A DNA stretch of 64,000 bases from Planctomycetota bacterium. GTDB taxonomy: Bacteria > Planctomycetota > UBA1135 > GCA-002686595. Shown in pieces: positions 1 to 64,000 of this stretch; positions within the stretch are counted from its first letter, which is position 1, and each line of letters begins with the position of its first letter. The stretch spans positions 1-64,000 of the forward strand of contig JAKLKU010000009.1 of assembly GCA_023150475.1 (NCBI GenBank), written 5' to 3'. The notes beneath the pieces were generated by a model. That model was given only the letters and a program-made list of their open reading frames with translations. It was not told the DNA's origin and ran no database searches. A program made the translations under genes and the position numbers.

Positions 1-419
1 CGGATGCGGCGTTTCTCGAAGCTCTCGAGCTCGTCGAGGGAGAAGCTCTCGCCCAGGCCGCCGAGCTTGCGGACTTCGTCGAGCTTGGCGGCGTGGAAGT
101 CGGTGCAGTGCTGGACGAGCAGGCGGAAGTGGCGCTGTTCGGTCGTGCGGGAACAGCGGTGGTTGCGAGCGGATTGGCGGTGCGTGACCTTGGAAACCCG
201 GTCCAAGTAGAAGGGCACGAGCAGGTCGGGGCGTTTCAAGCGGTAGTCGAGGCGAAAGGTCTGGGAAGAGAAGCCGCGCGAGCAGGTGACGCAGAAGAAG
301 CGCTCGACCTGGCGGGTGTCGCAGCGGCGGGTGTAACGGCCGCGCCGGCGGTAGTGGAACGGCGAGCCGGAGTGCGACGGACAGTCGGGCAGCGGACAGA
401 ACTTCGGATGGAAACGCAT
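1..419 (-). CDS. Transposase-like zinc-ribbon protein (partial, C-terminus beyond window)
   Basis: Reading the minus strand from the ATG at 419 gives an open frame of 139 codons that runs off the left edge. The protein begins MRFHPKFCPLPDC and has two Cys pairs, CPLPDC and CVTC, the second followed by SRGFSSQTFRLDYR. A CxxC zinc ribbon with an FSxQT-type tail and many basic residues resembles the N-terminal DNA-binding part of IS-type transposases. The start is well supported: GAGGAG lies about 8 bases before the ATG. The catalytic region is outside the window, so the transposase role is inferred. It could instead be another zinc-ribbon DNA-binding protein. No terminal inverted repeat is visible between 420 and 612. 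Confidence 0.7.
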   Translation of the reverse strand, partial: MRFHPKFCPLPDCPSHSGSPFHYRRRGRYTRRCDTRQVERFFCVTCSRGFSSQTFRLDYRLKRPDLLVPFYLDRVSKVTHRQSARNHRCSRTTEQRHFRLLVQHCTDFHAAKLDEVRKLGGLGESFSLDELESFEKRRI

Positions 420-612
420 CGGTGAGCTCCTCGGGAATTCCCCGTACACCGAGCTCAGACCGCTCCAACTCGCCGCGGTGTCAGCCCTTCCTCGATTTTC
501 TGGCCAGCGAAGCGAGGCAGTAGCGTGGTGCCGACGGTGTGGGGGCGTGGGTGGCGCGTGGGCCGGCGTCGGTAGCTCGACCCTTGGCCACGAACTAGAC
601 TGGCTCGACGCC

Positions 613-2241
613 ATGAACTTCGAGACGCTGCGCCTCGTGTGCTTCCGGTTCGGCCTCGTGCTCGGCGCGCTGCTCTGCGTCGCGGCGCTCGCGAACGGGC
701 AGTCCGACCCGATCGCCGACTTCAAGAAGTACTACAAGGAGTACGCCCGCGAATACCAGAAGGCGGGCAAGGACGAGAAGGAGCGCAAGGCCGCCGTCAT
801 CACGATCCGCGAGACGGTGTTGACCTTGAAAGGCCTCGAGTCGGCCGAAGTGGTCGACGCGGTGCTGCCGACGCTCAAGCACGAGGAGCCCGACATCCAG
901 ACGGCCGTCGTCACCGTGCTTGCGAGCTTCAAGACCGAGCCGCCGGTCGTGCGACTCGTCGAAGTGATGGCGACCGAACGTCACGAGCCGACGCTGGTGA
1001 CGTGCCTCAAGGCGTTCCAAGCGGCGAAGTACCGCACCTCCGTGGCGTCGCTCGGCAAGTTGCTCAGCAGCAAGAGCTGGGAGGTGCGGCGCGCCGCGGT
1101 GCAGGCGCTCGCGACGAGCGGCGACGCGGATGCGCCGAAGTCGATCGCAGTCGCGTGCAAGGACGAGGAGCCCGCCGTGCGTTTCACGGCGATGGACGCG
1201 CTGACGAGCTTGAAGTCGCCGTTGGTCCTGCCGTTCGCGATCTCGAGCCTCGCGGATCCGATCTGGCAAGTGCGCGCGAGCGCGATCCGCTCGCTCTGGA
1301 CCGTGCGCAGCGTCGATGCGATCGATCCACTCATCCGACGACTGGATCAAGAGAAAGGGCGCCTCACGCCTGACATCGTCGAAGCGCTCGCCCGACACCT
1401 CGGCCGCGACTTCGGTGACGACGCGAAGGCGTGGCGCGCGTACTGGGACAACCTGAAGGACGGTTACATCCTGATGTCCGAGGAGCGCGTGAAGGAGCTG
1501 CGCGCGGGCCTCGGACCGACGACCGGTGTCGACTCGTCGGGCAAGAAACGGCTCGGCGGTGACGGCGATTTCGAGACCAAGGCCGTCTCGTACCACGACA
1601 TCACGACGCCGAGCATCTCGATCATCTTCGTGATCGACGTGTCGGGCTCGATGGAGAACGAAGTGGTCGAGCGCGATCGTTTCGCCGACGGCAACTATCC
1701 GTCGATGATGCGCATCGACATCTGCAAGACCGAACTCGCGCGCACGATCGACCGGCTCGAGCCGAACGTGCGCTTCAACATCCTGTCGTTCGCGACCGAC
1801 GTGAAGCCGTGGAAGAAGGATCTGGTCGACGCGTCGCCGGCGAACAAGACCGCGGCGCGCGATTGGGTGTTGCGACTCGAAGCGATCGGCGGCAGCTCGA
1901 AGGACGATCTCGCGCGCGTCGGGTTGGTGGGGGCCGCGGGACTCGACGGTGGGCAGACCAACACGTTCGGGGTGCTGATGACCGCGCTCGGCGTGCCGGA
2001 ACGTGGCGCGACCACGCCGGCGACGTACGCCGTCAAGGTCGACACGGTCTTCTTCCTGTCGGACGGCCGGCCGTCGACGGGCGAATACGTCGACACCGAC
2101 GACATCCTCCGCGAAGTGCTCGCTGCCAACGAACTGCGCAAAGTCGTCGTCCACACGATTGCGATCGGCGAATTCCAGAAGGACTTCATGAAGGCCCTCG
2201 CCGAGCAGAATGGGGGCATCTTCGTCGACCTCGGGCGGTAG
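613..2241 (+). CDS. Secreted HEAT-repeat / von Willebrand factor A domain protein
   Basis: This 542-aa protein starts at the ATG at 613, directly before a signal peptide (MNFETLRLVC, then a hydrophobic stretch to ANGQ). Residues about 50-290 are helical HEAT-like repeats with recurring xxVRxxAxxAL patterns. Residues about 335-535 form a vWA domain with the metal-binding DVSGS at 342-346 and FFLSDGRPSTG further on. vWA domains bind protein ligands through a metal ion, and HEAT repeats are binding scaffolds, so an exported protein-interaction role is likely. The ligand is unknown. The open frame extends upstream to 478, but that part looks non-coding. A -10-like TAGACT at 596-601 lies 11 bases before the chosen ATG. 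Confidence 0.8.
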   Translation: MNFETLRLVCFRFGLVLGALLCVAALANGQSDPIADFKKYYKEYAREYQKAGKDEKERKAAVITIRETVLTLKGLESAEVVDAVLPTLKHEEPDIQTAVVTVLASFKTEPPVVRLVEVMATERHEPTLVTCLKAFQAAKYRTSVASLGKLLSSKSWEVRRAAVQALATSGDADAPKSIAVACKDEEPAVRFTAMDALTSLKSPLVLPFAISSLADPIWQVRASAIRSLWTVRSVDAIDPLIRRLDQEKGRLTPDIVEALARHLGRDFGDDAKAWRAYWDNLKDGYILMSEERVKELRAGLGPTTGVDSSGKKRLGGDGDFETKAVSYHDITTPSISIIFVIDVSGSMENEVVERDRFADGNYPSMMRIDICKTELARTIDRLEPNVRFNILSFATDVKPWKKDLVDASPANKTAARDWVLRLEAIGGSSKDDLARVGLVGAAGLDGGQTNTFGVLMTALGVPERGATTPATYAVKVDTVFFLSDGRPSTGEYVDTDDILREVLAANELRKVVVHTIAIGEFQKDFMKALAEQNGGIFVDLGR

Positions 2242-2279
2242 TTCGCCCGCGCCGACGCCGGTCGAGCCCGACGCAGGGG

Positions 2280-2308
2280 TTGACGATTCGAGGCCTCGCG
2301 CCTATCGT
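2280..2308 (+). promoter_or_regulatory. Promoter of tRNA-Pro
   Basis: TTGACG at 2280-2285 and TATCGT at 2303-2308 are separated by exactly 17 bases. They place a start site near 2315, about 10 bases before the tRNA. This is the clearest sigma-70-type promoter in the window and serves as the local reference for promoter form. Confidence 0.75.
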
Positions 2309-2324
2309 GCTGCGCTCCCTACGT

Positions 2325-2402
2325 CGGGGTGTGGCTCAGCTTGGCTAGAGCGCTGCGTTCGGGACGCAGAGGTCGCTGGTTCAAATCCAGTCACCCCGAC
2401 CA
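2325..2402 (+). tRNA. tRNA-Pro (anticodon CGG)
   Basis: A full cloverleaf can be drawn. The acceptor stem is CGGGGTG (2325-2331) pairing with CACCCCG (2392-2398). The anticodon stem is CTGCG/CGCAG around the loop TTCGGGA, with anticodon CGG. The T-arm has loop TTCAAAT. The discriminator base A is followed by an encoded CCA (2400-2402). CCG codons are frequent in this genome, so a CGG-anticodon tRNA fits the codon use. Confidence 0.95.
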
Positions 2403-2590
2403 CCTTCCGAACCTGCGCGCGTCCATTGGGCGGCGCTGCCGGAGCCAGCCGATACCGGGATCGGTACTGCGCGCGCCGCGATCGTCCGAACTCGGATCCC
2501 ATCCGGATCCCAGCGCGTTCCGAAGACGCCGCTCCGCGCCGAGTCTGCCACGCACGTTCGGCGCGTCCGGCGCGTGCCACTCGCTACTCG

Positions 2591-3337
2591 ATGAGTCTCT
2601 CCGCGGAGTATGGCCGCCAAGCGGCTTGGCGTGACTGGCCGAGCGTTTTCGGCGCGCTGCCAGCGCTCGCCGGAAGCACCGTGATCGATCTCGGTTGCGC
2701 GATCGGCGACGTGAGCGCCGAGTTCGTGCGCCGGGGCGCGAGCGTGGTCGGCGTCGACGGCAACGCCGAGCTCTTGCACACCGCGAGTTCGCGCTCGCTC
2801 GCTCGCGCGAGCTTCCGTCTCGGCGACCTGCGCCGGCTCGACGAGCCGGACGCGTCGTTCGATGGCGCATGGTCGAGCTTCTCGTGCGCGTACTTCGTCG
2901 ACCTGCAGCCGGTGCTCCGCGAGTGGCTGCGGGTCGTCCGCCCCGGTGGCTGGCTCGCGCTCGTCGAAATCGATGACCTGTTCGGGCACGAGCCGCTCGC
3001 CGCGGAAGCCCGCGAAGCGCTCGCTGCCTACGCCCGCGAGGCCCTCGCCGCCGGGCGGTACGACTTCTCGATGGGCTCGAAGCTCGCGGCCCACGCCGAG
3101 GGTGCGGGCTTGCGAGTCGTGCGTCGATTCACGCTCGTCGACCGCGAGCTCGCGTTCGACGGTCCCGCGGACGCCGCGGTGCTCGACGCGTGGCGCGCGC
3201 GCTTCGATCGCATGCGCCTGCTGCGCGATGCATGTGGTCCCCGTTTCGAAGCGGTGCGCGACGCGTTCCTCGCTTGCCTCGCGGCGAAGGAGCACCGCGC
3301 GCGGGCCAGCGTCCGGTGCGTCATCGCCGAGCGCTGA
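2591..3337 (+). CDS. Class I SAM-dependent methyltransferase
   Basis: This 248-aa protein has the Rossmann methyltransferase pattern. Motif I is VIDLGCAIGDVSAEF near residues 30-45, the acidic residue after strand 2 is in VVGVDGN, and a GDLRRLDEPDASFDGAW segment matches motifs II/III. VVRPGGWLALVEID fits the post-motif III strand of the methyltransferase-11 type. The second half is probably substrate-binding, but nothing in it identifies the substrate. The ATG at 2591 is chosen because the family fold starts just after it. The upstream frame overlaps the tRNA and is not plausible protein. No Shine-Dalgarno site is evident. A small-molecule substrate is more likely than RNA or protein, but this is uncertain. 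Confidence 0.8.
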   Translation: MSLSAEYGRQAAWRDWPSVFGALPALAGSTVIDLGCAIGDVSAEFVRRGASVVGVDGNAELLHTASSRSLARASFRLGDLRRLDEPDASFDGAWSSFSCAYFVDLQPVLREWLRVVRPGGWLALVEIDDLFGHEPLAAEAREALAAYAREALAAGRYDFSMGSKLAAHAEGAGLRVVRRFTLVDRELAFDGPADAAVLDAWRARFDRMRLLRDACGPRFEAVRDAFLACLAAKEHRARASVRCVIAER

Positions 3338-3883
3338 GCCGGGGCGCGCGCAGGCCACCCGCGCGAAGCCCCTTCCGCCACGCGACGGCCGTGGAGCGCG
3401 GAGAATTCTCGAAAAGGCCATTCCTACGGGGGCGTGGATCGGGCATGCTTCCCTCCGTCGCCGAGAGCTCGCAGGTTCCGGCGGCCCCTGGACCCCTCGG
3501 GTTCCAGCCTCCCAGCAGAGGCTCTCGATCGGCGGCTCCGAGTGAGCCGTGACTCCCCGCGAAACCGGCCTCGCCGGCGCACGCGCCGGGAGCCGACGCA
3601 GAGCCCGGGAGCACCTGGAAGCGCGGCGTGACGCGATCGCGTTCCGCTGCGCCGCAGACGACGCGGGTCCGGTGGAGTTCACCGTCGACGTGCGGATGTC
3701 CTCGCGCTACCGCCTGAACGGCGGCCGCGAGGGGCCGCGTCCGATGGACGCGGGCGTTCGATCCGCCGCGCCGGTGCGACGCTCTTCCTGCGCTCGGCGC
3801 GACGCCGAGCGGCACGCCACGACGAAGTGTGCGGCGCCTGCTCTCGACCCGCCGCCGAGTTCCGATCTCCCACGAGGTCCAAC
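3338..3883 (+). other. Intergenic region upstream of rho, no gene recognised
   Basis: This 546-base stretch lies between the methyltransferase and rho. Both strands have short open frames, but none shows a recognisable motif, a signal peptide or a good start site. Rho often controls its own synthesis through a long leader, so part of this may be transcribed leader. I see no clear -35/-10 pair or intrinsic terminator in it. Confidence 0.5.
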
Positions 3884-5791
3884 TTGACCGATTCAGCAGC
3901 AGCTCAGAGCGGAGACCCCGACGACGCGCCGTTTGGCGCGATGATCTTCGGCGACGCAGCGTCGTCGAAGGGCCGGGAAGGCGGCGGCGAGCGCCGCGAT
4001 TGGCGTCGCGACGAGAATCGTCGTGGCCACGGTCGCCGAGGCGGCCGGCGTCGCCGTCGGCACGAGCGCGCCGGCGCACCCGAAACCGAGCGCGACCCGG
4101 CAAGCGCGGAGGACCGAGCGGCGCCTGGTCCGACGGACGGCGGTCGCGAACCGGACGAGCGCGGCGCGGCCGAGCGGGGCCCGAGCGGCTCGCGCGGCGA
4201 CGCAGGCCCGCGCCGCGAACGGGGCGCGCGCGCGGCCGACGGTCGATCCGGCGAGGGGCCGTTCGACGGCGGCAGCGAACCGCGCGGCTTCGCTCCGCGT
4301 GCGTCGAGCGAATTCCGCGGCGGCGAAGGTCGTGGCTCGGCCGACTCCGAGCGACCTGACCGGGCCGACAGGCCCGACCGGGTAGACCGGGCGGACCGGG
4401 CGGACCCGGCGCAGGCCGATGCGCCGTCGCAAGCAGGCGGCGGCCGTGACGGAGGTCTTGGCGACGGACGTCAAGGACGCCGGAGGCGCCGCCGCCGTGG
4501 GCGCGGTGGACGTGGCGGATTCCAGGACGGCGACCGTGCGGGCGCAGGTCCGGCGACCGTCGGCTCGGCGAGCAGCGCCGGCGCGAGCGCCGACGCGCCG
4601 CAAGGCGACGACTCCGGCACGACCGCGACCGAAGCGTATGCGCCGCGCCGCGACGAACGCCCGGGCCGCGAACCGCTCGCACCGGCGCGCGGCATGTTGG
4701 TGCTCGAGAAGGGCCACTTCGGTTTCCTGCGGCGCTTCGAGAACGATCTCCTGCGCGCGCCCGACGACGTCTTCGTCGGTCAAGCGCACGTGCAGCGCCA
4801 CAAGTTGCGCGACGGCGCGCTGATCGAAGGTCCCGTCGGTCGCGGCGGGGGACAGAGCAAGTACCAACTGCTCGACGTCACGACCGTCGACGGCAAGCCG
4901 CCGCGCGAAGTCGCGAACCTGGTGCCGTTCAAACGGCTCGTCAGCATCGATCCCGACTTCCACTATTCGGTCGGCGATCCGTCGGGCGACGTCAACTTGA
5001 AGATCCTCGACGTGCTCTGCCCGATCGGTCGCGGCACACGCGGTTTGCTCGTCGCGCCGCCGCGTTCGGGCAAGACGATCCTGATGCGCAAGTTCGCGAA
5101 GGCGATCGAGGATCACTATCCCGACGTCGAGCTGATGGTGCTGCTCGTCGACGAACGTCCCGAAGAAGCGACGGAATGGAAACGCTCCGTCGAACGGGGG
5201 CACGTGTTCGTCAGCACGAACGACGAGCTCGCGGAGCGCCACTGCCAGGTCGCGGAAGCCGTGCAAGCGCGCGCGCAGCGTCTGGTGGAGCTCGGCAAGG
5301 ACGTCGTGTTGCTGCTCGACTCGATCACGCGCCTCGCGCGCGCCTACAACTCGGCGCAAGCCGGTTCGGGTCGCACGATGTCGGGCGGCATCGATTCGCG
5401 CACGATGGAGAAGCCGAAAGCGTTCTTCGGTTCGGCGCGCAACACCGAGAGCGCGGGCTCGCTGACGATCCTCGGCACGACGCTCGTCGACACGGGCTCG
5501 CGCATGGACCAAGTGATCTTCGAGGAGTTCAAGGGCACGGGCAACATGGAGCTCGTGCTCTCGCGGCGCCTCGCCGATCGCCGGATCTTCCCTGCGATCG
5601 ACATCGAGAAGTCGGGCACGCGCAAGGAAGAGAAGTTGATCTCCGCCCGCAAGCTGAAGCAGATCCACATCCTGCGCCGGGTGCTCGCGAAGATGAACCC
5701 GTACGAAGCGATGGAGCTGCTGATCACCAAGCTCGAGGACATCAAGATCGAGGACTTCTTGAAGCGCTTCGAAGTCGATCCCGACGCTTGA
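3884..5791 (+). CDS. rho: Transcription termination factor Rho with long disordered N-terminus
   Basis: Rho is the hexameric RNA-dependent ATPase that ends transcription. The conserved core begins near residue 270 with the RNA-binding region (MLVLEKGHFGFLRR, then DVFVGQ). It contains the Walker A loop APPRSGKTILM near residue 395 and the Walker B segment VVLLLDSITRLARAYN. The C-terminus is typical (ILRRVLAKMNPYEAMELL). The first 270 residues are almost entirely R, G, D, A and E, with RRRRRRGRGGRGG-type patches. Such arginine/glycine-rich insertions occur in Rho of several phyla. I chose the TTG at 3884 because GAGG at 3874-3877 is well spaced before it. An ATG at 3827 in the same frame would add 19 residues. 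The protein is 635 aa, against about 420 for E. coli Rho. Confidence 0.95.
   Translation: MTDSAAAQSGDPDDAPFGAMIFGDAASSKGREGGGERRDWRRDENRRGHGRRGGRRRRRHERAGAPETERDPASAEDRAAPGPTDGGREPDERGAAERGPSGSRGDAGPRRERGARAADGRSGEGPFDGGSEPRGFAPRASSEFRGGEGRGSADSERPDRADRPDRVDRADRADPAQADAPSQAGGGRDGGLGDGRQGRRRRRRRGRGGRGGFQDGDRAGAGPATVGSASSAGASADAPQGDDSGTTATEAYAPRRDERPGREPLAPARGMLVLEKGHFGFLRRFENDLLRAPDDVFVGQAHVQRHKLRDGALIEGPVGRGGGQSKYQLLDVTTVDGKPPREVANLVPFKRLVSIDPDFHYSVGDPSGDVNLKILDVLCPIGRGTRGLLVAPPRSGKTILMRKFAKAIEDHYPDVELMVLLVDERPEEATEWKRSVERGHVFVSTNDELAERHCQVAEAVQARAQRLVELGKDVVLLLDSITRLARAYNSAQAGSGRTMSGGIDSRTMEKPKAFFGSARNTESAGSLTILGTTLVDTGSRMDQVIFEEFKGTGNMELVLSRRLADRRIFPAIDIEKSGTRKEEKLISARKLKQIHILRRVLAKMNPYEAMELLITKLEDIKIEDFLKRFEVDPDA
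4358..4411 (+). repeat. Six-copy 9-bp tandem repeat inside rho
   Basis: Six consecutive 9-base units, variants of GACCGGGCG, encode DRA/DRP/DRV tripeptides in the disordered N-terminus of Rho. The unit length is a multiple of three, so copy number can change without breaking the frame. Confidence 0.85.
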
Positions 5792-5825
5792 GCGGACCCG
5801 CGACCGCAGAGTTCGGAGCTTTCGC

Positions 5826-7556
5826 GTGAGCTTCAAGGCGATCCTCGGCGCGTTCCTCGTGCTCTTGCTCGTGCCGTTCGCGCTGCGGCTCGTGCCGATC
5901 GGGCACGGCGCGCCGCGCAACTACGTGCCCGACACGCACGTGGTCAAGAACGCGCTCGGCATGGCGAAGGACAAGGACCTCGTCCCGCCGGTCGGCAAGT
6001 ACTCGTCGTACCCGTACTTGGTCCCGTACCTGTTGCTGCCCGTCTACGGTGGCGAGTTCGTGGTCGGCCGCGTGTTCGGCGCGTGGCACTCGACCGAGGA
6101 GTTCAAGGTCCGCGCGCTCGACGAGCCGGCGCTCGTGCAGATCCCGGCGCGTGTGTTGATCGCCGTGTTCGGCGCGCTGTCCGCGCTCGCGGCGTTCGCT
6201 GCGGCGCGTGCGCTCGGGCTCTCGGTCGGCGCGTGGGCGGCGGCGTTCCTGGTCGGGACGTCGCTCCTGCACGTGCAGCTCTCGACCCACGAGCGACCAT
6301 GGGTGCCGGTCGTCTTCTTCGGCTTGCTCACGGTCGCGAGCGCGGCGAAACACGCGACCGACGGACGCTGGTTCTCGTTGTTCGCCGCGGCGCTCTCCGC
6401 CGCGCTCGCCTTCGCCTGCCATCAGTCGGGGCTCGTGTTCCTCGGACTGGTCGGGCTCGCGTGGGCCTTCGCGCCCACGATCGGCGCGAGCGCGTTCTCG
6501 GCGGCCGCCTTGCGCCGGCGCGTGTGGCGCGGCGTGCTCGCGGTCGCGGGTTTCGTCGTGCTCGCGCTGCTCGTCGGGCATCCTTACTACTTGCGCTACG
6601 GCCGCGTCGAGCAGCACCAAGTCGTCGGCGCGGACCAAGCGGCCGGCGAGTTCTCGGTCGGCGGCCAAGCCGTGCGCTTCGGCGTCTCGTGGGACTCGGT
6701 CGAACACCTCACGACGTCGTTCTTCGGTTACGACCCAGCGCTCGCGGTGCTCGGCGTGCTCGGTTTCGTGTTCTTCCTGCGCGAGCGGCGGTGGTTCGTC
6801 GTGTGGCTCTTCACGCTCGCGGCGGGCGTGTTCTTCCTGACCAACCCGAGCGACCACGTGCGCTACTTGCTGCCGGTCGGCGCGTTGCTCGGATTGTTCG
6901 CGGGCCGGATCGTCGAACTCGCTTGGACGCGTCCTGCGACGCGCGCGCTCGTCTGCGTCGTGCTCGCGGTGCCGCTCGTGCAGGCGGTGCGCTTCGACGC
7001 GGTGCTCGCGCGCGAAGACACGCGCGCCGAGGCCGAACGCCGGCTCGCCGCGCTGCCGGCGGGCGCACGGATCGCGATCGATCACTACGGGCCGGCGATC
7101 GACCTCGATCGTCCGTCGCTCGAGCGGCTCGCCGAGTTGCGCGAGCTCCGCCAGCGCGAAGCGAATCGACTCGAGTTCCTGAAGCTTGGTCTCTACCCGC
7201 CCGAGCGCCTCGGACTCGACGCGTGGTTCGTCGAGGAACTCTGCGGCGTCGATCCGGCGAGCGGGGAGTACGGCGTGCAGCCGGCGTGGCGCGCACGTGG
7301 CGCGACGCCGGACGAGCTCTTCGCCGCGCTCGGGATCACGCACGTCCTCTTGGTCGACCGCGATGGAGCGGGCTCGCGACTCGACGGCCTCGGCACGCGC
7401 GGACGCGAGCTCTGGCGCATCTCGCCTGGTTGGGAGGGTCGCTCGGTGGACGGCCTCGAAGCGTTCTTGCCGACCGAGATGCGCTTCCCGCTGACCGCGC
7501 TCTGGCGTGTGGAGCGACCGGGCCCGAGCCTGCGATTGGTCGAACTCGTGCGCTGA
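5826..7556 (+). CDS. Polytopic membrane protein, GT-C / family-39-like glycosyltransferase
   Basis: This 576-aa protein has about ten hydrophobic segments. The first runs over residues 5-25 (ILGAFLVLLLVPFALRL), and it continues to about residue 390 with short loops. A soluble tail of about 190 residues follows. The layout matches GT-C glycosyltransferases (ArnT/PMT type): an acidic first outside loop (PDTHVVKNALGMAKDKD), a HVQLSTHERPW segment, and a soluble domain opening with RRLAALPAGARIAIDHYGP. These enzymes move a sugar from a polyprenyl-phosphate donor. Donor and acceptor here are unknown. The GTG start lies 34 bases after rho, so the gene may share its transcript. Family assignment rests on layout and short motifs. 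Confidence 0.65.
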   Translation: MSFKAILGAFLVLLLVPFALRLVPIGHGAPRNYVPDTHVVKNALGMAKDKDLVPPVGKYSSYPYLVPYLLLPVYGGEFVVGRVFGAWHSTEEFKVRALDEPALVQIPARVLIAVFGALSALAAFAAARALGLSVGAWAAAFLVGTSLLHVQLSTHERPWVPVVFFGLLTVASAAKHATDGRWFSLFAAALSAALAFACHQSGLVFLGLVGLAWAFAPTIGASAFSAAALRRRVWRGVLAVAGFVVLALLVGHPYYLRYGRVEQHQVVGADQAAGEFSVGGQAVRFGVSWDSVEHLTTSFFGYDPALAVLGVLGFVFFLRERRWFVVWLFTLAAGVFFLTNPSDHVRYLLPVGALLGLFAGRIVELAWTRPATRALVCVVLAVPLVQAVRFDAVLAREDTRAEAERRLAALPAGARIAIDHYGPAIDLDRPSLERLAELRELRQREANRLEFLKLGLYPPERLGLDAWFVEELCGVDPASGEYGVQPAWRARGATPDELFAALGITHVLLVDRDGAGSRLDGLGTRGRELWRISPGWEGRSVDGLEAFLPTEMRFPLTALWRVERPGPSLRLVELVR

Positions 7557-7835
7557 AGCCGCCCGACGGGAAGTCACCGCGGGCGAGGCCCGCCCGGCTG
7601 CGTCCACTGGACGTGGACTGGCCGCATGCAGAACGAAGCCGCGTCGCCGAACCGGAGTGAGAGACGAGGGAGACGGATCGGTTCGACGACGCGGCCCACG
7701 CCATCCACGCCGCGGGGGCGTGCCAGGGTTCAAGTTTTTCCGGATCGTCGGCAACCCTCGCGGTCGCGACCAGGCGAGTACATTGGTCCAGGACCGAATT
7801 CCGGGTTCGGCAGGACCCAGGAACTCGCGCGCGGC

Positions 7836-10800
7836 ATGCAAGGCGACGACTCGCACCTCGAACCGCACATGGACTCGGGTTCACCTGAAGCGCTGCTCGC
7901 GCATTCGTCGTTCGTGCACTCGCTCGCGTCGCGGCTCGTCTTCGACCGCGACGAGGCCGAGGACGTCGCGCAGGACGCGTGGGTGTCCTTCCTGCGGACT
8001 CGGCCGGACGCGTCGCGTCCGCTGCAGGGTTGGTTCCGTCGCGTGGTCCAGAACCACGCGCTCCAACGCCGGCGGGGCGCGGGTCGGCGCGGCGCACGGG
8101 AGCAGGCCGTCGCACGCCCCGAAGGACTGCCCTCGACCGAGGAGATCGTCGAGCGCGAGAACGCGCGGCGCGCCGTGATCGACGCGTTGGTCGCGCTGCG
8201 CGAACCGTACCGCACGACGATCCTGCTGCGGTTCTACGACGATCTGCCGCCGGCGAAGGTCGCCGAACGCCTCGGCGTGCCGCTCGAGACGGTGCGCACT
8301 CGACTGAAGCGCGGGCTCGCGCTCTTGCGCGAACGACTCGATTCGTCCGCCGGTGGGCGCGAACAGTGGACGTTCGCGCTGCTCCCGCTCGCGCTGCCTC
8401 GCGAAGGCGGCGCCGTCGTCGCCCGCGAACTCGCGCGCGGCGCGGAACGGGCCTGGCGCGCGAAACTCGCGGCGCTGCTCGGTGTCGTGTTGGTGGCGTT
8501 CTTCTTCGCTCGGTGGTGGTTCGGCGCCGACGCGGCCGTCGCGATGGCCGAGTTCACGCCGAACGAGGCGACCTCCGCCGTCGAACCGCTCGCCGAACAA
8601 GTTGCTGCACCGCCGTTCGAGCCCGAGCCCGCGCGCACGGCTTCCGTCGTCGCCGAACCAACCGAGACGTGGCACGTGACGGTCCTCGACGACGTCGCTC
8701 GCGCGCCGCTCGTCGGGCTGCCGGTCAGGGTGCGGATCGCAGGGCTCGAAGCGCTCGAGCGCGCGTCGGACGAGCGCGGCCGGATCGAACTCGCGGTGCC
8801 GTACGGGCGCTCGGTGGCGCTCGAGACGTCGGGTTCCCGCTTGGCGTTGGGTGGCAGGCTCGACGTCGCGGCGAGTCCGGCGAAACACGCCGACGAGCCG
8901 GCGCTCGACGCGACCGCCCTCGACGAGCGCGCAGCGGCGGCGCCGGTCGAACTGCGCAACCCGGGCGAGCCGCGAAGCATCGAGTGGCTCTTGCCCGCCG
9001 CGTCGTCGCTCGTCGGCCGCGTCGTCGACGCCGACGGGTTGCCGGCCGGAGGCGCGACGGTCTGGCTCTTCCACGGATTGCACCCGATCGTCGATTCGGG
9101 CGCCCCGGTGGATCCTGCCGCGTCGGTCGTCAGTGCGTCCGACGGCAGCTTCGAGTTCGCCGGACTGCCGCGCGAGTTCTCGGTCTTCGCGGAGCGCGGG
9201 GACGAAGTCACGCAGGCGGGGCTCGCCGCACAGCTCGAACGGCCCGGGCACGTCGACGCGATCGAACTGCGGCTCGCGCCGGCGTGGCGCGCGCGTGGTC
9301 GCGTCGTCGACCTGCGCGGCAATCCGCTCGGCGGAGCGCAACTCTCGGCCGCGAACCACGATCGCCGCGGTCGCGGGCGTTCGGCCGGCCATCCCGGCGT
9401 GAGCTATCGCGTGCTCGTCCGCCAGCGCACGACCTCCGACGCGGACGGTTCGTTCGCGTTCGAGCGACTCGCGCCCGCGCAGCACGAGTTGACCGCGGCC
9501 CTGGATCCGTACGTCGACGGGACGCTGCAACTCGTCGCCCCTGGCGACGACCTGCAGTTCGTCCTCGGCTCCGGCCGCGAACTCGCGATCTGGGTGATCG
9601 ACGCGGCCGGCGCGCCGCTGCGCGACGCGCGAGTGCGCGTGCTCGGGACGGCGCGCGATCCGCGCGTCGAAGCGGCGGTCGACGGCTCCGGCCACGCGTA
9701 CTTCTCGACCGACGGCGAGGAGGGTTTCTTCGTGCGCGCCGTCGCGCCGGGTTTCGCCGTGCGCTTCGAAGGTCCGTTCACGGCGGCGGGCGCCGTGCGC
9801 GAGCGCGTCACGCGGCTCGAACGCGCCGCGCCGATCCGAGGTCGCGTGCTCGACGCGGAGGGCCAGGCCGTCCCCGGCGCGGTCGTCGAAGCGCGGATGC
9901 CGAGCGAGCGTGTCGAGCACTTGCGCGAGCTCTGGGCACCGAAACTCGACGAGACGCTGATCGTCGCGCGCGTCACGACCGACGCGTCGGGAGAGTTCGT
10001 GCTCGACGGCACCGACGGACGCGAGTACGAGCTCGCCGCGTACCCGCCCGGCGCGACGTCGGCGCGCGCGCTCGCGCGGGCGAACGGCGGAGCGAGCGGC
10101 GTCGAGCTCGCGTTCGGCGCGCGCAGCAGCGACACGCTCACGTTCGTCGGGCGCGTCTTCGACAGCGAGTTCGGCGCGGCGATCGACTCGTTCCGTGTCG
10201 TGGCGCAACGCGCGGGCGAACAAGGCGAACGTGCGGTCGCCGCGCAGACGTTCACGAGCTCCGACGGAACGTTCGAGCTCTTCGCCGGGCGTCCGGGGCC
10301 ATGGTGGATCTGGGTGCGTGCGGAGGGTTTTGCTCCGTGGTTCCTCTCGACCCGCGACTACGAGCCCGGCGAGCCGCTCCTCGCCTGCGAACTGACCCGA
10401 GCGCTCGACGTCTCGATGCGCGTCGTCGACGCGCGCGGCGAGCCGGTGACCTCCGCCCGCGTGATCTGCAGCAGCCCCGACGGCCGGCCGCTGCCGACGA
10501 TGATCAGCTCGGGCTACTGGATGAACTCGGTGCCGGCCGACGCGCGCGGCACCGCGGAGTTCGTCGGTTTGCCTGCGCGGCCGTTCCACGTCGAAGTCCG
10601 CGTCCCGGAGTTCCGCGAGCTGTTCGCGTTCGACGTCGATCCCGCGACGGCGGCGGAGGGTGTCGTCGAGCTCCGCTTGCCCGTCGACGTGAGTTCGCCG
10701 CGCCGACCGCTCGAACTCGCGTTCGTCGCCGAGAGCGGGGCGCACGCGAACGACGATGCGCATGCCCCGTCCGGCGCGCCGTGGTCCGGCCGCGGCAGCG

Positions 10801-11129
10801 TGCGGGTGTTCGACGCCGCGGGCAAGGTGTCGGCGAGCTTCGCGGGCGAGTTCGGCCCGCAGGGGTTCCGGCAGGACAAGCCGTTCCAGTACTTCATCGT
10901 CAGCGTCGACGGCGGGACGACGACTTCGCACGTCTATCAGCGCATCGAACACGTCGACCCGGCGGGGCTTCGCGACGGTCCGGAGTCGCTCGCGGACGGG
11001 CGCCTGCGCGTCGGCCTGCCGCTCGACGCGGCGTGGCTCGAGTTCACGCCGGAGGGCGGCGAGCCACGACGCTTCGCACTCGATGTCGCGCGCGACGCTC
11101 GGCTCGTGCTGCGCCTCGAGACGCGCTGA
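7836..11129 (+). CDS. ECF sigma factor fused to a TM helix and carboxypeptidase-regulatory-like repeats
   Basis: This 1097-aa protein has three parts. Residues about 20-85 match sigma region 2 (DEAEDVAQDAWVSFLRTRPD, then GWFRRVVQNHA). Residues about 105-165 match region 4 (LREPYRTTILLRFYDDLPPA, ERLGVPLETVRTRLKRGLALL). A single hydrophobic helix at about 200-220 follows a basic stretch, placing the sigma part in the cytoplasm. The remaining 880 residues, outside the membrane, hold about seven modules of GRVVDxxGxPxxGAxV ... DGSFEFxGLP type, as in carboxypeptidase-regulatory/CnaB-like folds. The inferred role is a one-protein signal system that senses wall or exterior state and releases or activates the sigma domain. 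No separate anti-sigma gene is adjacent. The start could also be the ATG at 7869. A TACATT hexamer at 7779-7784 is a possible -10. Confidence 0.85.
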   Translation: MQGDDSHLEPHMDSGSPEALLAHSSFVHSLASRLVFDRDEAEDVAQDAWVSFLRTRPDASRPLQGWFRRVVQNHALQRRRGAGRRGAREQAVARPEGLPSTEEIVERENARRAVIDALVALREPYRTTILLRFYDDLPPAKVAERLGVPLETVRTRLKRGLALLRERLDSSAGGREQWTFALLPLALPREGGAVVARELARGAERAWRAKLAALLGVVLVAFFFARWWFGADAAVAMAEFTPNEATSAVEPLAEQVAAPPFEPEPARTASVVAEPTETWHVTVLDDVARAPLVGLPVRVRIAGLEALERASDERGRIELAVPYGRSVALETSGSRLALGGRLDVAASPAKHADEPALDATALDERAAAAPVELRNPGEPRSIEWLLPAASSLVGRVVDADGLPAGGATVWLFHGLHPIVDSGAPVDPAASVVSASDGSFEFAGLPREFSVFAERGDEVTQAGLAAQLERPGHVDAIELRLAPAWRARGRVVDLRGNPLGGAQLSAANHDRRGRGRSAGHPGVSYRVLVRQRTTSDADGSFAFERLAPAQHELTAALDPYVDGTLQLVAPGDDLQFVLGSGRELAIWVIDAAGAPLRDARVRVLGTARDPRVEAAVDGSGHAYFSTDGEEGFFVRAVAPGFAVRFEGPFTAAGAVRERVTRLERAAPIRGRVLDAEGQAVPGAVVEARMPSERVEHLRELWAPKLDETLIVARVTTDASGEFVLDGTDGREYELAAYPPGATSARALARANGGASGVELAFGARSSDTLTFVGRVFDSEFGAAIDSFRVVAQRAGEQGERAVAAQTFTSSDGTFELFAGRPGPWWIWVRAEGFAPWFLSTRDYEPGEPLLACELTRALDVSMRVVDARGEPVTSARVICSSPDGRPLPTMISSGYWMNSVPADARGTAEFVGLPARPFHVEVRVPEFRELFAFDVDPATAAEGVVELRLPVDVSSPRRPLELAFVAESGAHANDDAHAPSGAPWSGRGSVRVFDAAGKVSASFAGEFGPQGFRQDKPFQYFIVSVDGGTTTSHVYQRIEHVDPAGLRDGPESLADGRLRVGLPLDAAWLEFTPEGGEPRRFALDVARDARLVLRLETR

Positions 11130-11144
11130 ACGCGCGCGCTCTCG

Positions 11145-11723
11145 TCAAGGCCGCGCGTGCGCGCCGGCGAAGTAGTAGAGCAACGCGAGCGCGGTGAAGC
11201 CGTCGGCGATCTCGCCGCGACGCAACCGCTCGCGCACCGTGTGCGCCGCGCAGCGCTGCACCAGGATCTGCTCGCTGCGTTCGGGGCGCGCGCCGTCGTT
11301 CGGCGTGCAACCGAGCGCGACGAACGCGTGCGCGTAGTGGGGGCTGATGCCGTTGATCGGATAGAAGCCGGGCAGTCGCACGAGCTCGCGCGCGACGCAG
11401 CCCGCTTCTTCGGCGAGCTCGCGCGCGGCGGCGGCTTCCGGCGCCTCGCCCGGCGCGATGCGGCCTGCCGGGACTTCCCAATGCGACTTGCCGTGCACGT
11501 AGCGGTACTGCCAGAGCAGCGCGATGTCGCCGTTCTCGTACACCGGGACCACGACGACGGCGTCGTCGACTTCGAAGACGTGGTAGTCCTGCTCGTGGCC
11601 GTCGTGCAGTCGGATCCAGTCCTTGCGCAGCCCGCACCAACGCGAGTCGTAGATGCGCTCGCTCGCGAGCCGCTCGAACGGACGGAACGGCTCGGGCGAC
11701 GACCCTTCGGGCTCGGCACTCAT
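11145..11723 (-). CDS. NUDIX hydrolase, ADP-ribose pyrophosphatase-like
   Basis: This 192-aa protein contains a complete NUDIX box, GEAPEAAAARELAEEAG, preceded by SHWEVPAGRI as in ADP-ribose/ADP-sugar pyrophosphatases. NUDIX enzymes cleave nucleoside diphosphates linked to another group, using metal ions held by the REL..EE glutamates. The downstream FYPINGISPHYAHAFVAL resembles the substrate loop of ADP-ribose pyrophosphatases (FYxSPG...), though without the usual SPG. Start: ATG at 11723; a GTG three codons upstream (11732) is possible. It follows the pyruvate dehydrogenase E1 gene by 30 bases on the same strand, so the two are probably cotranscribed. Substrate is inferred. Confidence 0.85.
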   Translation of the reverse strand: MSAEPEGSSPEPFRPFERLASERIYDSRWCGLRKDWIRLHDGHEQDYHVFEVDDAVVVVPVYENGDIALLWQYRYVHGKSHWEVPAGRIAPGEAPEAAAARELAEEAGCVARELVRLPGFYPINGISPHYAHAFVALGCTPNDGARPERSEQILVQRCAAHTVRERLRRGEIADGFTALALLYYFAGAHARP

Positions 11724-11753
11724 CGCAGCCACGCGAGCGTCAGGGGCAGGAGC

Positions 11754-14690
11754 TCAGTGGCCGGCCTGCGGCCAGAGCGCGCGCCAGTCCCGCCGCGGCG
11801 GCGGCGTCCTGCCGGCGAGGCGTTCGACGAGCTCGCGCGGAATGCGCAGGTCCTCGAGCGCCGTTTCGGCGAGCGCTTGTCCACACGCCTCGACGATCGA
11901 AGCCGCGTCGAGGTGTTGGTACGCGTAGATTTGGTCGGGCCGGCCGCACTTCGAGAACTTGCGCACGGCGAGCGTGCGTTGTTTGACGCCGACGATCGAA
12001 CCGATGTTGTCGACGAGGCCCGCCTCGCCGTCGCAGACGGCGACGATCGGCACGCGTCGGCCGGCGAGCGAGACCACGTCGGCCGAGTCGGCCGTCGTCG
12101 CCGCGGACGGCGCGGCGTGGAGGTCGCCGTCGATGCCGAGCCCTTCCAGCAAGTGCCGATAGCCCGACTGTTCCCCGAGGATGCCGAGCAGGAGCTCCGG
12201 CGAAGTGATCACGATCACGTTCGCGAAGATGCCGCGCTCGAGCAACTGCTTCGACGCTTCGAGAGCTTCGGTCGCGGGCGAGCCCATCACGAAGAGCTGG
12301 ACGACGTTCTCACCGGGCTCGTAGCCCGCGTAGCCGCGCCAGTCGACCCAGTAGTAGGCGCCGGCGAGCGCGTCGGCGCGCAGGGCCTCGAGGAGCTCCA
12401 CGTCGGGCTTCGCAGGCAACGTCGCTTCGTCGACGGCACCGCCCCAGGCGGTCCCGGCGCTCGCCGTGGCCTGCGGCGCGAGCGGCGCGTTCGGCGCGAC
12501 GGCTTTCGACTTCGCGTGCGTGCGCACGTGCTCGAGCAAGAGCTTCTGCGGGATGCCGCGCGTCACGGCGCGGATCAACACGCCGCGGCGGCCTTCGTTG
12601 GTGTCCTCCATGTGGCGCTTGATCGCGTCCGCGAGGATCCAATCGACTTCGACCGCGAACAGCGGCTCCCACGTGATCAGGTTCGGGATCTGGATGTCGC
12701 TCTTCCACGAGTGCTGCGCACCTTCGGAGGAGAGCGTGACGCCGCTCGGCGTGCCCATCAGCACGAACTCGGCGCCCCAGTAGAGGTTGTAGTAGAGCTG
12801 GTCGAGCGCGCGTTTGATGAAGAAGTCGTACACGGTCATGATCGGGAAGAACGGCAGGCCCGTGTAGTGGGCCATCTTCCCGAACGCCGCGACCGCGCTC
12901 ATGCAGTTCGCTTCGGCGATCTCGAAGCGGATGTGACGCGTCCAGACTTCTTCCTGCGTGACGAGCTGCGGGTGGCGCGCGTCGACTTCGAGCTCCTCGT
13001 CGAGCGGCTCGGCGATGTCCGGCCCGTAGATGCGGCTGTCCATCGCGGGCGAGATGTTGGTCGACGTGCCGACGTCGGGCGAGAGCGTCAGCACGAAGTC
13101 CGCCGCGGTCTTCCAGCGTTGTTCTTCCTCGGAGAGCGCCTTCGCGCTGGTCGCCGTTTCCGGTCCACCTTCGTCGGCGGTGCCGATGCGCACGAGCTTC
13201 GCGGCGATCTGGCCCCACATCCACTGCGTGTGGGCGACCGGGAAGAGCGACAAGTCGATGCCGAGCGTGTCCGGGATGCCGCCGTCCTTGTCGATCGCGC
13301 GGCGGATCCAGTCGCGGTTCTCGGCGCGCAGGCGCACGTGCTCCTCGATGCCTTTGCGGAAGAGCTCCCGGCGTCCGGCGAGCCACCGGCCCTCGGCCGA
13401 GTCCTCGGGGAACAGCGCGAACGGATCGTCGAGTGAGAGGCCCGCTTTCGTCAGCAGAGCCTCGACTTCCTTCTTGTTGGGCAGCGCCGAGTGGTTGGAC
13501 GGGTTCGCTTCGCACTCGAGGTTCCAACCCTTGATCGTGTGCGCGATCACGAGCGTCGGTCGCGCGCGTTCGTTGCGCGCTTCGGTCAGTGCGTCGATCA
13601 GTGCGGCGAGATCGTGTCCGCCGACGTCGCGGAAGAGTCGCACGACGTCGTCGTCGCTCATGCGCGCGAACGCCTTCTCGGTCCGCGGCACTTTCTGGAT
13701 CGAGCGCCGGCGCATGTCGCTCGGATCACGCGCGAGCATCAACATCTGATACTCGTAGTCGCTGAGCGCGCCTTCGAAGAGCTCGCGCAACGCATCCCCG
13801 TCGGGTTCGGCGAACCAGCGCTTGCGGAAGCTGCCGTGGCGCACCTGGATCACGCGCCAGCCGTTGGCGGCCGCGGTGCGTTCGATGCGGTCGCAATCCG
13901 CGCCGCGGAGGCTCTTTTCGTTCGGGATGCGCGTGCCGTCGAGGTTCTGGCGGTTGTAGTCGACGATCCACGTCACGCGCGCGAGGTCGCGCTCCGCGAC
14001 GTCGGGCAGACACTCGAGGAGCGAGCCTTCGCGGAACTCCGAGTCGCCGATCAGCGACCAGAAGTGCGCGCTTTCCGGCACGCGCCAACGGTGGTCGGCC
14101 GCGTAGCGGTACGCCAACGCGAGGTACACCGACACCACGGGCGGGATGCCGACCGAACCGGACGGCAAGAAGTGGAAGGAGTCGGGATCGGTGCGGGCGT
14201 GATAGCTCTGGAAGACGTCGGGATCCTCCGCCGTCGCGAACTTCCGGAGGTTGTGCATCACGCGCTTCTGCTCCGCCGGCGTGAAGTAGGTGCCGTTCTC
14301 GCGCCGGAAGAGCTGCATCAAGTGGTGCAGCGAGTGATCGACCGGCGACGCGTGCGGCTTGCAGCACACGAAGTCCGCCGGCCGGCGCACGAAGAGGTGC
14401 AACGCCGCGAGCACGTGCATCGCGCTCGCGCACGATGCCGGGTGTCCGCCCACCTTGGGGTCGCCGGGCCGCTTGTCCTTGCGGGTGTTGGCGACATGGA
14501 TCATGTACTGGGTCTGCGCGAACGCACGAGCGGTGATGCGCTCGATCGCGACGAGGTCGGGCTGGCCGACGACGGCGGTCTTCATGAGCAGGGCGAGCTT
14601 GCTTTCTTCGCCGGGGGCGCCGGGTTCGATCGGCGGGCGTTGGAACGGAACGTCGCGGAAGGTCGTGTTTCCTTCGGGTTGCGTCGGCAT
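11754..14690 (-). CDS. aceE: Pyruvate dehydrogenase E1, homodimeric AceE-like
   Basis: This 978-aa protein is of the AceE/transketolase-fold type. It contains GGHPASCASAMHVLAALHLF, a thiamine-diphosphate motif (GDSEFREGS, then VDYNRQNLDG), GGHDLAALIDAL and LVIAHTIKGWNLE. All of these match homodimeric pyruvate dehydrogenase E1 in order. Later parts carry the pyrimidine-binding region (YTGLPFFPIMTVYDFF) and the transketolase C-terminal domain. The expected reaction is decarboxylation of pyruvate and acetyl transfer to a lipoyl E2. No E2 or E3 gene is in the window, so a related 2-oxoacid or ketose substrate cannot be excluded. The ATG at 14690 is used because the upstream frame is repeat-derived. 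A promoter lies about 85 bases upstream. Confidence 0.8.
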   Translation of the reverse strand: MPTQPEGNTTFRDVPFQRPPIEPGAPGEESKLALLMKTAVVGQPDLVAIERITARAFAQTQYMIHVANTRKDKRPGDPKVGGHPASCASAMHVLAALHLFVRRPADFVCCKPHASPVDHSLHHLMQLFRRENGTYFTPAEQKRVMHNLRKFATAEDPDVFQSYHARTDPDSFHFLPSGSVGIPPVVSVYLALAYRYAADHRWRVPESAHFWSLIGDSEFREGSLLECLPDVAERDLARVTWIVDYNRQNLDGTRIPNEKSLRGADCDRIERTAAANGWRVIQVRHGSFRKRWFAEPDGDALRELFEGALSDYEYQMLMLARDPSDMRRRSIQKVPRTEKAFARMSDDDVVRLFRDVGGHDLAALIDALTEARNERARPTLVIAHTIKGWNLECEANPSNHSALPNKKEVEALLTKAGLSLDDPFALFPEDSAEGRWLAGRRELFRKGIEEHVRLRAENRDWIRRAIDKDGGIPDTLGIDLSLFPVAHTQWMWGQIAAKLVRIGTADEGGPETATSAKALSEEEQRWKTAADFVLTLSPDVGTSTNISPAMDSRIYGPDIAEPLDEELEVDARHPQLVTQEEVWTRHIRFEIAEANCMSAVAAFGKMAHYTGLPFFPIMTVYDFFIKRALDQLYYNLYWGAEFVLMGTPSGVTLSSEGAQHSWKSDIQIPNLITWEPLFAVEVDWILADAIKRHMEDTNEGRRGVLIRAVTRGIPQKLLLEHVRTHAKSKAVAPNAPLAPQATASAGTAWGGAVDEATLPAKPDVELLEALRADALAGAYYWVDWRGYAGYEPGENVVQLFVMGSPATEALEASKQLLERGIFANVIVITSPELLLGILGEQSGYRHLLEGLGIDGDLHAAPSAATTADSADVVSLAGRRVPIVAVCDGEAGLVDNIGSIVGVKQRTLAVRKFSKCGRPDQIYAYQHLDAASIVEACGQALAETALEDLRIPRELVERLAGRTPPPRRDWRALWPQAGH

Positions 14691-14773
14691 GGCGTGGAAC
14701 GGGGGGAGTGCGGCGCGGAAAGCCCGCGGCGCGTTGCGGTTTGTGGGCCTCGACGGGCGCAACGCAGCCGAGC

Positions 14774-14801
14774 AACCTAACCCATTCACCCGCGCACGCA
14801 A
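14774..14801 (-). promoter_or_regulatory. Probable promoter of the aceE-NUDIX unit
   Basis: On the minus strand TTGCGT (14801-14796) and TAGGTT (14779-14774) are 16 bases apart. The start site would be near 14767, leaving a leader of roughly 75 bases before the aceE ATG at 14690. Confidence 0.5.
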
Positions 14802-14867
14802 GCTTTCGAGTTTGCTCCGCTGCGAGCGGCTCGCCCGCGTGCCGTTCGACCGTGCGCGGTCGACCTG

Positions 14868-14903
14868 AACGTGGCGAAACAGAACGTGGCCAAACAGAAC
14901 GTG
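14868..14903 (+). repeat. 15-bp tandem repeat in the aceE / kinase divergent gap
   Basis: Two near-identical 15-base units (AACGTGGCGAAACAG and AACGTGGCCAAACAG, 14868-14897) are followed by a partial third. They lie in the 374-base divergent gap 14691-15064, which holds no gene. The unit could bind a regulator shared by both divergent genes or may simply be a slippage product. Confidence 0.7.
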
Positions 14904-15064
14904 ACGGGCCTGATCGAAGCGGACCCGTGCGCCGCGCCCACGCCGCGACGCAGCCATAGCGGGCACGCGTGGCCGGTGTGCGGCGGCGGGGTTCGCGACT
15001 ACCATGGGCGGCCGAGGGGTCCGAAGGAGTCCAACGCTGCGCCGGGCGCAGGGAAGGGCAGACC

Positions 15065-17605
15065 ATGAATCCGTCGAGCGAATCCGGTCACCTCCTGGCG
15101 GAGATCGAGCGTCTCAAGGCGCGTGAACGCGAGTGGTTCGCCGTCGCCGAGGCGGCGATCGCGCGGGAGAAACGCGCGCTCGAGTTCGCGCGAGCCCTCG
15201 CGCAACTCTCGCGCAGTTCGACGCTCGAGGCCCAGGGGTTGCGCGCCGCGCTCCTCGAGTTGCTCCAACACGCCGGTCGAGCGCTCGGCGCGAGGCGCGT
15301 CGGCGTGTGGATCTTCGACGACACACGCCGGCACCTCGAGTGCCTGCAACTCGTCGACTTCGAGGCTGGACACGAGGAGGCGGGCCAGCGCATCGACGCG
15401 GAGACGTACCCCGCGTACTTCGCGGCGTTGGAGGAGGAGCGCGTGATCGCAGCGGGCGAGGCGCGCCGCGATCCGCGCACGCGGGAGCTCACCGCGAGTT
15501 ACCTCGAGCCGTTCGGGCTCGAAGCGTTGCTCGACGCGCCGGTGCGTGTGTTCGGTCGCGCCGCGGGGGTCGTTTGCCACGAGTTCACGCGCGAGCGGGA
15601 CTTCGGCACCGATCAGCAGACGTTCGCCGCGACGATCGCCGACTTCGTCGCGCTCGCGCTCGAGCGCCGTCAGCGGCGCGAGGCCGAGGACATCGCGACG
15701 GCGAGCGAGGCGAAGTACCGCCACTTGGTCGAGTCGTTGCCCGCCGTGATCTACTCGTTCGATCCGCGAGGTCGGGTGCTCGACTACGTCAGTCCGCAGA
15801 TCGAAGCGCTGACTGGCGTCGAACCGCAGAACTTCCTCGCGGCGGGTCGCCGGTGGTGGGACACGATCCAAGCGGACGACCGTGAAGCGGTGCGCGCGAA
15901 GATCGAAGCAGCGATCGCGCGCGGCATGCCGCTCTCGCTCGAATACCGCCTCGCGACGGCGACGGGCGCCGTGCGTTGGGTGCGCGATTCGTTCCGGATC
16001 GTGCGCAACGCGGAAGGCGCGCCGCTCGCGTTGCAGGGCATGCTCGAGGACGTCACCGAACTCAAGCTCGAAGCGGTCGCGCGCGCCGAGCACCAGCGGC
16101 GGTTCAAGAGTCTGCTCGATTCCGTGCAGGCGATCGCCGTCGTGCTGGATCGCCAGGGCCGCGTCACGTACGTCAACGACTTCTTCCTGGGGCTCGTGCA
16201 CCGCACCCGCGCCGACGTCGTCGGGCAGGACTGGTTCGATCTGCACTTGCCGCCCGAAGAACGCGAACGCGTGCGCGCGCTGTTCCTCGACGATCTCCGC
16301 CGCGGCGAAATCGTGCCGCGCTACGAGAACCACGTCGTCGCCGCGGATGGCGAGCGACGTCAGGTGCTCTGGAGCAACACGTTGCTGCGGGATTCGAACG
16401 GCGAGGTGGTCGGCACCGCGAGTCTCGGCGTCGACGTCACCGACAAGGTGCGCATCGAGGAAGAGCGGTTGCTCGCGCAGAAGAAGGAGAGCCTCGGCCG
16501 AATGGCCGCCGGCGTCGCGCACGACTTCAACAACCTCTTGACCGTGATCCTCGGCGGCCTCGAGTCCGCGTTGCTCGAGACGTCGGTCGCCGACCACGCT
16601 CGCGCGGACCTCGAACGGGCGCTGCTCGCCGCCTCGCGCGCGAAGGACCTGACCGGCTCGCTCCTCTCTTATGCGCGCAAGCGCACCTTGGTCGAACGCA
16701 CGTTCGAGATCGATCCGATGCTCCGCGAGAGCGTGCGGCTCCTGCGCTCGTTGGTGGGACCGACGGTCGACCTCCGGCTCGAACCCGACGCGGAGCATGC
16801 GAGCGTGCGCGCCGACCCCGCGCTGCTCGAGCAAGTGATCGTCAACCTCGGCGTCAACGCGCGCGACGCGGTCGGTGGGCACGGCACGGTGCGGATCTCG
16901 AGCGAGGTCGTGCTCGTCGACGGTCGCGCCGCGCGCGCGCCGACGAATCTCGAGCCCGGCCCGTACGTGCGCATCGCGGTGACCGACGACGGACCCGGAA
17001 TCCCGTCCGAGCTCGTCGCGCGGATCTTCGACCCGTTCTTCACGACCAAGGCCGAAGGCACCGGCGTCGGGCTCGGCCTCTCGTCGGCGCTCGGTTTCGT
17101 GCAGCAAGCGAAGGGCGACCTCGTCGTCGAAAGTGCGCCGGGTCGCGGCGCGACGTTCGCGATCTACCTGCCGCGCGTCGCCTCGTTGCCGGACGCGCTC
17201 GCGAGTCCCGCGCCGTCGTTCGTCTCGCCCGAAGGCGGCGAGCGCGTGCTGCTCGTCGAGGATCAAGAGCTCGTCCGGCACTTCGTCGCGGCGTCGCTCG
17301 CGAACTTCGGCTACGACGTCCGGAGCGCCGCGGACTTCGACGAAGCGCTCGGCATGGCGCTCTCGAACCCCGATGGGATCGACGTCGTCGTCACCGACCT
17401 CGACTTGCCGGGCGGCAGCGGCGTCGAGCTCGCACGCCGGCTGCAAGCGATCCTCTCGCACGCCGCGGTGCTCGTGATCTCGGGGTTCGGCGACGTCGCC
17501 GAGCGCGCAGCGGCGATCCCGGGCGTCTCGGTGTTGCCGAAGCCGTTCACGCCGGTGGAACTCGCGAGCCGCATCCGCGAACTCGTGACGCGACCGGAGA
17601 GCTGA
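15065..17605 (+). CDS. Cytoplasmic hybrid histidine kinase (GAF-PAS-PAS-HisKA-HATPase-REC)
   Basis: This 846-aa protein has no membrane segment. A short coiled-coil start leads into a GAF domain (about 50-210), two PAS domains (about 217-345 and 346-472), and the phosphorylated helix GRMAAGVAHDFNNLLTVILG with His486. The ATPase domain follows (NLGVNARDAVGG, VTDDGPGIP, GVGLGLSSALGFV). A C-terminal receiver domain (about 725-846) carries the phosphate-accepting Asp in VVVTDLDLPGGSG and the conserved Lys in LPKPFTP. The AHDFNN type often ends in a receiver that passes or drains phosphate. The signal is intracellular and unknown. No response regulator with an output domain is adjacent. The ATG at 15065 has a GAAGGG-like site upstream. 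A TACCAT at 15000-15005 may be the -10. Confidence 0.9.
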   Translation: MNPSSESGHLLAEIERLKAREREWFAVAEAAIAREKRALEFARALAQLSRSSTLEAQGLRAALLELLQHAGRALGARRVGVWIFDDTRRHLECLQLVDFEAGHEEAGQRIDAETYPAYFAALEEERVIAAGEARRDPRTRELTASYLEPFGLEALLDAPVRVFGRAAGVVCHEFTRERDFGTDQQTFAATIADFVALALERRQRREAEDIATASEAKYRHLVESLPAVIYSFDPRGRVLDYVSPQIEALTGVEPQNFLAAGRRWWDTIQADDREAVRAKIEAAIARGMPLSLEYRLATATGAVRWVRDSFRIVRNAEGAPLALQGMLEDVTELKLEAVARAEHQRRFKSLLDSVQAIAVVLDRQGRVTYVNDFFLGLVHRTRADVVGQDWFDLHLPPEERERVRALFLDDLRRGEIVPRYENHVVAADGERRQVLWSNTLLRDSNGEVVGTASLGVDVTDKVRIEEERLLAQKKESLGRMAAGVAHDFNNLLTVILGGLESALLETSVADHARADLERALLAASRAKDLTGSLLSYARKRTLVERTFEIDPMLRESVRLLRSLVGPTVDLRLEPDAEHASVRADPALLEQVIVNLGVNARDAVGGHGTVRISSEVVLVDGRAARAPTNLEPGPYVRIAVTDDGPGIPSELVARIFDPFFTTKAEGTGVGLGLSSALGFVQQAKGDLVVESAPGRGATFAIYLPRVASLPDALASPAPSFVSPEGGERVLLVEDQELVRHFVAASLANFGYDVRSAADFDEALGMALSNPDGIDVVVTDLDLPGGSGVELARRLQAILSHAAVLVISGFGDVAERAAAIPGVSVLPKPFTPVELASRIRELVTRPES

Positions 17606-17621
17606 ACGCGGCGTGCGTCAG

Positions 17622-17678
17622 CGCCCGTCTCGCCGGTCGGCGCCCGTCTCACCGGTCAGCGCCCGTCTCACCGGTCAG
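17622..17678 (+). repeat. Three-copy 19-bp tandem repeat at the kinase/glycosyltransferase junction
   Basis: Three 19-base units run head to tail (17622-17640, 17641-17659, 17660-17678). Units two and three are identical (CGCCCGTCTCACCGGTCAG); unit one differs at two positions. The last unit supplies the stop codon of the convergent glycosyltransferase gene (TCA at 17675-17677), so copy changes here could alter the C-terminus. Confidence 0.9.
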
Positions 17679-18829
17679 CGCCGGCCGTGACGGTCGCGAC
17701 GGCCGACCGCGTCGGCATAGAGCGTGCGATACGCCGCGCGCATCGTCCGTGCGTCGAAGTGCGCTTCGACGTGGGCGCGGTTCGCGGCGCCGAGCGTGCG
17801 CGCGAGGCCGCGGTCGCGCGCGAGCGCCACGAAGCTCGCGGCGAGCCGCGCCGTGACGTCGGGCCCGAGCGGATGCACGTGCACGCGATTCGGCTCCGAG
17901 ACCATCGAGCGCACGTCGCCGACGTCGGTCGAGACCGCGGGCAGCCGGCACGCGAGCGCTTCGAGCAAGGCGAGCGGCTGTTGCTCGGTGTCCGACGAAA
18001 TCGCGAACACGTCGAGCGCGCGGTAGTGCGCGCGAGGATCCGCGTGGTAGCCGGCGAAGTGCACCCGACCCGTGAGCTCGGGAGCCTTGGCGCGCGCTTC
18101 GAGTTCGGCGCGTTGCACGCCGTCGCCGAGCACGAGCAGACGCACGTCGGCGTCACGCGCGGCGAGTGCGACCGCGTCGAGCAGCCGGGCCACGTTCTTC
18201 TCGGGCCGCAACTGACCGACCGCACCGACGAGCAGCGCTTCGTCCGGCACGCCGAGTTCGCGGCGCAGCACCAGATTGCGTTCGCCCGGCGCGAAGCGCT
18301 CGAGGTCGATGCCGTTCGGGACGAAACGCACGACGTCGCGCGGCAGCCGATAGCGTTCGAGCGCGATCCGCTCGAGCTTCTCGCTGATCACCACGACGGC
18401 GTGGATGCCGGCGAGCGCGAACCAACGCAACCACACGCGCCGCGGCTTGAGTTGGCGCGCTTCGTCGGGGTTGAACCCGTCTTCGTGGTGGATGCACGGC
18501 AGCGACGCGAGCTTCGCGGCGAGCACCGCGTCGACCGCACCGAAGTTGTAGGTGAGCACGACGTCGGGGCGCTCGCGCCGCAGGAGACGCTCGAGCCGGA
18601 GCACGGTCTTCGGCGTGCCGGCCTTCGGCGGAGGCTCGACGAGCCGCACGTCGACTTCGGGCGCGATGCGCGCCGCGGCGCTCGTGACGCCGTCGAGCGC
18701 GAGCACCGCGTGGCGGAACTCGCGGCCGAACGCGTTCATCAACGCGATCGTGCGAGTCTGCGAGCCCGCCGCCGAGAACGTCGGGAAGACGTGCAGCAGG
18801 AGCGGCGCGCGGTGGTCGGCGGCCGTCAT
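17675..18829 (-). CDS. GT4-family glycosyltransferase
   Basis: This 384-aa protein has the two-domain GT-B layout of family 4. The N-terminal part has LLLHVFPTFSAAGSQTRTIAL, with the early glycine-rich loop. The C-terminal part has VGAVGQLRPEKNVARLLDA, GRVHFAGYHADPRAHY and the acidic donor-site motif SSDTEQQPLALLEALACRLP. Such enzymes use nucleotide sugars to build surface polysaccharides. Sugar and acceptor are not evident. The start is firm: GGAGG sits 6 bases before the ATG at 18829. A promoter with ideal spacing lies about 240 bases upstream, so the leader is long and repeat-rich. No other polysaccharide gene is adjacent. Confidence 0.9.
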   Translation of the reverse strand: MTAADHRAPLLLHVFPTFSAAGSQTRTIALMNAFGREFRHAVLALDGVTSAAARIAPEVDVRLVEPPPKAGTPKTVLRLERLLRRERPDVVLTYNFGAVDAVLAAKLASLPCIHHEDGFNPDEARQLKPRRVWLRWFALAGIHAVVVISEKLERIALERYRLPRDVVRFVPNGIDLERFAPGERNLVLRRELGVPDEALLVGAVGQLRPEKNVARLLDAVALAARDADVRLLVLGDGVQRAELEARAKAPELTGRVHFAGYHADPRAHYRALDVFAISSDTEQQPLALLEALACRLPAVSTDVGDVRSMVSEPNRVHVHPLGPDVTARLAASFVALARDRGLARTLGAANRAHVEAHFDARTMRAAYRTLYADAVGRRDRHGRR

Positions 18830-18895
18830 GCACCGCCTCCCGGAAGCCGTCGAGCCAGGCTCGCCGCGTCGACCCGACGGCGCTCGGCCCGCGCC

Positions 18896-19038
18896 GTGTC
18901 GCTCGCCGTGTCGCTCGCCGTGCGCTCGCGGGCGGGACCCGCAGCGTGCGTCGCGCGATGCCCGTGCGTCGCGCGATGCCCGTGCGTCGCGCGATGCCCG
19001 GCGCGCGGAGTCGAGACGACGCGCGGAGTCGAGACGGC
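18896..19038 (+). repeat. Cluster of 12- and 18-bp tandem repeats
   Basis: Two copies of GTGTCGCTCGCC (18896-18919) are followed by three perfect copies of the 18-base GTGCGTCGCGCGATGCCC (18946-18999). Two copies of an 18-base CGCGGAGTCGAGACG-type unit end near 19038. The cluster lies in the presumed leader of the glycosyltransferase mRNA. Confidence 0.9.
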
Positions 19039-19066
19039 GCAGGGGACCGAGGGCATGGAGCGGCGC

Positions 19067-19095
19067 ATGGTAGGGCCGAGGGACGAGGGCTCCAA
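19067..19095 (-). promoter_or_regulatory. Probable promoter of the GT4 gene
   Basis: On the minus strand TTGGAG (19095-19090) and TACCAT (19072-19067) are separated by exactly 17 bases. The same -35 hexamer is seen before gatC. Transcription from about 19060 would give a leader of about 230 bases that contains the tandem repeats. Confidence 0.55.
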
Positions 19096-19505
19096 CGCGC
19101 CGGCGGGCCGCGGGAGCTCGGTGCGAGGATCGGCCGGCGCGCCTCCGGGAGTCGAGTCTCGTCGAGGCCCCGGCGATGGTCCATTCCCGCGAGGGTGGGG
19201 ACGGTCGGAACTTCCGTCGTACGACCGGCGGCAAGCCCGCGCGTGACCCCGATTCGGAGCTCGGCGGGCGGAGAATCGAGCGTCGGAGTCAACCCGCGGC
19301 GCGTCCGCGACCGACAAGCCGCACTCTCCTCCTTCTTTTGGGCCCGGCGCTCGCCTCGTGCGTGCGTCCGGGCCCTCTTCGTTCGTCGGCGCTCCGGCGC
19401 CGAGCCGTCGTCGAGCCGGCGCCGAGCTGGCGCCGAGCCGGCGCCTCGCTGCGGCCTCGACGGCGCCTCGCGGCGCAGGCGTGCCGCGAGCGCGGCGTCG
19501 CGCTC

Positions 19506-19534
19506 TTCCTCGGCTGTGGCGTGCGGGCTACACT
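19506..19534 (+). promoter_or_regulatory. Probable promoter of guaBA
   Basis: TTCCTC (19506-19511) and TACACT (19529-19534) are 17 bases apart. The start site near 19541 would leave a leader of about 125 bases, including a three-copy 12-base repeat. I do not see a purine-riboswitch core in it. Confidence 0.5.
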
Positions 19535-19548
19535 CGGCCCTTTCCACT

Positions 19549-19584
19549 GCGTCGCCGAGAGTGTCGCCGAGGGTGTCGCCGAGA
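19549..19584 (+). repeat. Three-copy 12-bp tandem repeat in the guaB leader
   Basis: Three units of GTGTCGCCGAGA type (19549-19560, 19561-19572, 19573-19584) differ at one or two positions. They lie between the guaB promoter and its start codon. Confidence 0.85.
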
Positions 19585-19666
19585 GTGTTCGGAAGCCCTC
19601 CGCGCGGTCGAGCCGGAGGCAGCGCTTCGCGCGCGCTCTCGAGAGCGGCGGGTGGGGAGGAGACCC

Positions 19667-21151
19667 ATGCCGACCGACCTGTCCGACGATTCGCGCGCCC
19701 CGATGACCCTGGGGTTGACCTTCGACGACGTGCTGCTCGTTCCGCGGCACTCGGACGTGATGCCGCGCGACGTCGACGTGCGCTCGCGCTTCTCGCGGCA
19801 CGTCGCGATCAACCTGCCGTTGGTGTCGGCCGCGATGGACACGGTCACCGAAGCGGAGCTCGCCGTCGCCCTCGCGCGCGAAGGCGGGCTCGGCGTGATC
19901 CACCGCAACCTCTCGATCGAGGGCCAGGTGCGCGAAGTCGAGAAGGTCAAACGTTCGGCGAACGGCGTGATCCTCGATCCCGTGACGCTCCCGCCGACCG
20001 CTCGTGTCGGCGAAGCGCGCGAGATCATGCGCAAGCACAACATCTCCGGCCTGCCGATCGTCGAAGGCGAGACGGTGGTCGGCATCCTGACGAGCCGCGA
20101 CTGCAAGTTCGAAGCGAGCGAGGACGTGCCGGTCGCGCGCCTGATGACGTCGGAGAACCTGGTGACGGCTCCGCCGGGCACCTCGCTCGCCGCCGCGCGC
20201 GATCTGCTGCACAAGCACAAGGTCGAGAAGCTCCTGATCGTCGACGAGCGCATGCACCTGCACGGCCTCATCACGATGAAGGACCTGAAGATGCTCGCGG
20301 CGTATCCGCACTCGGCGCGCGACGAACGCGGTCGCTTGCGCGTCGGCGCCGCGGTCGGAGTCAAGGACTACGAGCGTTCGGAGGGCCTGGTCGCGGCCGG
20401 CGTCGACGTGCTGGTCGTCGACACGGCGCACGGGCACTCGAGCAACGTGCTCGCGACCGTGCGCGAGCTCAAGAAGCGCCTCAAGGTCGACGTCGTCGCC
20501 GGCAACATCGCGACCGCGGAAGCCGCGAAGGAACTCGCCGCCGCCGGTGCCGACGGCATCAAGGTCGGCATCGGTCCTGGTTCGATCTGCACGACGCGCA
20601 TCGTCGCCGGCATCGGCGTGCCGCAGCTCACCGCCGTGATGGACGTGTGCTCCGCGGTCCAGGGCCAAGACATCCCGGTGATCGCCGACGGCGGCATTCG
20701 CTTCTCCGGCGACATGGTCAAGGCGCTCGCCGCGGGCGCATCGTGCGTGATGCTCGGTTCGCTCTTCGCCGGCCTCGAGGAGAGCCCCGGCGAAGTGATC
20801 CTCTACAAGGGCCGCTCGTTCAAGTCCGTGCGCGGCATGGGCTCGCTCGGCGCGATGATGCAAGGCGGCAAGGAACGTTATCGCCAAGGCGACGTGAAGG
20901 AAGTCGACAAGCTCGTCCCCGAAGGCATCGAAGGCATGGTGCCGTACAAGGGCAAGCTCTCGACCTTCACGTACCAGTTCGTCGGCGGCCTGCGTTCCGG
21001 GATGGGCTACGTCGGCGCGAAGACGATCCGCGAGCTCTGGACGCGTGCGCAGTTCGTGCGCGTGACGTCGGCCGGCGTGCGCGAGAGCCACCCGCACGAC
21101 GTCAGCATCACCAAGGAAGCTCCCAACTACTACCACCACAACCAGGAATGA
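19667..21151 (+). CDS. guaB: Inosine-5'-monophosphate dehydrogenase
   Basis: This 494-aa enzyme oxidises IMP to XMP with NAD, the committed step to GMP. The barrel opens with [13 protein letters not shown], and two CBS domains are inserted around residues 95-215. The catalytic Cys is in [15 protein letters not shown], the phosphate-binding part in [11 protein letters not shown], and the flap region contains GMGSLGAM and YRQGD. Length and order are as in typical bacterial enzymes. GGAGG at 19656-19660 fixes the ATG at 19667. The stop overlaps the guaA start as ATGA, so the next step of the pathway is coupled to it. Confidence 0.97.
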
Positions 21152-22698
21152 GCTCCCTCGTCCGCGGCGTGCTCGTCGTCGATCTCGGCGCGCAGTACGC
21201 ACAACTGATCGCCCGGCGCGTGCGCGAAGCCGGTGCGTACTGCGAGATCGCGCCGGCCGCGCGCGCTCTCGAGCACGCGAAGAAGATGGACCTCGCCGGC
21301 GTGATCCTCTCCGGCGGGCCTGCGTCCGTGTACGCGCCCGACGCGCCGCACCTGCCGCGCGGGATCCTCGAGCTCGGCGTGCCGGTGCTCGGCATCTGCT
21401 ACGGCATCCAGTGGATGGCGCAAGCGCTCGGCGGCAAGGTCGAGCGCGCCGACCGCCGCGAGTTCGGCCGCACGCCGATCTCGATCGTCCGCTCCGAGGA
21501 CGTCTTCGAGGGCGTCGGCGGCCGCACGGTGGTGTGGATGAGCCACGGCGACCAGATCTCGCAGCCGCCCGCGGGCTTCGAAGTCTACGCGAGCTCCGAC
21601 ACGTGCCCGTTCGCGGCGATCGGTGACGCGAAGCGCGGCTTCTTCGGCTTCCAGTTCCACCCGGAAGTCAGCCACACCGTCCGCGGCCGCGAGCTGATCG
21701 AGAACTTCGTCCTGCGCACGTGCGGACTCTCCGGCGATTGGCGGCCCGCGTCGATCGTCGAACGCGAGGTCAAGGCGATCCGCGAGCAGGTCGGCGAACA
21801 CGGCGAAGTCGTGCTCGGCCTCTCCGGCGGCGTCGATTCGTCGATCGCGGCGATGATCGTGCACCAAGCGATCGGCGAGCGACTGCACTGCATCTTCGTC
21901 GACAACGGCTTGCTGCGCAAAGGCGAGCGCGACGTCGTCGAAGAGACGTTCCGTGGTCACTTCCACATGGACTTGACCGTCGTCGACGCGACCGAGCGCT
22001 TCCTGACGAGCTTGAAGGGCGTCACGGAGCCCGAAACGAAGCGCAAGTTGATCGGCCGCGACTTCGTCGAAGTGTTCAAAGTCGAAGCGAAGCGCTTCAA
22101 GAACGCGCACTTCCTCGGCCAAGGCACGCTCTATCCCGACGTGATCGAGTCGGTCAACGTGCACGGCGGCAACACGGCCGTGATCAAGAGCCACCACAAC
22201 GTCGGCGGCTTGCCGAAGGACTTGAACATGCAGCTCGTCGAGCCGCTGCGCGAGCTCTTCAAGGACGAGGTGCGCCAGATCGGACGGTTCCTGCGCCTCG
22301 ACTCGCGCATCGTCGATCGCCAGCCGTTCCCCGGGCCCGGCCTCGCCGTGCGTTGCCTCGGCGAAGTGACCGCGCCGCGGCTCGCGGTGCTGCGCGAAGC
22401 CGACGCGATCGTGCGGGAGGAGATCGAGGGCACGGAGGCGGCGAAGACTCTGTGGCAGTACTTCGCCGTGCTGTTGCCGGTGAAGTCCGTCGGCGTGATG
22501 GGCGACGCGCGGACGTACGAAGAAGCGTGCGCGATTCGTCTGGTCGAGTCGCAGGACGGCATGACCGCCGACTGGAACCTGCCGCCGCGCGAAGTGTTGC
22601 AGCGCATCAGCTCGCGCATCATCAACGAAGTGCGCGGCATCAACCGCGTGGTGCTCGACATCTCCTCGAAACCGCCCGCGACGATCGAGTGGGAGTGA
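21148..22698 (+). CDS. guaA: GMP synthase (glutamine-hydrolysing)
   Basis: This 516-aa enzyme converts XMP to GMP. The N-terminal class I glutamine amidotransferase has the nucleophile in LGICYGIQ and the His/Glu pair in [10 protein letters not shown]. The ATP-pyrophosphatase domain has the P-loop [12 protein letters not shown]. The C-terminal dimerisation domain ends in PPATIEWE, as in the family. The ATG at 21148 overlaps the guaB stop by four bases (ATGA), so ribosomes can pass directly between the two genes. Confidence 0.97.
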
Positions 22699-22806
22699 GC
22701 GTCGGTCGCGCCGGGAGCCCTCCGGGATCCGCCGGTGTGACCGAGCTCGTCCACGCGCCGGGTCGCGGGGTCCGCGGCGTCGTGACGATTCGTTCGCCGT
22801 GGCAGA

Positions 22807-24555
22807 ATGCCGGACGCCGTGCCGCAACGTGAGCTCGAGACCCGGGTCGAAGCGACCACCCGACTGCTCGTCCTGAGCTTCGAGCGCTTCCTGAAGCGCG
22901 TGAAGTCGATCGCGAGCGGCGCGCGTGAGCACTTCCAACGCGGCGACTGGCACGCGATCCAGCGCGACTCGCTGCGCCGGCTCGACCTGCACGGCGATCT
23001 CGTCGAGGACACGCTGTGGCGCCTCTCCGAGGAACTCGGCGAGGAGTGGGACGAGCGCGAGCTCTGGCGCGCGGTGCGCACGCGCTTCGCCGCCGCGACG
23101 GGCTCGCTGCCGGAAGCCGAACTCGCGGAGACGTTCTTCAACTCGAACGTGCGTCGCGTCCTGCGCATCGTCGGCGTCGACGCGGAAGTCGAGTTCCTCT
23201 CGCCGATCGAGCCGCAACCGCCCGCCGCGCGCGCCTGGTCGCACACGCTCACCGTGCCGTGCGATGGCAAGGTCGAGCGCGCGATCCGGCGATTGCTCCC
23301 GAGCCTCGCGTTCGAGCTGCCGTGGTACGACTTCGAAGGCGACGTCGCGATGTTGACGTCACGCCTGCAGGCGGCCTTGCCCGCCGAGCGCGTGCTCGCA
23401 TTCGAAGTCGGCCGCGAGCCGTTCTATCGCGGCCGCAGCGCGTACGTGGTCGGCGAGATCCGGCTCTCACGCGCCGACGGCGCGGAGTCGCAGCCGTTCG
23501 TGCTCGCGCTCGCGAACGTCGGCAACAAACTCGCGGTCGACGCGGCGCTCTTCACCGAGGACGAAGCGTCGATCGTGTTCAGCTTCGCGCGGGCGCCGTG
23601 CCTCGTCGCCGCCGAACGGCCGGTCGAACTCGTCGATTGGCTCGCGACGATCCTGCCGAAGAAGCCGCGCTCCGATCTCTGGAACGCGATCGGCTTCCAT
23701 CGCCACGGCAAGACGCGGCTCTATCGCTCGCTCTTGCGCCAACTCGCGACCACCGAAGCGCGCTTCGAAGTCGCGCCAGGCAAGAAGGGCATGGTGATGG
23801 CCGTGTTCGTGCTGCCGGGCTTCGACGTCGTGTTCAAGGTGATCCGCGATCGCTTCGAGTACCCGAAGACGGTGACGCACGCCGAAGTGCGCGAGAAGTA
23901 CGCGCTCGTGCACCGCCACGATCGTGCGGGGCGGCTCGTCGAAGCGCAGCACTTCGAGCACCTCGAGTTCCCGGTGTCGCGCTTCGAGCCCACGTTGCTC
24001 GAAGAGCTCGTGACGAGCACCGCGGAGACCGTTCGCGTGCACGGCGACAACGTGGTGATCGAAGAGCTCTACACCGAACGCCGCGTCGAGCCGCTCGACC
24101 TCTACCTCGCGCGCGTCGACTTCGAGGAAGCGCGCCGCGCGGTGCTCGACTACGGCCAAGCCGTCAAGGACCTCGCGGCGAGCAACGTGTTCCCGGGCGA
24201 CATGCTGCTCAAGAACTTCGGCGTGACACGCCACGGGCGGCTCGTGTTCTACGACTACGACGAGCTGTGTCTCCTGACCGACTGCCGCTTCCGCGACCTG
24301 CCGAAACCGCGCTTCGACGACGAGGAGACCGCAGGGGAACCGTGGTTCTTCGTCGACCCGCACGACGTGTTCCCCGAGGAGTTCGAGCGCTTCCTCGGGC
24401 TCGCGCCGGAGCTCCTCGAAGTGTTCGTCGCCGCCCACGGCGACCTACTCGATCCTGCGTATTGGCGGGGCCTCCAAGAGCGCATCCGCCGCGGCGAGAT
24501 CCTCGACGTGTATCCGTACCGGAATTCGCGTAGATTGCGCGCTTCTCTCCCCTGA
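22807..24555 (+). CDS. aceK: Isocitrate dehydrogenase kinase/phosphatase
   Basis: AceK both phosphorylates and dephosphorylates isocitrate dehydrogenase to set flux between the TCA cycle and the glyoxylate bypass. The 582-aa protein matches the family throughout. The ATP-site segment [17 protein letters not shown] is at about residues 333-349. The catalytic stretch [19 protein letters not shown] is near 460, followed by [13 protein letters not shown]. The C-terminal [11 protein letters not shown] and [12 protein letters not shown] also fit. The gene for its substrate (icd) begins 57 bases downstream. In enterobacteria aceK sits with aceBA instead, and neither aceA nor aceB is in this window. 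Start: ATG 22807. A GTG at 22819 is an alternative, because a -10-like CAGAAT (22803-22808) overlaps the ATG. Confidence 0.95.
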
Positions 24556-24611
24556 TCCCACGAAGTGCCAAGCCCCGCGGCTCGCCGCGCGCGAGCCCGT
24601 ACGACCCAGCC

Positions 24612-25892
<1,281 letters not shown>

Positions 25893-26048
25893 TCCGCCGC
25901 GAGGCACGGACGATCCGCAGCGAGGCCGGCGAGTGCGAGCTCGCGGGCCTCGCGCGCTTTCGGTGAGTCCTGAACTCGCGCGTCGCAGCGCGCACGGCGC
26001 GTCGCGCCACGCCGAAGCTCGCAGGAGCTCGCCGGTCGCGTCGGTCCC

Positions 26049-27248
26049 TCAGCGCCGCAGCCCTTGCGCCGCGAGCCAATCATGGAGCTCGCGCGCGACG
26101 ACCGTGTTGCCGACGCTCGATAGGTGGGCCGCGACGTAGAGCGTCGCCTCCTCCTCGCTCGCTTCGAGTCGGGCTTCTTCCGCGGCGAGCGCCGGCGCGA
26201 GGTCGAGCACGTCGATGCCGCGGCGCACGAACTCGTCCGCCGCGTCGCGCCAGTACGCGACGCCGCTCGCGCGGAAATCCGCGAGCTCCTCCTTCATCGG
26301 GAAGAGCAACACGACCGTGCGTTTCGCGCCGAGCGCGAGTGCGTGCGCCCGGAAGCGCTCGACCAGCGCGAACGTCACTCGCCGCGGCTCGCCTTCGCGG
26401 TCGAGCCACAGTTTCTCCGGCGACCGTTCCCGATAGGCGAGCACGCCGCCGAACACGCGGCCGAACGCGCTCCACTCGCCCGTCCAGAGCTCCGGCTTGC
26501 CGCGCCAGAATTCGTGCTCCTCGAGCCGCGCGAGGATCGAACCGTCGCGCACGGCGTCGGCGAGCTCGCGCGGCGTCGCGAAGGGCTGCGGCACGAGCTC
26601 GAGCGCGTCGCCACCGAGCACGAAACGCGGCTTCGCGAGCGGCGTCTCGGTCCGCGGCGTCCAGAGCGGCCGGTATCGATTGACGTTGCGGCCGATGTTC
26701 TCGAGCAAGAGCCCGAGCACGGCGACGTGCGCGCCGTGCAGCCCTTCGCGGTCGAAGCGCAACAACGCCTGGTCGGTGCCGAACGCGGGCACGCCGAAGT
26801 TGAGGGCTTCGATCCGCGGATCGAGGCCTTCGAGCAGCGCTTCGAACGTCCACTCGTCCTTCACTTCGTCGCCGAACGTGAACGAGTCGCCGAAACAGAC
26901 GAGCCGCACGACGCCTCGCGGCGGCGACGCGGCGTAGTCGCGCGGTCCGCGTGTGCCGAGTGGTCCGATCCGGCATTCGCCGCTCGGCGATTCCGAGTCG
27001 GGCTGCACGCACCACCCGAGCTCGCGATCGAAGACCGTCACCGTCGTTCGGTCGGGCCGCTCGATCGTCAGCCGCGCGAGCGCCGCGGCCTGCGCGTCGC
27101 CGGAGAGTTCGCCGAACGGCGGCAATGGCCGCTTGCCGAGCTTGCCGTCGGCGAGCCACGTGCGCGCGAGCACGAGGTCGAGCGCGACGAGCGCCGCGAC
27201 ACCGACCACGAGACGCCGCACGCCGTGCCTCAGACGCATCCCGAACAT
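26049..27248 (-). CDS. SGNH/GDSL-hydrolase-like protein, membrane-anchored
   Basis: This 399-aa protein has an N-terminal signal anchor (MFGMRLRHGVRRLVVGVAAL...). A GDS motif is in CFGDSFTFGDEV, a second block NFGVPAFGTDQ, and a late His in AAHLSSVGN. SGNH enzymes remove or transfer acyl groups on polysaccharides or lipids. The Asp that normally sits two or three residues before the catalytic His is Ala/Val here, so activity is doubtful or uses another acid. Start choice: TATGCT (27261-27256) lies 7 bases before the ATG at 27248, suggesting a leaderless message. The ATG at 27260 lies inside that hexamer. Divergent from the metallopeptidase gene. Substrate unknown. Confidence 0.7.
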   Translation of the reverse strand: MFGMRLRHGVRRLVVGVAALVALDLVLARTWLADGKLGKRPLPPFGELSGDAQAAALARLTIERPDRTTVTVFDRELGWCVQPDSESPSGECRIGPLGTRGPRDYAASPPRGVVRLVCFGDSFTFGDEVKDEWTFEALLEGLDPRIEALNFGVPAFGTDQALLRFDREGLHGAHVAVLGLLLENIGRNVNRYRPLWTPRTETPLAKPRFVLGGDALELVPQPFATPRELADAVRDGSILARLEEHEFWRGKPELWTGEWSAFGRVFGGVLAYRERSPEKLWLDREGEPRRVTFALVERFRAHALALGAKRTVVLLFPMKEELADFRASGVAYWRDAADEFVRRGIDVLDLAPALAAEEARLEASEEEATLYVAAHLSSVGNTVVARELHDWLAAQGLRR

Positions 27249-27350
27249 CCGGCCGAGCATAACGGACGTCGGCCCGCGTCCGTACGCGGCGCGCGGTCGT
27301 CGACCGCTCGTGGACGATCGAGTAGAACCTGACGTCCTTCCGACGCCGCC

Positions 27351-29882
27351 ATGCACCACCGCAAGCTCCTCGCTCGTTCGAACGTTTCGTTCGCCAATCT
27401 CCTCGTCGTCGCGTCCAGGCCGCTCGTGATCGCGGCCGGCTTGCTCGCGCTCGCACCGCTGCCGGTCCCGCGCGCCGCCGACGTGCCGCTCGAAGTCGGC
27501 GAAGCCCTGCTGCTCGCGAAGGACGGCAAGGCGGACGAGGCCTACGCGAAGATCCTCGAAGGCCTCGAGCGCGCGCCCGACGACGTCGACGTGTTGACGC
27601 TCGCGTCGAACTACGCCGATGCGGCGGGCAAACGGGACGAAGCGCTGTGGTACGCGCGGCTCGCGCTCGAGCGCGTCGAGCCCGGCAAGGAGGCCGCCAA
27701 ACAGACCGAAGCGCTGACGAAGCTCGTCCAGGCGCTCGATCCGTTCTCGGCGCAGCCCGCGACAGCAGGCGCCGCCAAGGACGCGACGCCGACCGATGCG
27801 TGGGCCGCGGCGCTCTTCGAGCTCGCGCGCGCGGCGGCGGGGCGCAAGCTCTGGGTCAACGCGGTCGACCTCTTCGCGCGCCTCGAGGACACGTCGCTCG
27901 GCGACAAGGCGGCGGCCGAGCTCGCGAAGATCTACGCGAACAAGAACGCGGTCGCGGTCCTGCTCGATTCCGGCCTCGCGGTGCCGCTCAAGGCGAAACG
28001 CAGCCGCAAGAGCCCCGAGCAGATCGCGAAGGAAGACGCGAAACACGCGACGTGGGAAACGCGCCGCAAGCTCAAGGGCGACAACTACACGCTCGAGAGC
28101 AACATGAACCTCGAGACGGTCGAAGCGATGGCGAGCGCGATGGAACAGATGAACAAGTTCTATCGCAAGGTCTTCAAAGTGAAGGAGCGCGGCGGCGACA
28201 CGGCGCGCGTCACGATCAAGCTCTACCGTTCACGCGCGGAGTTCGACGCGAACGAGACGATGGGCTCCGGCCCGATCTCGCCTTCGGTGCGAGGGTTCTT
28301 CTCGCCGTCCGAGCTGAAGGTCGCGACGTACGACCACCGCACCGACGGCCTCGGCCTCTCGTTCACGTGGTCGACGCTGTTCCACGAAGCGTCGCACCAG
28401 TTCACGCACCTGATCTCCGCCGATCTCGTGCCGGGTTGGTTGAACGAAGGCACGGCGAGCTACTTCGAAGGCGCGCGGCTGCTGCCTAACGGCACGATCG
28501 AGACCAACCTGGTGCCCGAAGGCCGCCTCTCCGCGCTCAAAGCGAGCCTCGACGCGTACGAAACGTCGTCGCGCGGCGGACAACCGACGTTGAAGGACGT
28601 CGTCTCGTACTACCAGCCAGGCTCGTACGACGGCGCGTACTACCCGTACGGTTGGGGCCTCGTCTACTTCCTGCACAACTACGAGGACGACGCGTGCCGC
28701 CGGCCGTACGTGCCGATCTACGCGGACTACGTCGCGAGCTACCGCACCGGCGGCAAGCACGATCCGTTCGAACGCTTCTGCGAGTTCTTCGTCACCAAGG
28801 CGAAGCAGCCCGGCATCGACTCGTTCGAGCAGTTCGAAGCCGTGTGGATCCGCTGGATCAAGGACCTGCACGGCCTCTACTTCGGCCCGCCGTCGCGCGC
28901 CGACGATCTCGTCGCGCGTGCACGCAAGCAGCTCGCGGCGAAACAGCAAGAGAACGCGATCGAGAGCTTCCGGTGGGCGCTGCGCAAGCGGCCCGGCGAT
29001 GTCGCGGCCAACCTGGAGCTCGGCGACCTCTTCGCCGCCGAGAAGGACAAGGACCGCGCGTTCTTCCACTGGCGCGCCGCGCTCGAAGGGCTCGCACGGC
29101 TCGGCGACGACGCAGCGGCGATCGCGAACCGCACCGAGAACTCGGGCGCGCTGCGCGCGAGCCTCGAGACGAAGCTCGTCGGGCTCGACAAGGACTTCGC
29201 CAACGGGCTCGCGACGAACCGCACCAAGTTCACGAACCTCGTCGAGGAGCGCGCGAAGGCCTACCTCGAGAAAGCCTTCCCGCGCGCTGCGCTCGCGCTG
29301 ATCGACGTCGCGAACCACGTCGACGGCGAGACGGCGTCGAGGCTCGCGCTTGCCGCCGAGATCGAGAGCACGTCGGGCGTGAACCTCGAGCGGTGGCGGC
29401 GCCTGCCGGTGACGAGCGACCTCGCCGGTTGGGACGGCTCGCCCGCGTTCTCCGCGCAGGACGGCGCCGTCGTCGGCAAGTCGAAGGGCCTCGCGTCGAT
29501 CGAGTGGACCGGCGCGCTCGCGCGGCACTACCGCTTCGAGACGCGCATCGCGAACGCCGACGGCGACGGCGTGTGGGGCGTGCAGTACAGCGTCGGTCCG
29601 AACGGCACGTACCTCGTCGCGTTCTTCCCCGACGGCCACGCGCAGCTCGTGAAGCTCGCCGAGGAACAAGAGAACCTCGGCGGCTTCCCGGCGCCCGACG
29701 GCATGGATCCGAAGGACTTCGTGTTCGCGCTCGAGCGCCACGAGGATCGCTTCGAGTTCTTCGTGAACGGCGAGAAGGTCGGCGAGCGCGAAGCGAGCGG
29801 CGACGAGCTCGCCGGCGGCTTCGGCCTCTTCCAACAGTCGACGAAGGTGCGCTTCGCCGACTTGCGCCTCTTGCAGGAGTGA
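27351..29882 (+). CDS. Secreted metallopeptidase-like protein with TPR and lectin-like C-terminus
   Basis: This 843-aa protein begins with a long signal region (hydrophobic to about residue 43). TPR-like helices span about 45-120. The central domain has a zinc-peptidase motif, FHEASHQFTH (HExxH), followed by WLNEGTASYFEG, whose Glu is the expected third zinc ligand. This is the gluzincin arrangement seen in DUF1570-type proteins. TPR-like helices return around 520-600. The last 170 residues resemble a laminin-G/DUF1080-like beta sandwich (WDGSPAFSAQDGAVVGKSKG, FFVNGEKVGERE). The inferred role is an exported peptidase with a glycan- or protein-binding tail. TAGAAC at 27323-27328 is a possible -10. 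No Shine-Dalgarno site is evident. Confidence 0.75.
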   Translation: MHHRKLLARSNVSFANLLVVASRPLVIAAGLLALAPLPVPRAADVPLEVGEALLLAKDGKADEAYAKILEGLERAPDDVDVLTLASNYADAAGKRDEALWYARLALERVEPGKEAAKQTEALTKLVQALDPFSAQPATAGAAKDATPTDAWAAALFELARAAAGRKLWVNAVDLFARLEDTSLGDKAAAELAKIYANKNAVAVLLDSGLAVPLKAKRSRKSPEQIAKEDAKHATWETRRKLKGDNYTLESNMNLETVEAMASAMEQMNKFYRKVFKVKERGGDTARVTIKLYRSRAEFDANETMGSGPISPSVRGFFSPSELKVATYDHRTDGLGLSFTWSTLFHEASHQFTHLISADLVPGWLNEGTASYFEGARLLPNGTIETNLVPEGRLSALKASLDAYETSSRGGQPTLKDVVSYYQPGSYDGAYYPYGWGLVYFLHNYEDDACRRPYVPIYADYVASYRTGGKHDPFERFCEFFVTKAKQPGIDSFEQFEAVWIRWIKDLHGLYFGPPSRADDLVARARKQLAAKQQENAIESFRWALRKRPGDVAANLELGDLFAAEKDKDRAFFHWRAALEGLARLGDDAAAIANRTENSGALRASLETKLVGLDKDFANGLATNRTKFTNLVEERAKAYLEKAFPRAALALIDVANHVDGETASRLALAAEIESTSGVNLERWRRLPVTSDLAGWDGSPAFSAQDGAVVGKSKGLASIEWTGALARHYRFETRIANADGDGVWGVQYSVGPNGTYLVAFFPDGHAQLVKLAEEQENLGGFPAPDGMDPKDFVFALERHEDRFEFFVNGEKVGEREASGDELAGGFGLFQQSTKVRFADLRLLQE

Positions 29883-29911
29883 CCTTCAGCGCCCGGGCGG
29901 ACGCGTGGTCG

Positions 29912-31405
29912 TCAGAGCTCGGTCTGGATGATCCGCAGCAGGATCTCTTGGACCTTCTGCGGGTTCGCGGAGCCCTTCGAGGCCTTCATCACTGGGCCCA
30001 TCAGCGCGGCGACCGCTTTGGTCTTCCCGGCCTTCACGTCGGCGATGACCTTGTCCTTGCCGACGAGCGCTTCGCGGCACCACGATTCGAGTTGGCCTTC
30101 GTCGCTGACCTGTTCGAGGCCCTGCTCCTTGACGATCTGCCGCGGCGACTTGCCGCTCTCGAACATCCCGCGCAGCACGGTGCGGCCGACGTTGTTGTGG
30201 ATCGTCTGGTTCGCGACGAGCTCGATCAGTTCGGCGAGGTCGTGCGCGCGGAACGGCAGCTCGTCGACCGACTTCGCCGTGATCGCCGGGTCGGAAAGGT
30301 TCGCGAGCACGCCGTTGGCGATCCAGTTCGCGCTCTCCTTCGGATTGCCCGACAGCTTCACCGTCGTCTCGAAGAAGTCGGCGAGGGCGCGTGAGCTCGT
30401 CAGGACCCCGGCGTCGTACGCGGAGAGCCCGAATTGGCTCTGGTACCGAGCGCGGCGGGCGGCCGGCAGCTCGGGCAGCATCGAGCGCTGCTTCTCGACG
30501 AATGCCGGGTCGAGGTGGAACGGCACCAGGTCGGGCTCGGGGAAGTAGCGGTAGTCGTGCGCGTCTTCCTTCGAGCGCATCGTGCGCGTCGTCTGCGTCG
30601 TCGCGTCGTAGAGGCGCGTCTCCTGGACGGGGAATTTCGACTTGTCGCCCGACTCGTAGGCTTCGATCTGGCGCTCGATCTCGTGCTCGATCGCGTCCTT
30701 CACGTTCTTGAAGGAGTTCAAGTTCTTGAGTTCGACCTTGGTGCGCCAGCCTTCGCCTTCGGGGTGTACGGAGACGTTGACGTCGCAGCGCAACGAGCCC
30801 TTCTCCATGTCGCAGTCGGATGCGCCGACGTACTGGAGGATCTCCTTCAGCGCGGTCAGGTACTCGTACGCCTCGTCCGAAGTCTGCATGTCGGCGTGCG
30901 TCACCGATTCGATCAACGGCACGCCCGCGCGGTTCAAGTCGACGAGCGTCATGTCGCCGCGATCGTGGATCGCCTTGCCGGCGTCCTCCTCGAGGTGGAT
31001 GCGCACGAGCCGCACGCGTTTGCCGCTCGCGAGCGTCACGCCGCCGCCGGTGCAGAACGGTTGGTCGTACTGCGAGATCTGGTAGCCCTTCGGCAAGTCG
31101 CAGTAGAAGTAGTTCTTGCGGTCGAACTTGGTCCGCGCCGCGACGTCGGCGCCGAGCGCGCCGGCGACGCGCACGGCGAGCGCGAGCGCTTCACGGTTGA
31201 GCACCGGCAGCGCGCCGGGCTGCGCCGTGCACACCGGACACGTCAACGTGTTCGGGCTCGCGCCGAACTCGTAGCGGCACGAGCAGAAGAGCTTGGTCTC
31301 GGTCTTGAGCTGACAGTGCACCTCGAGACCGATCACGGGGATCCAGCGCACGCCGGTTTTCTTCGACACGACGCCGATCGCCGGCGCGGAAGTGGTGGGG
31401 CTCAT
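29912..31405 (-). CDS. gatB: Asp-tRNA(Asn)/Glu-tRNA(Gln) amidotransferase subunit B
   Basis: GatB is the kinase subunit that activates the mischarged aminoacyl-tRNA before amidation. The 497-aa protein has the signature region VIGLEVHCQLKTETKLFCSC, zinc-ligand pairs (CSC and CPVC), YFYCDLPKGYQISQYDQP, and the conserved DYRYFPEPDL. The C-terminal YqeY-like tail (VAALMGPVMKASKGSANPQK) binds tRNA. The start overlaps the gatA stop by four bases. Confidence 0.97.
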   Translation of the reverse strand: MSPTTSAPAIGVVSKKTGVRWIPVIGLEVHCQLKTETKLFCSCRYEFGASPNTLTCPVCTAQPGALPVLNREALALAVRVAGALGADVAARTKFDRKNYFYCDLPKGYQISQYDQPFCTGGGVTLASGKRVRLVRIHLEEDAGKAIHDRGDMTLVDLNRAGVPLIESVTHADMQTSDEAYEYLTALKEILQYVGASDCDMEKGSLRCDVNVSVHPEGEGWRTKVELKNLNSFKNVKDAIEHEIERQIEAYESGDKSKFPVQETRLYDATTQTTRTMRSKEDAHDYRYFPEPDLVPFHLDPAFVEKQRSMLPELPAARRARYQSQFGLSAYDAGVLTSSRALADFFETTVKLSGNPKESANWIANGVLANLSDPAITAKSVDELPFRAHDLAELIELVANQTIHNNVGRTVLRGMFESGKSPRQIVKEQGLEQVSDEGQLESWCREALVGKDKVIADVKAGKTKAVAALMGPVMKASKGSANPQKVQEILLRIIQTEL

Positions 31406-32892
31406 GCTCCGGCTCCTTCGAGCGAGTAGATCGCCGCTTGGTGCTTCGTCGCGCTCTCGAACACGCGTGCGGCGCGCAGCACGCGAGCATCGGCGAGCGA
31501 CGGTCCGATGATCTGCAGCCCGACCGGCAGGCGCTTGCCTTCGAGCGAGACGAAACCGCAGGGCACGCTGACCGCCGGCAAGCCGGCGAGGCTCGTCGGC
31601 ACCGTCATCACGTCGGAGAGGTACATCGCGACCGGGTCGTCGGCCTTCTCGCCGATCTTGAACGCCGCGGTGGGGCTCGTCGGACACACGACGAGGTCGA
31701 CCGACTCGAACGCGCGGTCGAAGTCGTTGCGGATCAGGCGCCTGACCTTCAACGCCCGCACGTACCACGCGTCGTAGTAGCCGCTCGAGAGCACGTACGT
31801 GCCAAGGAGGATGCGGCGCTTCACTTCCGGACCGAAGCCCGCTTCGCGCGTCGCGGCGATCATGCCTTGCAGCGAACCGTCGCCCGGCTTGCGCGGCCCG
31901 TAGCGGATGCCGTCGTAGCGCGCGAGGTTCGACGACGCTTCGGCGGTCGCGACGACGTAGTAGGTCGGGATCGCGTACTCGGTGTGGGGGAGCTCGATCG
32001 GCACGGTCGTCGCGCCGAGCTCGACGAGCTTCCCGATCGCCGCTTCGACTTCGCGCCGCACGTCGGCGTCGAGCCCGCTCGCGAAGTACTCCTTCGGCAC
32101 GCCGAGGCGCAGGCCGCGCACCGAGTCGGAACGCTCGGGCTCGAGCGGCGCGAGGTCGAGGCACGTCGAGTCGTGCTCGTCCGCGCCCGAGATCACGCTC
32201 ATCACGAGTTCCATGTCGCGCGACGAGCGCGTGAACGGGCTCACTTGGTCGAGCGACGAGCCGAACGCGACCAGGCCGTAGCGCGTGATGCGCCCGTAGG
32301 TCGGCTTGAAACCGACGATGCCCGCGAGCGCGGCGGGCTGGCGCACGGAGCCGCCGGTGTCGGAGCCGAGCGAGAATGGCACGAAGCGCGCCGCGACCGC
32401 AGCGCACGAGCCGCTCGAGGAGCCGCCGGGCGTGCGCGCGAGGTCCCACGGGTTCCTCGCGGCCGCGTACGCCGAGTTCTCGCCCGACGAGCCCATCGCG
32501 AACTCGTCCATGTGCGTCATGCCGACGAGCACGGCGCCTTCGTCGAGGAGCCGCTGCACGAACGGCGCCGTGTAGGGCGGCCTGTAGCCCGCGAGGATCT
32601 TCGAGCCGCAGTTCGTCTCGACGCCTTCGACGCACATGTTCGACTTGAGCGCGAACGGCACGCCGTGCAGTCGGCCCGTCGGCTCGCCTTTCGCCAGCGC
32701 TTCGTCGAGCGAGCGCGCGCGAGCCCGCGCTGCGTCGCCGAGCACCGTGTGGAACGCCGAGAGCCGCGGATCGAGGGCCGCGATGCGCGCGAGCGCCGCC
32801 TCGACCACTGCGGACGCGCTCGTGCGCTTCGAGACGATCGCGTCGGCGAGGCTCGTCGCGTCGAGCTTCGGATAGTCGGCGAAGCCGCTCAT
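31402..32892 (-). CDS. gatA: Asp-tRNA(Asn)/Glu-tRNA(Gln) amidotransferase subunit A
   Basis: GatA is the glutaminase of the amidotransferase and belongs to the amidase-signature family. The 496-aa protein shows the Ser-cisSer-Lys triad: Lys in FALKSNMC, Ser in TPGGSSSGSCAAVAA, and Ser in SLGSDTGGSVRQPAA. Length is normal. It overlaps gatC upstream and gatB downstream by four bases each. Presence of all three subunits means Gln-tRNA and/or Asn-tRNA are made indirectly in this organism. Confidence 0.97.
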   Translation of the reverse strand: MSGFADYPKLDATSLADAIVSKRTSASAVVEAALARIAALDPRLSAFHTVLGDAARARARSLDEALAKGEPTGRLHGVPFALKSNMCVEGVETNCGSKILAGYRPPYTAPFVQRLLDEGAVLVGMTHMDEFAMGSSGENSAYAAARNPWDLARTPGGSSSGSCAAVAARFVPFSLGSDTGGSVRQPAALAGIVGFKPTYGRITRYGLVAFGSSLDQVSPFTRSSRDMELVMSVISGADEHDSTCLDLAPLEPERSDSVRGLRLGVPKEYFASGLDADVRREVEAAIGKLVELGATTVPIELPHTEYAIPTYYVVATAEASSNLARYDGIRYGPRKPGDGSLQGMIAATREAGFGPEVKRRILLGTYVLSSGYYDAWYVRALKVRRLIRNDFDRAFESVDLVVCPTSPTAAFKIGEKADDPVAMYLSDVMTVPTSLAGLPAVSVPCGFVSLEGKRLPVGLQIIGPSLADARVLRAARVFESATKHQAAIYSLEGAGA

Positions 32893-33188
32893 GACTCGCC
32901 TCCGACCGTCTTCGGTACGTCGTAGTACTCGCCGTCCTGTTTCGGCGCGTTGGCGAGCACGCGTTCGCGCGCGAGCGACGGCTTCGAGCGGTCGTCGCGT
33001 ACGACGTCCGAGAGCGCGGTCGCGCCGGTCATCGGCTCGACGTTCGCGACGTCGAGCTTCGCGAGCTTCTCGAACGCGTGCAGGATGCGTCCGAACTGCT
33101 CGCCGAACTTGGCGGCCTCCGCTTCGCCGAGCTCGAGTCGCGCGAGCTTGGCGGTCTTCTTCACGATGTCGAGATCCGACTGCGTCAT
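32889..33188 (-). CDS. gatC: Asp-tRNA(Asn)/Glu-tRNA(Gln) amidotransferase subunit C
   Basis: This small 99-aa subunit stabilises GatA and wraps the GatA/GatB interface. It has the family pattern LDIVKKTAKLARLEL at the N-terminus, then VANVEPMTGATALSDVVRDD. It is the first gene of gatC-gatA-gatB. A promoter with a -10 six bases before its ATG suggests a leaderless message. Confidence 0.95.
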   Translation of the reverse strand: MTQSDLDIVKKTAKLARLELGEAEAAKFGEQFGRILHAFEKLAKLDVANVEPMTGATALSDVVRDDRSKPSLARERVLANAPKQDGEYYDVPKTVGGES

Positions 33189-33194
33189 GCGCGC

Positions 33195-33223
33195 AGTCTA
33201 CGCGGCGTCGCGCGCGACTCCAA
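33195..33223 (-). promoter_or_regulatory. Promoter of gatCAB, leaderless arrangement
   Basis: On the minus strand TTGGAG (33223-33218) and TAGACT (33200-33195) are exactly 17 bases apart. Only GCGCGC separates TAGACT from the gatC ATG. The predicted start site coincides with the ATG, and there is no room for a Shine-Dalgarno site. Confidence 0.65.
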
Positions 33224-33250
33224 CGCGGCGCCGCGTGCGTCACTGGTTCG

Positions 33251-34978
33251 TCACGGACACAGCGTCACGCGCAGCCCAGGTGTAGCGATGAAGTCGTCCG
33301 GAGGTGCGAAGCCGGGATCGCGCGCGACGACCTGCACGTAGAACGTCGAGCCCGCGCCGAGCCCGAGGTCGGCGAGCCGCTGCGCCGGCAGCGGAAAGCG
33401 CGCCTTGCCGGAGCAGGGACGGCCCGGGTGCCCGGCCACGTCGCTCGCGCGCAGACGCAGCACCGGCGTGTCGACGCACAGTGTCGCGCCGTGCCACGGC
33501 GTGGCTTGCGCGCGTGCGCCGAGCAGCAGGAATGCGTCCGCGTGCCCGATCAGATTCCAGCCGCGGACCTCCAACGTGTCGGCGCCGGAGAGCGACGTGC
33601 TGCCCGCCCAATCGATGCGTGGGAGACAGCCCTGCGAATTGAGCTTCGCAGTGCAATATTCGAGCGGCGGAAGCGGAGAGGGCGAGTAGACGTACGCCGC
33701 GCCGTCGAAGAAGGCGCCGACTTGCGCCTGCGGTGAACCGACGACGATGTCGTCGAAGCCGTCGCCGTTCATGTCGCCACCGCCGCTGACGGCGATGCCG
33801 AAGGCGGAACCGACGTACTCACCGAACACTTTGAAGAGCAGCGTTCCGTCGCGGCCGGAGTACACATGTGCCGCGCCGATGATCGTGTGGTCCGGCTCGT
33901 TGTAGGCGCCAACCAGGATGTCGGCGTAGCCATCCGCGTTGGCGTCGCCTGCGCCGGAGACTTCGCGACCCAGGAAGTCGTCGGGGTCGGTTCCGTAGAA
34001 CGAATAGAGCAGAGTTCCGTCCGCTCCCGAATACACGTACGCGCTGCCGGACCGAAACGCAGTCACCGATTCATCGGGCGCGCCGACCACGAAGTCGGGG
34101 ACTGCATCGCCGTTGACGTCGCCGGTGCTCGCTACGTATCGGGCGTAGTTCGCGTAGCCCCACTGGCCGTGCACTGAATAGAGGACCGCGCCGGATGCAC
34201 CTGAGTAAACGATCGCGGCGCCAGTACTCGGTCCAAAAGTCGAGTCACCCACAGCGCCGGCCAGGATGTCGGCGTGACCATCGCTGTTGACATCGCCGAG
34301 AATCGCAACCGAGGCGCCCATCGCCGCTCCGGGCGCCGGTCCGTGCAATGCATGGATCAACGCACCGTCCTTCCCCGAGAACACGTACACGGTTCCCGAG
34401 AAGAAACCAGCGGTCGCGTCGCGGGGAGCGCCGACGACCACGTCTGCGACACCGTCGCAGTCCACGTCACCACCACTCGAGACATCGGCACCGAATCGGT
34501 CGTCGGGAGAATCGCCGCTCCACACGTAACGGAGCGCTCCGTCCGCGCCGGAGAACACGAAAGCAGAACCGCCTTCCGACGCGCCGAGGTCGCTGCCGAT
34601 CGCCCCGACCACGAACTCGGCGCGTCCGTCGCCGTCCAGGTCACCAATGTTCGCAATCGCATCTCCGAAGATGTCGCCGCTGGCCCACCCGTTCACGACA
34701 TAGAGGAGCCCGCCAGTTCGACCCGAACAGGTCCGCACGCTCCCCGTCTGGGGGCCGAAATGCTGATCGTTGGGACACCCCGCGAGGAAGTCATCGAGTC
34801 CATCGCCGTCGACATCGCCCAGCCAACTGACCGCCGCGCCGCACTTGTCGCCCGCAGAGTCTCCATGCGTGCTCGCGAGCAGAGACTGCGCTGTGCTCAA
34901 GGAGCCGAGCGATAGCAGGGCAAGCGTCGTCGCAGTAGCGCTGCCGCATGACTGATGTAGGACGCACGAACTCAACAT
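33251..34978 (-). CDS. Secreted FG-GAP (integrin-alpha-like) repeat protein with YCTAK C-terminal domain
   Basis: This 575-aa protein has a signal peptide (about 1-33, ending SLSTAQ) and seven FG-GAP repeats. Each repeat has a calcium-binding loop: DVDGDGLDD, DLDGDGRAE, DVDCDGVAD, DVNSDGHAD, DVNGDAVPD, DANADGYAD, DMNGDGFDD. They alternate with GSAYVYSGADGTLLYS-like strands, forming a probable seven-bladed beta-propeller. The last 140 residues are a separate domain opening with EYCTAKLNSQGCLPRI, with Cys in TLCV and PCSG and ending VQVVARDPGFAPP. A related domain ends the HAF-repeat protein nearby. The role is probably cell-surface or matrix binding. Codon use is less GC-biased than in flanking housekeeping genes. 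Confidence 0.85.
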   Translation of the reverse strand: MLSSCVLHQSCGSATATTLALLSLGSLSTAQSLLASTHGDSAGDKCGAAVSWLGDVDGDGLDDFLAGCPNDQHFGPQTGSVRTCSGRTGGLLYVVNGWASGDIFGDAIANIGDLDGDGRAEFVVGAIGSDLGASEGGSAFVFSGADGALRYVWSGDSPDDRFGADVSSGGDVDCDGVADVVVGAPRDATAGFFSGTVYVFSGKDGALIHALHGPAPGAAMGASVAILGDVNSDGHADILAGAVGDSTFGPSTGAAIVYSGASGAVLYSVHGQWGYANYARYVASTGDVNGDAVPDFVVGAPDESVTAFRSGSAYVYSGADGTLLYSFYGTDPDDFLGREVSGAGDANADGYADILVGAYNEPDHTIIGAAHVYSGRDGTLLFKVFGEYVGSAFGIAVSGGGDMNGDGFDDIVVGSPQAQVGAFFDGAAYVYSPSPLPPLEYCTAKLNSQGCLPRIDWAGSTSLSGADTLEVRGWNLIGHADAFLLLGARAQATPWHGATLCVDTPVLRLRASDVAGHPGRPCSGKARFPLPAQRLADLGLGAGSTFYVQVVARDPGFAPPDDFIATPGLRVTLCP

Positions 34979-34997
34979 GGACGTGGACTCCACGAGT

Positions 34998-35624
34998 TCA
35001 GTTGACGTTGTGAATGGCAACGAACGCGTCGCTGTCGCCACCGATGAAGTTTGGATCCCGAACCGCGTTCGGTCCGGACTTCGGGTACGTGGGGAAGTCA
35101 GTCGTGTCCGTGTCGCCGCAGCACAGCACACGACCATTCGGCATCAACATGAGACTCCGCACCCGGTCTCCCTCGTAACCAGGACAGACTGTAGGGTTGC
35201 TCGCCTGCAGTCCTACGCATTGCGAAGGGCATCCGAGTTCGCTCAGCGTGCCGCCGCCGAAGTAAGTGGAGTAATTCAGGCTTGCGCTCGGGCCCGCGAA
35301 ATTCACGTTCAACTTCGCGATGAACGCGTCGCCGTTCCCGTCTCCACCGTACGTCGAGTCGTAGGCGCTGCCGGTCAGCGGAAACGGAATGGCGCCTGAC
35401 TGCGAAGAGCACGTGTTCCCGCCGAAGTAGATGTTGCCGACATCATCCGTGGCGAGGCCGCTCGGCTCTTCGGGTCCATCGCCGCCGAATAATGTGTGGA
35501 ACTGGAGCGTCACGAGGTGGTCGGAGTGGAGCGCGATGCAGTCGTCGATGGCGCCACGGAACACGCGTCCACGGTCAGCGTCAACGACGGGTTGGCGGAC
35601 CGAGCCGCTTTCGCCGTTGCGCAT
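34998..35624 (-). pseudogene. Remnant of an SBBP beta-propeller repeat protein
   Basis: The minus-strand frame ending at 34998 contains clear SBBP-type repeats: FHTLFGGDGPEEPSGLATDD, VGNIYFGGNTC, AFIAKLNVN, LNYSTYFGGGTLSELG and DTDTTDFPTYP. Full-length SBBP proteins carry many such repeats after a signal peptide. Here about 170 residues remain. Upstream of about 35520 the frame loses any repeat pattern, and no signal peptide or good start is seen. The ATG at 35624 is only the furthest plausible one. The fragment stops 19 bases before the FG-GAP gene. It is best read as the 3' remnant of a decayed gene, though a short expressed protein cannot be excluded. Confidence 0.6.
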
Positions 35625-35859
35625 CGCCGACTTGATGACGAGATCGATGCTCGTTCGCCGGATGGGCAGCGCACGTGCACCGCCACTCGAGTCTCCACCG
35701 TTCCGGAGTTTCCCGCAAGACCACCTACGCCCCTCCGCCGGGCGACTCTCGTGATCGCGCGAGGCTTGATCGGCGGTTGCGCGGACGAGCGGATCGCAGC
35801 GGTCGCCGTCGGCGCGTCGAGCACCGCGCCGCAATGTTCGAGTACGCCCTAGTTCGGCG

Positions 35860-37464
35860 TCACGGCCCGACGACGTATTCGAGGGCGTCGGAGAGTTGCA
35901 CGTTCTGCGGCGGCGAGAAGCCCGGGTCGCGGCCCCACGTCTGCACGTCGATCGTCGTGCCGGGCACGGACAGCGCAGGCGACGGGTTGCCGCCGAGTTG
36001 GCCGGCGGCAAACGCGTTGAAGTCGAGTTGCAGCACGCCGGAGCAGTCGCTCACCGGCAAGCCGGTGCCGCCCGTCGAGCCGAGCAATCCGCGCTTCAGC
36101 GGCCCCGCGACGCACAAGAGCCCACCGCCGAACGGCGTGCTCGCGCGACCGGCGGAGCCGTAGAGGAAGAGCGCGCTCTTCTGGTTGCGCAGGCCCGTCG
36201 TCGTGACGAAGAAACTCGCTCCGGCGGCGACGCCCGACACGCCATGTCCGGCGATCTCAGGCACACAACCGTTCGACGTGACTTTCGCCGTGCAGTACGT
36301 CACGAGCGGGGGCGTGGCGAGCCGCCGCAAGAGGAACGCACGCGACGCTCCGTTGAACGTGCCGCGACCGACGATGTCGCCCGCGTCGGAGATCGCGTTC
36401 GCGACGTCGAGCGTCCAACCCGAGCCGCTCGCGACGAGCGTGTTGAGGTCGTGCCACGCGCCGTTCTGCCACAGCGCCGCGAGCTGCACGCCGGTCACCG
36501 TCGACGCGTAGCCCACGATGCGTCCGAACGCGTCGATGTCGAGCGCAGTGACATCCGGATGCGGCGCGAGCGTCGGCAGCGTGCTCTTGCCGGCGGGGAA
36601 CCCGTACTTCGCGACCGGCAGCCACACGATCGCGCGCACCTGGAAGCTCGCCGTGAGCTCGGTGCCGGCGACTTCGCCGTGCACGTTGATCGCGCTCGCC
36701 TCGGTGAAGACGCTCGCGCTCGGCGTGAGGTCGTTCAGGCCCGCGGAGAGCCCGTACTTCGCGCTCGGCAACCACAGGAACGCGTGCGTCGCACCGCCCG
36801 CGATCGTCGCGCGACCGACGCACTCGCCGTGGTCGTTCAAGTCGGCGCCGAAGCTCGAGCCGCCGCTCAGGATCCCGAGCGAGTGGATGCCCGACGCTTT
36901 GCCGTAGTTCGCCGCAGGGAGCCAGAGGAACGCCGTCTGATCGCCCGGGTTGCCGCCGAACGACGTGCCGACGATCTCGGCCTGCGCGTTGATGCCTTCG
37001 CCGCGGCTCGCGACCTGCGTGCCGCCGAGCGTCGGCAGCGCGTTCATGCCCGCCGGGAAACCGAACGCTGCAGCGGGCAGCCAGAGGAATGCGCGCTGCG
37101 AGAACGCGCTCGACGCGGTGTACGTGCCGCCGGTGACTTGACCGAGCTCGTTGATGCCTTGTCCGTCGCCGAACGTGCCGCCGAGCACGCCGAGGTCGTG
37201 GAAGCCGGGCGCGAAGCCGTACTGCGCGGGCTCGGTCCAGAGGAACGGATGGCGGTCGCCGACGAACGGCGTGTCGTGGATGCCGACGACGTCGCTGCGC
37301 GAGTTCAGCGCGTACGCCTCCGAGTCGCCGACTCCGGGCGCGCCGAGGTCGACGATCTCGTACTGCTGGGCAGGCGCGGACCGAGCCAGCGCCGCCGAGA
37401 GCAGCGCGCCGAGCGCGAGACTGGATGCGAAACGAGACGGAGCGAGGTCGAAGAGGTTCTTCAT
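35860..37464 (-). CDS. Secreted HAF-repeat protein with YCTAK C-terminal domain
   Basis: This 534-aa protein has a signal peptide (to APAQ, about residue 33) and then seven or more HAF-type repeats of the form DLGxLGGxxSxGxxIN and GxVVGxxxxxxxxxAFLWLP, with the typical closing unit LNTLVASGSGWTLDVANAIS. HAF repeats occur in exported proteins, and their function is not established. The final 145 residues form the same type of domain as in the FG-GAP protein at 33251-34978: TYCTAKVTSNGCVPEI, TPFGGGLLCV, DCSG, VQTWGRDPGFSPPQN. The shared tail suggests a common role such as surface attachment or sorting. The 250 bases upstream hold no gene. No clear Shine-Dalgarno site. Confidence 0.85.
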   Translation of the reverse strand: MKNLFDLAPSRFASSLALGALLSAALARSAPAQQYEIVDLGAPGVGDSEAYALNSRSDVVGIHDTPFVGDRHPFLWTEPAQYGFAPGFHDLGVLGGTFGDGQGINELGQVTGGTYTASSAFSQRAFLWLPAAAFGFPAGMNALPTLGGTQVASRGEGINAQAEIVGTSFGGNPGDQTAFLWLPAANYGKASGIHSLGILSGGSSFGADLNDHGECVGRATIAGGATHAFLWLPSAKYGLSAGLNDLTPSASVFTEASAINVHGEVAGTELTASFQVRAIVWLPVAKYGFPAGKSTLPTLAPHPDVTALDIDAFGRIVGYASTVTGVQLAALWQNGAWHDLNTLVASGSGWTLDVANAISDAGDIVGRGTFNGASRAFLLRRLATPPLVTYCTAKVTSNGCVPEIAGHGVSGVAAGASFFVTTTGLRNQKSALFLYGSAGRASTPFGGGLLCVAGPLKRGLLGSTGGTGLPVSDCSGVLQLDFNAFAAGQLGGNPSPALSVPGTTIDVQTWGRDPGFSPPQNVQLSDALEYVVGP

Positions 37465-37714
37465 CGTTGGCTTGCGGAGTGTGCGTGGCGCGCGAACGCG
37501 CTGCGTCGGGGACGAGGCCCGGAGTCCGCGGTGGTCGACACGCTGCGTTTCGCGCGATGGTGCGGGCTCGCTGTGGCTCCAGCATACGACTACGCAAGCA
37601 GCGTTCGCGTCGGATGGCGCTCGCTGCGATTGCGAGCACGCGAATGCGCCCCGCCCGCGACGTGGAGTTCGCGAGCGGGGCGCTTGCGCCGCGCCGAGGC
37701 GGCCGAGCCGAGGC

Positions 37715-40411
37715 TCAGAGATCGCGCACCGTGATCGTGCGCCTACCGGTGAGGTAGATGAGGCCGGGGAACGTCGGCCTCGAGACGCCGCCCTGCACGA
37801 AGTAGGTGAAGCCGACGAGCGACGGTTGCGCCGGCAGGCTCTGCAGGTCGACGTCGCCATTGATCGCGACCGGAGCGCCGGCAGGCGCGAGTGCACCGAG
37901 CATGTTCGGCGCGATCGCGCTCGGCAGGATCGCCGTGCCGGGATCGACCAGCAGATTGCCCACGAGCGGCGCCGTCGCCGGCGCGAGGCCCGGCACCCAG
38001 AACGCGTTGAAGAGCGTGCCGCCGCCGAGCTCGTGGAAGTACTGCACCGTGAACGGCCGTCCCGGGCGCGCGGGCAAGCCGAGCGCGACTTGTCGCAGGA
38101 GGTTCAGCACGATCATGCCGTTCGACGAGACGTAGTCCGGATCGCCGTCGAAATCGACGTCGGCAACCGCGGGCGGAGTCGAGAGTTGCGCGGGCAACGG
38201 CGACGCGGTTCCGAAGGTACCGGCGCCGTTGTTGAGGTAGAGGTTTCCGACGGTGCCGAGGTTGCCGAGGATGTCGAGATCCCCGTCACCTTCCACGTCG
38301 GCGAGCGCCGGCGAGAAGAGCCATGCCGGTACCGTTGCAGCGATGCGTGTCGGAGCCGCGAACACGTTCGCCGCCGTCTGCAGATACACGTCGGAGCCCG
38401 CGACGACGTCGAGCCAGCCGTTGGCGTCGAGGTCGCCGATCGCGAGGCGGTTTCCACCGGACTGAGGTGTGCCACCCGAGATCTGCAGCAGAGCCGGGAA
38501 CGCAGGCGCCGTGTTGGTACCGACGTTTCTCGCCACGAAGACGAGTCCATTGACGGTCGTCGCATTCGTCGAGAACACGACATCGTCTGCGCCGTCCGCA
38601 TCCATGTCGACCACCGCGAGCCCGTTGATCGTGACCGGCGCGGGCGCGATCGAGGGCGTGAGGACCGGATTGCTTCCGAAGCTCGCGTAGAACCCGACTT
38701 GCAAACCGCTCACGACGGCGAAGTCGGTCCCGTTGGGTGAACTCGCGACGCGGGAGACGGCGGCGGGCAGCCCCACGACGGACAACGGAAACGATGCGGC
38801 GAACGGCGACGCGGCGTCGAGCGTGATCGTCGCGACTCCGGCGACGTTCTCGATCGTGTCGGCGGTCGGATTGCCGTCGAGGTTTCCGACGAAGAGCAAG
38901 TTCCCCGAGAGCACCGTGCCAGCGGGCGGGACGGGCCACGTGTAGAGACCGTCTCCGTCGTTCGTCGCCACGATCGGCAGCGGGACGGAGCCTGAAATCG
39001 GCGACACGACCGATCCGGCGAAGACGTCGAGGTCGAGGTCGCCATCAGCGTCTCCCAAGCGATACGCAACCGGGACGCCGCCGCCGCCGAGCCCCGGTGC
39101 GGGGTCGGACGTCGCGGCGATCACGGTCGGGCCACCCGTCGTGTTGAAGACGAGTCGCGTCACGTTCGGTCCATTGGCGCGGGTGTGGATGCCCGCGAAG
39201 TCCTCGTCGAGATCGCTGTCGAAATCCCCGACCAACCCTTGGCTCGCGAACACGCCAAGGCTCGGCGCCAGCGGTGTGAGTACGGCGCTCGGGTCGCTGC
39301 CGTACCACGTGGTGCCGAGCGTCGGATGCGATAGGTAGAACGTCGGAGCACCGACGAGTCCGGGGAGCACGCCTGGCGTTGCAGGCGCCGAGGTCGGAAT
39401 CGCTCGGAGCGGGAACGTCGCCGCGGTCGGGAACGCCAAGCCCAAGTTGGGCAGCACGTTGCCGACGAACGCGATGTCGATCATGAATTCGGCAGGCGCC
39501 TGCACGAGCCCCGGCGCCGACACGGGGAAGAACACCGCGTCCGGCAATCCGTTGCCGCTGAAGTCGCCGACCGCGAAGCTCTCGGCGAGCGGTGTCGCCG
39601 GCAGGAGGCTGCCGACGAGGGCAGTCGGCTGGAACACGCCTCCGAGGTTCAGCAGCAACTGACGTCTCGAACCGCCCACGAGCGGTTCCGCGGAGAGCAG
39701 GTCCATCGTTCCGTTTGCGTCCGCGTCGAACGCCGCGAGTTGGATGGAACCGAGCACGACGCCATTCCCGGCGGGAAACGCGATCGCCGTGTTGTTGACG
39801 AATCCGCCGGCCGGCAGCCCCTGCAAGAACACCGGCAGTCCCGCAGGTGTGGTGGCGAGCACCAGGTCGTCGATTCCGTCGCCGCTGAAGTCGGCTGCGA
39901 CGAGCGCACTCACGCCGGTTCCAGGCGGCACGGGCATGGGAACCGGCGCCGTCGTGCCGGGGAGGAAGCCGCCTGCGCCGTCGTTCAATCCGACGAGCGG
40001 CGTCACGCCGCCGGCGAATCCGACCATGTCGACGAGCACGTCCGCGTTCACGCGAACGGCCACGAAGTTCGGCTGGATCGGAGCGATGCCGAGCACGTTC
40101 GGGATCCCGGTCGCAGGCGGGATGGAAGTCGGCGTCGGCGTCGCGGTGAACTGTCCATTGCCGTCGTTGAGCAGGACGCCGGGAGCGCCCGCGGTCAGCA
40201 GGTCGACATTGCCGTCGCCGTCCCAGTCGACGACCGCGAACGGCTGCGCGCCGCCCGTTAGCGTGGGAGGCACGAGTTCCTCGGGGAAGCCGAAGCGTTG
40301 TGCGTGCGCGAGCGACGTGCAGACGAAGACGAGCGACGTCGTGAGCGCCGCGAAGCGGCAATGCGCGAAGCGCCGCGTGGAAGTCGATTTCGACCGATGG
40401 AGTTGCTGCAT
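37715..40411 (-). CDS. Secreted FG-GAP/VCBS repeat protein
   Basis: This 898-aa protein has a signal peptide (to about residue 35, SLAHAQ) and at least ten FG-GAP/VCBS loops of DxDxDGxxD type, such as DWDGDGNVD, DFSGDGIDD, DADGDLDLD, DMDADGADD, DLDANGWLD and DVEGDGDLD. These usually fold as calcium-stabilised beta-propellers on the cell surface. The C-terminal 120 residues lack the YCTAK cysteines. They contain a pattern ending PSLVGFTYFVQGG, which may be a distant form of the same terminal domain. Start: ATG at 40411 before the signal peptide; an ATG at 40456 would add 15 residues. No enzyme motif is seen. Confidence 0.85.
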   Translation of the reverse strand: MQQLHRSKSTSTRRFAHCRFAALTTSLVFVCTSLAHAQRFGFPEELVPPTLTGGAQPFAVVDWDGDGNVDLLTAGAPGVLLNDGNGQFTATPTPTSIPPATGIPNVLGIAPIQPNFVAVRVNADVLVDMVGFAGGVTPLVGLNDGAGGFLPGTTAPVPMPVPPGTGVSALVAADFSGDGIDDLVLATTPAGLPVFLQGLPAGGFVNNTAIAFPAGNGVVLGSIQLAAFDADANGTMDLLSAEPLVGGSRRQLLLNLGGVFQPTALVGSLLPATPLAESFAVGDFSGNGLPDAVFFPVSAPGLVQAPAEFMIDIAFVGNVLPNLGLAFPTAATFPLRAIPTSAPATPGVLPGLVGAPTFYLSHPTLGTTWYGSDPSAVLTPLAPSLGVFASQGLVGDFDSDLDEDFAGIHTRANGPNVTRLVFNTTGGPTVIAATSDPAPGLGGGGVPVAYRLGDADGDLDLDVFAGSVVSPISGSVPLPIVATNDGDGLYTWPVPPAGTVLSGNLLFVGNLDGNPTADTIENVAGVATITLDAASPFAASFPLSVVGLPAAVSRVASSPNGTDFAVVSGLQVGFYASFGSNPVLTPSIAPAPVTINGLAVVDMDADGADDVVFSTNATTVNGLVFVARNVGTNTAPAFPALLQISGGTPQSGGNRLAIGDLDANGWLDVVAGSDVYLQTAANVFAAPTRIAATVPAWLFSPALADVEGDGDLDILGNLGTVGNLYLNNGAGTFGTASPLPAQLSTPPAVADVDFDGDPDYVSSNGMIVLNLLRQVALGLPARPGRPFTVQYFHELGGGTLFNAFWVPGLAPATAPLVGNLLVDPGTAILPSAIAPNMLGALAPAGAPVAINGDVDLQSLPAQPSLVGFTYFVQGGVSRPTFPGLIYLTGRRTITVRDL

Positions 40412-40737
40412 GATTTCGAACCCGAAGGTGGGGACACGAGACGCCGGCACGCGCATCGGTGGATGCTCGAGCTCGTCGACACGCTGCTCCGCGGGCGCTC
40501 GGGCCGTGTGTCCGGTCCCGGTACGGAACGCTCCGCGAGCTCGTCGGGAGTTCGCGCGAAAGGGCGGAGCGGCGTGCTCCGCGCGCGGTGCGTCACGACG
40601 CGCGTGAGGCAACGAAGCGGAGTGCAGAGTGCGTTTCGCGGCGCACGTCCACGGTGCGCCGAGTTCGCGAAATCGCGGTCCAGCGGTTCGTTCGTCGCGC
40701 TTGTTCGGTGTCGGCGCGTCGCCTAACTTGACCGGCG
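40412..40737 (+). other. Divergent intergenic region, no gene
   Basis: This 326-base gap between the divergent VCBS protein and the small membrane protein contains a plus-strand promoter at its right end. Nothing else is recognised in it. Confidence 0.5.
40701..40729 (+). promoter_or_regulatory. Promoter of the 40738 membrane-protein gene, near-leaderless
   Basis: TTGTTC (40701-40706) and TAACTT (40724-40729) are exactly 17 bases apart. The ATG follows 8 bases after the -10, so the transcript would begin at or within two bases of the start codon. Confidence 0.65.
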
Positions 40738-41388
40738 ATGCTCTCGCTCGTCACGCGCGCAGCTTCGCTCGGGGACCTCGACGGTCGCAGTGCTTGGGGA
40801 GCGCCCGACGGACACGTGCTCGGTCCGGCGCTCGCGATCCTCGGCGTGTTCCTCGTCGCGAACGGGATCCTGACGCGCAGCTCGAAGAGCCTGATCGAAG
40901 AGCGCTTCGGTGGCCGGCGGATGAAACTGCGTTCGATCCGCGAGCTCGTGTTCCAGCGCGTGCAGATGATGCTCGGCTTCGGATTCCTGATCGCCGGATT
41001 CGGCGCAGAACTCTGGGGCGAGCTCCATCCACGTGCGGCGGATGCGGAACCTTCGTCGGCGAGTCTCTGGATCGGCGTCGTCGTCGTGCTCGGTGTCGCG
41101 AGCGAGCTCGGTGCGTGGTGGTTCTCGTTGCAGTCGTTCCGCTCCGAGCTCCAGCGTTGGTTCCGCGCGAACCCGCCGGATTTCGAGACCGATCTCGCGC
41201 TCGCACGCGAAGTCGGCGACGCCTTCGGCGTCGAGTCGAGCGGCGACGACACCGTCGAGTCGTACTGCGCGAGGGTGCGCAAGGCGCTCGGTCTCGCGCC
41301 GCGGCCGGGCGTATCACGGCACGCGGGCCGAGGCTTCGACGGGCTCGACGAAGACGGCGAGCCCGGCGACGACGTGCCGCCGACGTAG
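40738..41388 (+). CDS. Small integral membrane protein of unknown function
   Basis: This 216-aa protein has three predicted membrane helices: VLGPALAILGVFLVANGIL, MMLGFGFLIAGFGAELWG and SLWIGVVVVLGVASELGAWW. A charged cytoplasmic tail of about 90 residues follows, ending in an acidic stretch (FDGLDEDGEPGDDVPP). I recognise no family. The start is supported by the promoter immediately upstream. It precedes comF by 133 bases on the same strand, and a shared transcript is possible. Confidence 0.7.
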   Translation: MLSLVTRAASLGDLDGRSAWGAPDGHVLGPALAILGVFLVANGILTRSSKSLIEERFGGRRMKLRSIRELVFQRVQMMLGFGFLIAGFGAELWGELHPRAADAEPSSASLWIGVVVVLGVASELGAWWFSLQSFRSELQRWFRANPPDFETDLALAREVGDAFGVESSGDDTVESYCARVRKALGLAPRPGVSRHAGRGFDGLDEDGEPGDDVPPT

Positions 41389-41521
41389 CGTCGGCGCCGC
41401 TGCACGCGCGCCGGCCGTGTGGCGGCCGTGTGGCGGCAGGTGTCTCGGCCTCGCCGAAGCGGACGCGCGCGATTCGGGAGAAGCCGCGCAACCGTCGGGA
41501 GGCGCAGCAGTCTTCTCCTGC

Positions 41522-42415
41522 ATGGACGCCGTGCCGCGCGCGTGGATCGACGAGCTCTTGGGCGCGATCTATCCGCCCGCGTGCTGGGTGTGCGGCGGAT
41601 GGGCTGCCGACGCGTTCGCGTGCACCGAGCACCGCTTGATCCGGCCGCCGCCCGCAGCGCGTTGCGGCCGCTGCGCCTTGCGTCTGCCGCGCGGAGTGCC
41701 CGACGGCGAACGTTGCCTCGAATGCCGCCGCGCAGCGCCGGCCTTCGCATGCACGTTCGTCTGGGGCGATTGGGGCCCCGGGCCGCTGCGTGAATGGGTG
41801 CTCGCGTTCAAACACGGCGGCCGCCGCGACCTCGCCGCACCGCTCGCGAGTGCGCTCGTTCAGGCGCTCGCGCGGGCGCGTGACGGGTCGCTTGGCGGGC
41901 TACTTGCCGGGCTACTTGCCGGAGCGCGCGACGGCGCGCCGTCCACGTTCGACGTGCTCGTGCCGGTGCCGCTGCATCCCTGGCGGCGACTGTCGCGCGG
42001 CTACGACCAGGCCCATCTGCTCGCGAAAGAGGTCGGCCGTTCGCTCGGGTTGCCGACGCGGCGCTGGCTCGTGCGCCGGCGTGCGACGCCACCGCAGGGC
42101 GGGCCTGGCTCGGCGAGCCGTGCGGCGAACGTCCGAGACGCGTTCCGCGCCGCATGGCTCTCGCGCCGCTCGATCGCGGATGCTCGCATCCTGCTCGTCG
42201 ACGACGTCGTCACGTCCGGCGCGACGGTTCGCGAGTGCGCGCGGGTCTTGCGCGCGGCAGGCGCCGCGCGCGTCGCGGTGCTCGCGCTCGCACGCGCGTC
42301 GCACGGCCACGCCGAACCGGATGCGTCGGACGAGACCGGCGCGCTCGTCCCCCGGCCGATGCCGTTCGGCTCCGCGTCGAGCGCGAACCGCGACTTCGAC
42401 CCGCCGCCCGAGTAG
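41522..42415 (+). CDS. comF: ComF-family phosphoribosyltransferase-like protein
   Basis: This 297-aa protein has an N-terminal zinc-ribbon-like region (CWVCGG, CGRCALR, CLECRR). The PRTase domain follows, with VLVPVPLHPWRRLSRGYDQAHLLA, where RGYDQA is the ComF hallmark. The PRPP loop is ILLVDDVVTSGATV. ComF proteins take part in DNA uptake during competence and in recombination in some bacteria, and their exact enzymatic role is unsettled. No other competence gene is nearby. A three-copy in-frame 12-base repeat encodes GGLLAGLLAGA before the PRTase domain. The 133 bases upstream contain an 11-base duplication and no obvious Shine-Dalgarno site. Confidence 0.88.
   Translation: MDAVPRAWIDELLGAIYPPACWVCGGWAADAFACTEHRLIRPPPAARCGRCALRLPRGVPDGERCLECRRAAPAFACTFVWGDWGPGPLREWVLAFKHGGRRDLAAPLASALVQALARARDGSLGGLLAGLLAGARDGAPSTFDVLVPVPLHPWRRLSRGYDQAHLLAKEVGRSLGLPTRRWLVRRRATPPQGGPGSASRAANVRDAFRAAWLSRRSIADARILLVDDVVTSGATVRECARVLRAAGAARVAVLALARASHGHAEPDASDETGALVPRPMPFGSASSANRDFDPPPE
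41891..41926 (+). repeat. Three-copy 12-bp tandem repeat inside comF
   Basis: Units CTTGGCGGGCTA, CTTGCCGGGCTA and CTTGCCGGAGCG run head to tail in frame and encode repeated LLAG/LAGL. They lie in a linker not conserved in ComF proteins, as expected for a tolerated in-frame expansion. Confidence 0.85.
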
Positions 42416-42471
42416 CATGCTCGGCGACGGCGCGAGTTCCGCGCGCGACGGCGCAGACGACTTTCAACGGC

Positions 42472-43674
42472 ATGACGGCTCTGTGGATCGAACCGTTCGG
42501 CGGCATCGCCGGCGACATGCTGATGGGGGCGATGCTCGACCTCGCCGACGTGCGTTTCACGATCGACGACGCGCGCAGGCTCGCGCGTGAGCTCGTCGGC
42601 GGCGAAGCGTCGATCGAAGTCGAGAAGGTCTGGCGCGGTTCGCTCTCCGGCCGCTGCGTCACCGTGCGCACGCCGGAAAGCGTGCAGTCGCCGCACCGCG
42701 GACTCGCGGAGTGTCTCGCGTTGATCGAACGCTCGTCGCTCACGCGAGCCTCGAAAGTGCGCGCCGGCGCCGTGTTCCGCCGCATCGCCGAAGCGGAAGC
42801 GCGCGTGCACGGCACGACCGTCGAAGAAATTCACTTCCACGAAGTCGGCGCGGTCGACGCGCTCGTCGACGTCTGCGCGAACGTGCTGGCGCTCGAGCGC
42901 CTCGCCGTCGACCGGGTGTTCGCGACGCCGCCGCTCGTCGGTTCAGGCCTCGTGCGTTGCGCGCACGGCGAGATGCCGGTGCCGGCGCCGGGCACGGCCG
43001 AGATCCTGCGCGGCTTGCCGTTCGAGTTCGGCGGCGGTCCGGGCGAGCGCACGACGCCGACCGGCGCCGCGCTGCTCGTCGAGTTCGCTGCGCCGTTCGA
43101 ACGCCCGCGGAGCTTCACGTCGCTCGCGCACGGCTACGGCGCCGGACACAAGGAGTTCGCGTCGGGCCCGCCGAACATCCTGCGCGTGTCGCTCGGCCGC
43201 GTCCGCGAGGAACGGCTCTTCGCGGAAGCGTGGTTGCTCGAGGTCAACCTCGACGATCAGAGCGCCGAGGAGATCGGGTACCTCGTCGAGCGGCTGCGCG
43301 AAGCCGGCGCGCTCGAGGTCTGGACCAGTGCGCTGCAGATGAAGAAGGACCGTCCGGGCACGCTGGTCAGCGCGCTGGCGCGCGCCGAGCACCGCGTGCC
43401 GCTCGAGGACGCACTGTTCGCGCATTCGACGACGCTCGGTTGTCGCTGGCGCGCGGTCGAGCGCACGGAGCTCGCGCGCGAGATGCTCACCGTCGAAGTC
43501 GACGGCCGAGCGGTGCGTGTCAAGCGGCGGGTGCGCGACGACGTCGAAGCGATCGATCTGAGTCCCGAGTACGACGACTTGACGGCGCTGGCACGCGAGA
43601 GCGGCCGCAACCTGCGCGAGCTCGAACGCGAAGTCGTGCTGGCGGCGCTGCGCCAGCTCGGCGTTCAGCTGTAG
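42472..43674 (+). CDS. larC: LarC, nickel-pincer cofactor nickel insertion protein
   Basis: LarC inserts nickel into the pyridinium-based pincer cofactor of lactate racemase and related enzymes, using CTP. The 400-aa protein has the family start [24 protein letters not shown], then [31 protein letters not shown] and [16 protein letters not shown]. In lactobacilli the protein comes from two frames joined by frameshifting; here it is one continuous frame. larB, larE and larA are absent from the window, so the cofactor pathway must be completed elsewhere. The 3' end overlaps the convergent panD by 10 bases. Confidence 0.92.
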
Positions 43675-44054
43675 AGGTTCTCTTCGCGCACGCCTTCTTG
43701 GTGCGCGGGATCGGTCAAGCGGCGCGCGACGCGGTTCTTCTCGTCGAGCAGCACGACGATCGGCGGGTGGGGCGTGTTCGTGACCTCGAAGGTCATGATG
43801 ATCACTTCGTCGCCGCGTTTGACGAGGTGTGCGGCGGCGCCGTTGATGCAGATCACGCCGGACCCACGCTCGCCGGGGATCACGTAGGTCTCGAGCCGCG
43901 CCCCGTTCGTGTTGTCGACGATCAGCACCTTCTCGAACTCCTGGATGTCCGCCGCGTCCATCAGGTCGCGGTCGATCGTGACCGAGCCGACGTAGGCCAG
44001 GTTCGCTTCGGTGACGGTCGCTTTGTGGAGTTTCGAGCGCAGGAATATGCGCAT
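43665..44054 (-). CDS. panD: Aspartate 1-decarboxylase precursor
   Basis: PanD makes beta-alanine for pantothenate and CoA. It is a pyruvoyl enzyme made by self-cleavage. The 129-aa protein has the cleavage site Gly23-Ser24 in YVGSVTID, preceded by [14 protein letters not shown]. The tunnel residues in [20 protein letters not shown] and the conserved VIIMTFEV are also present. Normal length. A promoter with 17-base spacing lies about 65 bases upstream. No other pantothenate gene is adjacent. Confidence 0.96.
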
Positions 44055-44119
44055 GGTGGTCGTCGCTTGGGGGCTCGCGGCGGAGGTGTCCGTGGTCGCG
44101 GATCCGCGGCGGGCGAAAA

Positions 44120-44148
44120 AGAATAGCCGACCCGGCAAGCGAGCCCAA
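44120..44148 (-). promoter_or_regulatory. Promoter of panD
   Basis: On the minus strand TTGGGC (44148-44143) and TATTCT (44125-44120) are exactly 17 bases apart, followed by a T-rich start region. The leader of about 60 bases contains no evident Shine-Dalgarno site. Confidence 0.65.
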
Positions 44149-44202
44149 CCCCGCGGTCGAGGCCGGCCACCCCGCCGGCGTCGACCAACGCCGGCGAATC
44201 GC

Positions 44203-45312
44203 CTAACGCCGGCGAAACGTCCCGAGGCCCGCCGCGACGCGGCCGAGCGCCGCGCGCAGGTCCGCGGGCGCGAGCCCGCAGCCGAGCCTCAGGTGCCCGG
44301 GGCGCCCGAAGAATTCTCCGGGCACGACGTCGACGCCGTGTTCCGCGACCAAGTGCCGCGCGAAAGCCCGCGTGTCCGCGACGCCGACGATCCGCGGGAA
44401 CGCCGTCAGTCCGAGCGCCGGCGCGACCGCGTCGATCCCGGGCGTCTCGGCGAGCCAGCGCAGGAGCACCGGCTTCTGGTCGCGTTCCATCACCCGCAGC
44501 GGCTCGCGCAGCTTCTCGAGGACGTCGAGCGCGCGCACGCCGAGGCGCAGCGACACGGTCGGCGGGTCGACGTAGTTCAGGTACTGCATGTCGACGAAAC
44601 GCGCGCGCTCCGCGGCGAGTCCTTCGCCGAGCACGATCCAGCCGATGCGCAACGCGCCGAGCCCGTACGCCTTGGTCAGGCTGCCGATCGACACCGTGTT
44701 CGGCGCGAGGTGGCAGGCGAACGTCCGGCGCGCGGGGTCGAGCTCGTACTCCATGTAGATCTCGCACGACACCAGCACGCCGCCGACACGTTCGGCCGAG
44801 CGTGCGATCGCGCGGAGCTCGTCGGCGCTCGAACGCGCGCCGGTCGGGTTGTTCGGGTTCGTGACGAACACGTGTCCGGTGCGCGCGCCCGCGAGCGCCC
44901 GGTCGACGAGCTCCGGTTCGAGCCGCCAGCCGTGCTCCGGCCGACGCTCGAGCAGCGCGAGCTCCGCGCCGAAGTAGGGGGGCAGCGCGCGCAGCGGTTC
45001 GTAGGAGGGCGTCTCCGCCGCCACTCGCGTCCCGGGCCGGAAGAGCGTCGTCGCCGCGAGGTGCAGCGCGCTCGACGCGCCGACGGTGACGATGACGCGC
45101 GAGCGGTCGACGCCGACGTGGCGCGCGAGCCGTTCCTCGAGCTCGGGCAGCGCCTCCTTGCCCGGCCAGCCGAGATCGACGGGCAGCGTCGATCCGAGCC
45201 ACGCCGGGTCCGCCGCCGGCATCCCGGACGACGTCAACGAGAGCGGCGAACGGAAGGCTTCCGTGCGCGCGAACTCCATGTACGGGAAGAGCGGTTGGTA
45301 GTCGGTCGCCAC
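44203..45312 (-). CDS. PLP-dependent aminotransferase (class I/II)
   Basis: This fold-type I aminotransferase has 369 aa from the GTG at 45312; an ATG at 45279 gives 358. It carries [17 protein letters not shown], the NPNNPTG motif, and the cofactor lysine in [20 protein letters not shown]-terminal arginine region, [11 protein letters not shown], binds substrate carboxylate in this family. The N-terminal [11 protein letters not shown] stretch supports the longer start, because related enzymes have a similar segment there. The amino-acid substrate cannot be told. It lies upstream of panD on the same strand but panD has its own promoter. Confidence 0.88.
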
Positions 45313-45379
45313 GGATTCGAGCGTCGGAAGAGGACGGATTTCGCGCGCGGACGCGCTGTGGAACGAGTGTGGTTCTCTC

Positions 45380-45398
45380 GCTAGGATCCGCCGCGTTC
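45380..45398 (+). promoter_or_regulatory. 19-base element identical to one before miaA
   Basis: GCTAGGATCCGCCGCGTTC occurs here and again at 62355-62373, both on the strand of the next downstream gene. It contains a -10-like TAGGAT (45382-45387). It lies in the 311-base divergent gap 45313-45623, which has no gene. The transcript toward the SH3-domain gene would have a leader of about 230 bases. Confidence 0.45.
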
Positions 45399-45623
45399 TA
45401 GCACGTTCCGCGTGGACGGGCGAGGACGCGAACGGGCTCGAGTTCGCCGACCACGAACCGCCGGATGGAGCCGCACGAGTTGCACCGCTCCGCCGGCGAC
45501 ACCGCGACACGACAATTAGAGACACGACCCTCGCGAAGACGGTCGGACCCGCGCGCGCTCGCGGGCCGCGAGCTTCGCGATCCACGACTCGCGCGCGACG
45601 CTGAGGCGCACAGGAAGACGTCG

Positions 45624-46958
45624 ATGAAGATTTCGCTCTCTGGCTCGATCCACTGGACTCTCGTTGGCTGCGCGAGCGCGTTGCTCGCCGGCGCGGCCGC
45701 CGCGCAGAACGCCACCCCCGCGACCGCTGCGCCGGCTTCACAAGACGCCGCGGCGCAAGACGCGAAGCCCGACACCGCCGCCCGCGTGCGTTACCTCGCG
45801 GCCGGCGCGAACGGCACGAAAGCTCGCAACTTGCCCGACTCCGGCGCGCAGGTCGTGCTCGACGTGCCGGCGGAGAGTGTGCTCGCCGTCTACGGCGAAC
45901 GCGCCGGCTGGTCGGAAGTCGAAGCGCCCGGCGGTTTCAAGGTGTGGGTGTTCGGTGAGTACCTGCGCGCGACTTCCGAGACCGGCGTGCTCGAAGTCAG
46001 CGCGTCCGGCGTCAATCAACGTCCGTCGCCGTCGTCGGGCGCCGACGCGTATCCGTTGAAGCCGGTGCTCGCGCGCGGCGCGCGCTTGACGTTCGTCTCG
46101 CGCAAGGACGAATCGAAGCCGCTCTCGGAGGATTGGGTCCAGGTCTACTCGGCGCCGGGCACGCGCGCCTGGGTGCCGACGAACGAACTCGTCTCGCTCG
46201 CGTCGGGCCAAGACGGCTCCGCGGCGTGGGCGAAGGCCGTCGTCGAAGCGAGCAAACGTCCGGCGATCGCGGTGCCGGGTGCGTCGCTCGCCGCGGCGAC
46301 GCCGAAGTCCGACAAGTCGCAGAAGTCCGATTCGACGGGCGACCAGCCGGCGAGCGGCGGAACCGCTGCCACGGGCTCCGCGCCCGAACGCGCTCGCGAG
46401 ATGATCCGCACCGCGGACAAGAAACTCGACGGCGAACGCGCGAAGCTGAAGAGCGGCGTCGCGCCCGACTTCGCCGGCGTGCGCAAGCTCTACGAAGAAG
46501 CCGTGCTGTACGCCGGCGACGACAAGGACCTCGGCGACACGCTGAAGAACCGCCTCGCGGAAGTCGACACGCTCGCCGACGCGGCGAAGCTGCGCCGCGA
46601 AATGGAAGCGAAGCTCGCCGAGACCGAAGCGGCGAAAGCCGCGCGCGACCGCAAGGTCAAGGAAGCGGCGGCGGTGCGCGACCCGTTCGCCGGACGCTTC
46701 GACGCGCGCGGCTGGGTGGAGAAAGTGACGTTCGCCGGCCAACCGACGAGCTACCGCCTGCGCTACGGCGGCGAAGTGGTCGCCGAGATCGTCTGCAACT
46801 CGGGCCGCTACGACCTCGACGTGTTCCTGAACTTCGACGTCGGCGTGAACGGCCTCGAGCTGCGCACCGAGCAGCCGGGCACGACGGGCATCGCGACGAC
46901 GCCGCGAGTGCTCGACGTGCGTCGCATCGAAGTGATCTCGGGTCGCGCGGCGCGCTGA
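45624..46958 (+). CDS. Exported protein with bacterial SH3-like domains
   Basis: This 444-aa protein has a signal peptide (MKISLSGSIHWTLVGCASAL... to AAAAQ, about residue 28). Two SH3b-like segments follow: residues about 50-115 (LPDSGAQVVLDVPAESVLAV ... VFGEYL) and about 120-190 (VNQRPSPSSGADAYPL ... WVPTNEL). A Ser/Lys-rich linker leads to a charged helical segment (about 310-350, LRREMEAKLAETEAAKAARD). A compact C-terminal beta domain ends in VRRIEVISG. Bacterial SH3 domains often bind peptidoglycan, so an envelope role is likely but unproven. AGGA precedes the ATG. Confidence 0.8.
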   Translation: MKISLSGSIHWTLVGCASALLAGAAAAQNATPATAAPASQDAAAQDAKPDTAARVRYLAAGANGTKARNLPDSGAQVVLDVPAESVLAVYGERAGWSEVEAPGGFKVWVFGEYLRATSETGVLEVSASGVNQRPSPSSGADAYPLKPVLARGARLTFVSRKDESKPLSEDWVQVYSAPGTRAWVPTNELVSLASGQDGSAAWAKAVVEASKRPAIAVPGASLAAATPKSDKSQKSDSTGDQPASGGTAATGSAPERAREMIRTADKKLDGERAKLKSGVAPDFAGVRKLYEEAVLYAGDDKDLGDTLKNRLAEVDTLADAAKLRREMEAKLAETEAAKAARDRKVKEAAAVRDPFAGRFDARGWVEKVTFAGQPTSYRLRYGGEVVAEIVCNSGRYDLDVFLNFDVGVNGLELRTEQPGTTGIATTPRVLDVRRIEVISGRAAR

Positions 46959-46970
46959 CCCCCGCGCGCG

Positions 46971-47129
46971 ATGGCGTTCTTCGCCGCGCTGCGCGATTTC
47001 TTCCGCCGGCTCCTCGCCTTGGGGCCGGCGGCGCCGCTTTGCGACAGTTGCAAGTGGGACTACGGCAACGTGTGCAAGCGGCCGGAGCGGCCGAACGCGC
47101 GCCGCTGTCCGGACTACACGCGGCGTTGA
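46971..47129 (+). CDS. 52-aa four-cysteine protein
   Basis: This short frame starts 12 bases after the SH3-protein stop and encodes MAFFAALRDFFRRLL followed by a cysteine-rich half. The four Cys are arranged CDSC, then VCKRPERPNARRCPDY (spacing Cx2C, x7, x10), as in small zinc- or Fe-S-binding folds. A non-random hydrophobic/basic N-terminal helix, the regular cysteines and the tight spacing to the previous gene support a real gene, probably cotranscribed. I do not know its function. No Shine-Dalgarno site is strong. Confidence 0.7.
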   Translation: MAFFAALRDFFRRLLALGPAAPLCDSCKWDYGNVCKRPERPNARRCPDYTRR

Positions 47130-47230
47130 CGTGGGGCGGCGCGTGAGTCGCGCGCGCGACGAGCTCGTTCGTCCACGACTCGCGGGCGTGCGCCCCGTGG
47201 GCGCAGGGCGCACTGGGCGTACCGGGTGAA

Positions 47231-47324
47231 CTGGTCGCACCGGTCGCACCGGTCGCAACGGCTGCAACGGCTGCACCGGCTGCAACGGCTGCACCGGCTC
47301 CACCGGCTCCACCGGCTCCACCGG
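47231..47324 (+). repeat. Ten-copy 9-bp tandem repeat
   Basis: Ten consecutive 9-base units (CCGGTCGCA, ACGGCTGCA, CCGGCTGCA, CCGGCTCCA variants) occupy most of the 208-base gap between the four-Cys gene and the convergent tgt stop at 47338. The gap holds no gene. Three identical CCGGCTCCA units at the right end look like the most recent expansion. Confidence 0.92.
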
Positions 47325-47337
47325 GGCGACGCGAGGC

Positions 47338-48495
47338 TCAACTCTCCGCCGGCAACACGCGCGCCATCTCGGTCTCGACGCGTGCCGCGAGCCGCGCATA
47401 GCCGCCGCGTTCGAGCGCGGCGCGCAGCTCGTCGAAGAGCGTGTGGAAGAAGCGCAGGTTGTGCAGCGTGAGCAAGATCGCGCCGAGCATCTCGTCGGAC
47501 TTCGCGAAGTGTCGCAGCGCGCCGCGTGAGAAGCGCGCGCACGCCGGACAGTCGCACGCGGGATCGAGCGGCCGCGGATCACGCGCGAAGCGCGCATTCT
47601 CGATGTTGACGAGGCCTCGAGACGTGAACGCCTGTTTCGTGCGGCCGTGGCGCGTCGGTGTCACGCAGTCGAAGAGATCGACGCCCTCCGCGACCGCTTC
47701 GACGAAGTCGAGCGGCGTGCCGACGCCCATCAAGTAGCGAGGGCGATCCTCGGGAAGTTCGGGCGCCGCGGCGCGCACCGCGATGCGCATCGCATCGCGT
47801 GTCTCGCCGACCGACACGCCGCCGATCGCATACCCGACCAAGTCGTGCTTCGTCACGGCTTCGACCGAACGTTTGCGCAGGTCCTCGAACGCGCCTCCCT
47901 GGACGATGCCGAAGAGCGCTTGGCCGCTCGCTTCGCCGTCGAGCTCGCGATGGCGTCGCACGCAGCGCTCGAGCCACCGATGGGTGCGGTCGGTCGCATC
48001 TTCGACCTTCGCGCGATCGGTCGGATCGTCTGCGCAGTGGTCGAACGCCATCGCGACGTCGGCGCCGAGGGCGCGCTCGATCTCGATCACGCGCTCGGGA
48101 TCGAAGCGCAAGCGCGCACCGTCGATCACCGATTGGAACGTGACGCCGCCTTCGTCGAGCTTCATCAGGTCGGCGAGGCTGAAGACCTGATAGCCGCCGG
48201 AGTCGGTCAGGATCGGGCCGTCCCAACCCATGAAGCGGTGCAGCCCGCCGAGTTCGCGCACGGTCTCTTCGCCGGGCCGCAACGCGAGGTGGTAGGTATT
48301 GGCGAGGATCATCCGGCTGCCGAGCGCGAAGATCTCGGCGGGCTCGACGCCTTTCACCGTGCCGCGCGTGCCGACCGGCATGAACGCCGGTGTCGTCACC
48401 ACGCCGTGCGGCGTCTCGAACACGCCGACGCGTCCGCGGTTCTCCGTCGAACGCGCGAGCACGCGGAAGCCGAAACCGTCGCGGACGAAGCTCAT
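47338..48495 (-). CDS. tgt: Queuine tRNA-ribosyltransferase
   Basis: Tgt swaps guanine-34 for a queuine precursor in tRNAs with GUN anticodons. The 385-aa protein has the catalytic Asp98 in ILTDSGGYQVFSL, the second catalytic Asp in VDLFDCVTPTRHGR, and GVGTPLDFVEAVAEG. The zinc site is formed by CDCPAC and a later His. It is the last gene of ruvB-spoIID-tgt, its ATG overlapping the spoIID stop by four bases. The other queuosine genes are not in the window. Confidence 0.96.
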   Translation of the reverse strand: MSFVRDGFGFRVLARSTENRGRVGVFETPHGVVTTPAFMPVGTRGTVKGVEPAEIFALGSRMILANTYHLALRPGEETVRELGGLHRFMGWDGPILTDSGGYQVFSLADLMKLDEGGVTFQSVIDGARLRFDPERVIEIERALGADVAMAFDHCADDPTDRAKVEDATDRTHRWLERCVRRHRELDGEASGQALFGIVQGGAFEDLRKRSVEAVTKHDLVGYAIGGVSVGETRDAMRIAVRAAAPELPEDRPRYLMGVGTPLDFVEAVAEGVDLFDCVTPTRHGRTKQAFTSRGLVNIENARFARDPRPLDPACDCPACARFSRGALRHFAKSDEMLGAILLTLHNLRFFHTLFDELRAALERGGYARLAARVETEMARVLPAES

Positions 48496-49811
48496 CGCGC
48501 GAGCACGCCGACCTTCGCGCCGGGGAAGTAGTGGTCGAGGATCCGTTCGGCGCCGTACCCGCGTGCCGCGAGTCCGCGGGCGCCGCGTTGGCAGAGACCG
48601 ATGCCGTGGCCCTTGCCGCGGCCGGCGAGCACGGCGCGACCCGACGGTTCGAGTCGCACGGCGACCAGCCAATGGCTCGCGAGCCGGCTCTCGCCGATGC
48701 GCGCGCGGAACGCCGCGAACGTCAGCGTGCGCGTTTCGTCCGCGTTGCGCGCTTCGACTTCGAGCCAGCGGCCGCGACCATCGTCGCGAGTCGCGGCGAG
48801 CCCGGTGAGCGGTGGCGCGAGCTCGAAGGCTCGAGCGAGTTCCTCCGCGCCGAGTTCGACGCGCCAGCCGACGTCGTCGGTGCGCCGCGCGGCGGCTTGG
48901 AGAGGCCTCACGTAATCGTCGGAGCACGGATCGCACTCGACCGGTCGCAGGCAGTCGAAGTCCGCCTCGGGCGCGAAGAGCTTCGCGTCGGCGGTGCGGC
49001 CTCCGCACGCGGCGGAGAACCGCGCGTCGACGACACGCTCGCTTTCGAGCAGCACTTTGCCGCGCGTCGCCGCGAGCGCCGCCGCGAGCCGAGCCGCGAC
49101 TCGGCGAGCTTCCGCGCCGCGGCCGAGTTGCGGCGGACCTTCGAACACTTGGTCGCGCGTGTCGGCGAAGAGGTACGGAGTGGGGGAGCGTTGCGAGCGT
49201 TCGCGCAGCGCGCACACGGCGTAGCTGCGCGCCGCGATCGCTTGCGCTTCGATCTCGGCCGGCGACGCGGACCAGAGCGAGAGCTCTCCGGCGAGCACTC
49301 CTTCGACGTAACGTTCGAGATCGACCAACGCATCGATCTCGAGCCCGCCGCCGCGCGCGGCGCGGATCGCGAGCTCGCCGTGCACGCGCGCACCGAGCAC
49401 TTCGAGCGCCGTTTCGTCGGACGGCGCGCCGGTCGGCGCAGCGACGCGCACTTCGCGCTCGGGTTCGCGTTCGCCCAAGCGGACCCGTTCGCCCGTGCGC
49501 GCGACGCGCAACGTCGCGCCCGCTCGCCGCACTTCGAGCACGTCCGACCTCTCGCGTGCGACGAGGCGCACGCGCACCGGCTGCGCCGGCGACCACGTCG
49601 GAAAAGTCGGCGCAGGTTTCGCGCGCGACTCGGGCGCGTTCGCGCTGTCGTTCACGCGTGCGGGCGCGTGGCTCGATGCGTGGCTCGATGCGTGCGCCGC
49701 GCCGGGCGAAGCCGTGTGCGCCGGCGTGCGCGCTGGTGCCGCGCCGGGCGCGCCGGCGGAACTGCACGCCGCGAGCGCGAGCAGCGCGGCACGGATCGAA
49801 CTCGCGTTCAC
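48492..49811 (-). CDS. SpoIID/LytB-domain lipoprotein
   Basis: This 439-aa protein starts with GTG (49811) and has a short lipoprotein signal (AALLALAAC, lipobox LAAC). An Ala/Pro/His-rich linker follows that includes an in-frame duplication (HASSHASSHA). The SpoIID domain has ALVDLERYVEGVLAGEL, IEAQAIAARSYAVCAL, DTRDQVF, FSAACGGRTAD, and the ending GRGKGHGIGLCQRGARGLA. SpoIID in spore-formers is a lytic transglycosylase acting on denuded peptidoglycan. Here no sporulation genes are seen, so general wall remodelling is more likely. The gene overlaps ruvB (GTGA) and tgt (ATGA) by four bases each. Confidence 0.9.
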   Translation of the reverse strand: MNASSIRAALLALAACSSAGAPGAAPARTPAHTASPGAAHASSHASSHAPARVNDSANAPESRAKPAPTFPTWSPAQPVRVRLVARERSDVLEVRRAGATLRVARTGERVRLGEREPEREVRVAAPTGAPSDETALEVLGARVHGELAIRAARGGGLEIDALVDLERYVEGVLAGELSLWSASPAEIEAQAIAARSYAVCALRERSQRSPTPYLFADTRDQVFEGPPQLGRGAEARRVAARLAAALAATRGKVLLESERVVDARFSAACGGRTADAKLFAPEADFDCLRPVECDPCSDDYVRPLQAAARRTDDVGWRVELGAEELARAFELAPPLTGLAATRDDGRGRWLEVEARNADETRTLTFAAFRARIGESRLASHWLVAVRLEPSGRAVLAGRGKGHGIGLCQRGARGLAARGYGAERILDHYFPGAKVGVLAR

Positions 49812-50863
49812 GCGAAGAGATCGCCGCCCGAACGCACGACGTGTTTGGGGTCGAGCCCGAGCGCGCGCGCACCGAGCTCCGCGAGCGTCCGGCCGCGCGC
49901 GGTCTTCAGCACGAGTCCGGTGCGCAGGAGATGGGGCTCGAACACTTCCTCGATCGTGTCCTCGCTCTCGCCGACGGCCGCGGCGATCGTCTTCAGTCCG
50001 ACCGGCTCGCCGCGTGCGTCCGCGAGGCAGCGCAGGATGCGCCGATCCATCTCTTCGAGGCCGCGCGCGTCGACACCGAGCCGCGCGAGCGCCTCGAGGG
50101 CGAGCTCGACGTCGACCGACTTCTTCTTCGCGACGAGCGCGAGATCGCGCACGCGCCGCAAGAAGCGGTTTGCGACGCGCGGAGTGCCGCGGCTGCGTTC
50201 CGCGATCGCTCCGAGCGCGTCGGTGCTCGCCTTCACGGCGAGGATGCGCGCCGAGCGCGCGAGGATCTCGACCAGCTCCTCGGTCGGGTACGCGTCGAGA
50301 CGCTCGAGGTGTCCGAAACGTCCGCGGAACGGCGCGGAGAGCAGGCCCTCGCGCGTGGTCGCGCCGATCAACGTGAACGGCGCGAGCTCGAGCTTGAGCA
50401 CACGCGCGTTCGCGCCCTGTTCGAGGGTCAAGTCGACGGCGAAATCCTCCATCGCCGTGTAGAGATACTCCTCGACCGCGGCGGGCACGCGGTGGATCTC
50501 GTCGATGAACAGCACGTCGCCGCGCTTCAAGTGCGTGAGGATGCCGACGAGATCGCGCGCGCGCTCGAGCGCCGGCCCGGTCGTCGAGTGCAGCGTCGAG
50601 CCGAGCTCCGCCGCGACGATTTTCGCGAGGCTCGTCTTGCCGAGGCCCGGCGGGCCGGAGAAGAGCACGTGATCCGGCGGTTCGCGGCGGACTTTCGCGG
50701 CCGTGATCGCGACGCGCAGGTTCTCGACGACGCGCGCCTGACCGACGAACTCGGAGAACGTGCGCGGACGCAGCGAGTTCTCGAGCTCGCGTTCGGCGCC
50801 CGCGACCGCGCTTTCGGCGTCCGCGGCGGCCGCGCGCTGGAACACCGAGCGGATCTCCTCCAT
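49808..50863 (-). CDS. ruvB: Holliday junction branch migration ATPase RuvB
   Basis: RuvB drives branch migration of Holliday junctions as a hexameric AAA+ ring with RuvA. The 351-aa protein has LRPRTFSEFVGQ, Walker A in SGPPGLGKTSLA (about 69-80), Walker B in VLFIDEIHR (about 117-125), and FTLIGATTREGLLSAPFRGRFG carrying the sensor/arginine-finger region. A C-terminal winged helix ends the protein (EEVFEPHLLRTGLVLKTARGR). ruvA and ruvC are not adjacent. TAAGGT (50875-50870) lies six bases before the ATG, so the message is probably leaderless. Confidence 0.97.
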   Translation of the reverse strand: MEEIRSVFQRAAAADAESAVAGAERELENSLRPRTFSEFVGQARVVENLRVAITAAKVRREPPDHVLFSGPPGLGKTSLAKIVAAELGSTLHSTTGPALERARDLVGILTHLKRGDVLFIDEIHRVPAAVEEYLYTAMEDFAVDLTLEQGANARVLKLELAPFTLIGATTREGLLSAPFRGRFGHLERLDAYPTEELVEILARSARILAVKASTDALGAIAERSRGTPRVANRFLRRVRDLALVAKKKSVDVELALEALARLGVDARGLEEMDRRILRCLADARGEPVGLKTIAAAVGESEDTIEEVFEPHLLRTGLVLKTARGRTLAELGARALGLDPKHVVRSGGDLFA

Positions 50864-50869
50864 GCACGT

Positions 50870-50875
50870 ACCTTA
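50870..50875 (-). promoter_or_regulatory. -10 element of ruvB, leaderless arrangement
   Basis: TAAGGT on the minus strand is followed by ACGTGC and then the ruvB ATG. The -35 region at the expected distance is a poor match. The six-base spacing is identical to that at gatC, ubiE and mutL. Confidence 0.45.
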
Positions 50876-50989
50876 GCTCTCGGCACGTCTCTCGTCGCGA
50901 ACGCGACGGCGCGCGAGCTTCCGCGACGACGTGAACCGGCGGCTGCACGTCCGCCTCGGCGCCACGTCGATCGAGACTCGCGCCGGTCG

Positions 50990-51049
50990 TCGCGCTCGGG
51001 GTCGCGCGCGGGGTCGCGCCCGGCGTCGCGCGCGGCGTCGCGCTCGGGG
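50990..51049 (+). repeat. Five-copy 12-bp tandem repeat upstream of ruvB
   Basis: Five units of TCGCGCTCGGGG type (50990-51001 through 51038-51049) differ at one to three positions; the first and last are identical. They lie in the long gap between ruvB and the surface lipoprotein. Confidence 0.85.
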
Positions 51050-51503
51050 CCGGCCCGCGACTTCGAGCCTGCACGGTCGGGCTCGCTGCGTCGCGCTCAC
51101 GGCGTCGATCTCACACCGTCAGCCCCGCAGGGTCGTGCTCGCAGTGTCAGGCCGGACGCGCCGAGCCAGGCGGCGTTCGGCCGCGGCGACGACGCGGGGC
51201 TTCCTGCAAGGACCGACGTGACGCCGTTCGGTTGCGGCCCGCGCTCGATTTCCTGCGCAACGAAAGGTGGCAGTAGTGCCGGCGGATCCGAGCTCGACCG
51301 GCAACTCGCCCGCGTCGCGGGCCGCGACTCGGCCCGCGCGCTTCGTGTGCCCGCCGCCGACTCGCGCCGCGTGGGTGCGCCGACCCGGTGCGTCGACCCG
51401 GGGCGGAGCGAGCACCCGTACCGGTCCGCACGCTCGGTTCCGCACAGGCGGCGAGCGTTCGGTCGCGCGTCGACGCGCAATGCACGACGCGCGCACTCGG
51501 GTC

Positions 51504-51531
51504 TTGACGAGCGCGTAACCCCTTCTACCGT
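51504..51531 (+). promoter_or_regulatory. Promoter in the ruvB-lipoprotein gap
   Basis: TTGACG (51504-51509) and TACCGT (51526-51531) are 16 bases apart. The start near 51538 leaves either a 325-base leader for the surface lipoprotein or a separate small RNA/short ORF. Confidence 0.55.
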
Positions 51532-51863
51532 AACGCCTTGAACGTGGGCTCCCACACCACGGCGAGCGCGCCCTCGCGCAGGGCACGTGCGTTGTTCCGT
51601 GCGGACCTTCGGTTCCCTCGGACGCGGCGCCCTCCGCCCGAGCACCCCGCGCGACCCGCCCCAGCTTCGGACCTCCAGGCACGCCTGGCACCGAACCTGA
51701 GCGGTCCGCGCGCGAGGCGCGAGCGCTGCTCCGGGTCGTCGATGCGGACGGCCGCTCCCGGTAACTCTGCGCCGGCTCGAACTAGTTCGGGCTTTCGTGG
51801 GGGGGTGCCGTTAGACTCTCGCACCCTCATCACCTGCAAACACACGTCGAGGCGTCTCCTGCA

Positions 51864-54800
51864 ATGAACCAACGGCTGGCTCTGGCTCTGGCAGGCCTTT
51901 CCGCACTGATTTTCCCGAACTGCGGTGGCGGTTCGTCGTCTTCCTCCGGCGGAGGGAGCACGATGGACCTCGAGCAGATCTCCAACGGCTTCGGCCTGAT
52001 GGTGCCGCACCAGGCGTTCCGCGTGAAGAACGGCGTGATCACGCAGGAAGTCGTGCTCATCCGTTCGGAGAAGGACCTGCTCGCGAACGTCACGGCATCG
52101 AACCCGATCCTGCCGACCACCGAGTGGCCGACGACGGCGACGCTGCCGAACGGCGACGCGGGCAACCACTTCGTGTACGCCGAGTTCAACCGCGAGATCG
52201 ACGTCGGCTCGGTGATGACGCCGAGCGTCGCCGCGGGCGTGAACTCGCAGCTCACCGGCGCGATCTACGTGATCGAAATCGATCCGGCGTCGGGCGCGTC
52301 GGTGCCCGTCAAGGGTCGCGCGTTCGTCGGTGGCAAGACCTACGCGGGCACGCCGGTCAACGGCGAGTACGAACTGCAGACGTGGATCCAGAACCAAGGC
52401 GGCAAGCCGGTCGCGGTCGACGTCGATGGTGCGACGCCTGGCCTCGGCTTCCCCGGGACGGAGAGCGCGGTCGGCTTCACGGGTTCGAACGTGCTCTCGA
52501 GCCCGAAGACCTTCACGTTCGTCGTCGACAGCGACGGTGACCTGACCACGCACGAGACGTTCACGCCGAATCGCCAGATCCGAATCGTCGCCACGACGTC
52601 GGTGTTCGGCAAAGGCAGCGTGCCGCTGGTCCGCCAAGCGGTCGGTTCGACGACCGTCGGCGCGGACTCGCTGCCGATCGAAGTCGCGACCACGCCGCCG
52701 CCGGCCGCGGTGCCCGACACCGATCCGTCGTTCAACGACCAGGACGTCGACCCGCAGACGTCGATCACGGTGCGCTTCACCGAGCCGCTCCAGCCGTGGA
52801 CGTTCGGTCCGTTGCCGGTGACGAAACAAGTCCCGGTGTTCGGCTCGGCGGCGATCACGTTCGGCCCGTCGGCGTCGACCGTCAACGTGCCGTTCACGAT
52901 GACGCCGGTCAGCATCTACGACTTCACGTCGTGGAAGCTCAAGCCGGCGTTCTCGTTCCCCGGCTCCGGCCCGGATGCGTTCCAGTGCGGGACGTTCAAC
53001 CAAGTGTCGTTGAGCTTCAAGGCCGCGGCGTTCACCGACACGGCGTCGGTCGGCGGTGTGCTCGGCGCGGGCAACAAGAACCTGCTCGGCGCGAACACGC
53101 ACTTCTTCACGGGTGAGGGCCCCGGCCTCGTCAACGCTCCGGTGACGCCGGGCGCGATCATCGTCGCCCGCGCAGGCGCGCAACCCGGCCTCTCGGTCAT
53201 CGACTTGAACGGCTTCGGTCAGGGCTGCGGCAACCCGACGTTCATCGACTACTTCACGTTCGCGAAGGGCAACTCGAACTTCCCGAACAACCCGAACTTC
53301 CGCTTCCAATCGTCGGCGCTCAAACCGCCGCTGCTGCCTGGCGACTGCACGATCAACGGTGGTTCGGCGGGTCCGTACACGCTCGCGCTCGACAGTTCGC
53401 TGAACGACCTGCTCGTGCGCGCGCCGATCATCGAGTCGATCGGCGACATGGCGATCGGCTGGTCGCTCGACCTCGTGTTCAACAACGGCCTCGACGCTTC
53501 GGGTTGCCAGTCGTCGCTCGGCGGCAACCTGTGCTCGGTGCTCGGCAAGAAGCAGGTCGTCACGGCGTTCTCGACCAGCACGACGCTCGGTCCTCCGGGG
53601 CAAGGTCAGATCCCGGCGGCGTTCGTCGACGGTGGTCCGAACCCGATCTCGTGGGAACCGCACCCGAACCCTCCGCCGCTCGTCTTCCCGCCGCTCTGCG
53701 TGTCGCCGTACATCGGCGGACAAGAGCCGACGTCGATCGAGACGGTCGCGACCAACCTGCTCGTTCCGGGTGGCAACCCGATCGGTGATCCGCTGAACGG
53801 CGTTCCGCCGCAGTCGCCGCTCGCGAAGCTGCAGAACTCGTTCTTCGTCGGACCGGGTCTGCCGGGCAAGACGCAGATCGGCCAGTGCCCGACCTACCAG
53901 TTCCGCCAGCAGGTCGGTCAGTTCCTCTACATGGCCGACCGCGGCCGCCGCGAGATCGTGGTGTTCAACTCGAACCGCATGTCGGTCGTCGAGCGCATCT
54001 CGGTCCCGGATCCGACCGACCTGGCGATGAGCCCGAACCTCGACTTCCTCGCGGTCTCGAACCAGAACGCGGACTCCGTGACGTTCATCGACGTCAACCC
54101 GACGTCCTCGAACTTCCACCGCGTGGTGAAGACCGTCAAGGTCGGCCGCGCGCCGCGCGGCATCGCGTGGGATCCGGGCAACGAGGACGTGCTCTGCTGC
54201 AACGAACTCGACAGCACGGTGTCGATCATCTCCGCGTTCGACTTCAACGTCCGCAAGACGGTGCAGTCGAGCTTGAACCGTCCGTTCGACGTGGTGATCA
54301 CGCAGCGTCAGCAAGGCTTCGGCTTCCTGCGCAACGTGTACTTCGCGTGGATCCTCAACCGCTCCGGCACGCTCGCGCTCTTCGAATCGGGCCCGAACGG
54401 CGTCAACGGCTGGGGCTACGACGACGTCGTCGGCGTCACGCCCTTCACGTTCAACAACCCGAAGCGCCTCGCGGTCGACTTCGGCAACCTCGGCGGCTCG
54501 ATCTGGGTCGTCCACGAGAACCAACTGAACTCCGACGGCACGCAGTCCGGCCTGCAGGGCGGCGCAGTGACCAACGTCGTGATCGACAGCGCGATCTTCG
54601 GCACGCTGCCGCTCAACTTCACGTCGCTGTCGATCCCGCAGTTCCGCGACATGTCGTTCAAGGTCGGCCTTTCGGTCGGCCCGTCGCAGCTCACCGGCGT
54701 GCCGGTCGACATCGCGCTCGACGACTTGGCGAACCTCGGTGCGATGCAGAACTTCTTCCCGCAACAGGCGGCCGGCTTCCCGGTGCTCCTGAACGGCAAG

Positions 54801-55004
54801 TCGTACGTGCGTCCGCCGGCGCTCGCGTCGAAGACGCCGAACTTCATCTTCGTCGCCGTGCCGAACTCGTCCGAGGGCACGGGCGTCGTCGACGTGCTCA
54901 GCATGGTCGGCGGCACCCGTCAGGACACCGACGCCTACACGCCGGGCGTCCAGTCGATCCCGGCCTCGGGCGCGACGTTCCTCTGCGACTACTGGCGTCA
55001 GTGA
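51864..55004 (+). CDS. Large surface lipoprotein with beta-propeller (YVTN-like) region
   Basis: This 1046-aa protein begins MNQRLALALAGLSALIFPNC, a lipoprotein-like signal, followed by a GGGSSSSSGGG linker. Residues about 60-300 are beta-rich with Ig-like character (DPQTSITVRFTEPLQPW resembles bacterial Ig/Big_5 strands). Residues about 680-850 contain YVTN/NHL-like propeller units: LYMADRGRREIVVFNSN, LAMSPNLDFLAVSNQNADSV, GRAPRGIAWDPGNEDVLCCN, LDSTVSIISAF. Several Cys occur in the middle region. The role is probably structural or binding on the outer surface. Codon bias is strong, which suggests high expression. The lipobox is non-canonical (FPNC), so acylation is not certain. Confidence 0.8.
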   Translation: MNQRLALALAGLSALIFPNCGGGSSSSSGGGSTMDLEQISNGFGLMVPHQAFRVKNGVITQEVVLIRSEKDLLANVTASNPILPTTEWPTTATLPNGDAGNHFVYAEFNREIDVGSVMTPSVAAGVNSQLTGAIYVIEIDPASGASVPVKGRAFVGGKTYAGTPVNGEYELQTWIQNQGGKPVAVDVDGATPGLGFPGTESAVGFTGSNVLSSPKTFTFVVDSDGDLTTHETFTPNRQIRIVATTSVFGKGSVPLVRQAVGSTTVGADSLPIEVATTPPPAAVPDTDPSFNDQDVDPQTSITVRFTEPLQPWTFGPLPVTKQVPVFGSAAITFGPSASTVNVPFTMTPVSIYDFTSWKLKPAFSFPGSGPDAFQCGTFNQVSLSFKAAAFTDTASVGGVLGAGNKNLLGANTHFFTGEGPGLVNAPVTPGAIIVARAGAQPGLSVIDLNGFGQGCGNPTFIDYFTFAKGNSNFPNNPNFRFQSSALKPPLLPGDCTINGGSAGPYTLALDSSLNDLLVRAPIIESIGDMAIGWSLDLVFNNGLDASGCQSSLGGNLCSVLGKKQVVTAFSTSTTLGPPGQGQIPAAFVDGGPNPISWEPHPNPPPLVFPPLCVSPYIGGQEPTSIETVATNLLVPGGNPIGDPLNGVPPQSPLAKLQNSFFVGPGLPGKTQIGQCPTYQFRQQVGQFLYMADRGRREIVVFNSNRMSVVERISVPDPTDLAMSPNLDFLAVSNQNADSVTFIDVNPTSSNFHRVVKTVKVGRAPRGIAWDPGNEDVLCCNELDSTVSIISAFDFNVRKTVQSSLNRPFDVVITQRQQGFGFLRNVYFAWILNRSGTLALFESGPNGVNGWGYDDVVGVTPFTFNNPKRLAVDFGNLGGSIWVVHENQLNSDGTQSGLQGGAVTNVVIDSAIFGTLPLNFTSLSIPQFRDMSFKVGLSVGPSQLTGVPVDIALDDLANLGAMQNFFPQQAAGFPVLLNGKSYVRPPALASKTPNFIFVAVPNSSEGTGVVDVLSMVGGTRQDTDAYTPGVQSIPASGATFLCDYWRQ

Positions 55005-55067
55005 TCCGCTGACGCGCGTCTCGACGACGCCCGCGACCTCGCGCGCAAGCGCCGGCCGCGGGCGCCG

Positions 55068-55097
55068 TTGTTTTCGCGCGCTCCGATCGCGTACATC
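55068..55097 (+). promoter_or_regulatory. Promoter of the ubiE operon, leaderless arrangement
   Basis: TTGTTT (55068-55073) and TACATC (55092-55097) are 18 bases apart, and TAGCGC alone separates the -10 from the ubiE ATG at 55104. The start site would fall on the start codon. Confidence 0.55.
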
Positions 55098-55103
55098 TAG
55101 CGC

Positions 55104-55811
55104 ATGCCGGACCCGCGTGAGGTGCGGTCGATGTTCGCTCGGATCGCCGGGCGTTACGACCTCTTGAACCGTGTGTTGTCGCTCGGGATCGATCGCCGGT
55201 GGCGCACGCGGACGATCGCTGCCGCGGGCGAGCTCGAAGGCCGCATCGTCGTCGATGCGTGCTGCGGCACGGGCGACCTTTCGCTCGAGTTCGCGAAGCA
55301 TGGCGCGCGGGTCGTCGGCGTCGACTTCACGCCGGAGATGGTCGCGCTCGCGCCGACGAAGCTCCGCGGCGGCCGAACGACGTGCGTGTTCGCGACGGGC
55401 GACGCGCTCAGGCTGCCGGTGCGCGCGGCGAGCGCCGATGTCGCGTCGGTCGCGTTCGGCGTGCGCAACCTCGCGGATCCGCGCGCAGGGCTCGTCGAAC
55501 TCGCCCGTGTCGTCAAACCCGGCGGACGGGTGCTCGTGCTCGAGTTCTCGACGCCGAAGAGCCGCGTGATCGGCGCCGCGTACGGTTTCTACTTCACCCG
55601 CGTGCTGCCGCGGATCGGCGGCTGGCTCTCCGGCGACGCCGAAGCGTATCGCTACTTGCCGCGCACGGTGCTCGCGTGGCCCGGTCCGGACGAGTTCCGC
55701 GCTTGGTTCGAGGAAGCCGGCCTCGTCGAGTGCGGTTACCGTTCGCTCTCGTTCGGCATCGCGTACCTCCACTGGGGCCGCGTGCCGGGGCGCGGCGCGA
55801 GCCGTGGCTGA
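55104..55811 (+). CDS. ubiE: Demethylmenaquinone methyltransferase (UbiE/MenG family)
   Basis: This SAM-dependent enzyme makes the last methylation of menaquinone. The 235-aa protein has MFARIAGRYDLLNRVLSLGID, motif I VVDACCGTGDLSLEFAKHG, FGVRNLADPRAGLVELARV, and the family signature VLVLEFSTPKSRVIGAAYGF. Length is normal. It overlaps the following CPBP gene by eight bases. With ubiX and ubiA downstream it forms a quinone-synthesis group, probably for menaquinone. Confidence 0.93.
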   Translation: MPDPREVRSMFARIAGRYDLLNRVLSLGIDRRWRTRTIAAAGELEGRIVVDACCGTGDLSLEFAKHGARVVGVDFTPEMVALAPTKLRGGRTTCVFATGDALRLPVRAASADVASVAFGVRNLADPRAGLVELARVVKPGGRVLVLEFSTPKSRVIGAAYGFYFTRVLPRIGGWLSGDAEAYRYLPRTVLAWPGPDEFRAWFEEAGLVECGYRSLSFGIAYLHWGRVPGRGASRG

Positions 55812-56631
55812 CGACGAACTCGACGACTCCGACGACGCACCGCCGCGCAAGAAGAAGCGCGCGTCGAGTTCCACCGAGCCGGGTGCGTCGACGAGTCTCG
55901 CGCTCGGCTTCCTCGCGATGGGGCCGATGCTCGCGGCCTACGAGCTCGCGCTCGTCGAACTCGACGCGCCGCCGCGCAACACGTGCGAGTTCCTGCTCAC
56001 GTTGCCGCTCGAGCTCTTCGGTACGACGTGGTTGCGCTGGCTCGTGCTCGCGGTGCTCGCGCTCGCGGCGCTCTACGTGACCCGCAGACGCGGCGCGAGC
56101 TCGCGCTGGGGCGTCGCGCGCATCGCGCTCGAAGGCGCGCTGTTCGCCGTGCTGCTCGGGCCGTTGCTCGTCGCGCTGGGCGCGCTGCTCCGAACCTGGC
56201 TGCCGACCGCGGAGCTCACTTGGAGCATGCCCGACGCGGCGCCTCCGTTGCTCCCGGCGCTGATGCTCTGGGGTTCAGGTGCCTGGGAGGAGCTCTTCTT
56301 CCGCGTCGGCGGCTACAGCATCGTCTACCTGCTCGTCCTGCGCTCGCTGCTCGCGTTCGACGCCTCGGAGGGCTTCTCCCGGGGCGTCGCCGAGGTCCTG
56401 GCGCTGTTCGGTTCGTCGCTCTTCTTCGCCGCGTTCCACTTGGAGGCGGTGACGGGCTGGATCGGAGCGGGCGGCGAGCCGTTCGACGCCGGGATCTTCA
56501 CATGGCGAGCTCTCGCGGGGATATTGCTCGCGTTGGTGTTCCGTCTCCGCGGACCGGGCGTCGCTGCCTGGACGCACGGGTTATTCAACGTCGCGTTGCT
56601 GGTCGGCGCGGGTCCGGACGTCATCCTCTAG
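55804..56631 (+). CDS. CPBP-family intramembrane metalloprotease
   Basis: This 275-aa membrane protein has about seven hydrophobic segments after a charged 30-residue tail (DDAPPRKKKR). It carries the CPBP (Abi/CAAX protease) motifs: WEELFFRVGG (EExxxR), FFAAFHLEAV (FxxxH) and WTHGLFNVAL (HxxxN/D type). The family includes the eukaryotic CAAX-processing Rce1 and bacterial immunity proteins. The substrate here is unknown. It starts with GTG inside the ubiE coding end and stops two bases before ubiX, so it is embedded in the quinone operon. Confidence 0.85.
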   Translation: MADDELDDSDDAPPRKKKRASSSTEPGASTSLALGFLAMGPMLAAYELALVELDAPPRNTCEFLLTLPLELFGTTWLRWLVLAVLALAALYVTRRRGASSRWGVARIALEGALFAVLLGPLLVALGALLRTWLPTAELTWSMPDAAPPLLPALMLWGSGAWEELFFRVGGYSIVYLLVLRSLLAFDASEGFSRGVAEVLALFGSSLFFAAFHLEAVTGWIGAGGEPFDAGIFTWRALAGILLALVFRLRGPGVAAWTHGLFNVALLVGAGPDVIL

Positions 56632-56633
56632 CC

Positions 56634-57350
56634 ATGGTTCGTTACTTCGTCGGCATCACGGGAGCGAGCGGTCACGCGTATGCGGACCGCTTGATCCGCG
56701 GCTTGCTCGAAGCCGGCCACGACGTCGATGTCTCGGTCACCGAAGCCGGTGCGAAGGTGATGCGGCACGAGCTCGGCATCGATCCCGGCGCGCGCGGCGA
56801 GAAGCTCTCGGGCGAGCTCACGCGCTGGCTCGGTCCACTCGCGGCGCGCGTGCGGGCGTTCGCGAGCGACGCCGTCGAAGCGCCGCCGTCGTCGGGCACG
56901 TCGCTGACCGGTGGCGTGATCGTGTGTCCGTGCAGCATGGGCACGCTCGCGCGTGTCGCCGTCGGCTTCAGCTCCAATCTCGTCGAGCGTGCGGCCGACG
57001 TCGCGCTGAAGGAGCGGCGTACCCTGATCGTCGTGCCGCGCGAAGCACCGTATTCGGAGTTGCACCTCGAGAACATGCTCCGGCTCGCGCGCCTCGGCGC
57101 GACCGTCCTGCCGGCGAGCCCCGGCTTCTACCATCGGCCTCGCTCGGTCGACGAACTCGTCGGTCACGTCGTCGGCAAGGTGCTCGATCGCCTCGGCGTC
57201 GAGCACGCGCGCGCCGTGCGTTGGCAGGGTCTGCCCGACGACCAGCAGGACGCAGGCACCGGCCGGCGACTGCCGCCCGATCCGTTGAGCGACGCGCCGC
57301 GCGACCCGCAGAGCGGCGGAGCGCCAGGCATGACCGGAGCGCCGGCATGA
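56634..57350 (+). CDS. ubiX: Flavin prenyltransferase UbiX
   Basis: UbiX attaches a dimethylallyl group to FMN, giving the cofactor of UbiD-type decarboxylases. The 238-aa protein begins VRYFVGITGASGHAYADRLI, with the GASG flavin loop. It contains VIVCPCSMGTLARVAVGFSSNLVERAADV (core CPCSMGTLA) and LIVVPREAPYSELHLENM. The last 40 residues are Pro/Gly-rich and lie partly in a tandem repeat that also carries the next start codon. A UbiD-like partner is not in the window. Confidence 0.93.
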   Translation: MVRYFVGITGASGHAYADRLIRGLLEAGHDVDVSVTEAGAKVMRHELGIDPGARGEKLSGELTRWLGPLAARVRAFASDAVEAPPSSGTSLTGGVIVCPCSMGTLARVAVGFSSNLVERAADVALKERRTLIVVPREAPYSELHLENMLRLARLGATVLPASPGFYHRPRSVDELVGHVVGKVLDRLGVEHARAVRWQGLPDDQQDAGTGRRLPPDPLSDAPRDPQSGGAPGMTGAPA

Positions 57351-57369
57351 GCGGAGCGTCGCCATGAGC
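57318..57369 (+). repeat. 17-bp tandem repeat creating three SD-ATG cassettes and a six-codon ORF
   Basis: Three near-identical units, GGAGCGCCAGGCATGACC, GGAGCGCCGGCATGAGC and GGAGCGTCGCCATGAGC, put ATGs at 57330, 57347 and 57364, each 7-8 bases after GGAG. The ubiX stop (57348-57350) overlaps the ATG at 57347. That ATG opens a micro-ORF, MSGASP, whose TGA (57365-57367) overlaps the ubiA ATG at 57364. Confidence 0.9.
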
Positions 57370-58245
57370 AGTTCGTTCGCGCTGCGCATCGGGCGTTGGT
57401 TCAGCCTGGTGCGCTTCAGTCACTCGATCTTCGCGCTGCCGTTCGCCCTCGCAGGCGCGTGGCTCGCCGCGCGCGGACGGCCGAGCTGGCAGACGCTCGG
57501 CTGGATCGTGCTCGCGGCGGTCGCCGCGCGGACGTGCGCGATGGCGTTCAATCGTTGGCTCGACGCCGAGATCGACGCGCAGAACCCACGCACGCGTTCA
57601 CGCGAGATCCCGTCGGGCGCCCTGCCGCGCACCAGCGTCGTCCTGCTCGCGCTGCTCGCCGCCGCCGTCTTCGTCGCTTGTTCGTTCGCGATCAATCGGC
57701 TCTGCGGATGGCTCGCGTTCCCGGTGCTCGCCGTCCTCTGCGGCTACAGCGCGACCAAACGGTTCACGTCGGGCGCGCACCTGGTGCTCGGTCTCGCGCT
57801 CGGTCTCGCGCCGCTCGGTGCGTGGCTCGCCGTGCGCGGCGACTTCGCGGGCGACCTGTGGATCCCGATCGCGCTCGCCGGGGCCGTGCTCGCCTGGGTC
57901 GCGGGGTTCGACCTGATCTACGCAGCGCAGGACGTCGAGTTCGACCGCCGCGCGGGACTGCACTCGATCCCGGCGCGTTTCGGCGTCGCGAATGCGCTCC
58001 GGCTCTCGCGCGGCTTGCACGTCGTGACGGTCGGGTTGCTCGGCGTCGTCGGTTGGCGCGCGGAGCTCGGCGTCGTCTACTTCGGTGCGTTGTTGGTGGT
58101 CGCCGCGTTGCTCGCGTGGGAGCAGTCGCTCGTGCGCGCCGACGACCTCAGCCAGGTCGACCTCGCGTTCTTCACGATCAACGGGTGGGTCGGCGTGCTC
58201 TACTTCGCAGGGCTCGCCGTCGATCTCGGCTTGGAGGCGATCTAG
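57364..58245 (+). CDS. ubiA: UbiA-family prenyltransferase (menaquinone/4-hydroxybenzoate type)
   Basis: This 293-aa membrane enzyme has about eight helices and the two Asp-rich motifs of the family. NRWLDAEIDAQNPRT is in the first cytoplasmic loop and DLIYAAQDVEFDRRAG in the second. They bind prenyl diphosphate through magnesium. The aromatic acceptor is not determined. Presence of ubiX and ubiE in the same operon resembles the futalosine menaquinone route, in which a UbiA-like enzyme works with UbiX/UbiD-like proteins; this is inference. The start codon overlaps the upstream micro-ORF stop. Confidence 0.9.
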   Translation: MSSSFALRIGRWFSLVRFSHSIFALPFALAGAWLAARGRPSWQTLGWIVLAAVAARTCAMAFNRWLDAEIDAQNPRTRSREIPSGALPRTSVVLLALLAAAVFVACSFAINRLCGWLAFPVLAVLCGYSATKRFTSGAHLVLGLALGLAPLGAWLAVRGDFAGDLWIPIALAGAVLAWVAGFDLIYAAQDVEFDRRAGLHSIPARFGVANALRLSRGLHVVTVGLLGVVGWRAELGVVYFGALLVVAALLAWEQSLVRADDLSQVDLAFFTINGWVGVLYFAGLAVDLGLEAI

Positions 58246-59360
58246 TGGCGCGCGAAGCCGATCCCGCGACGCAAGTGCGCGAGCTCGCGAGTCGCCTCGC
58301 GGGCGCGAACGAGCTGCCGCGCGCGATCCTGATCCGTGGCAACGAGAATTGGTTCCGCATGCGCGCTCTCGACCTCGTCGTCGCGCGCGCGAAGGAACTC
58401 GGCCACGAGATCTGCCGGCACGACGCCGAGAGTCCGGACTTCTCGCCGCAGAGTCTGCTCGGTGATCTCTGTTCGCCCGGACTGTTCGCGCCGACGCGTT
58501 TGGTCGTGCTCGAAGCGCCCGAGAAGGTCGCGAAGAAGGACTCCGTGTTGCTGAAAGGCATCACGACCTTCCTGTCGAAGGCGGATTCGCCCGGCGCGCT
58601 CGTCTTGCTCGCGGACTCGCTGCGCGCGGATTCGGCGCTCGCGAAGGCCGTGGCGGCGGTCGGCGGAGTCGCGCTGAACTGCCGCAAGCTCTGGGATTCG
58701 CCGCCACCGTGGGACGCGGCGCAGGATCCCCGCAAGTCCGAGCTCGCGCAGTGGTTGGTGGCGCGCGCGCGCGAACGCCAGATCAAGCTCGACCCGAACG
58801 GTGCCCTGGTGCTCGTCGCGGCGAGCGGCAACGACCTCGGCGCGCTCGATGCGCAGCTTGACCGCCTCGCGGCCAACGCGGGTGGGAGCAGCGGCGCGAA
58901 GCTCTTCGAACTCGTCGCGAGCGACGCCGCGGGCTCGCCGTTCAAAGTCGCGGACGAACTGGCGCGCGGCGACGCACCGAACGCGCTCTTCGGGCTGACG
59001 ACGCTCTACACGAACGGCGTGCGCGAAGACGACGGCACGAAGAAGCTCGACCGCACGGCGCTCTTCGCGATGCTCGCGCCGTCGCTCAAGCGGTCGCTGC
59101 GGCAAGCCCTGGTCGGCGCGCGTGCGCTGCAGGCGAAGAAGACGCCCGCCGAAGCCGCCGAACTGGCCGGGGTCGCGCACCAGGAAGCCGCGCAGCGCGC
59201 CTTCCACGCGACGCTTTCGGCGCGCAGCGCGGCGGAGCAGCGTGCGATGCTGGAGGACGTCGCGCGGCTCGAACGTCTGCAGCGCTCCGGCGGCGAAGTC
59301 GACGAGAACGAGCTCGTGCTCTTCGCGCTGCGTTGGCGCGCCAAGCCTCGCGGCCGCTAA
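58245..59360 (+). CDS. holA: DNA polymerase III delta subunit-like protein
   Basis: This 371-aa protein fits HolA, the clamp-loader subunit that opens the sliding clamp. The start ILIRGNENWFRMRALDLVVARA corresponds to the family's GxExFLxxxA region. A middle part has RLVVLEAPEK and ALVLLADSLRADSALAKAV. The third domain includes LALDAQLDRLAANAGG-like and DELARGDAPNALFGLTTLY. HolA proteins diverge strongly, so the assignment rests on layout and short matches. The GTG start (58245) overlaps the ubiA stop by one base and has GGAGG at 58233-58237. Confidence 0.75.
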   Translation: MAREADPATQVRELASRLAGANELPRAILIRGNENWFRMRALDLVVARAKELGHEICRHDAESPDFSPQSLLGDLCSPGLFAPTRLVVLEAPEKVAKKDSVLLKGITTFLSKADSPGALVLLADSLRADSALAKAVAAVGGVALNCRKLWDSPPPWDAAQDPRKSELAQWLVARARERQIKLDPNGALVLVAASGNDLGALDAQLDRLAANAGGSSGAKLFELVASDAAGSPFKVADELARGDAPNALFGLTTLYTNGVREDDGTKKLDRTALFAMLAPSLKRSLRQALVGARALQAKKTPAEAAELAGVAHQEAAQRAFHATLSARSAAEQRAMLEDVARLERLQRSGGEVDENELVLFALRWRAKPRGR

Positions 59361-59363
59361 CAT
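59358..59363 (+). promoter_or_regulatory. -10 element of mutL, leaderless arrangement
   Basis: TAACAT, overlapping the holA stop, lies six bases (CCGGGC) before the mutL ATG at 59370. A TTGGCG at 59333-59338 gives a 19-base spacer, so the promoter is weaker than that of gatC. Confidence 0.4.
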
Positions 59364-59369
59364 CCGGGC

Positions 59370-61283
59370 ATGACCCACGAGCGCGACCTCACGGGCGGCT
59401 CCGAGCCCCGGATCCGGGTGTTGCCGGAGCTCGTGAAGAACCAGATCGCGGCCGGCGAAGTGATCGAACGGCCCGCGTCGGTGGTCAAGGAGCTCGTCGA
59501 GAACGCGCTCGACGCCGGAGCGACGCGGCTCGTGCTCGATCTCGAAGAAGGTGGCGCGAAGCTCGTGCGGCTCGTCGACGACGGCGTCGGCATGGGCGAA
59601 GCCGACCTGCGGCTCGCGTTCCATCCGCACGCGACTTCGAAACTCGCGGACGCCGCCGATCTCGAGCACATCGCGACGCTCGGCTTCCGTGGCGAAGCGC
59701 TGGCTTCGATGGGTTCGGTCGCGCGTTGTCGCTTGTTCTCGCGGCCGCGCGGCGCCGCGCTCGGAGCCGAGCTCGAGAACGAAGGCGGCAAGGTCTCGGC
59801 CGTGCGTTCCGCCGGCGGGGCCGAAGGCACGCGCATCGAAGTGCGCGACCTCTTCTACAACACGCCCGCGCGCCGGCGCTTCCTGAAGACGACCGCGACC
59901 GAACTCGCGCGTTGCCTCGACGTCGTGCAACGGCTCGCGCTCGCGCACGTCGGCGTCGGCTTCGTCGTCACGCACGACGGCCGGCGCGTGTTCGACGTCG
60001 AAGCGGGGATGGACCTCGGCGCGCGCATCCGCCGCATCTTCGGCGCCGAGCTCGCGAGCGGGCTCGTGCCGGTCGGCGAGCTCTGGCAAGGGATCGAGCT
60101 TCGCGGTTACGTCGCGCCGCCGCGCTTCGCGGCCCGCGACACGTCGCGCCAAGTGTGGTGCCTGAACGGTCGGCCGGTGCGGGACAAGTTGCTCGTGCGC
60201 GTGCTGAAGGAGGCGTACCGCGGCTACTTGATCGACGCACGCCAGCCCGCGGCGGTGCTGTCGCTCGCCCTCGATCCTGCGCGGGTCGACGTCAACGTCC
60301 ACCCGGCGAAGTCCGAGGTGCGTTTCCGCGACGAGCGCGCGCTCTTCGGTTTCTTGGTCGCGGCGCTGCGCAAGGCGGTGGCGGCGACCGACATGGCGAC
60401 GCCGGGTGAAGGGCTGCTCGCCGTCGCCGAACGCCGCGAAGCGTGGAGCGCACGTTTCGCGCCGCCGAGCGCGGGCTCCGCGGCGACGACTTCGTTCGAG
60501 TTCGATCGCGCCGGCGCGATCGCCGAGCGCTCACCGTTGCGTCCCGCGCACGAACGCCAAGCCGAGTTCCGCGACGCGGCGCCGTTCGTGCCCGAGCCGC
60601 CGCTCGCGCCGCGGCCGTCGTTCGCCGCGGCGGCGGAGCCGGAGCCGCCGCTCGTGATCGCGGCGCGCGAAGTCTCGGCGCGGCCCGGCGAACGGCGCGA
60701 GCTCGACGAACTCGCCGGCCCGTTCCTGCAGATCGCGAAGACGTACCTCGTGCGCGCGACCGCGGACGGGTTCGAGATCGTCGATCAGCACGCGTTGCAC
60801 GAACGCATCAACTTCGAGCTCCTGCGCGAGGCCGCGGCGACGGGACGCGTCGCGCTGCAGCGGCTGCTCGCGCCCGAACTCGTCGAGATCACGCGCGCGC
60901 AGGCCGAGCTCGTCGACGAACACCGCGAAGCGTTCGCGAAGCTCGGTCTCGAGCTCGAACGCTTCGGACCGACGACGGCGGCGGTCCACGGCGTGCCGGC
61001 GCGGCTCGCGAAGCCGGACGTCTCGGCGCTCGTGCGCGACGTGCTCGCGCTCGTCGAAGAGAGCGGCCGCGCGCCCGACGCGCCGGAGCTCTTCGAGGAA
61101 GTCCTGCACCGTGCCGCGTGCCGCGCGTCGGTGATGGCGGGGGATCCGCTCTCCGAAGACGAGATCCGCGAGCTCTTCGCGCGTGGTCGTGGGCTCTCGA
61201 GCGACCAGACCTGTCCTCACGCACGGCCGACGCGCGTGCGTTTCACGCTCGCGGACCTCGAGAAGGCGTTCCACCGGCGCTGA
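59370..61283 (+). CDS. mutL: DNA mismatch repair protein MutL, endonuclease type
   Basis: This 637-aa protein has the GHKL ATPase start IRVLPELVKNQIAAGEVIER, ELVENALDAGA, DDGVGM, and TLGFRGEALASMGSV. A Pro/Ala linker separates the C-terminal domain (about 440-637), which has the nuclease motif DQHALHERINFE (D472 region), ACRASVMAGDPLSEDEI and CPHARPTRVRF. MutL with DQHAx2Ex4E nicks DNA itself, as in organisms lacking MutH. The usual ACHxA lysine/histidine position is ACRAS here and CPHGRP reads CPHARP, both small changes. mutS is not in the window. Confidence 0.96.
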   Translation: MTHERDLTGGSEPRIRVLPELVKNQIAAGEVIERPASVVKELVENALDAGATRLVLDLEEGGAKLVRLVDDGVGMGEADLRLAFHPHATSKLADAADLEHIATLGFRGEALASMGSVARCRLFSRPRGAALGAELENEGGKVSAVRSAGGAEGTRIEVRDLFYNTPARRRFLKTTATELARCLDVVQRLALAHVGVGFVVTHDGRRVFDVEAGMDLGARIRRIFGAELASGLVPVGELWQGIELRGYVAPPRFAARDTSRQVWCLNGRPVRDKLLVRVLKEAYRGYLIDARQPAAVLSLALDPARVDVNVHPAKSEVRFRDERALFGFLVAALRKAVAATDMATPGEGLLAVAERREAWSARFAPPSAGSAATTSFEFDRAGAIAERSPLRPAHERQAEFRDAAPFVPEPPLAPRPSFAAAAEPEPPLVIAAREVSARPGERRELDELAGPFLQIAKTYLVRATADGFEIVDQHALHERINFELLREAAATGRVALQRLLAPELVEITRAQAELVDEHREAFAKLGLELERFGPTTAAVHGVPARLAKPDVSALVRDVLALVEESGRAPDAPELFEEVLHRAACRASVMAGDPLSEDEIRELFARGRGLSSDQTCPHARPTRVRFTLADLEKAFHRR

Positions 61284-61299
61284 GCGCCGGCGCCCCGCG

Positions 61300-62322
61300 T
61301 CACTTCTTCGGCGGCGTGAAGTCGGCTTCGGTGAACGCCGGCCGCAGCGTGCCGCCGGATTTCAGGCCGAGTTCGAGCGACGACCAGCGCGTGTAGCGCC
61401 AGAGCAGCGGACCGCCGCGGTCCGGCGAGTTCGGCCCACTCGTCGGCGCGGCGATCGAGTTCGCGTCGACCGCGTACGTCGCGAGTTGCGACGGCACCTG
61501 CAGACCGTCGAGCGGCGTGTACGCACGGAACTCGACCAGCATCGCGCTCTCGGGGCGCATCGAACTCGCGCCGATTTCCGTGATGCTGACGAGCTCTGGC
61601 AGGTTGGTCGTCGCGCCGAGCCCGAGCTCGACGCGCCAGTTCGCATTCGCATCGGCGGTCTGCGATTGGAAGAGCCGGAAGTCCGGGCTCTCGAGCGCGA
61701 GCCACACGAGCTTCGCGGCGCGCGCCTGGAGCGTCGCAGGCAACGCGGCGGGCGGCGCGGGAAGGAGCTCGAGCTTCGCGAGGCGCAGGTTCTTCGGATC
61801 GGAGAGCGCGAGGAAGTTCTTCGCGATCGAGAGCTCCTCGCGGATCTGCCGGCGATCTTCGTCGTGCTCTCGGCCGGTGAGTTGGACGACTTCCTTGCCG
61901 TCGATCACGAACATGCCTTTCGGTCCCGCGAGGCGTTCGCGGCCGCTCGCGAGGATCGAGAGCCGCACCCAACCGCGTGGATCGAAGCGGTAACGCGTCT
62001 TCGGGAAGTCGTTCGACTGCCGTTGCGTCGGATGCACGGTGCCTTCGAACGTCAGGTCGAAGCCGGTCGGCGAAGCGGCGTTCGGGTCGGTCCGCGTCGC
62101 CGCGACGAGTTTCGCGAACGACGCGCGCGCTTCCGCCGACGCGTCGGCAGGCAGTGTGCCGCGCACGAGCTCGGCGCGCGCCGGCGTCGTCGGCGTCTGC
62201 TCGGTCGGGCCCGCGCTCGGCGGCGACTGCGGCGGAGTCGTTTCGGGGACCGGCGGTGCCGGGCTCGGGACCGGATCCTGCGTGAGGGCGAGGAGCGCGA
62301 GCGCGATGAGCGAAATCGTCAT
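61300..62322 (-). CDS. Exported protein of unknown function
   Basis: This 340-aa protein has a short signal peptide (MTISLIALALLALTQ), then a Pro/Thr-rich linker of about 35 residues. An alpha/beta region follows, with FDLTFEGTVHPTQRQSND, GPKGMFVIDGKEVVQLTGRE, and a beta-rich C-terminus ending in TPPKK. The early part faintly resembles outer-membrane lipoprotein carrier-like sandwiches (LolA/LolB fold), but I cannot confirm this. It is convergent with mutL (16-base gap) and divergent from miaA. A TAGCCT seven bases before the ATG may be a -10. Confidence 0.7.
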   Translation of the reverse strand: MTISLIALALLALTQDPVPSPAPPVPETTPPQSPPSAGPTEQTPTTPARAELVRGTLPADASAEARASFAKLVAATRTDPNAASPTGFDLTFEGTVHPTQRQSNDFPKTRYRFDPRGWVRLSILASGRERLAGPKGMFVIDGKEVVQLTGREHDEDRRQIREELSIAKNFLALSDPKNLRLAKLELLPAPPAALPATLQARAAKLVWLALESPDFRLFQSQTADANANWRVELGLGATTNLPELVSITEIGASSMRPESAMLVEFRAYTPLDGLQVPSQLATYAVDANSIAAPTSGPNSPDRGGPLLWRYTRWSSLELGLKSGGTLRPAFTEADFTPPKK

Positions 62323-62354
62323 GTCGGCGAGGCTACGGGCGGCGGTGCGCGACT

Positions 62355-62373
62355 GCTAGGATCCGCCGCGTTC
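62355..62373 (+). promoter_or_regulatory. 19-base element before miaA, identical to that at 45380
   Basis: GCTAGGATCCGCCGCGTTC contains TAGGAT at 62357-62362, placed 18 bases before the miaA GTG. The same 19 bases occur at 45380-45398. The right-edge gene has a similar TATGCTCCGCCCCG before its ATG. Confidence 0.45.
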
Positions 62374-62380
62374 GACCCCG

Positions 62381-63361
62381 GTGAGCGACTTCGACGAGCG
62401 ATCCGACGCCGCGAGCGGTTCGCAGGCTCTGCCCGATCCGCTCGAACGCGACACGTTGCGCTTCCTCGTCGGCGCGACGGCGACCGGGAAGAGTCGACTC
62501 GCGCTCGAGCTCGCCGCGCGCACCGGCGCAGAAATCCTCTCGCTCGACTCGATGCTCGTGTACCGCGGGCTCGACGTCGGCACGGCGAAACCGAGCGCCG
62601 ACGAACGTGCGCGCGTGCCGCACCACTTGCTCGATCTGGTGGAGCCCGATCGGCGCTTCACGGTGCAGGACTACGTCGCCGCGGCGCGCGCCGCGCTCGC
62701 GGACCTCGCTCGCCGCGGCCGGCGTGGGTTCTTCGTCGGCGGCACGGGCCTCTACTTGAAGATCCTGACGAGCGGCATGTTCGAAGGGCCCGAAGCGGAT
62801 CCCGCGCTGCGCAAGGCCCTCGAGGCGCGTTACGACGAACTCGGGGCGGTTGCTCTGCACGGCGAGCTGCTGCGGATCGATCCGACCGCGGCCGCGCGGC
62901 TCCACCCGAACGACAAGAAGCGCGTCGTGCGCGCGCTCGAAGTGTTCGAGCAGACCGGGCGCACGCTCTCGGAGTGGCAGACCGAGTGGCGCGCGCCGAG
63001 CCGGCGGCGTTGGCGCATCGTCGGACTCGAGCTCGCGGTGCCCGAGCTCGATCGGCGCATCGCGGAGCGCACGCGTGCGATGCTCGACGCGGGCTGGGCG
63101 GACGAGGCGCGGCGGATTCGCGAACACCCTGGCTTCGGCCCGACCGCGATCCAGGCGCTCGGATACCGCGAAGTGCTGGAGTTCGTCGACGGACGGAGCG
63201 ATCGCGAGGAATGCGAGCGGCGCATCGCGCTCGCGACGCGGCAGTTCGCGCGGCGCCAGCGCACGTGGTTTCGCAAGTTCGGCGAGACGGTTTGGTTCGA
63301 CGCGAAAACGCCGGACCCCGTCGAGCAACTCGACGGGGTCCGGCGCGTGTTCGAGTTCTGA
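62381..63361 (+). CDS. miaA: tRNA dimethylallyltransferase
   Basis: MiaA adds a dimethylallyl group to A37 of tRNAs reading U-initial codons. The 326-aa protein has the P-loop LVGATATGKSRLALELA (about 29-45), LSLDSMLVYRGLDVGTAKPS, HHLLDLVEP, FFVGGTGLYLKIL, and IQALGYREVLEF, with the basic RQFARRQRTWFRKF at the tRNA site. It starts with GTG at 62381. Its last codons contain a perfect 17-bp inverted repeat. Confidence 0.96.
   Translation: MSDFDERSDAASGSQALPDPLERDTLRFLVGATATGKSRLALELAARTGAEILSLDSMLVYRGLDVGTAKPSADERARVPHHLLDLVEPDRRFTVQDYVAAARAALADLARRGRRGFFVGGTGLYLKILTSGMFEGPEADPALRKALEARYDELGAVALHGELLRIDPTAAARLHPNDKKRVVRALEVFEQTGRTLSEWQTEWRAPSRRRWRIVGLELAVPELDRRIAERTRAMLDAGWADEARRIREHPGFGPTAIQALGYREVLEFVDGRSDREECERRIALATRQFARRQRTWFRKFGETVWFDAKTPDPVEQLDGVRRVFEF
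63305..63345 (-). terminator. Intrinsic terminator for the minus-strand lipoprotein, inside the miaA 3' end
   Basis: A perfect 17-bp inverted repeat has arms 63309-63325 and 63329-63345 and loop CAA. On the minus strand the hairpin is followed by C/G and then TTTT (63308-63305), as in an intrinsic terminator for the lipoprotein gene ending at 63412. On the plus strand there is no T run, but the stem could still pause or end miaA transcription. Confidence 0.7.
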
Positions 63362-63411
63362 GGCGAGCGGCGTGTGCGTCCGTCGCCGAGCGACGGCGGG
63401 CCGCGCCGCGA

Positions 63412-63735
63412 TCAATCTTCGTCGTACGGGTTCTCGGGCGCCGGCGGCGGGGCCGAGCGGTGACCGACGTCGCCCATCAACGGGTTCTTCGGGTCGTAGA
63501 TCGAACCGAGCATGTGCTGGCGGAACGTGACCCAGATCGCACCGGTGTCCTGACCGACTCGGCCGATCAGGCTCTCGTCGCGCTGCGCGTCGTAGCCGAA
63601 GCCGTGTTTGCCGACCGCGGGGACGATCGAGTAGGCGTGCCAGTGGTTGTTGACCTCGGGCGAGCTGCAGCCCGTGGTCAGGACGCCGGCGAGAGTCAAC
63701 GCGGCCAGGGTGATCGAGGCGGGGAGGGACTTCAT
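63412..63735 (-). CDS. Small putative lipoprotein
   Basis: This 107-aa protein has a lipoprotein signal, MKSLPASITLAALTLAGVLTTGC, with the Cys at 23. The mature part of about 85 residues includes NNHWHAYSIVPAVGKHGFGYD, WVTFRQHMLG and a Pro-rich acidic end. I recognise no family. The gene is convergent with miaA, 51 bases away, and uses the hairpin in the miaA end as terminator. The 231 bases upstream to 63966 hold no other gene. Confidence 0.7.
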   Translation of the reverse strand: MKSLPASITLAALTLAGVLTTGCSSPEVNNHWHAYSIVPAVGKHGFGYDAQRDESLIGRVGQDTGAIWVTFRQHMLGSIYDPKNPLMGDVGHRSAPPPAPENPYDED

Positions 63736-63966
63736 GAATCGAGGTGGGGGAGCGGTGCGGGACCCGATCGCTCGTCGGACGAGCGCGGCGAACGCGAAGG
63801 GCGGGAGTATGGACGGGACCCCGGTCGAGCGTCAAGGCTGCAGGCCCTCGGCGTGGGCGCCGGGCGGGCCCTTCGGCCCGTCTTCGGCGCGCGTGCGCGT
63901 CGCGGCCCGTCCGAGTCGCACGAGGCTGCGCCGGCCGGAGGCGCGAGCCGCTATGCTCCGCCCCGG

Positions 63967-64000
63967 ATGGCACCGGAGTCCCGTCCAGACGAGTTCATGC
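63967..64000 (+). CDS. Start of a gene cut by the right edge
   Basis: An ATG at 63967 opens a frame reading MAPESRPDEFM to the window end. TATGCT at 63952-63957 lies nine bases upstream, the same near-leaderless layout seen at other genes here. The DEFM stretch recalls the first residues of RibD (riboflavin deaminase/reductase), which often begin DExxM. Eleven residues are too few to decide. Confidence 0.4.
   Translation, partial: MAPESRPDEFM

Follow-up and report, generated by a model that had tools for sequence, protein, structure and literature searches.

A one-protein ECF sigma factor with a predicted membrane tether and a CarboxypepD_reg exterior, one of about nineteen in a planctomycete genome

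Signalling across the membrane to ECF sigma factors usually involves two proteins. In a 64,000-nucleotide stretch of planctomycete DNA (the window; contig JAKLKU010000009.1 of assembly GCA_023150475.1), a single gene encodes an ECF sigma factor, a membrane helix and a long modular exterior (Table 1). The locus raises the question of how a sigma factor built in this way is held off, whether it is set free, and what its exterior does. A preliminary description of the DNA read the protein as a direct sensor that signals by release, cleavage or pulling.

That description placed sigma regions 2 and 4 in one 1097-codon frame starting at 7836, and both the domains and the start hold. Domain searches recover PF04542, PF08281 and the sigma70-ECF model TIGR02937 (67.9 bits, cut-off 42.9). 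With sigma2 and sigma4 and no other sigma regions, the protein has the features of the ECF sigma-70 group, and Foldseek and sequence searches match its front to SigL, SigE and SigW. The whole chain contains two cysteines. The frame stays open upstream to 7626, and the ATG at 7836 is taken as the right start because the same codon is aligned in three congeneric orthologues. An antisense frame of 1023 residues is open opposite the gene (7881-10952); since GC-rich DNA gives long antisense frames by chance, frame length is weak evidence and the case for the gene rests on homology.

Table 1. Features of the sigma factor gene, in window coordinates
Feature	Residues	Position	Strand	Basis or remark
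CDS, 1097 aa: sigma2, sigma4, linker, TM, spacer, eight beta domains		7836..11129	+	single frame; start codon aligned with three congeneric orthologues
Sigma region 2	22-84	7899..8087	+	Pfam PF04542, E 1.9e-9
Sigma region 4	112-164	8169..8327	+	Pfam PF08281, E 1.5e-10
Cytoplasmic linker (predicted)	169-210	8340..8465	+	motif R175..W178..A181-L182.P184-L185; no anti-sigma domain
Linker helix	175-186	8358..8393	+	predicted in both AF2 models
Single transmembrane helix (predicted)	206-229, hydrophobic peak 211-229	8451..8522	+	hydropathy, AF2; inside positive, Trp at outer end
Membrane-proximal exterior spacer	230-275	8523..8660	+	disordered (pLDDT 32-37), poorly conserved
About eight transthyretin/CarboxypepD_reg-like beta domains	276-344, 380-466, 472-577, 581-649, 656-776, 785-842, 848-966, 985-1095	8661..11120	+	CarboxypepD_reg 2.3e-44; AF2 strands

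The hydrophobic peak is the only clearly hydrophobic segment of the protein (Kyte-Doolittle 2.08 over 19 residues), and the flanks of the helix carry net charges of +3 inside and -2 outside. Mean flank charges over 58 family members are +1.2 inside and -0.5 outside; the inner charge is the greater in 43 of the 58 and the reverse holds in 5 (p = 3e-8). From this charge asymmetry the predicted topology is N-in/C-out. AlphaFold2 (AF2; mean pLDDT 81.6) on a 40-row alignment gives the sigma helices, the linker helix, the membrane helix and low confidence over residues 229-272, and a 58-row alignment returns the linker helix together with one long helix through the membrane. AF2 confidence for linker and membrane segment is modest (block means 46-82). 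Hydropathy, charge and AF2 all agree with the preliminary description of one hydrophobic helix with a basic flank on the sigma side.

That description left juxtamembrane conservation to a survey of homologues, and the survey finds both the R..W..AL.P linker motif (W in 45/57, R in 41/56, L182 in 45/58) and an aromatic residue at position 227, the outer end of the helix (55/56), conserved. The linker spans about 20-50 residues across the family, the membrane segment beginning 21-50 residues after sigma4 in nearly all fused paralogues. The W motif also occurs in a sigma gene without a membrane segment, the tandem sibling of one fusion in four congeneric genomes, and so belongs to the sigma factor and not to the membrane part. 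The tail of this short gene's product (L021:4577-5425 (-); counterparts L086, L087 and L090), roughly 50 residues long, is conserved: GGDR.WAGALMSLMP...AAWIRSGRV. In the fusions, sequence changes fastest in the membrane-proximal exterior (18-38% identity between orthologues), so that no conserved site-1 sequence is visible.

The exterior matches CarboxypepD_reg (PF13620) in six stretches (150.1 bits, gathering score 32.3). The preliminary description was right about a modular exterior of this kind and slightly low in counting about seven modules, as the AF2 strands of residues 276-1095, mostly with pLDDT above 85, divide into eight by our own division. Foldseek matches are to beta modules of pilin, alpha-2-macroglobulin and SdrD, and NOMO2 is matched in sequence. 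Because beta domains of this structural type are common in adhesins and pilins, a sensing role for the exterior is an assumption.

Neighbours of the gene in the window are rho, a gene for a glycosyltransferase-like membrane protein, a NUDIX gene and the pyruvate dehydrogenase E1 gene, in a block that ends with a histidine kinase. The order rho-GT-sigmaTM-NUDIX-aceE-HK is kept in congeners G001 and G003, and congener G002 keeps it over the part that its contig covers. Among congeners the fusion is 53-60% identical over its full length and the neighbour genes 72-90%, with sigma the most conserved part of the fusion. The element GTGAGAGACGAGGGAGACGG (7657-7676) and its flanks (approximately 7640-7720), strongly conserved in three congeners, lie in the interval that separates the sigma gene from the glycosyltransferase-like gene, some 160-180 bases ahead of the sigma start. 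This element is a candidate promoter or leader element, and an Rfam search of the upstream region gave no credible match.

The preliminary description treated the gene as a single case, which it is not. The organism's own genome (5.94 Mb, 85 contigs, 73 sigma2 matches) encodes about 19 fusions, the window gene and 18 others in which the sigma factor is followed, shortly after sigma4, by a helix and then by a long exterior. Its view of the gene as a one-chain fusion is borne out by this large paralogous family of the same layout and by fused orthologues in three congeners. Matches at 1e-20 occur in 30 of 41 near genomes, the own genome counted, and matches at 1e-12 in 62 of 149 genomes drawn over the phylum, the weak end of which includes ordinary ECFs. 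Of 40 members aligned, every one has matches to sigma2 and sigma4 and 38 to CarboxypepD_reg. The succession of sigma, linker, membrane helix and exterior recurs in many families of Planctomycetota, and taken together these sigma-TM proteins, with their differing exteriors, form a large planctomycete group. When co-inheritance of sigma and exterior is considered, best partners agree in 10/56 cases and the matrix correlation of 0.18 lies inside the permuted range, a comparison that carries no information because sigma similarity is saturated. At L308:264-1010 (+), a sigma-TM member has an exterior of only about 40 residues, a natural tethered sigma factor without a sensor domain.

Pfam and the NCBIfam matches shown place no anti-sigma domain in the window protein, and none of the FecR surface-signalling type; zf-HC2 (PF13490) gives no match at E up to 1. 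Linkers as short as those of the family leave no place for a usual anti-sigma domain, and that of the window protein (42 residues) has no Pfam match. Elsewhere in the genome there are 11 zf-HC2 matches, 10 of them over the cut-off, and 9 of the 11 genes lie within about 0.7 kb of a sigma2 match, so that ordinary ECF/zf-HC2 pairs number at least nine. The fused sigma factors of this genome have no zf-HC2 gene near them. Separate anti-sigma genes, present in the genome beside other sigma factors, are thus unused at the fusion loci, and the earlier remark that no anti-sigma gene adjoins the window gene is confirmed by its neighbours.

The one-chain architecture, its conservation, the predicted topology and the lack of an anti-sigma domain or neighbour are the observations to be explained. 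The best explanation, to which we give about an even chance, is that the window gene encodes a membrane-tethered one-protein ECF sigma factor whose exterior senses, whose tether inhibits and whose release comes most likely by regulated proteolysis. The sigma part (residues 1-168) would be cytoplasmic, joined to the inside-positive membrane helix by a short linker with a docking-type helix, while about eight beta domains on a flexible spacer would monitor something in the envelope. With neither a partner protein nor a domain of the anti-sigma kind, it would be the tether that restricts the sigma factor's access to RNA polymerase or promoters. Activation would follow cleavage in the disordered spacer and then in the membrane, freeing sigma and linker. 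Three M50 site-2-protease genes are found in the genome, which says little for release because M50 proteases occur in nearly all bacteria. The direct-sensor reading of the preliminary description is borne out in part: its architecture of sigma factor, helix and modular exterior on one chain stands, whereas direct sensing and signalling by release, cleavage or pulling are conjecture, with no conserved site-1 sequence to mark a cut. Sensing by the exterior, an inhibitory tether and a proteolytic switch are our inference. A link to the CPBP intramembrane protease elsewhere in the window, raised in that description, is speculative.

Analogy suggests that the sigma factor is probably released by proteolysis. 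IutY is freed by Prc and RseP and is active in truncated form (PMC8999054), and for SCO4117 truncation data accompany a proposed excision (PMC5826349). Several Tuwongella ECF sigma factors were recovered in the detergent fractions S2 and S3, which is consistent with membrane association (PMC8567305).

Action while still tethered is the chief rival to proteolytic release, and we hold it doubtful. In the manner of ToxR or CadC, the exterior would shift conformation or cluster, and the tethered sigma factor would bind RNA polymerase and promoter uncleaved. The single-pass, N-in, one-component layout and the absence of a conserved cleavage region fit such action, and a linker whose length and helix are conserved would lend itself to mechanical or conformational coupling. 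However, a sigma factor has to join core polymerase and then either move off the promoter with it or dissociate, which we infer to be harder on a tether than it is for a DNA-binding activator, and IutY, a tethered ECF for which data exist, is released by proteolysis (PMC8999054).

The relatives carry a further feature that the window gene alone could not reveal, as it lacks the motif. In 30 of 48 relatives a conserved glycine just before the helix is encoded by GGA (p = 1e-12), a codon that accounts for 18% of glycine codons overall, and in 23 this GGA is followed by G. Four positions later the aligned codon is ATG in 17, GTG in 14 and TTG in 2, and valine at that position is GTG in 14 of 15. 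This codon bias at aligned positions describes an internal Shine-Dalgarno and start pattern: GGAG, eight bases and an in-frame start codon, as in record JAEUIB010000008.1 (GGGAG TCGCGGCG ATG). The predicted products typically begin M-S/A/G-T-K and run directly into the helix, like ordinary membrane-protein N-termini. At the aligned site the window gene reads GGC GCG GAA CGG GCC TGG and has no internal start, which is also missing in its orthologues and four nearest relatives; its sigma factor is therefore always on the chain.

Because the first set of relatives had itself suggested an internal start, an independent set of 60 members from 18 other genomes was tested, the motif being defined as a Shine-Dalgarno sequence 4-10 nt before an in-frame ATG, GTG or TTG at the helix. 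The motif is present in 34 of the 60, against 8.4 +- 2.6 expected from synonymous reshuffling (maximum 17 in 1000) and 7.8 +- 2.6 from a genome-matched codon control. Its frequency is 6% in other in-frame windows of this set, and other frames give 3 and 0. At least one motif-bearing member is found in 15 of the 18 genomes. The own paralogues carry it in 9/18 cases (1.8 expected); among members further removed, which include some whose exterior is of PQQ or serpin type, the count is 8/21 (2.2 expected). On the sigma tree, most inner branches of which are weak, the motif is clustered (26 changes, 39.7 when shuffled). A programmed frameshift at GGAG was rejected, since +1-frame stops come no closer than expected from the amino-acid content and the other frame has none near. 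Likewise, a general aid to membrane insertion was rejected because none of 24 transmembrane Ser/Thr kinases of the own genome has the motif. That genome has 41 Pkinase matches at E up to 1e-15; in most of them the kinase is followed by a hydrophobic helix, often with an RR-rich inner flank.

Judged from these codon statistics, the internal start in about half of the relatives should make an exterior without sigma. Internal translation starts are known from cheA-L/cheA-S and infB, where an in-frame internal Shine-Dalgarno sequence and start in one gene yield a shorter second protein. The likeness lies in one gene with two in-frame products; the difference is that the relatives' start, seen in sequence statistics only and absent from the window gene, would part a sigma factor from its membrane-anchored exterior. 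Whether a two-product class extends across Planctomycetota, with a sigma-bearing minority reporting on a pool of sigma-less copies and the window clade lacking the second product, seems evenly balanced. A literature search found no report joining internal starts with sigma factors in planctomycetes.

Distant relatives with other exteriors also carry such a motif. In L200:1046-3256 (+) the sigma factor and helix are followed by an entire serpin (PF00079, 3e-110), and GAGGAG with an in-frame ATG precedes the helix; here a protease inhibitor is wired to a sigma factor. L188:434-3442 (-) and L191:621-3014 (-), from another family of the phylum, are sigma-TM proteins whose exteriors are PQQ_2 propellers, and both have GGAGG plus ATG at the helix.

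An internal start also bears on a reading that we find rather unlikely, in which the gene serves chiefly to make the exterior, as an envelope structural or adhesive protein, with sigma reporting whether it is assembled or lost. The relatives' internal start would then supply the bulk of the exterior and a minority of copies would carry sigma, whereas every copy from the window gene carries it. The motif counts (34/60 independent members, 9/18 own paralogues) set against Shine-Dalgarno sequences at about 9 of 65 sigma starts, a crude count, speak for this reading, as does the one distant relative whose complete serpin could work without sigma; the absence of the internal start from the window gene and its four nearest relatives speaks against it. 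Two genes joined by an assembly or sequencing error, or a decayed functionless relic, are scarcely credible: decay does occur in the family, as two further own-genome paralogues look frame-broken, with the sigma match cut or ending with the frame (L034:5319-7343 (-); L036:4306-6864 (+)), but nothing of the kind was found for the window gene, whose sigma, linker and membrane segment are 85-95%, 69% and 78% identical between its own genome (G000) and G001, the same fusion stands in the same place in three congeners, which refutes a joining error, and recurs in dozens of genomes, and none of the five shorter members readable past sigma is split by a stop between sigma and helix, these being members whose exterior is short, whose frame breaks further on or that lack a membrane part.

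Both tethered ECFs and planctomycete ECFs with large C-terminal parts are already known. Jogler et al. are said to have described, in 2012, the group ECF01-Gob, planctomycete ECF sigma factors extended at the C-terminus by WD40 repeats or other long parts. These share with the window protein the phylum and a large beta-rich C-terminal part, but the exterior here is CarboxypepD_reg, with no match to WD40 repeats in Pfam; distant members keep the plan of sigma, linker and membrane helix with PQQ-propeller or serpin exteriors. WD40-bearing ECFs of planctomycetes are also mentioned elsewhere (PMC8567305).

Membrane-tethered ECFs are represented by ECF52 and IutY (PMC5826349, PMC8999054). ECF52 (SCO4117 of Streptomyces), a group confined to Actinobacteria, carries an anti-sigma-like zinc finger (zf-HC2) together with a Pro-rich region and a carbohydrate-binding module (PMC5826349, PMC8999054). 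Like the window protein, it joins an ECF sigma factor, a transmembrane region and a long exterior on one chain, its exterior holding a binding domain and its release by proteolysis having been proposed. The window protein, in contrast, has no zinc finger, and its exterior is CarboxypepD_reg with no carbohydrate-binding domain in Pfam; the membrane segment is present. IutY of Pseudomonas putida (ECF243), part of an iron-starvation surface-signalling system, has a fused anti-sigma part (PMC8999054). It too unites sigma and membrane part in one protein, and the model of regulated intramembrane proteolysis is borrowed from it, but the window protein lacks an anti-sigma domain.

The literature search found no paper combining an ECF sigma factor with a carboxypeptidase regulatory domain, the main ECF-classification and planctomycete papers lying outside its reach. 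Compared with the literature searched, the new elements appear to be a CarboxypepD_reg exterior without an anti-sigma domain, about 19 such proteins per genome, the conserved R..W..AL.P linker helix and the putative internal start of relatives. Part of this may already be published in the principal ECF-group papers.

One genome thus encodes about 19 one-protein ECFs alongside its nine or more ordinary sigma/anti-sigma pairs. Because the chain holds no anti-sigma domain, experiments can address directly how the tethered sigma factor is kept inactive and whether cutting is required. Should the relatives' internal starts be in use, a single gene would yield a sensor coupled to transcription together with an uncoupled version of that exterior, an arrangement with no report in the literature searched.
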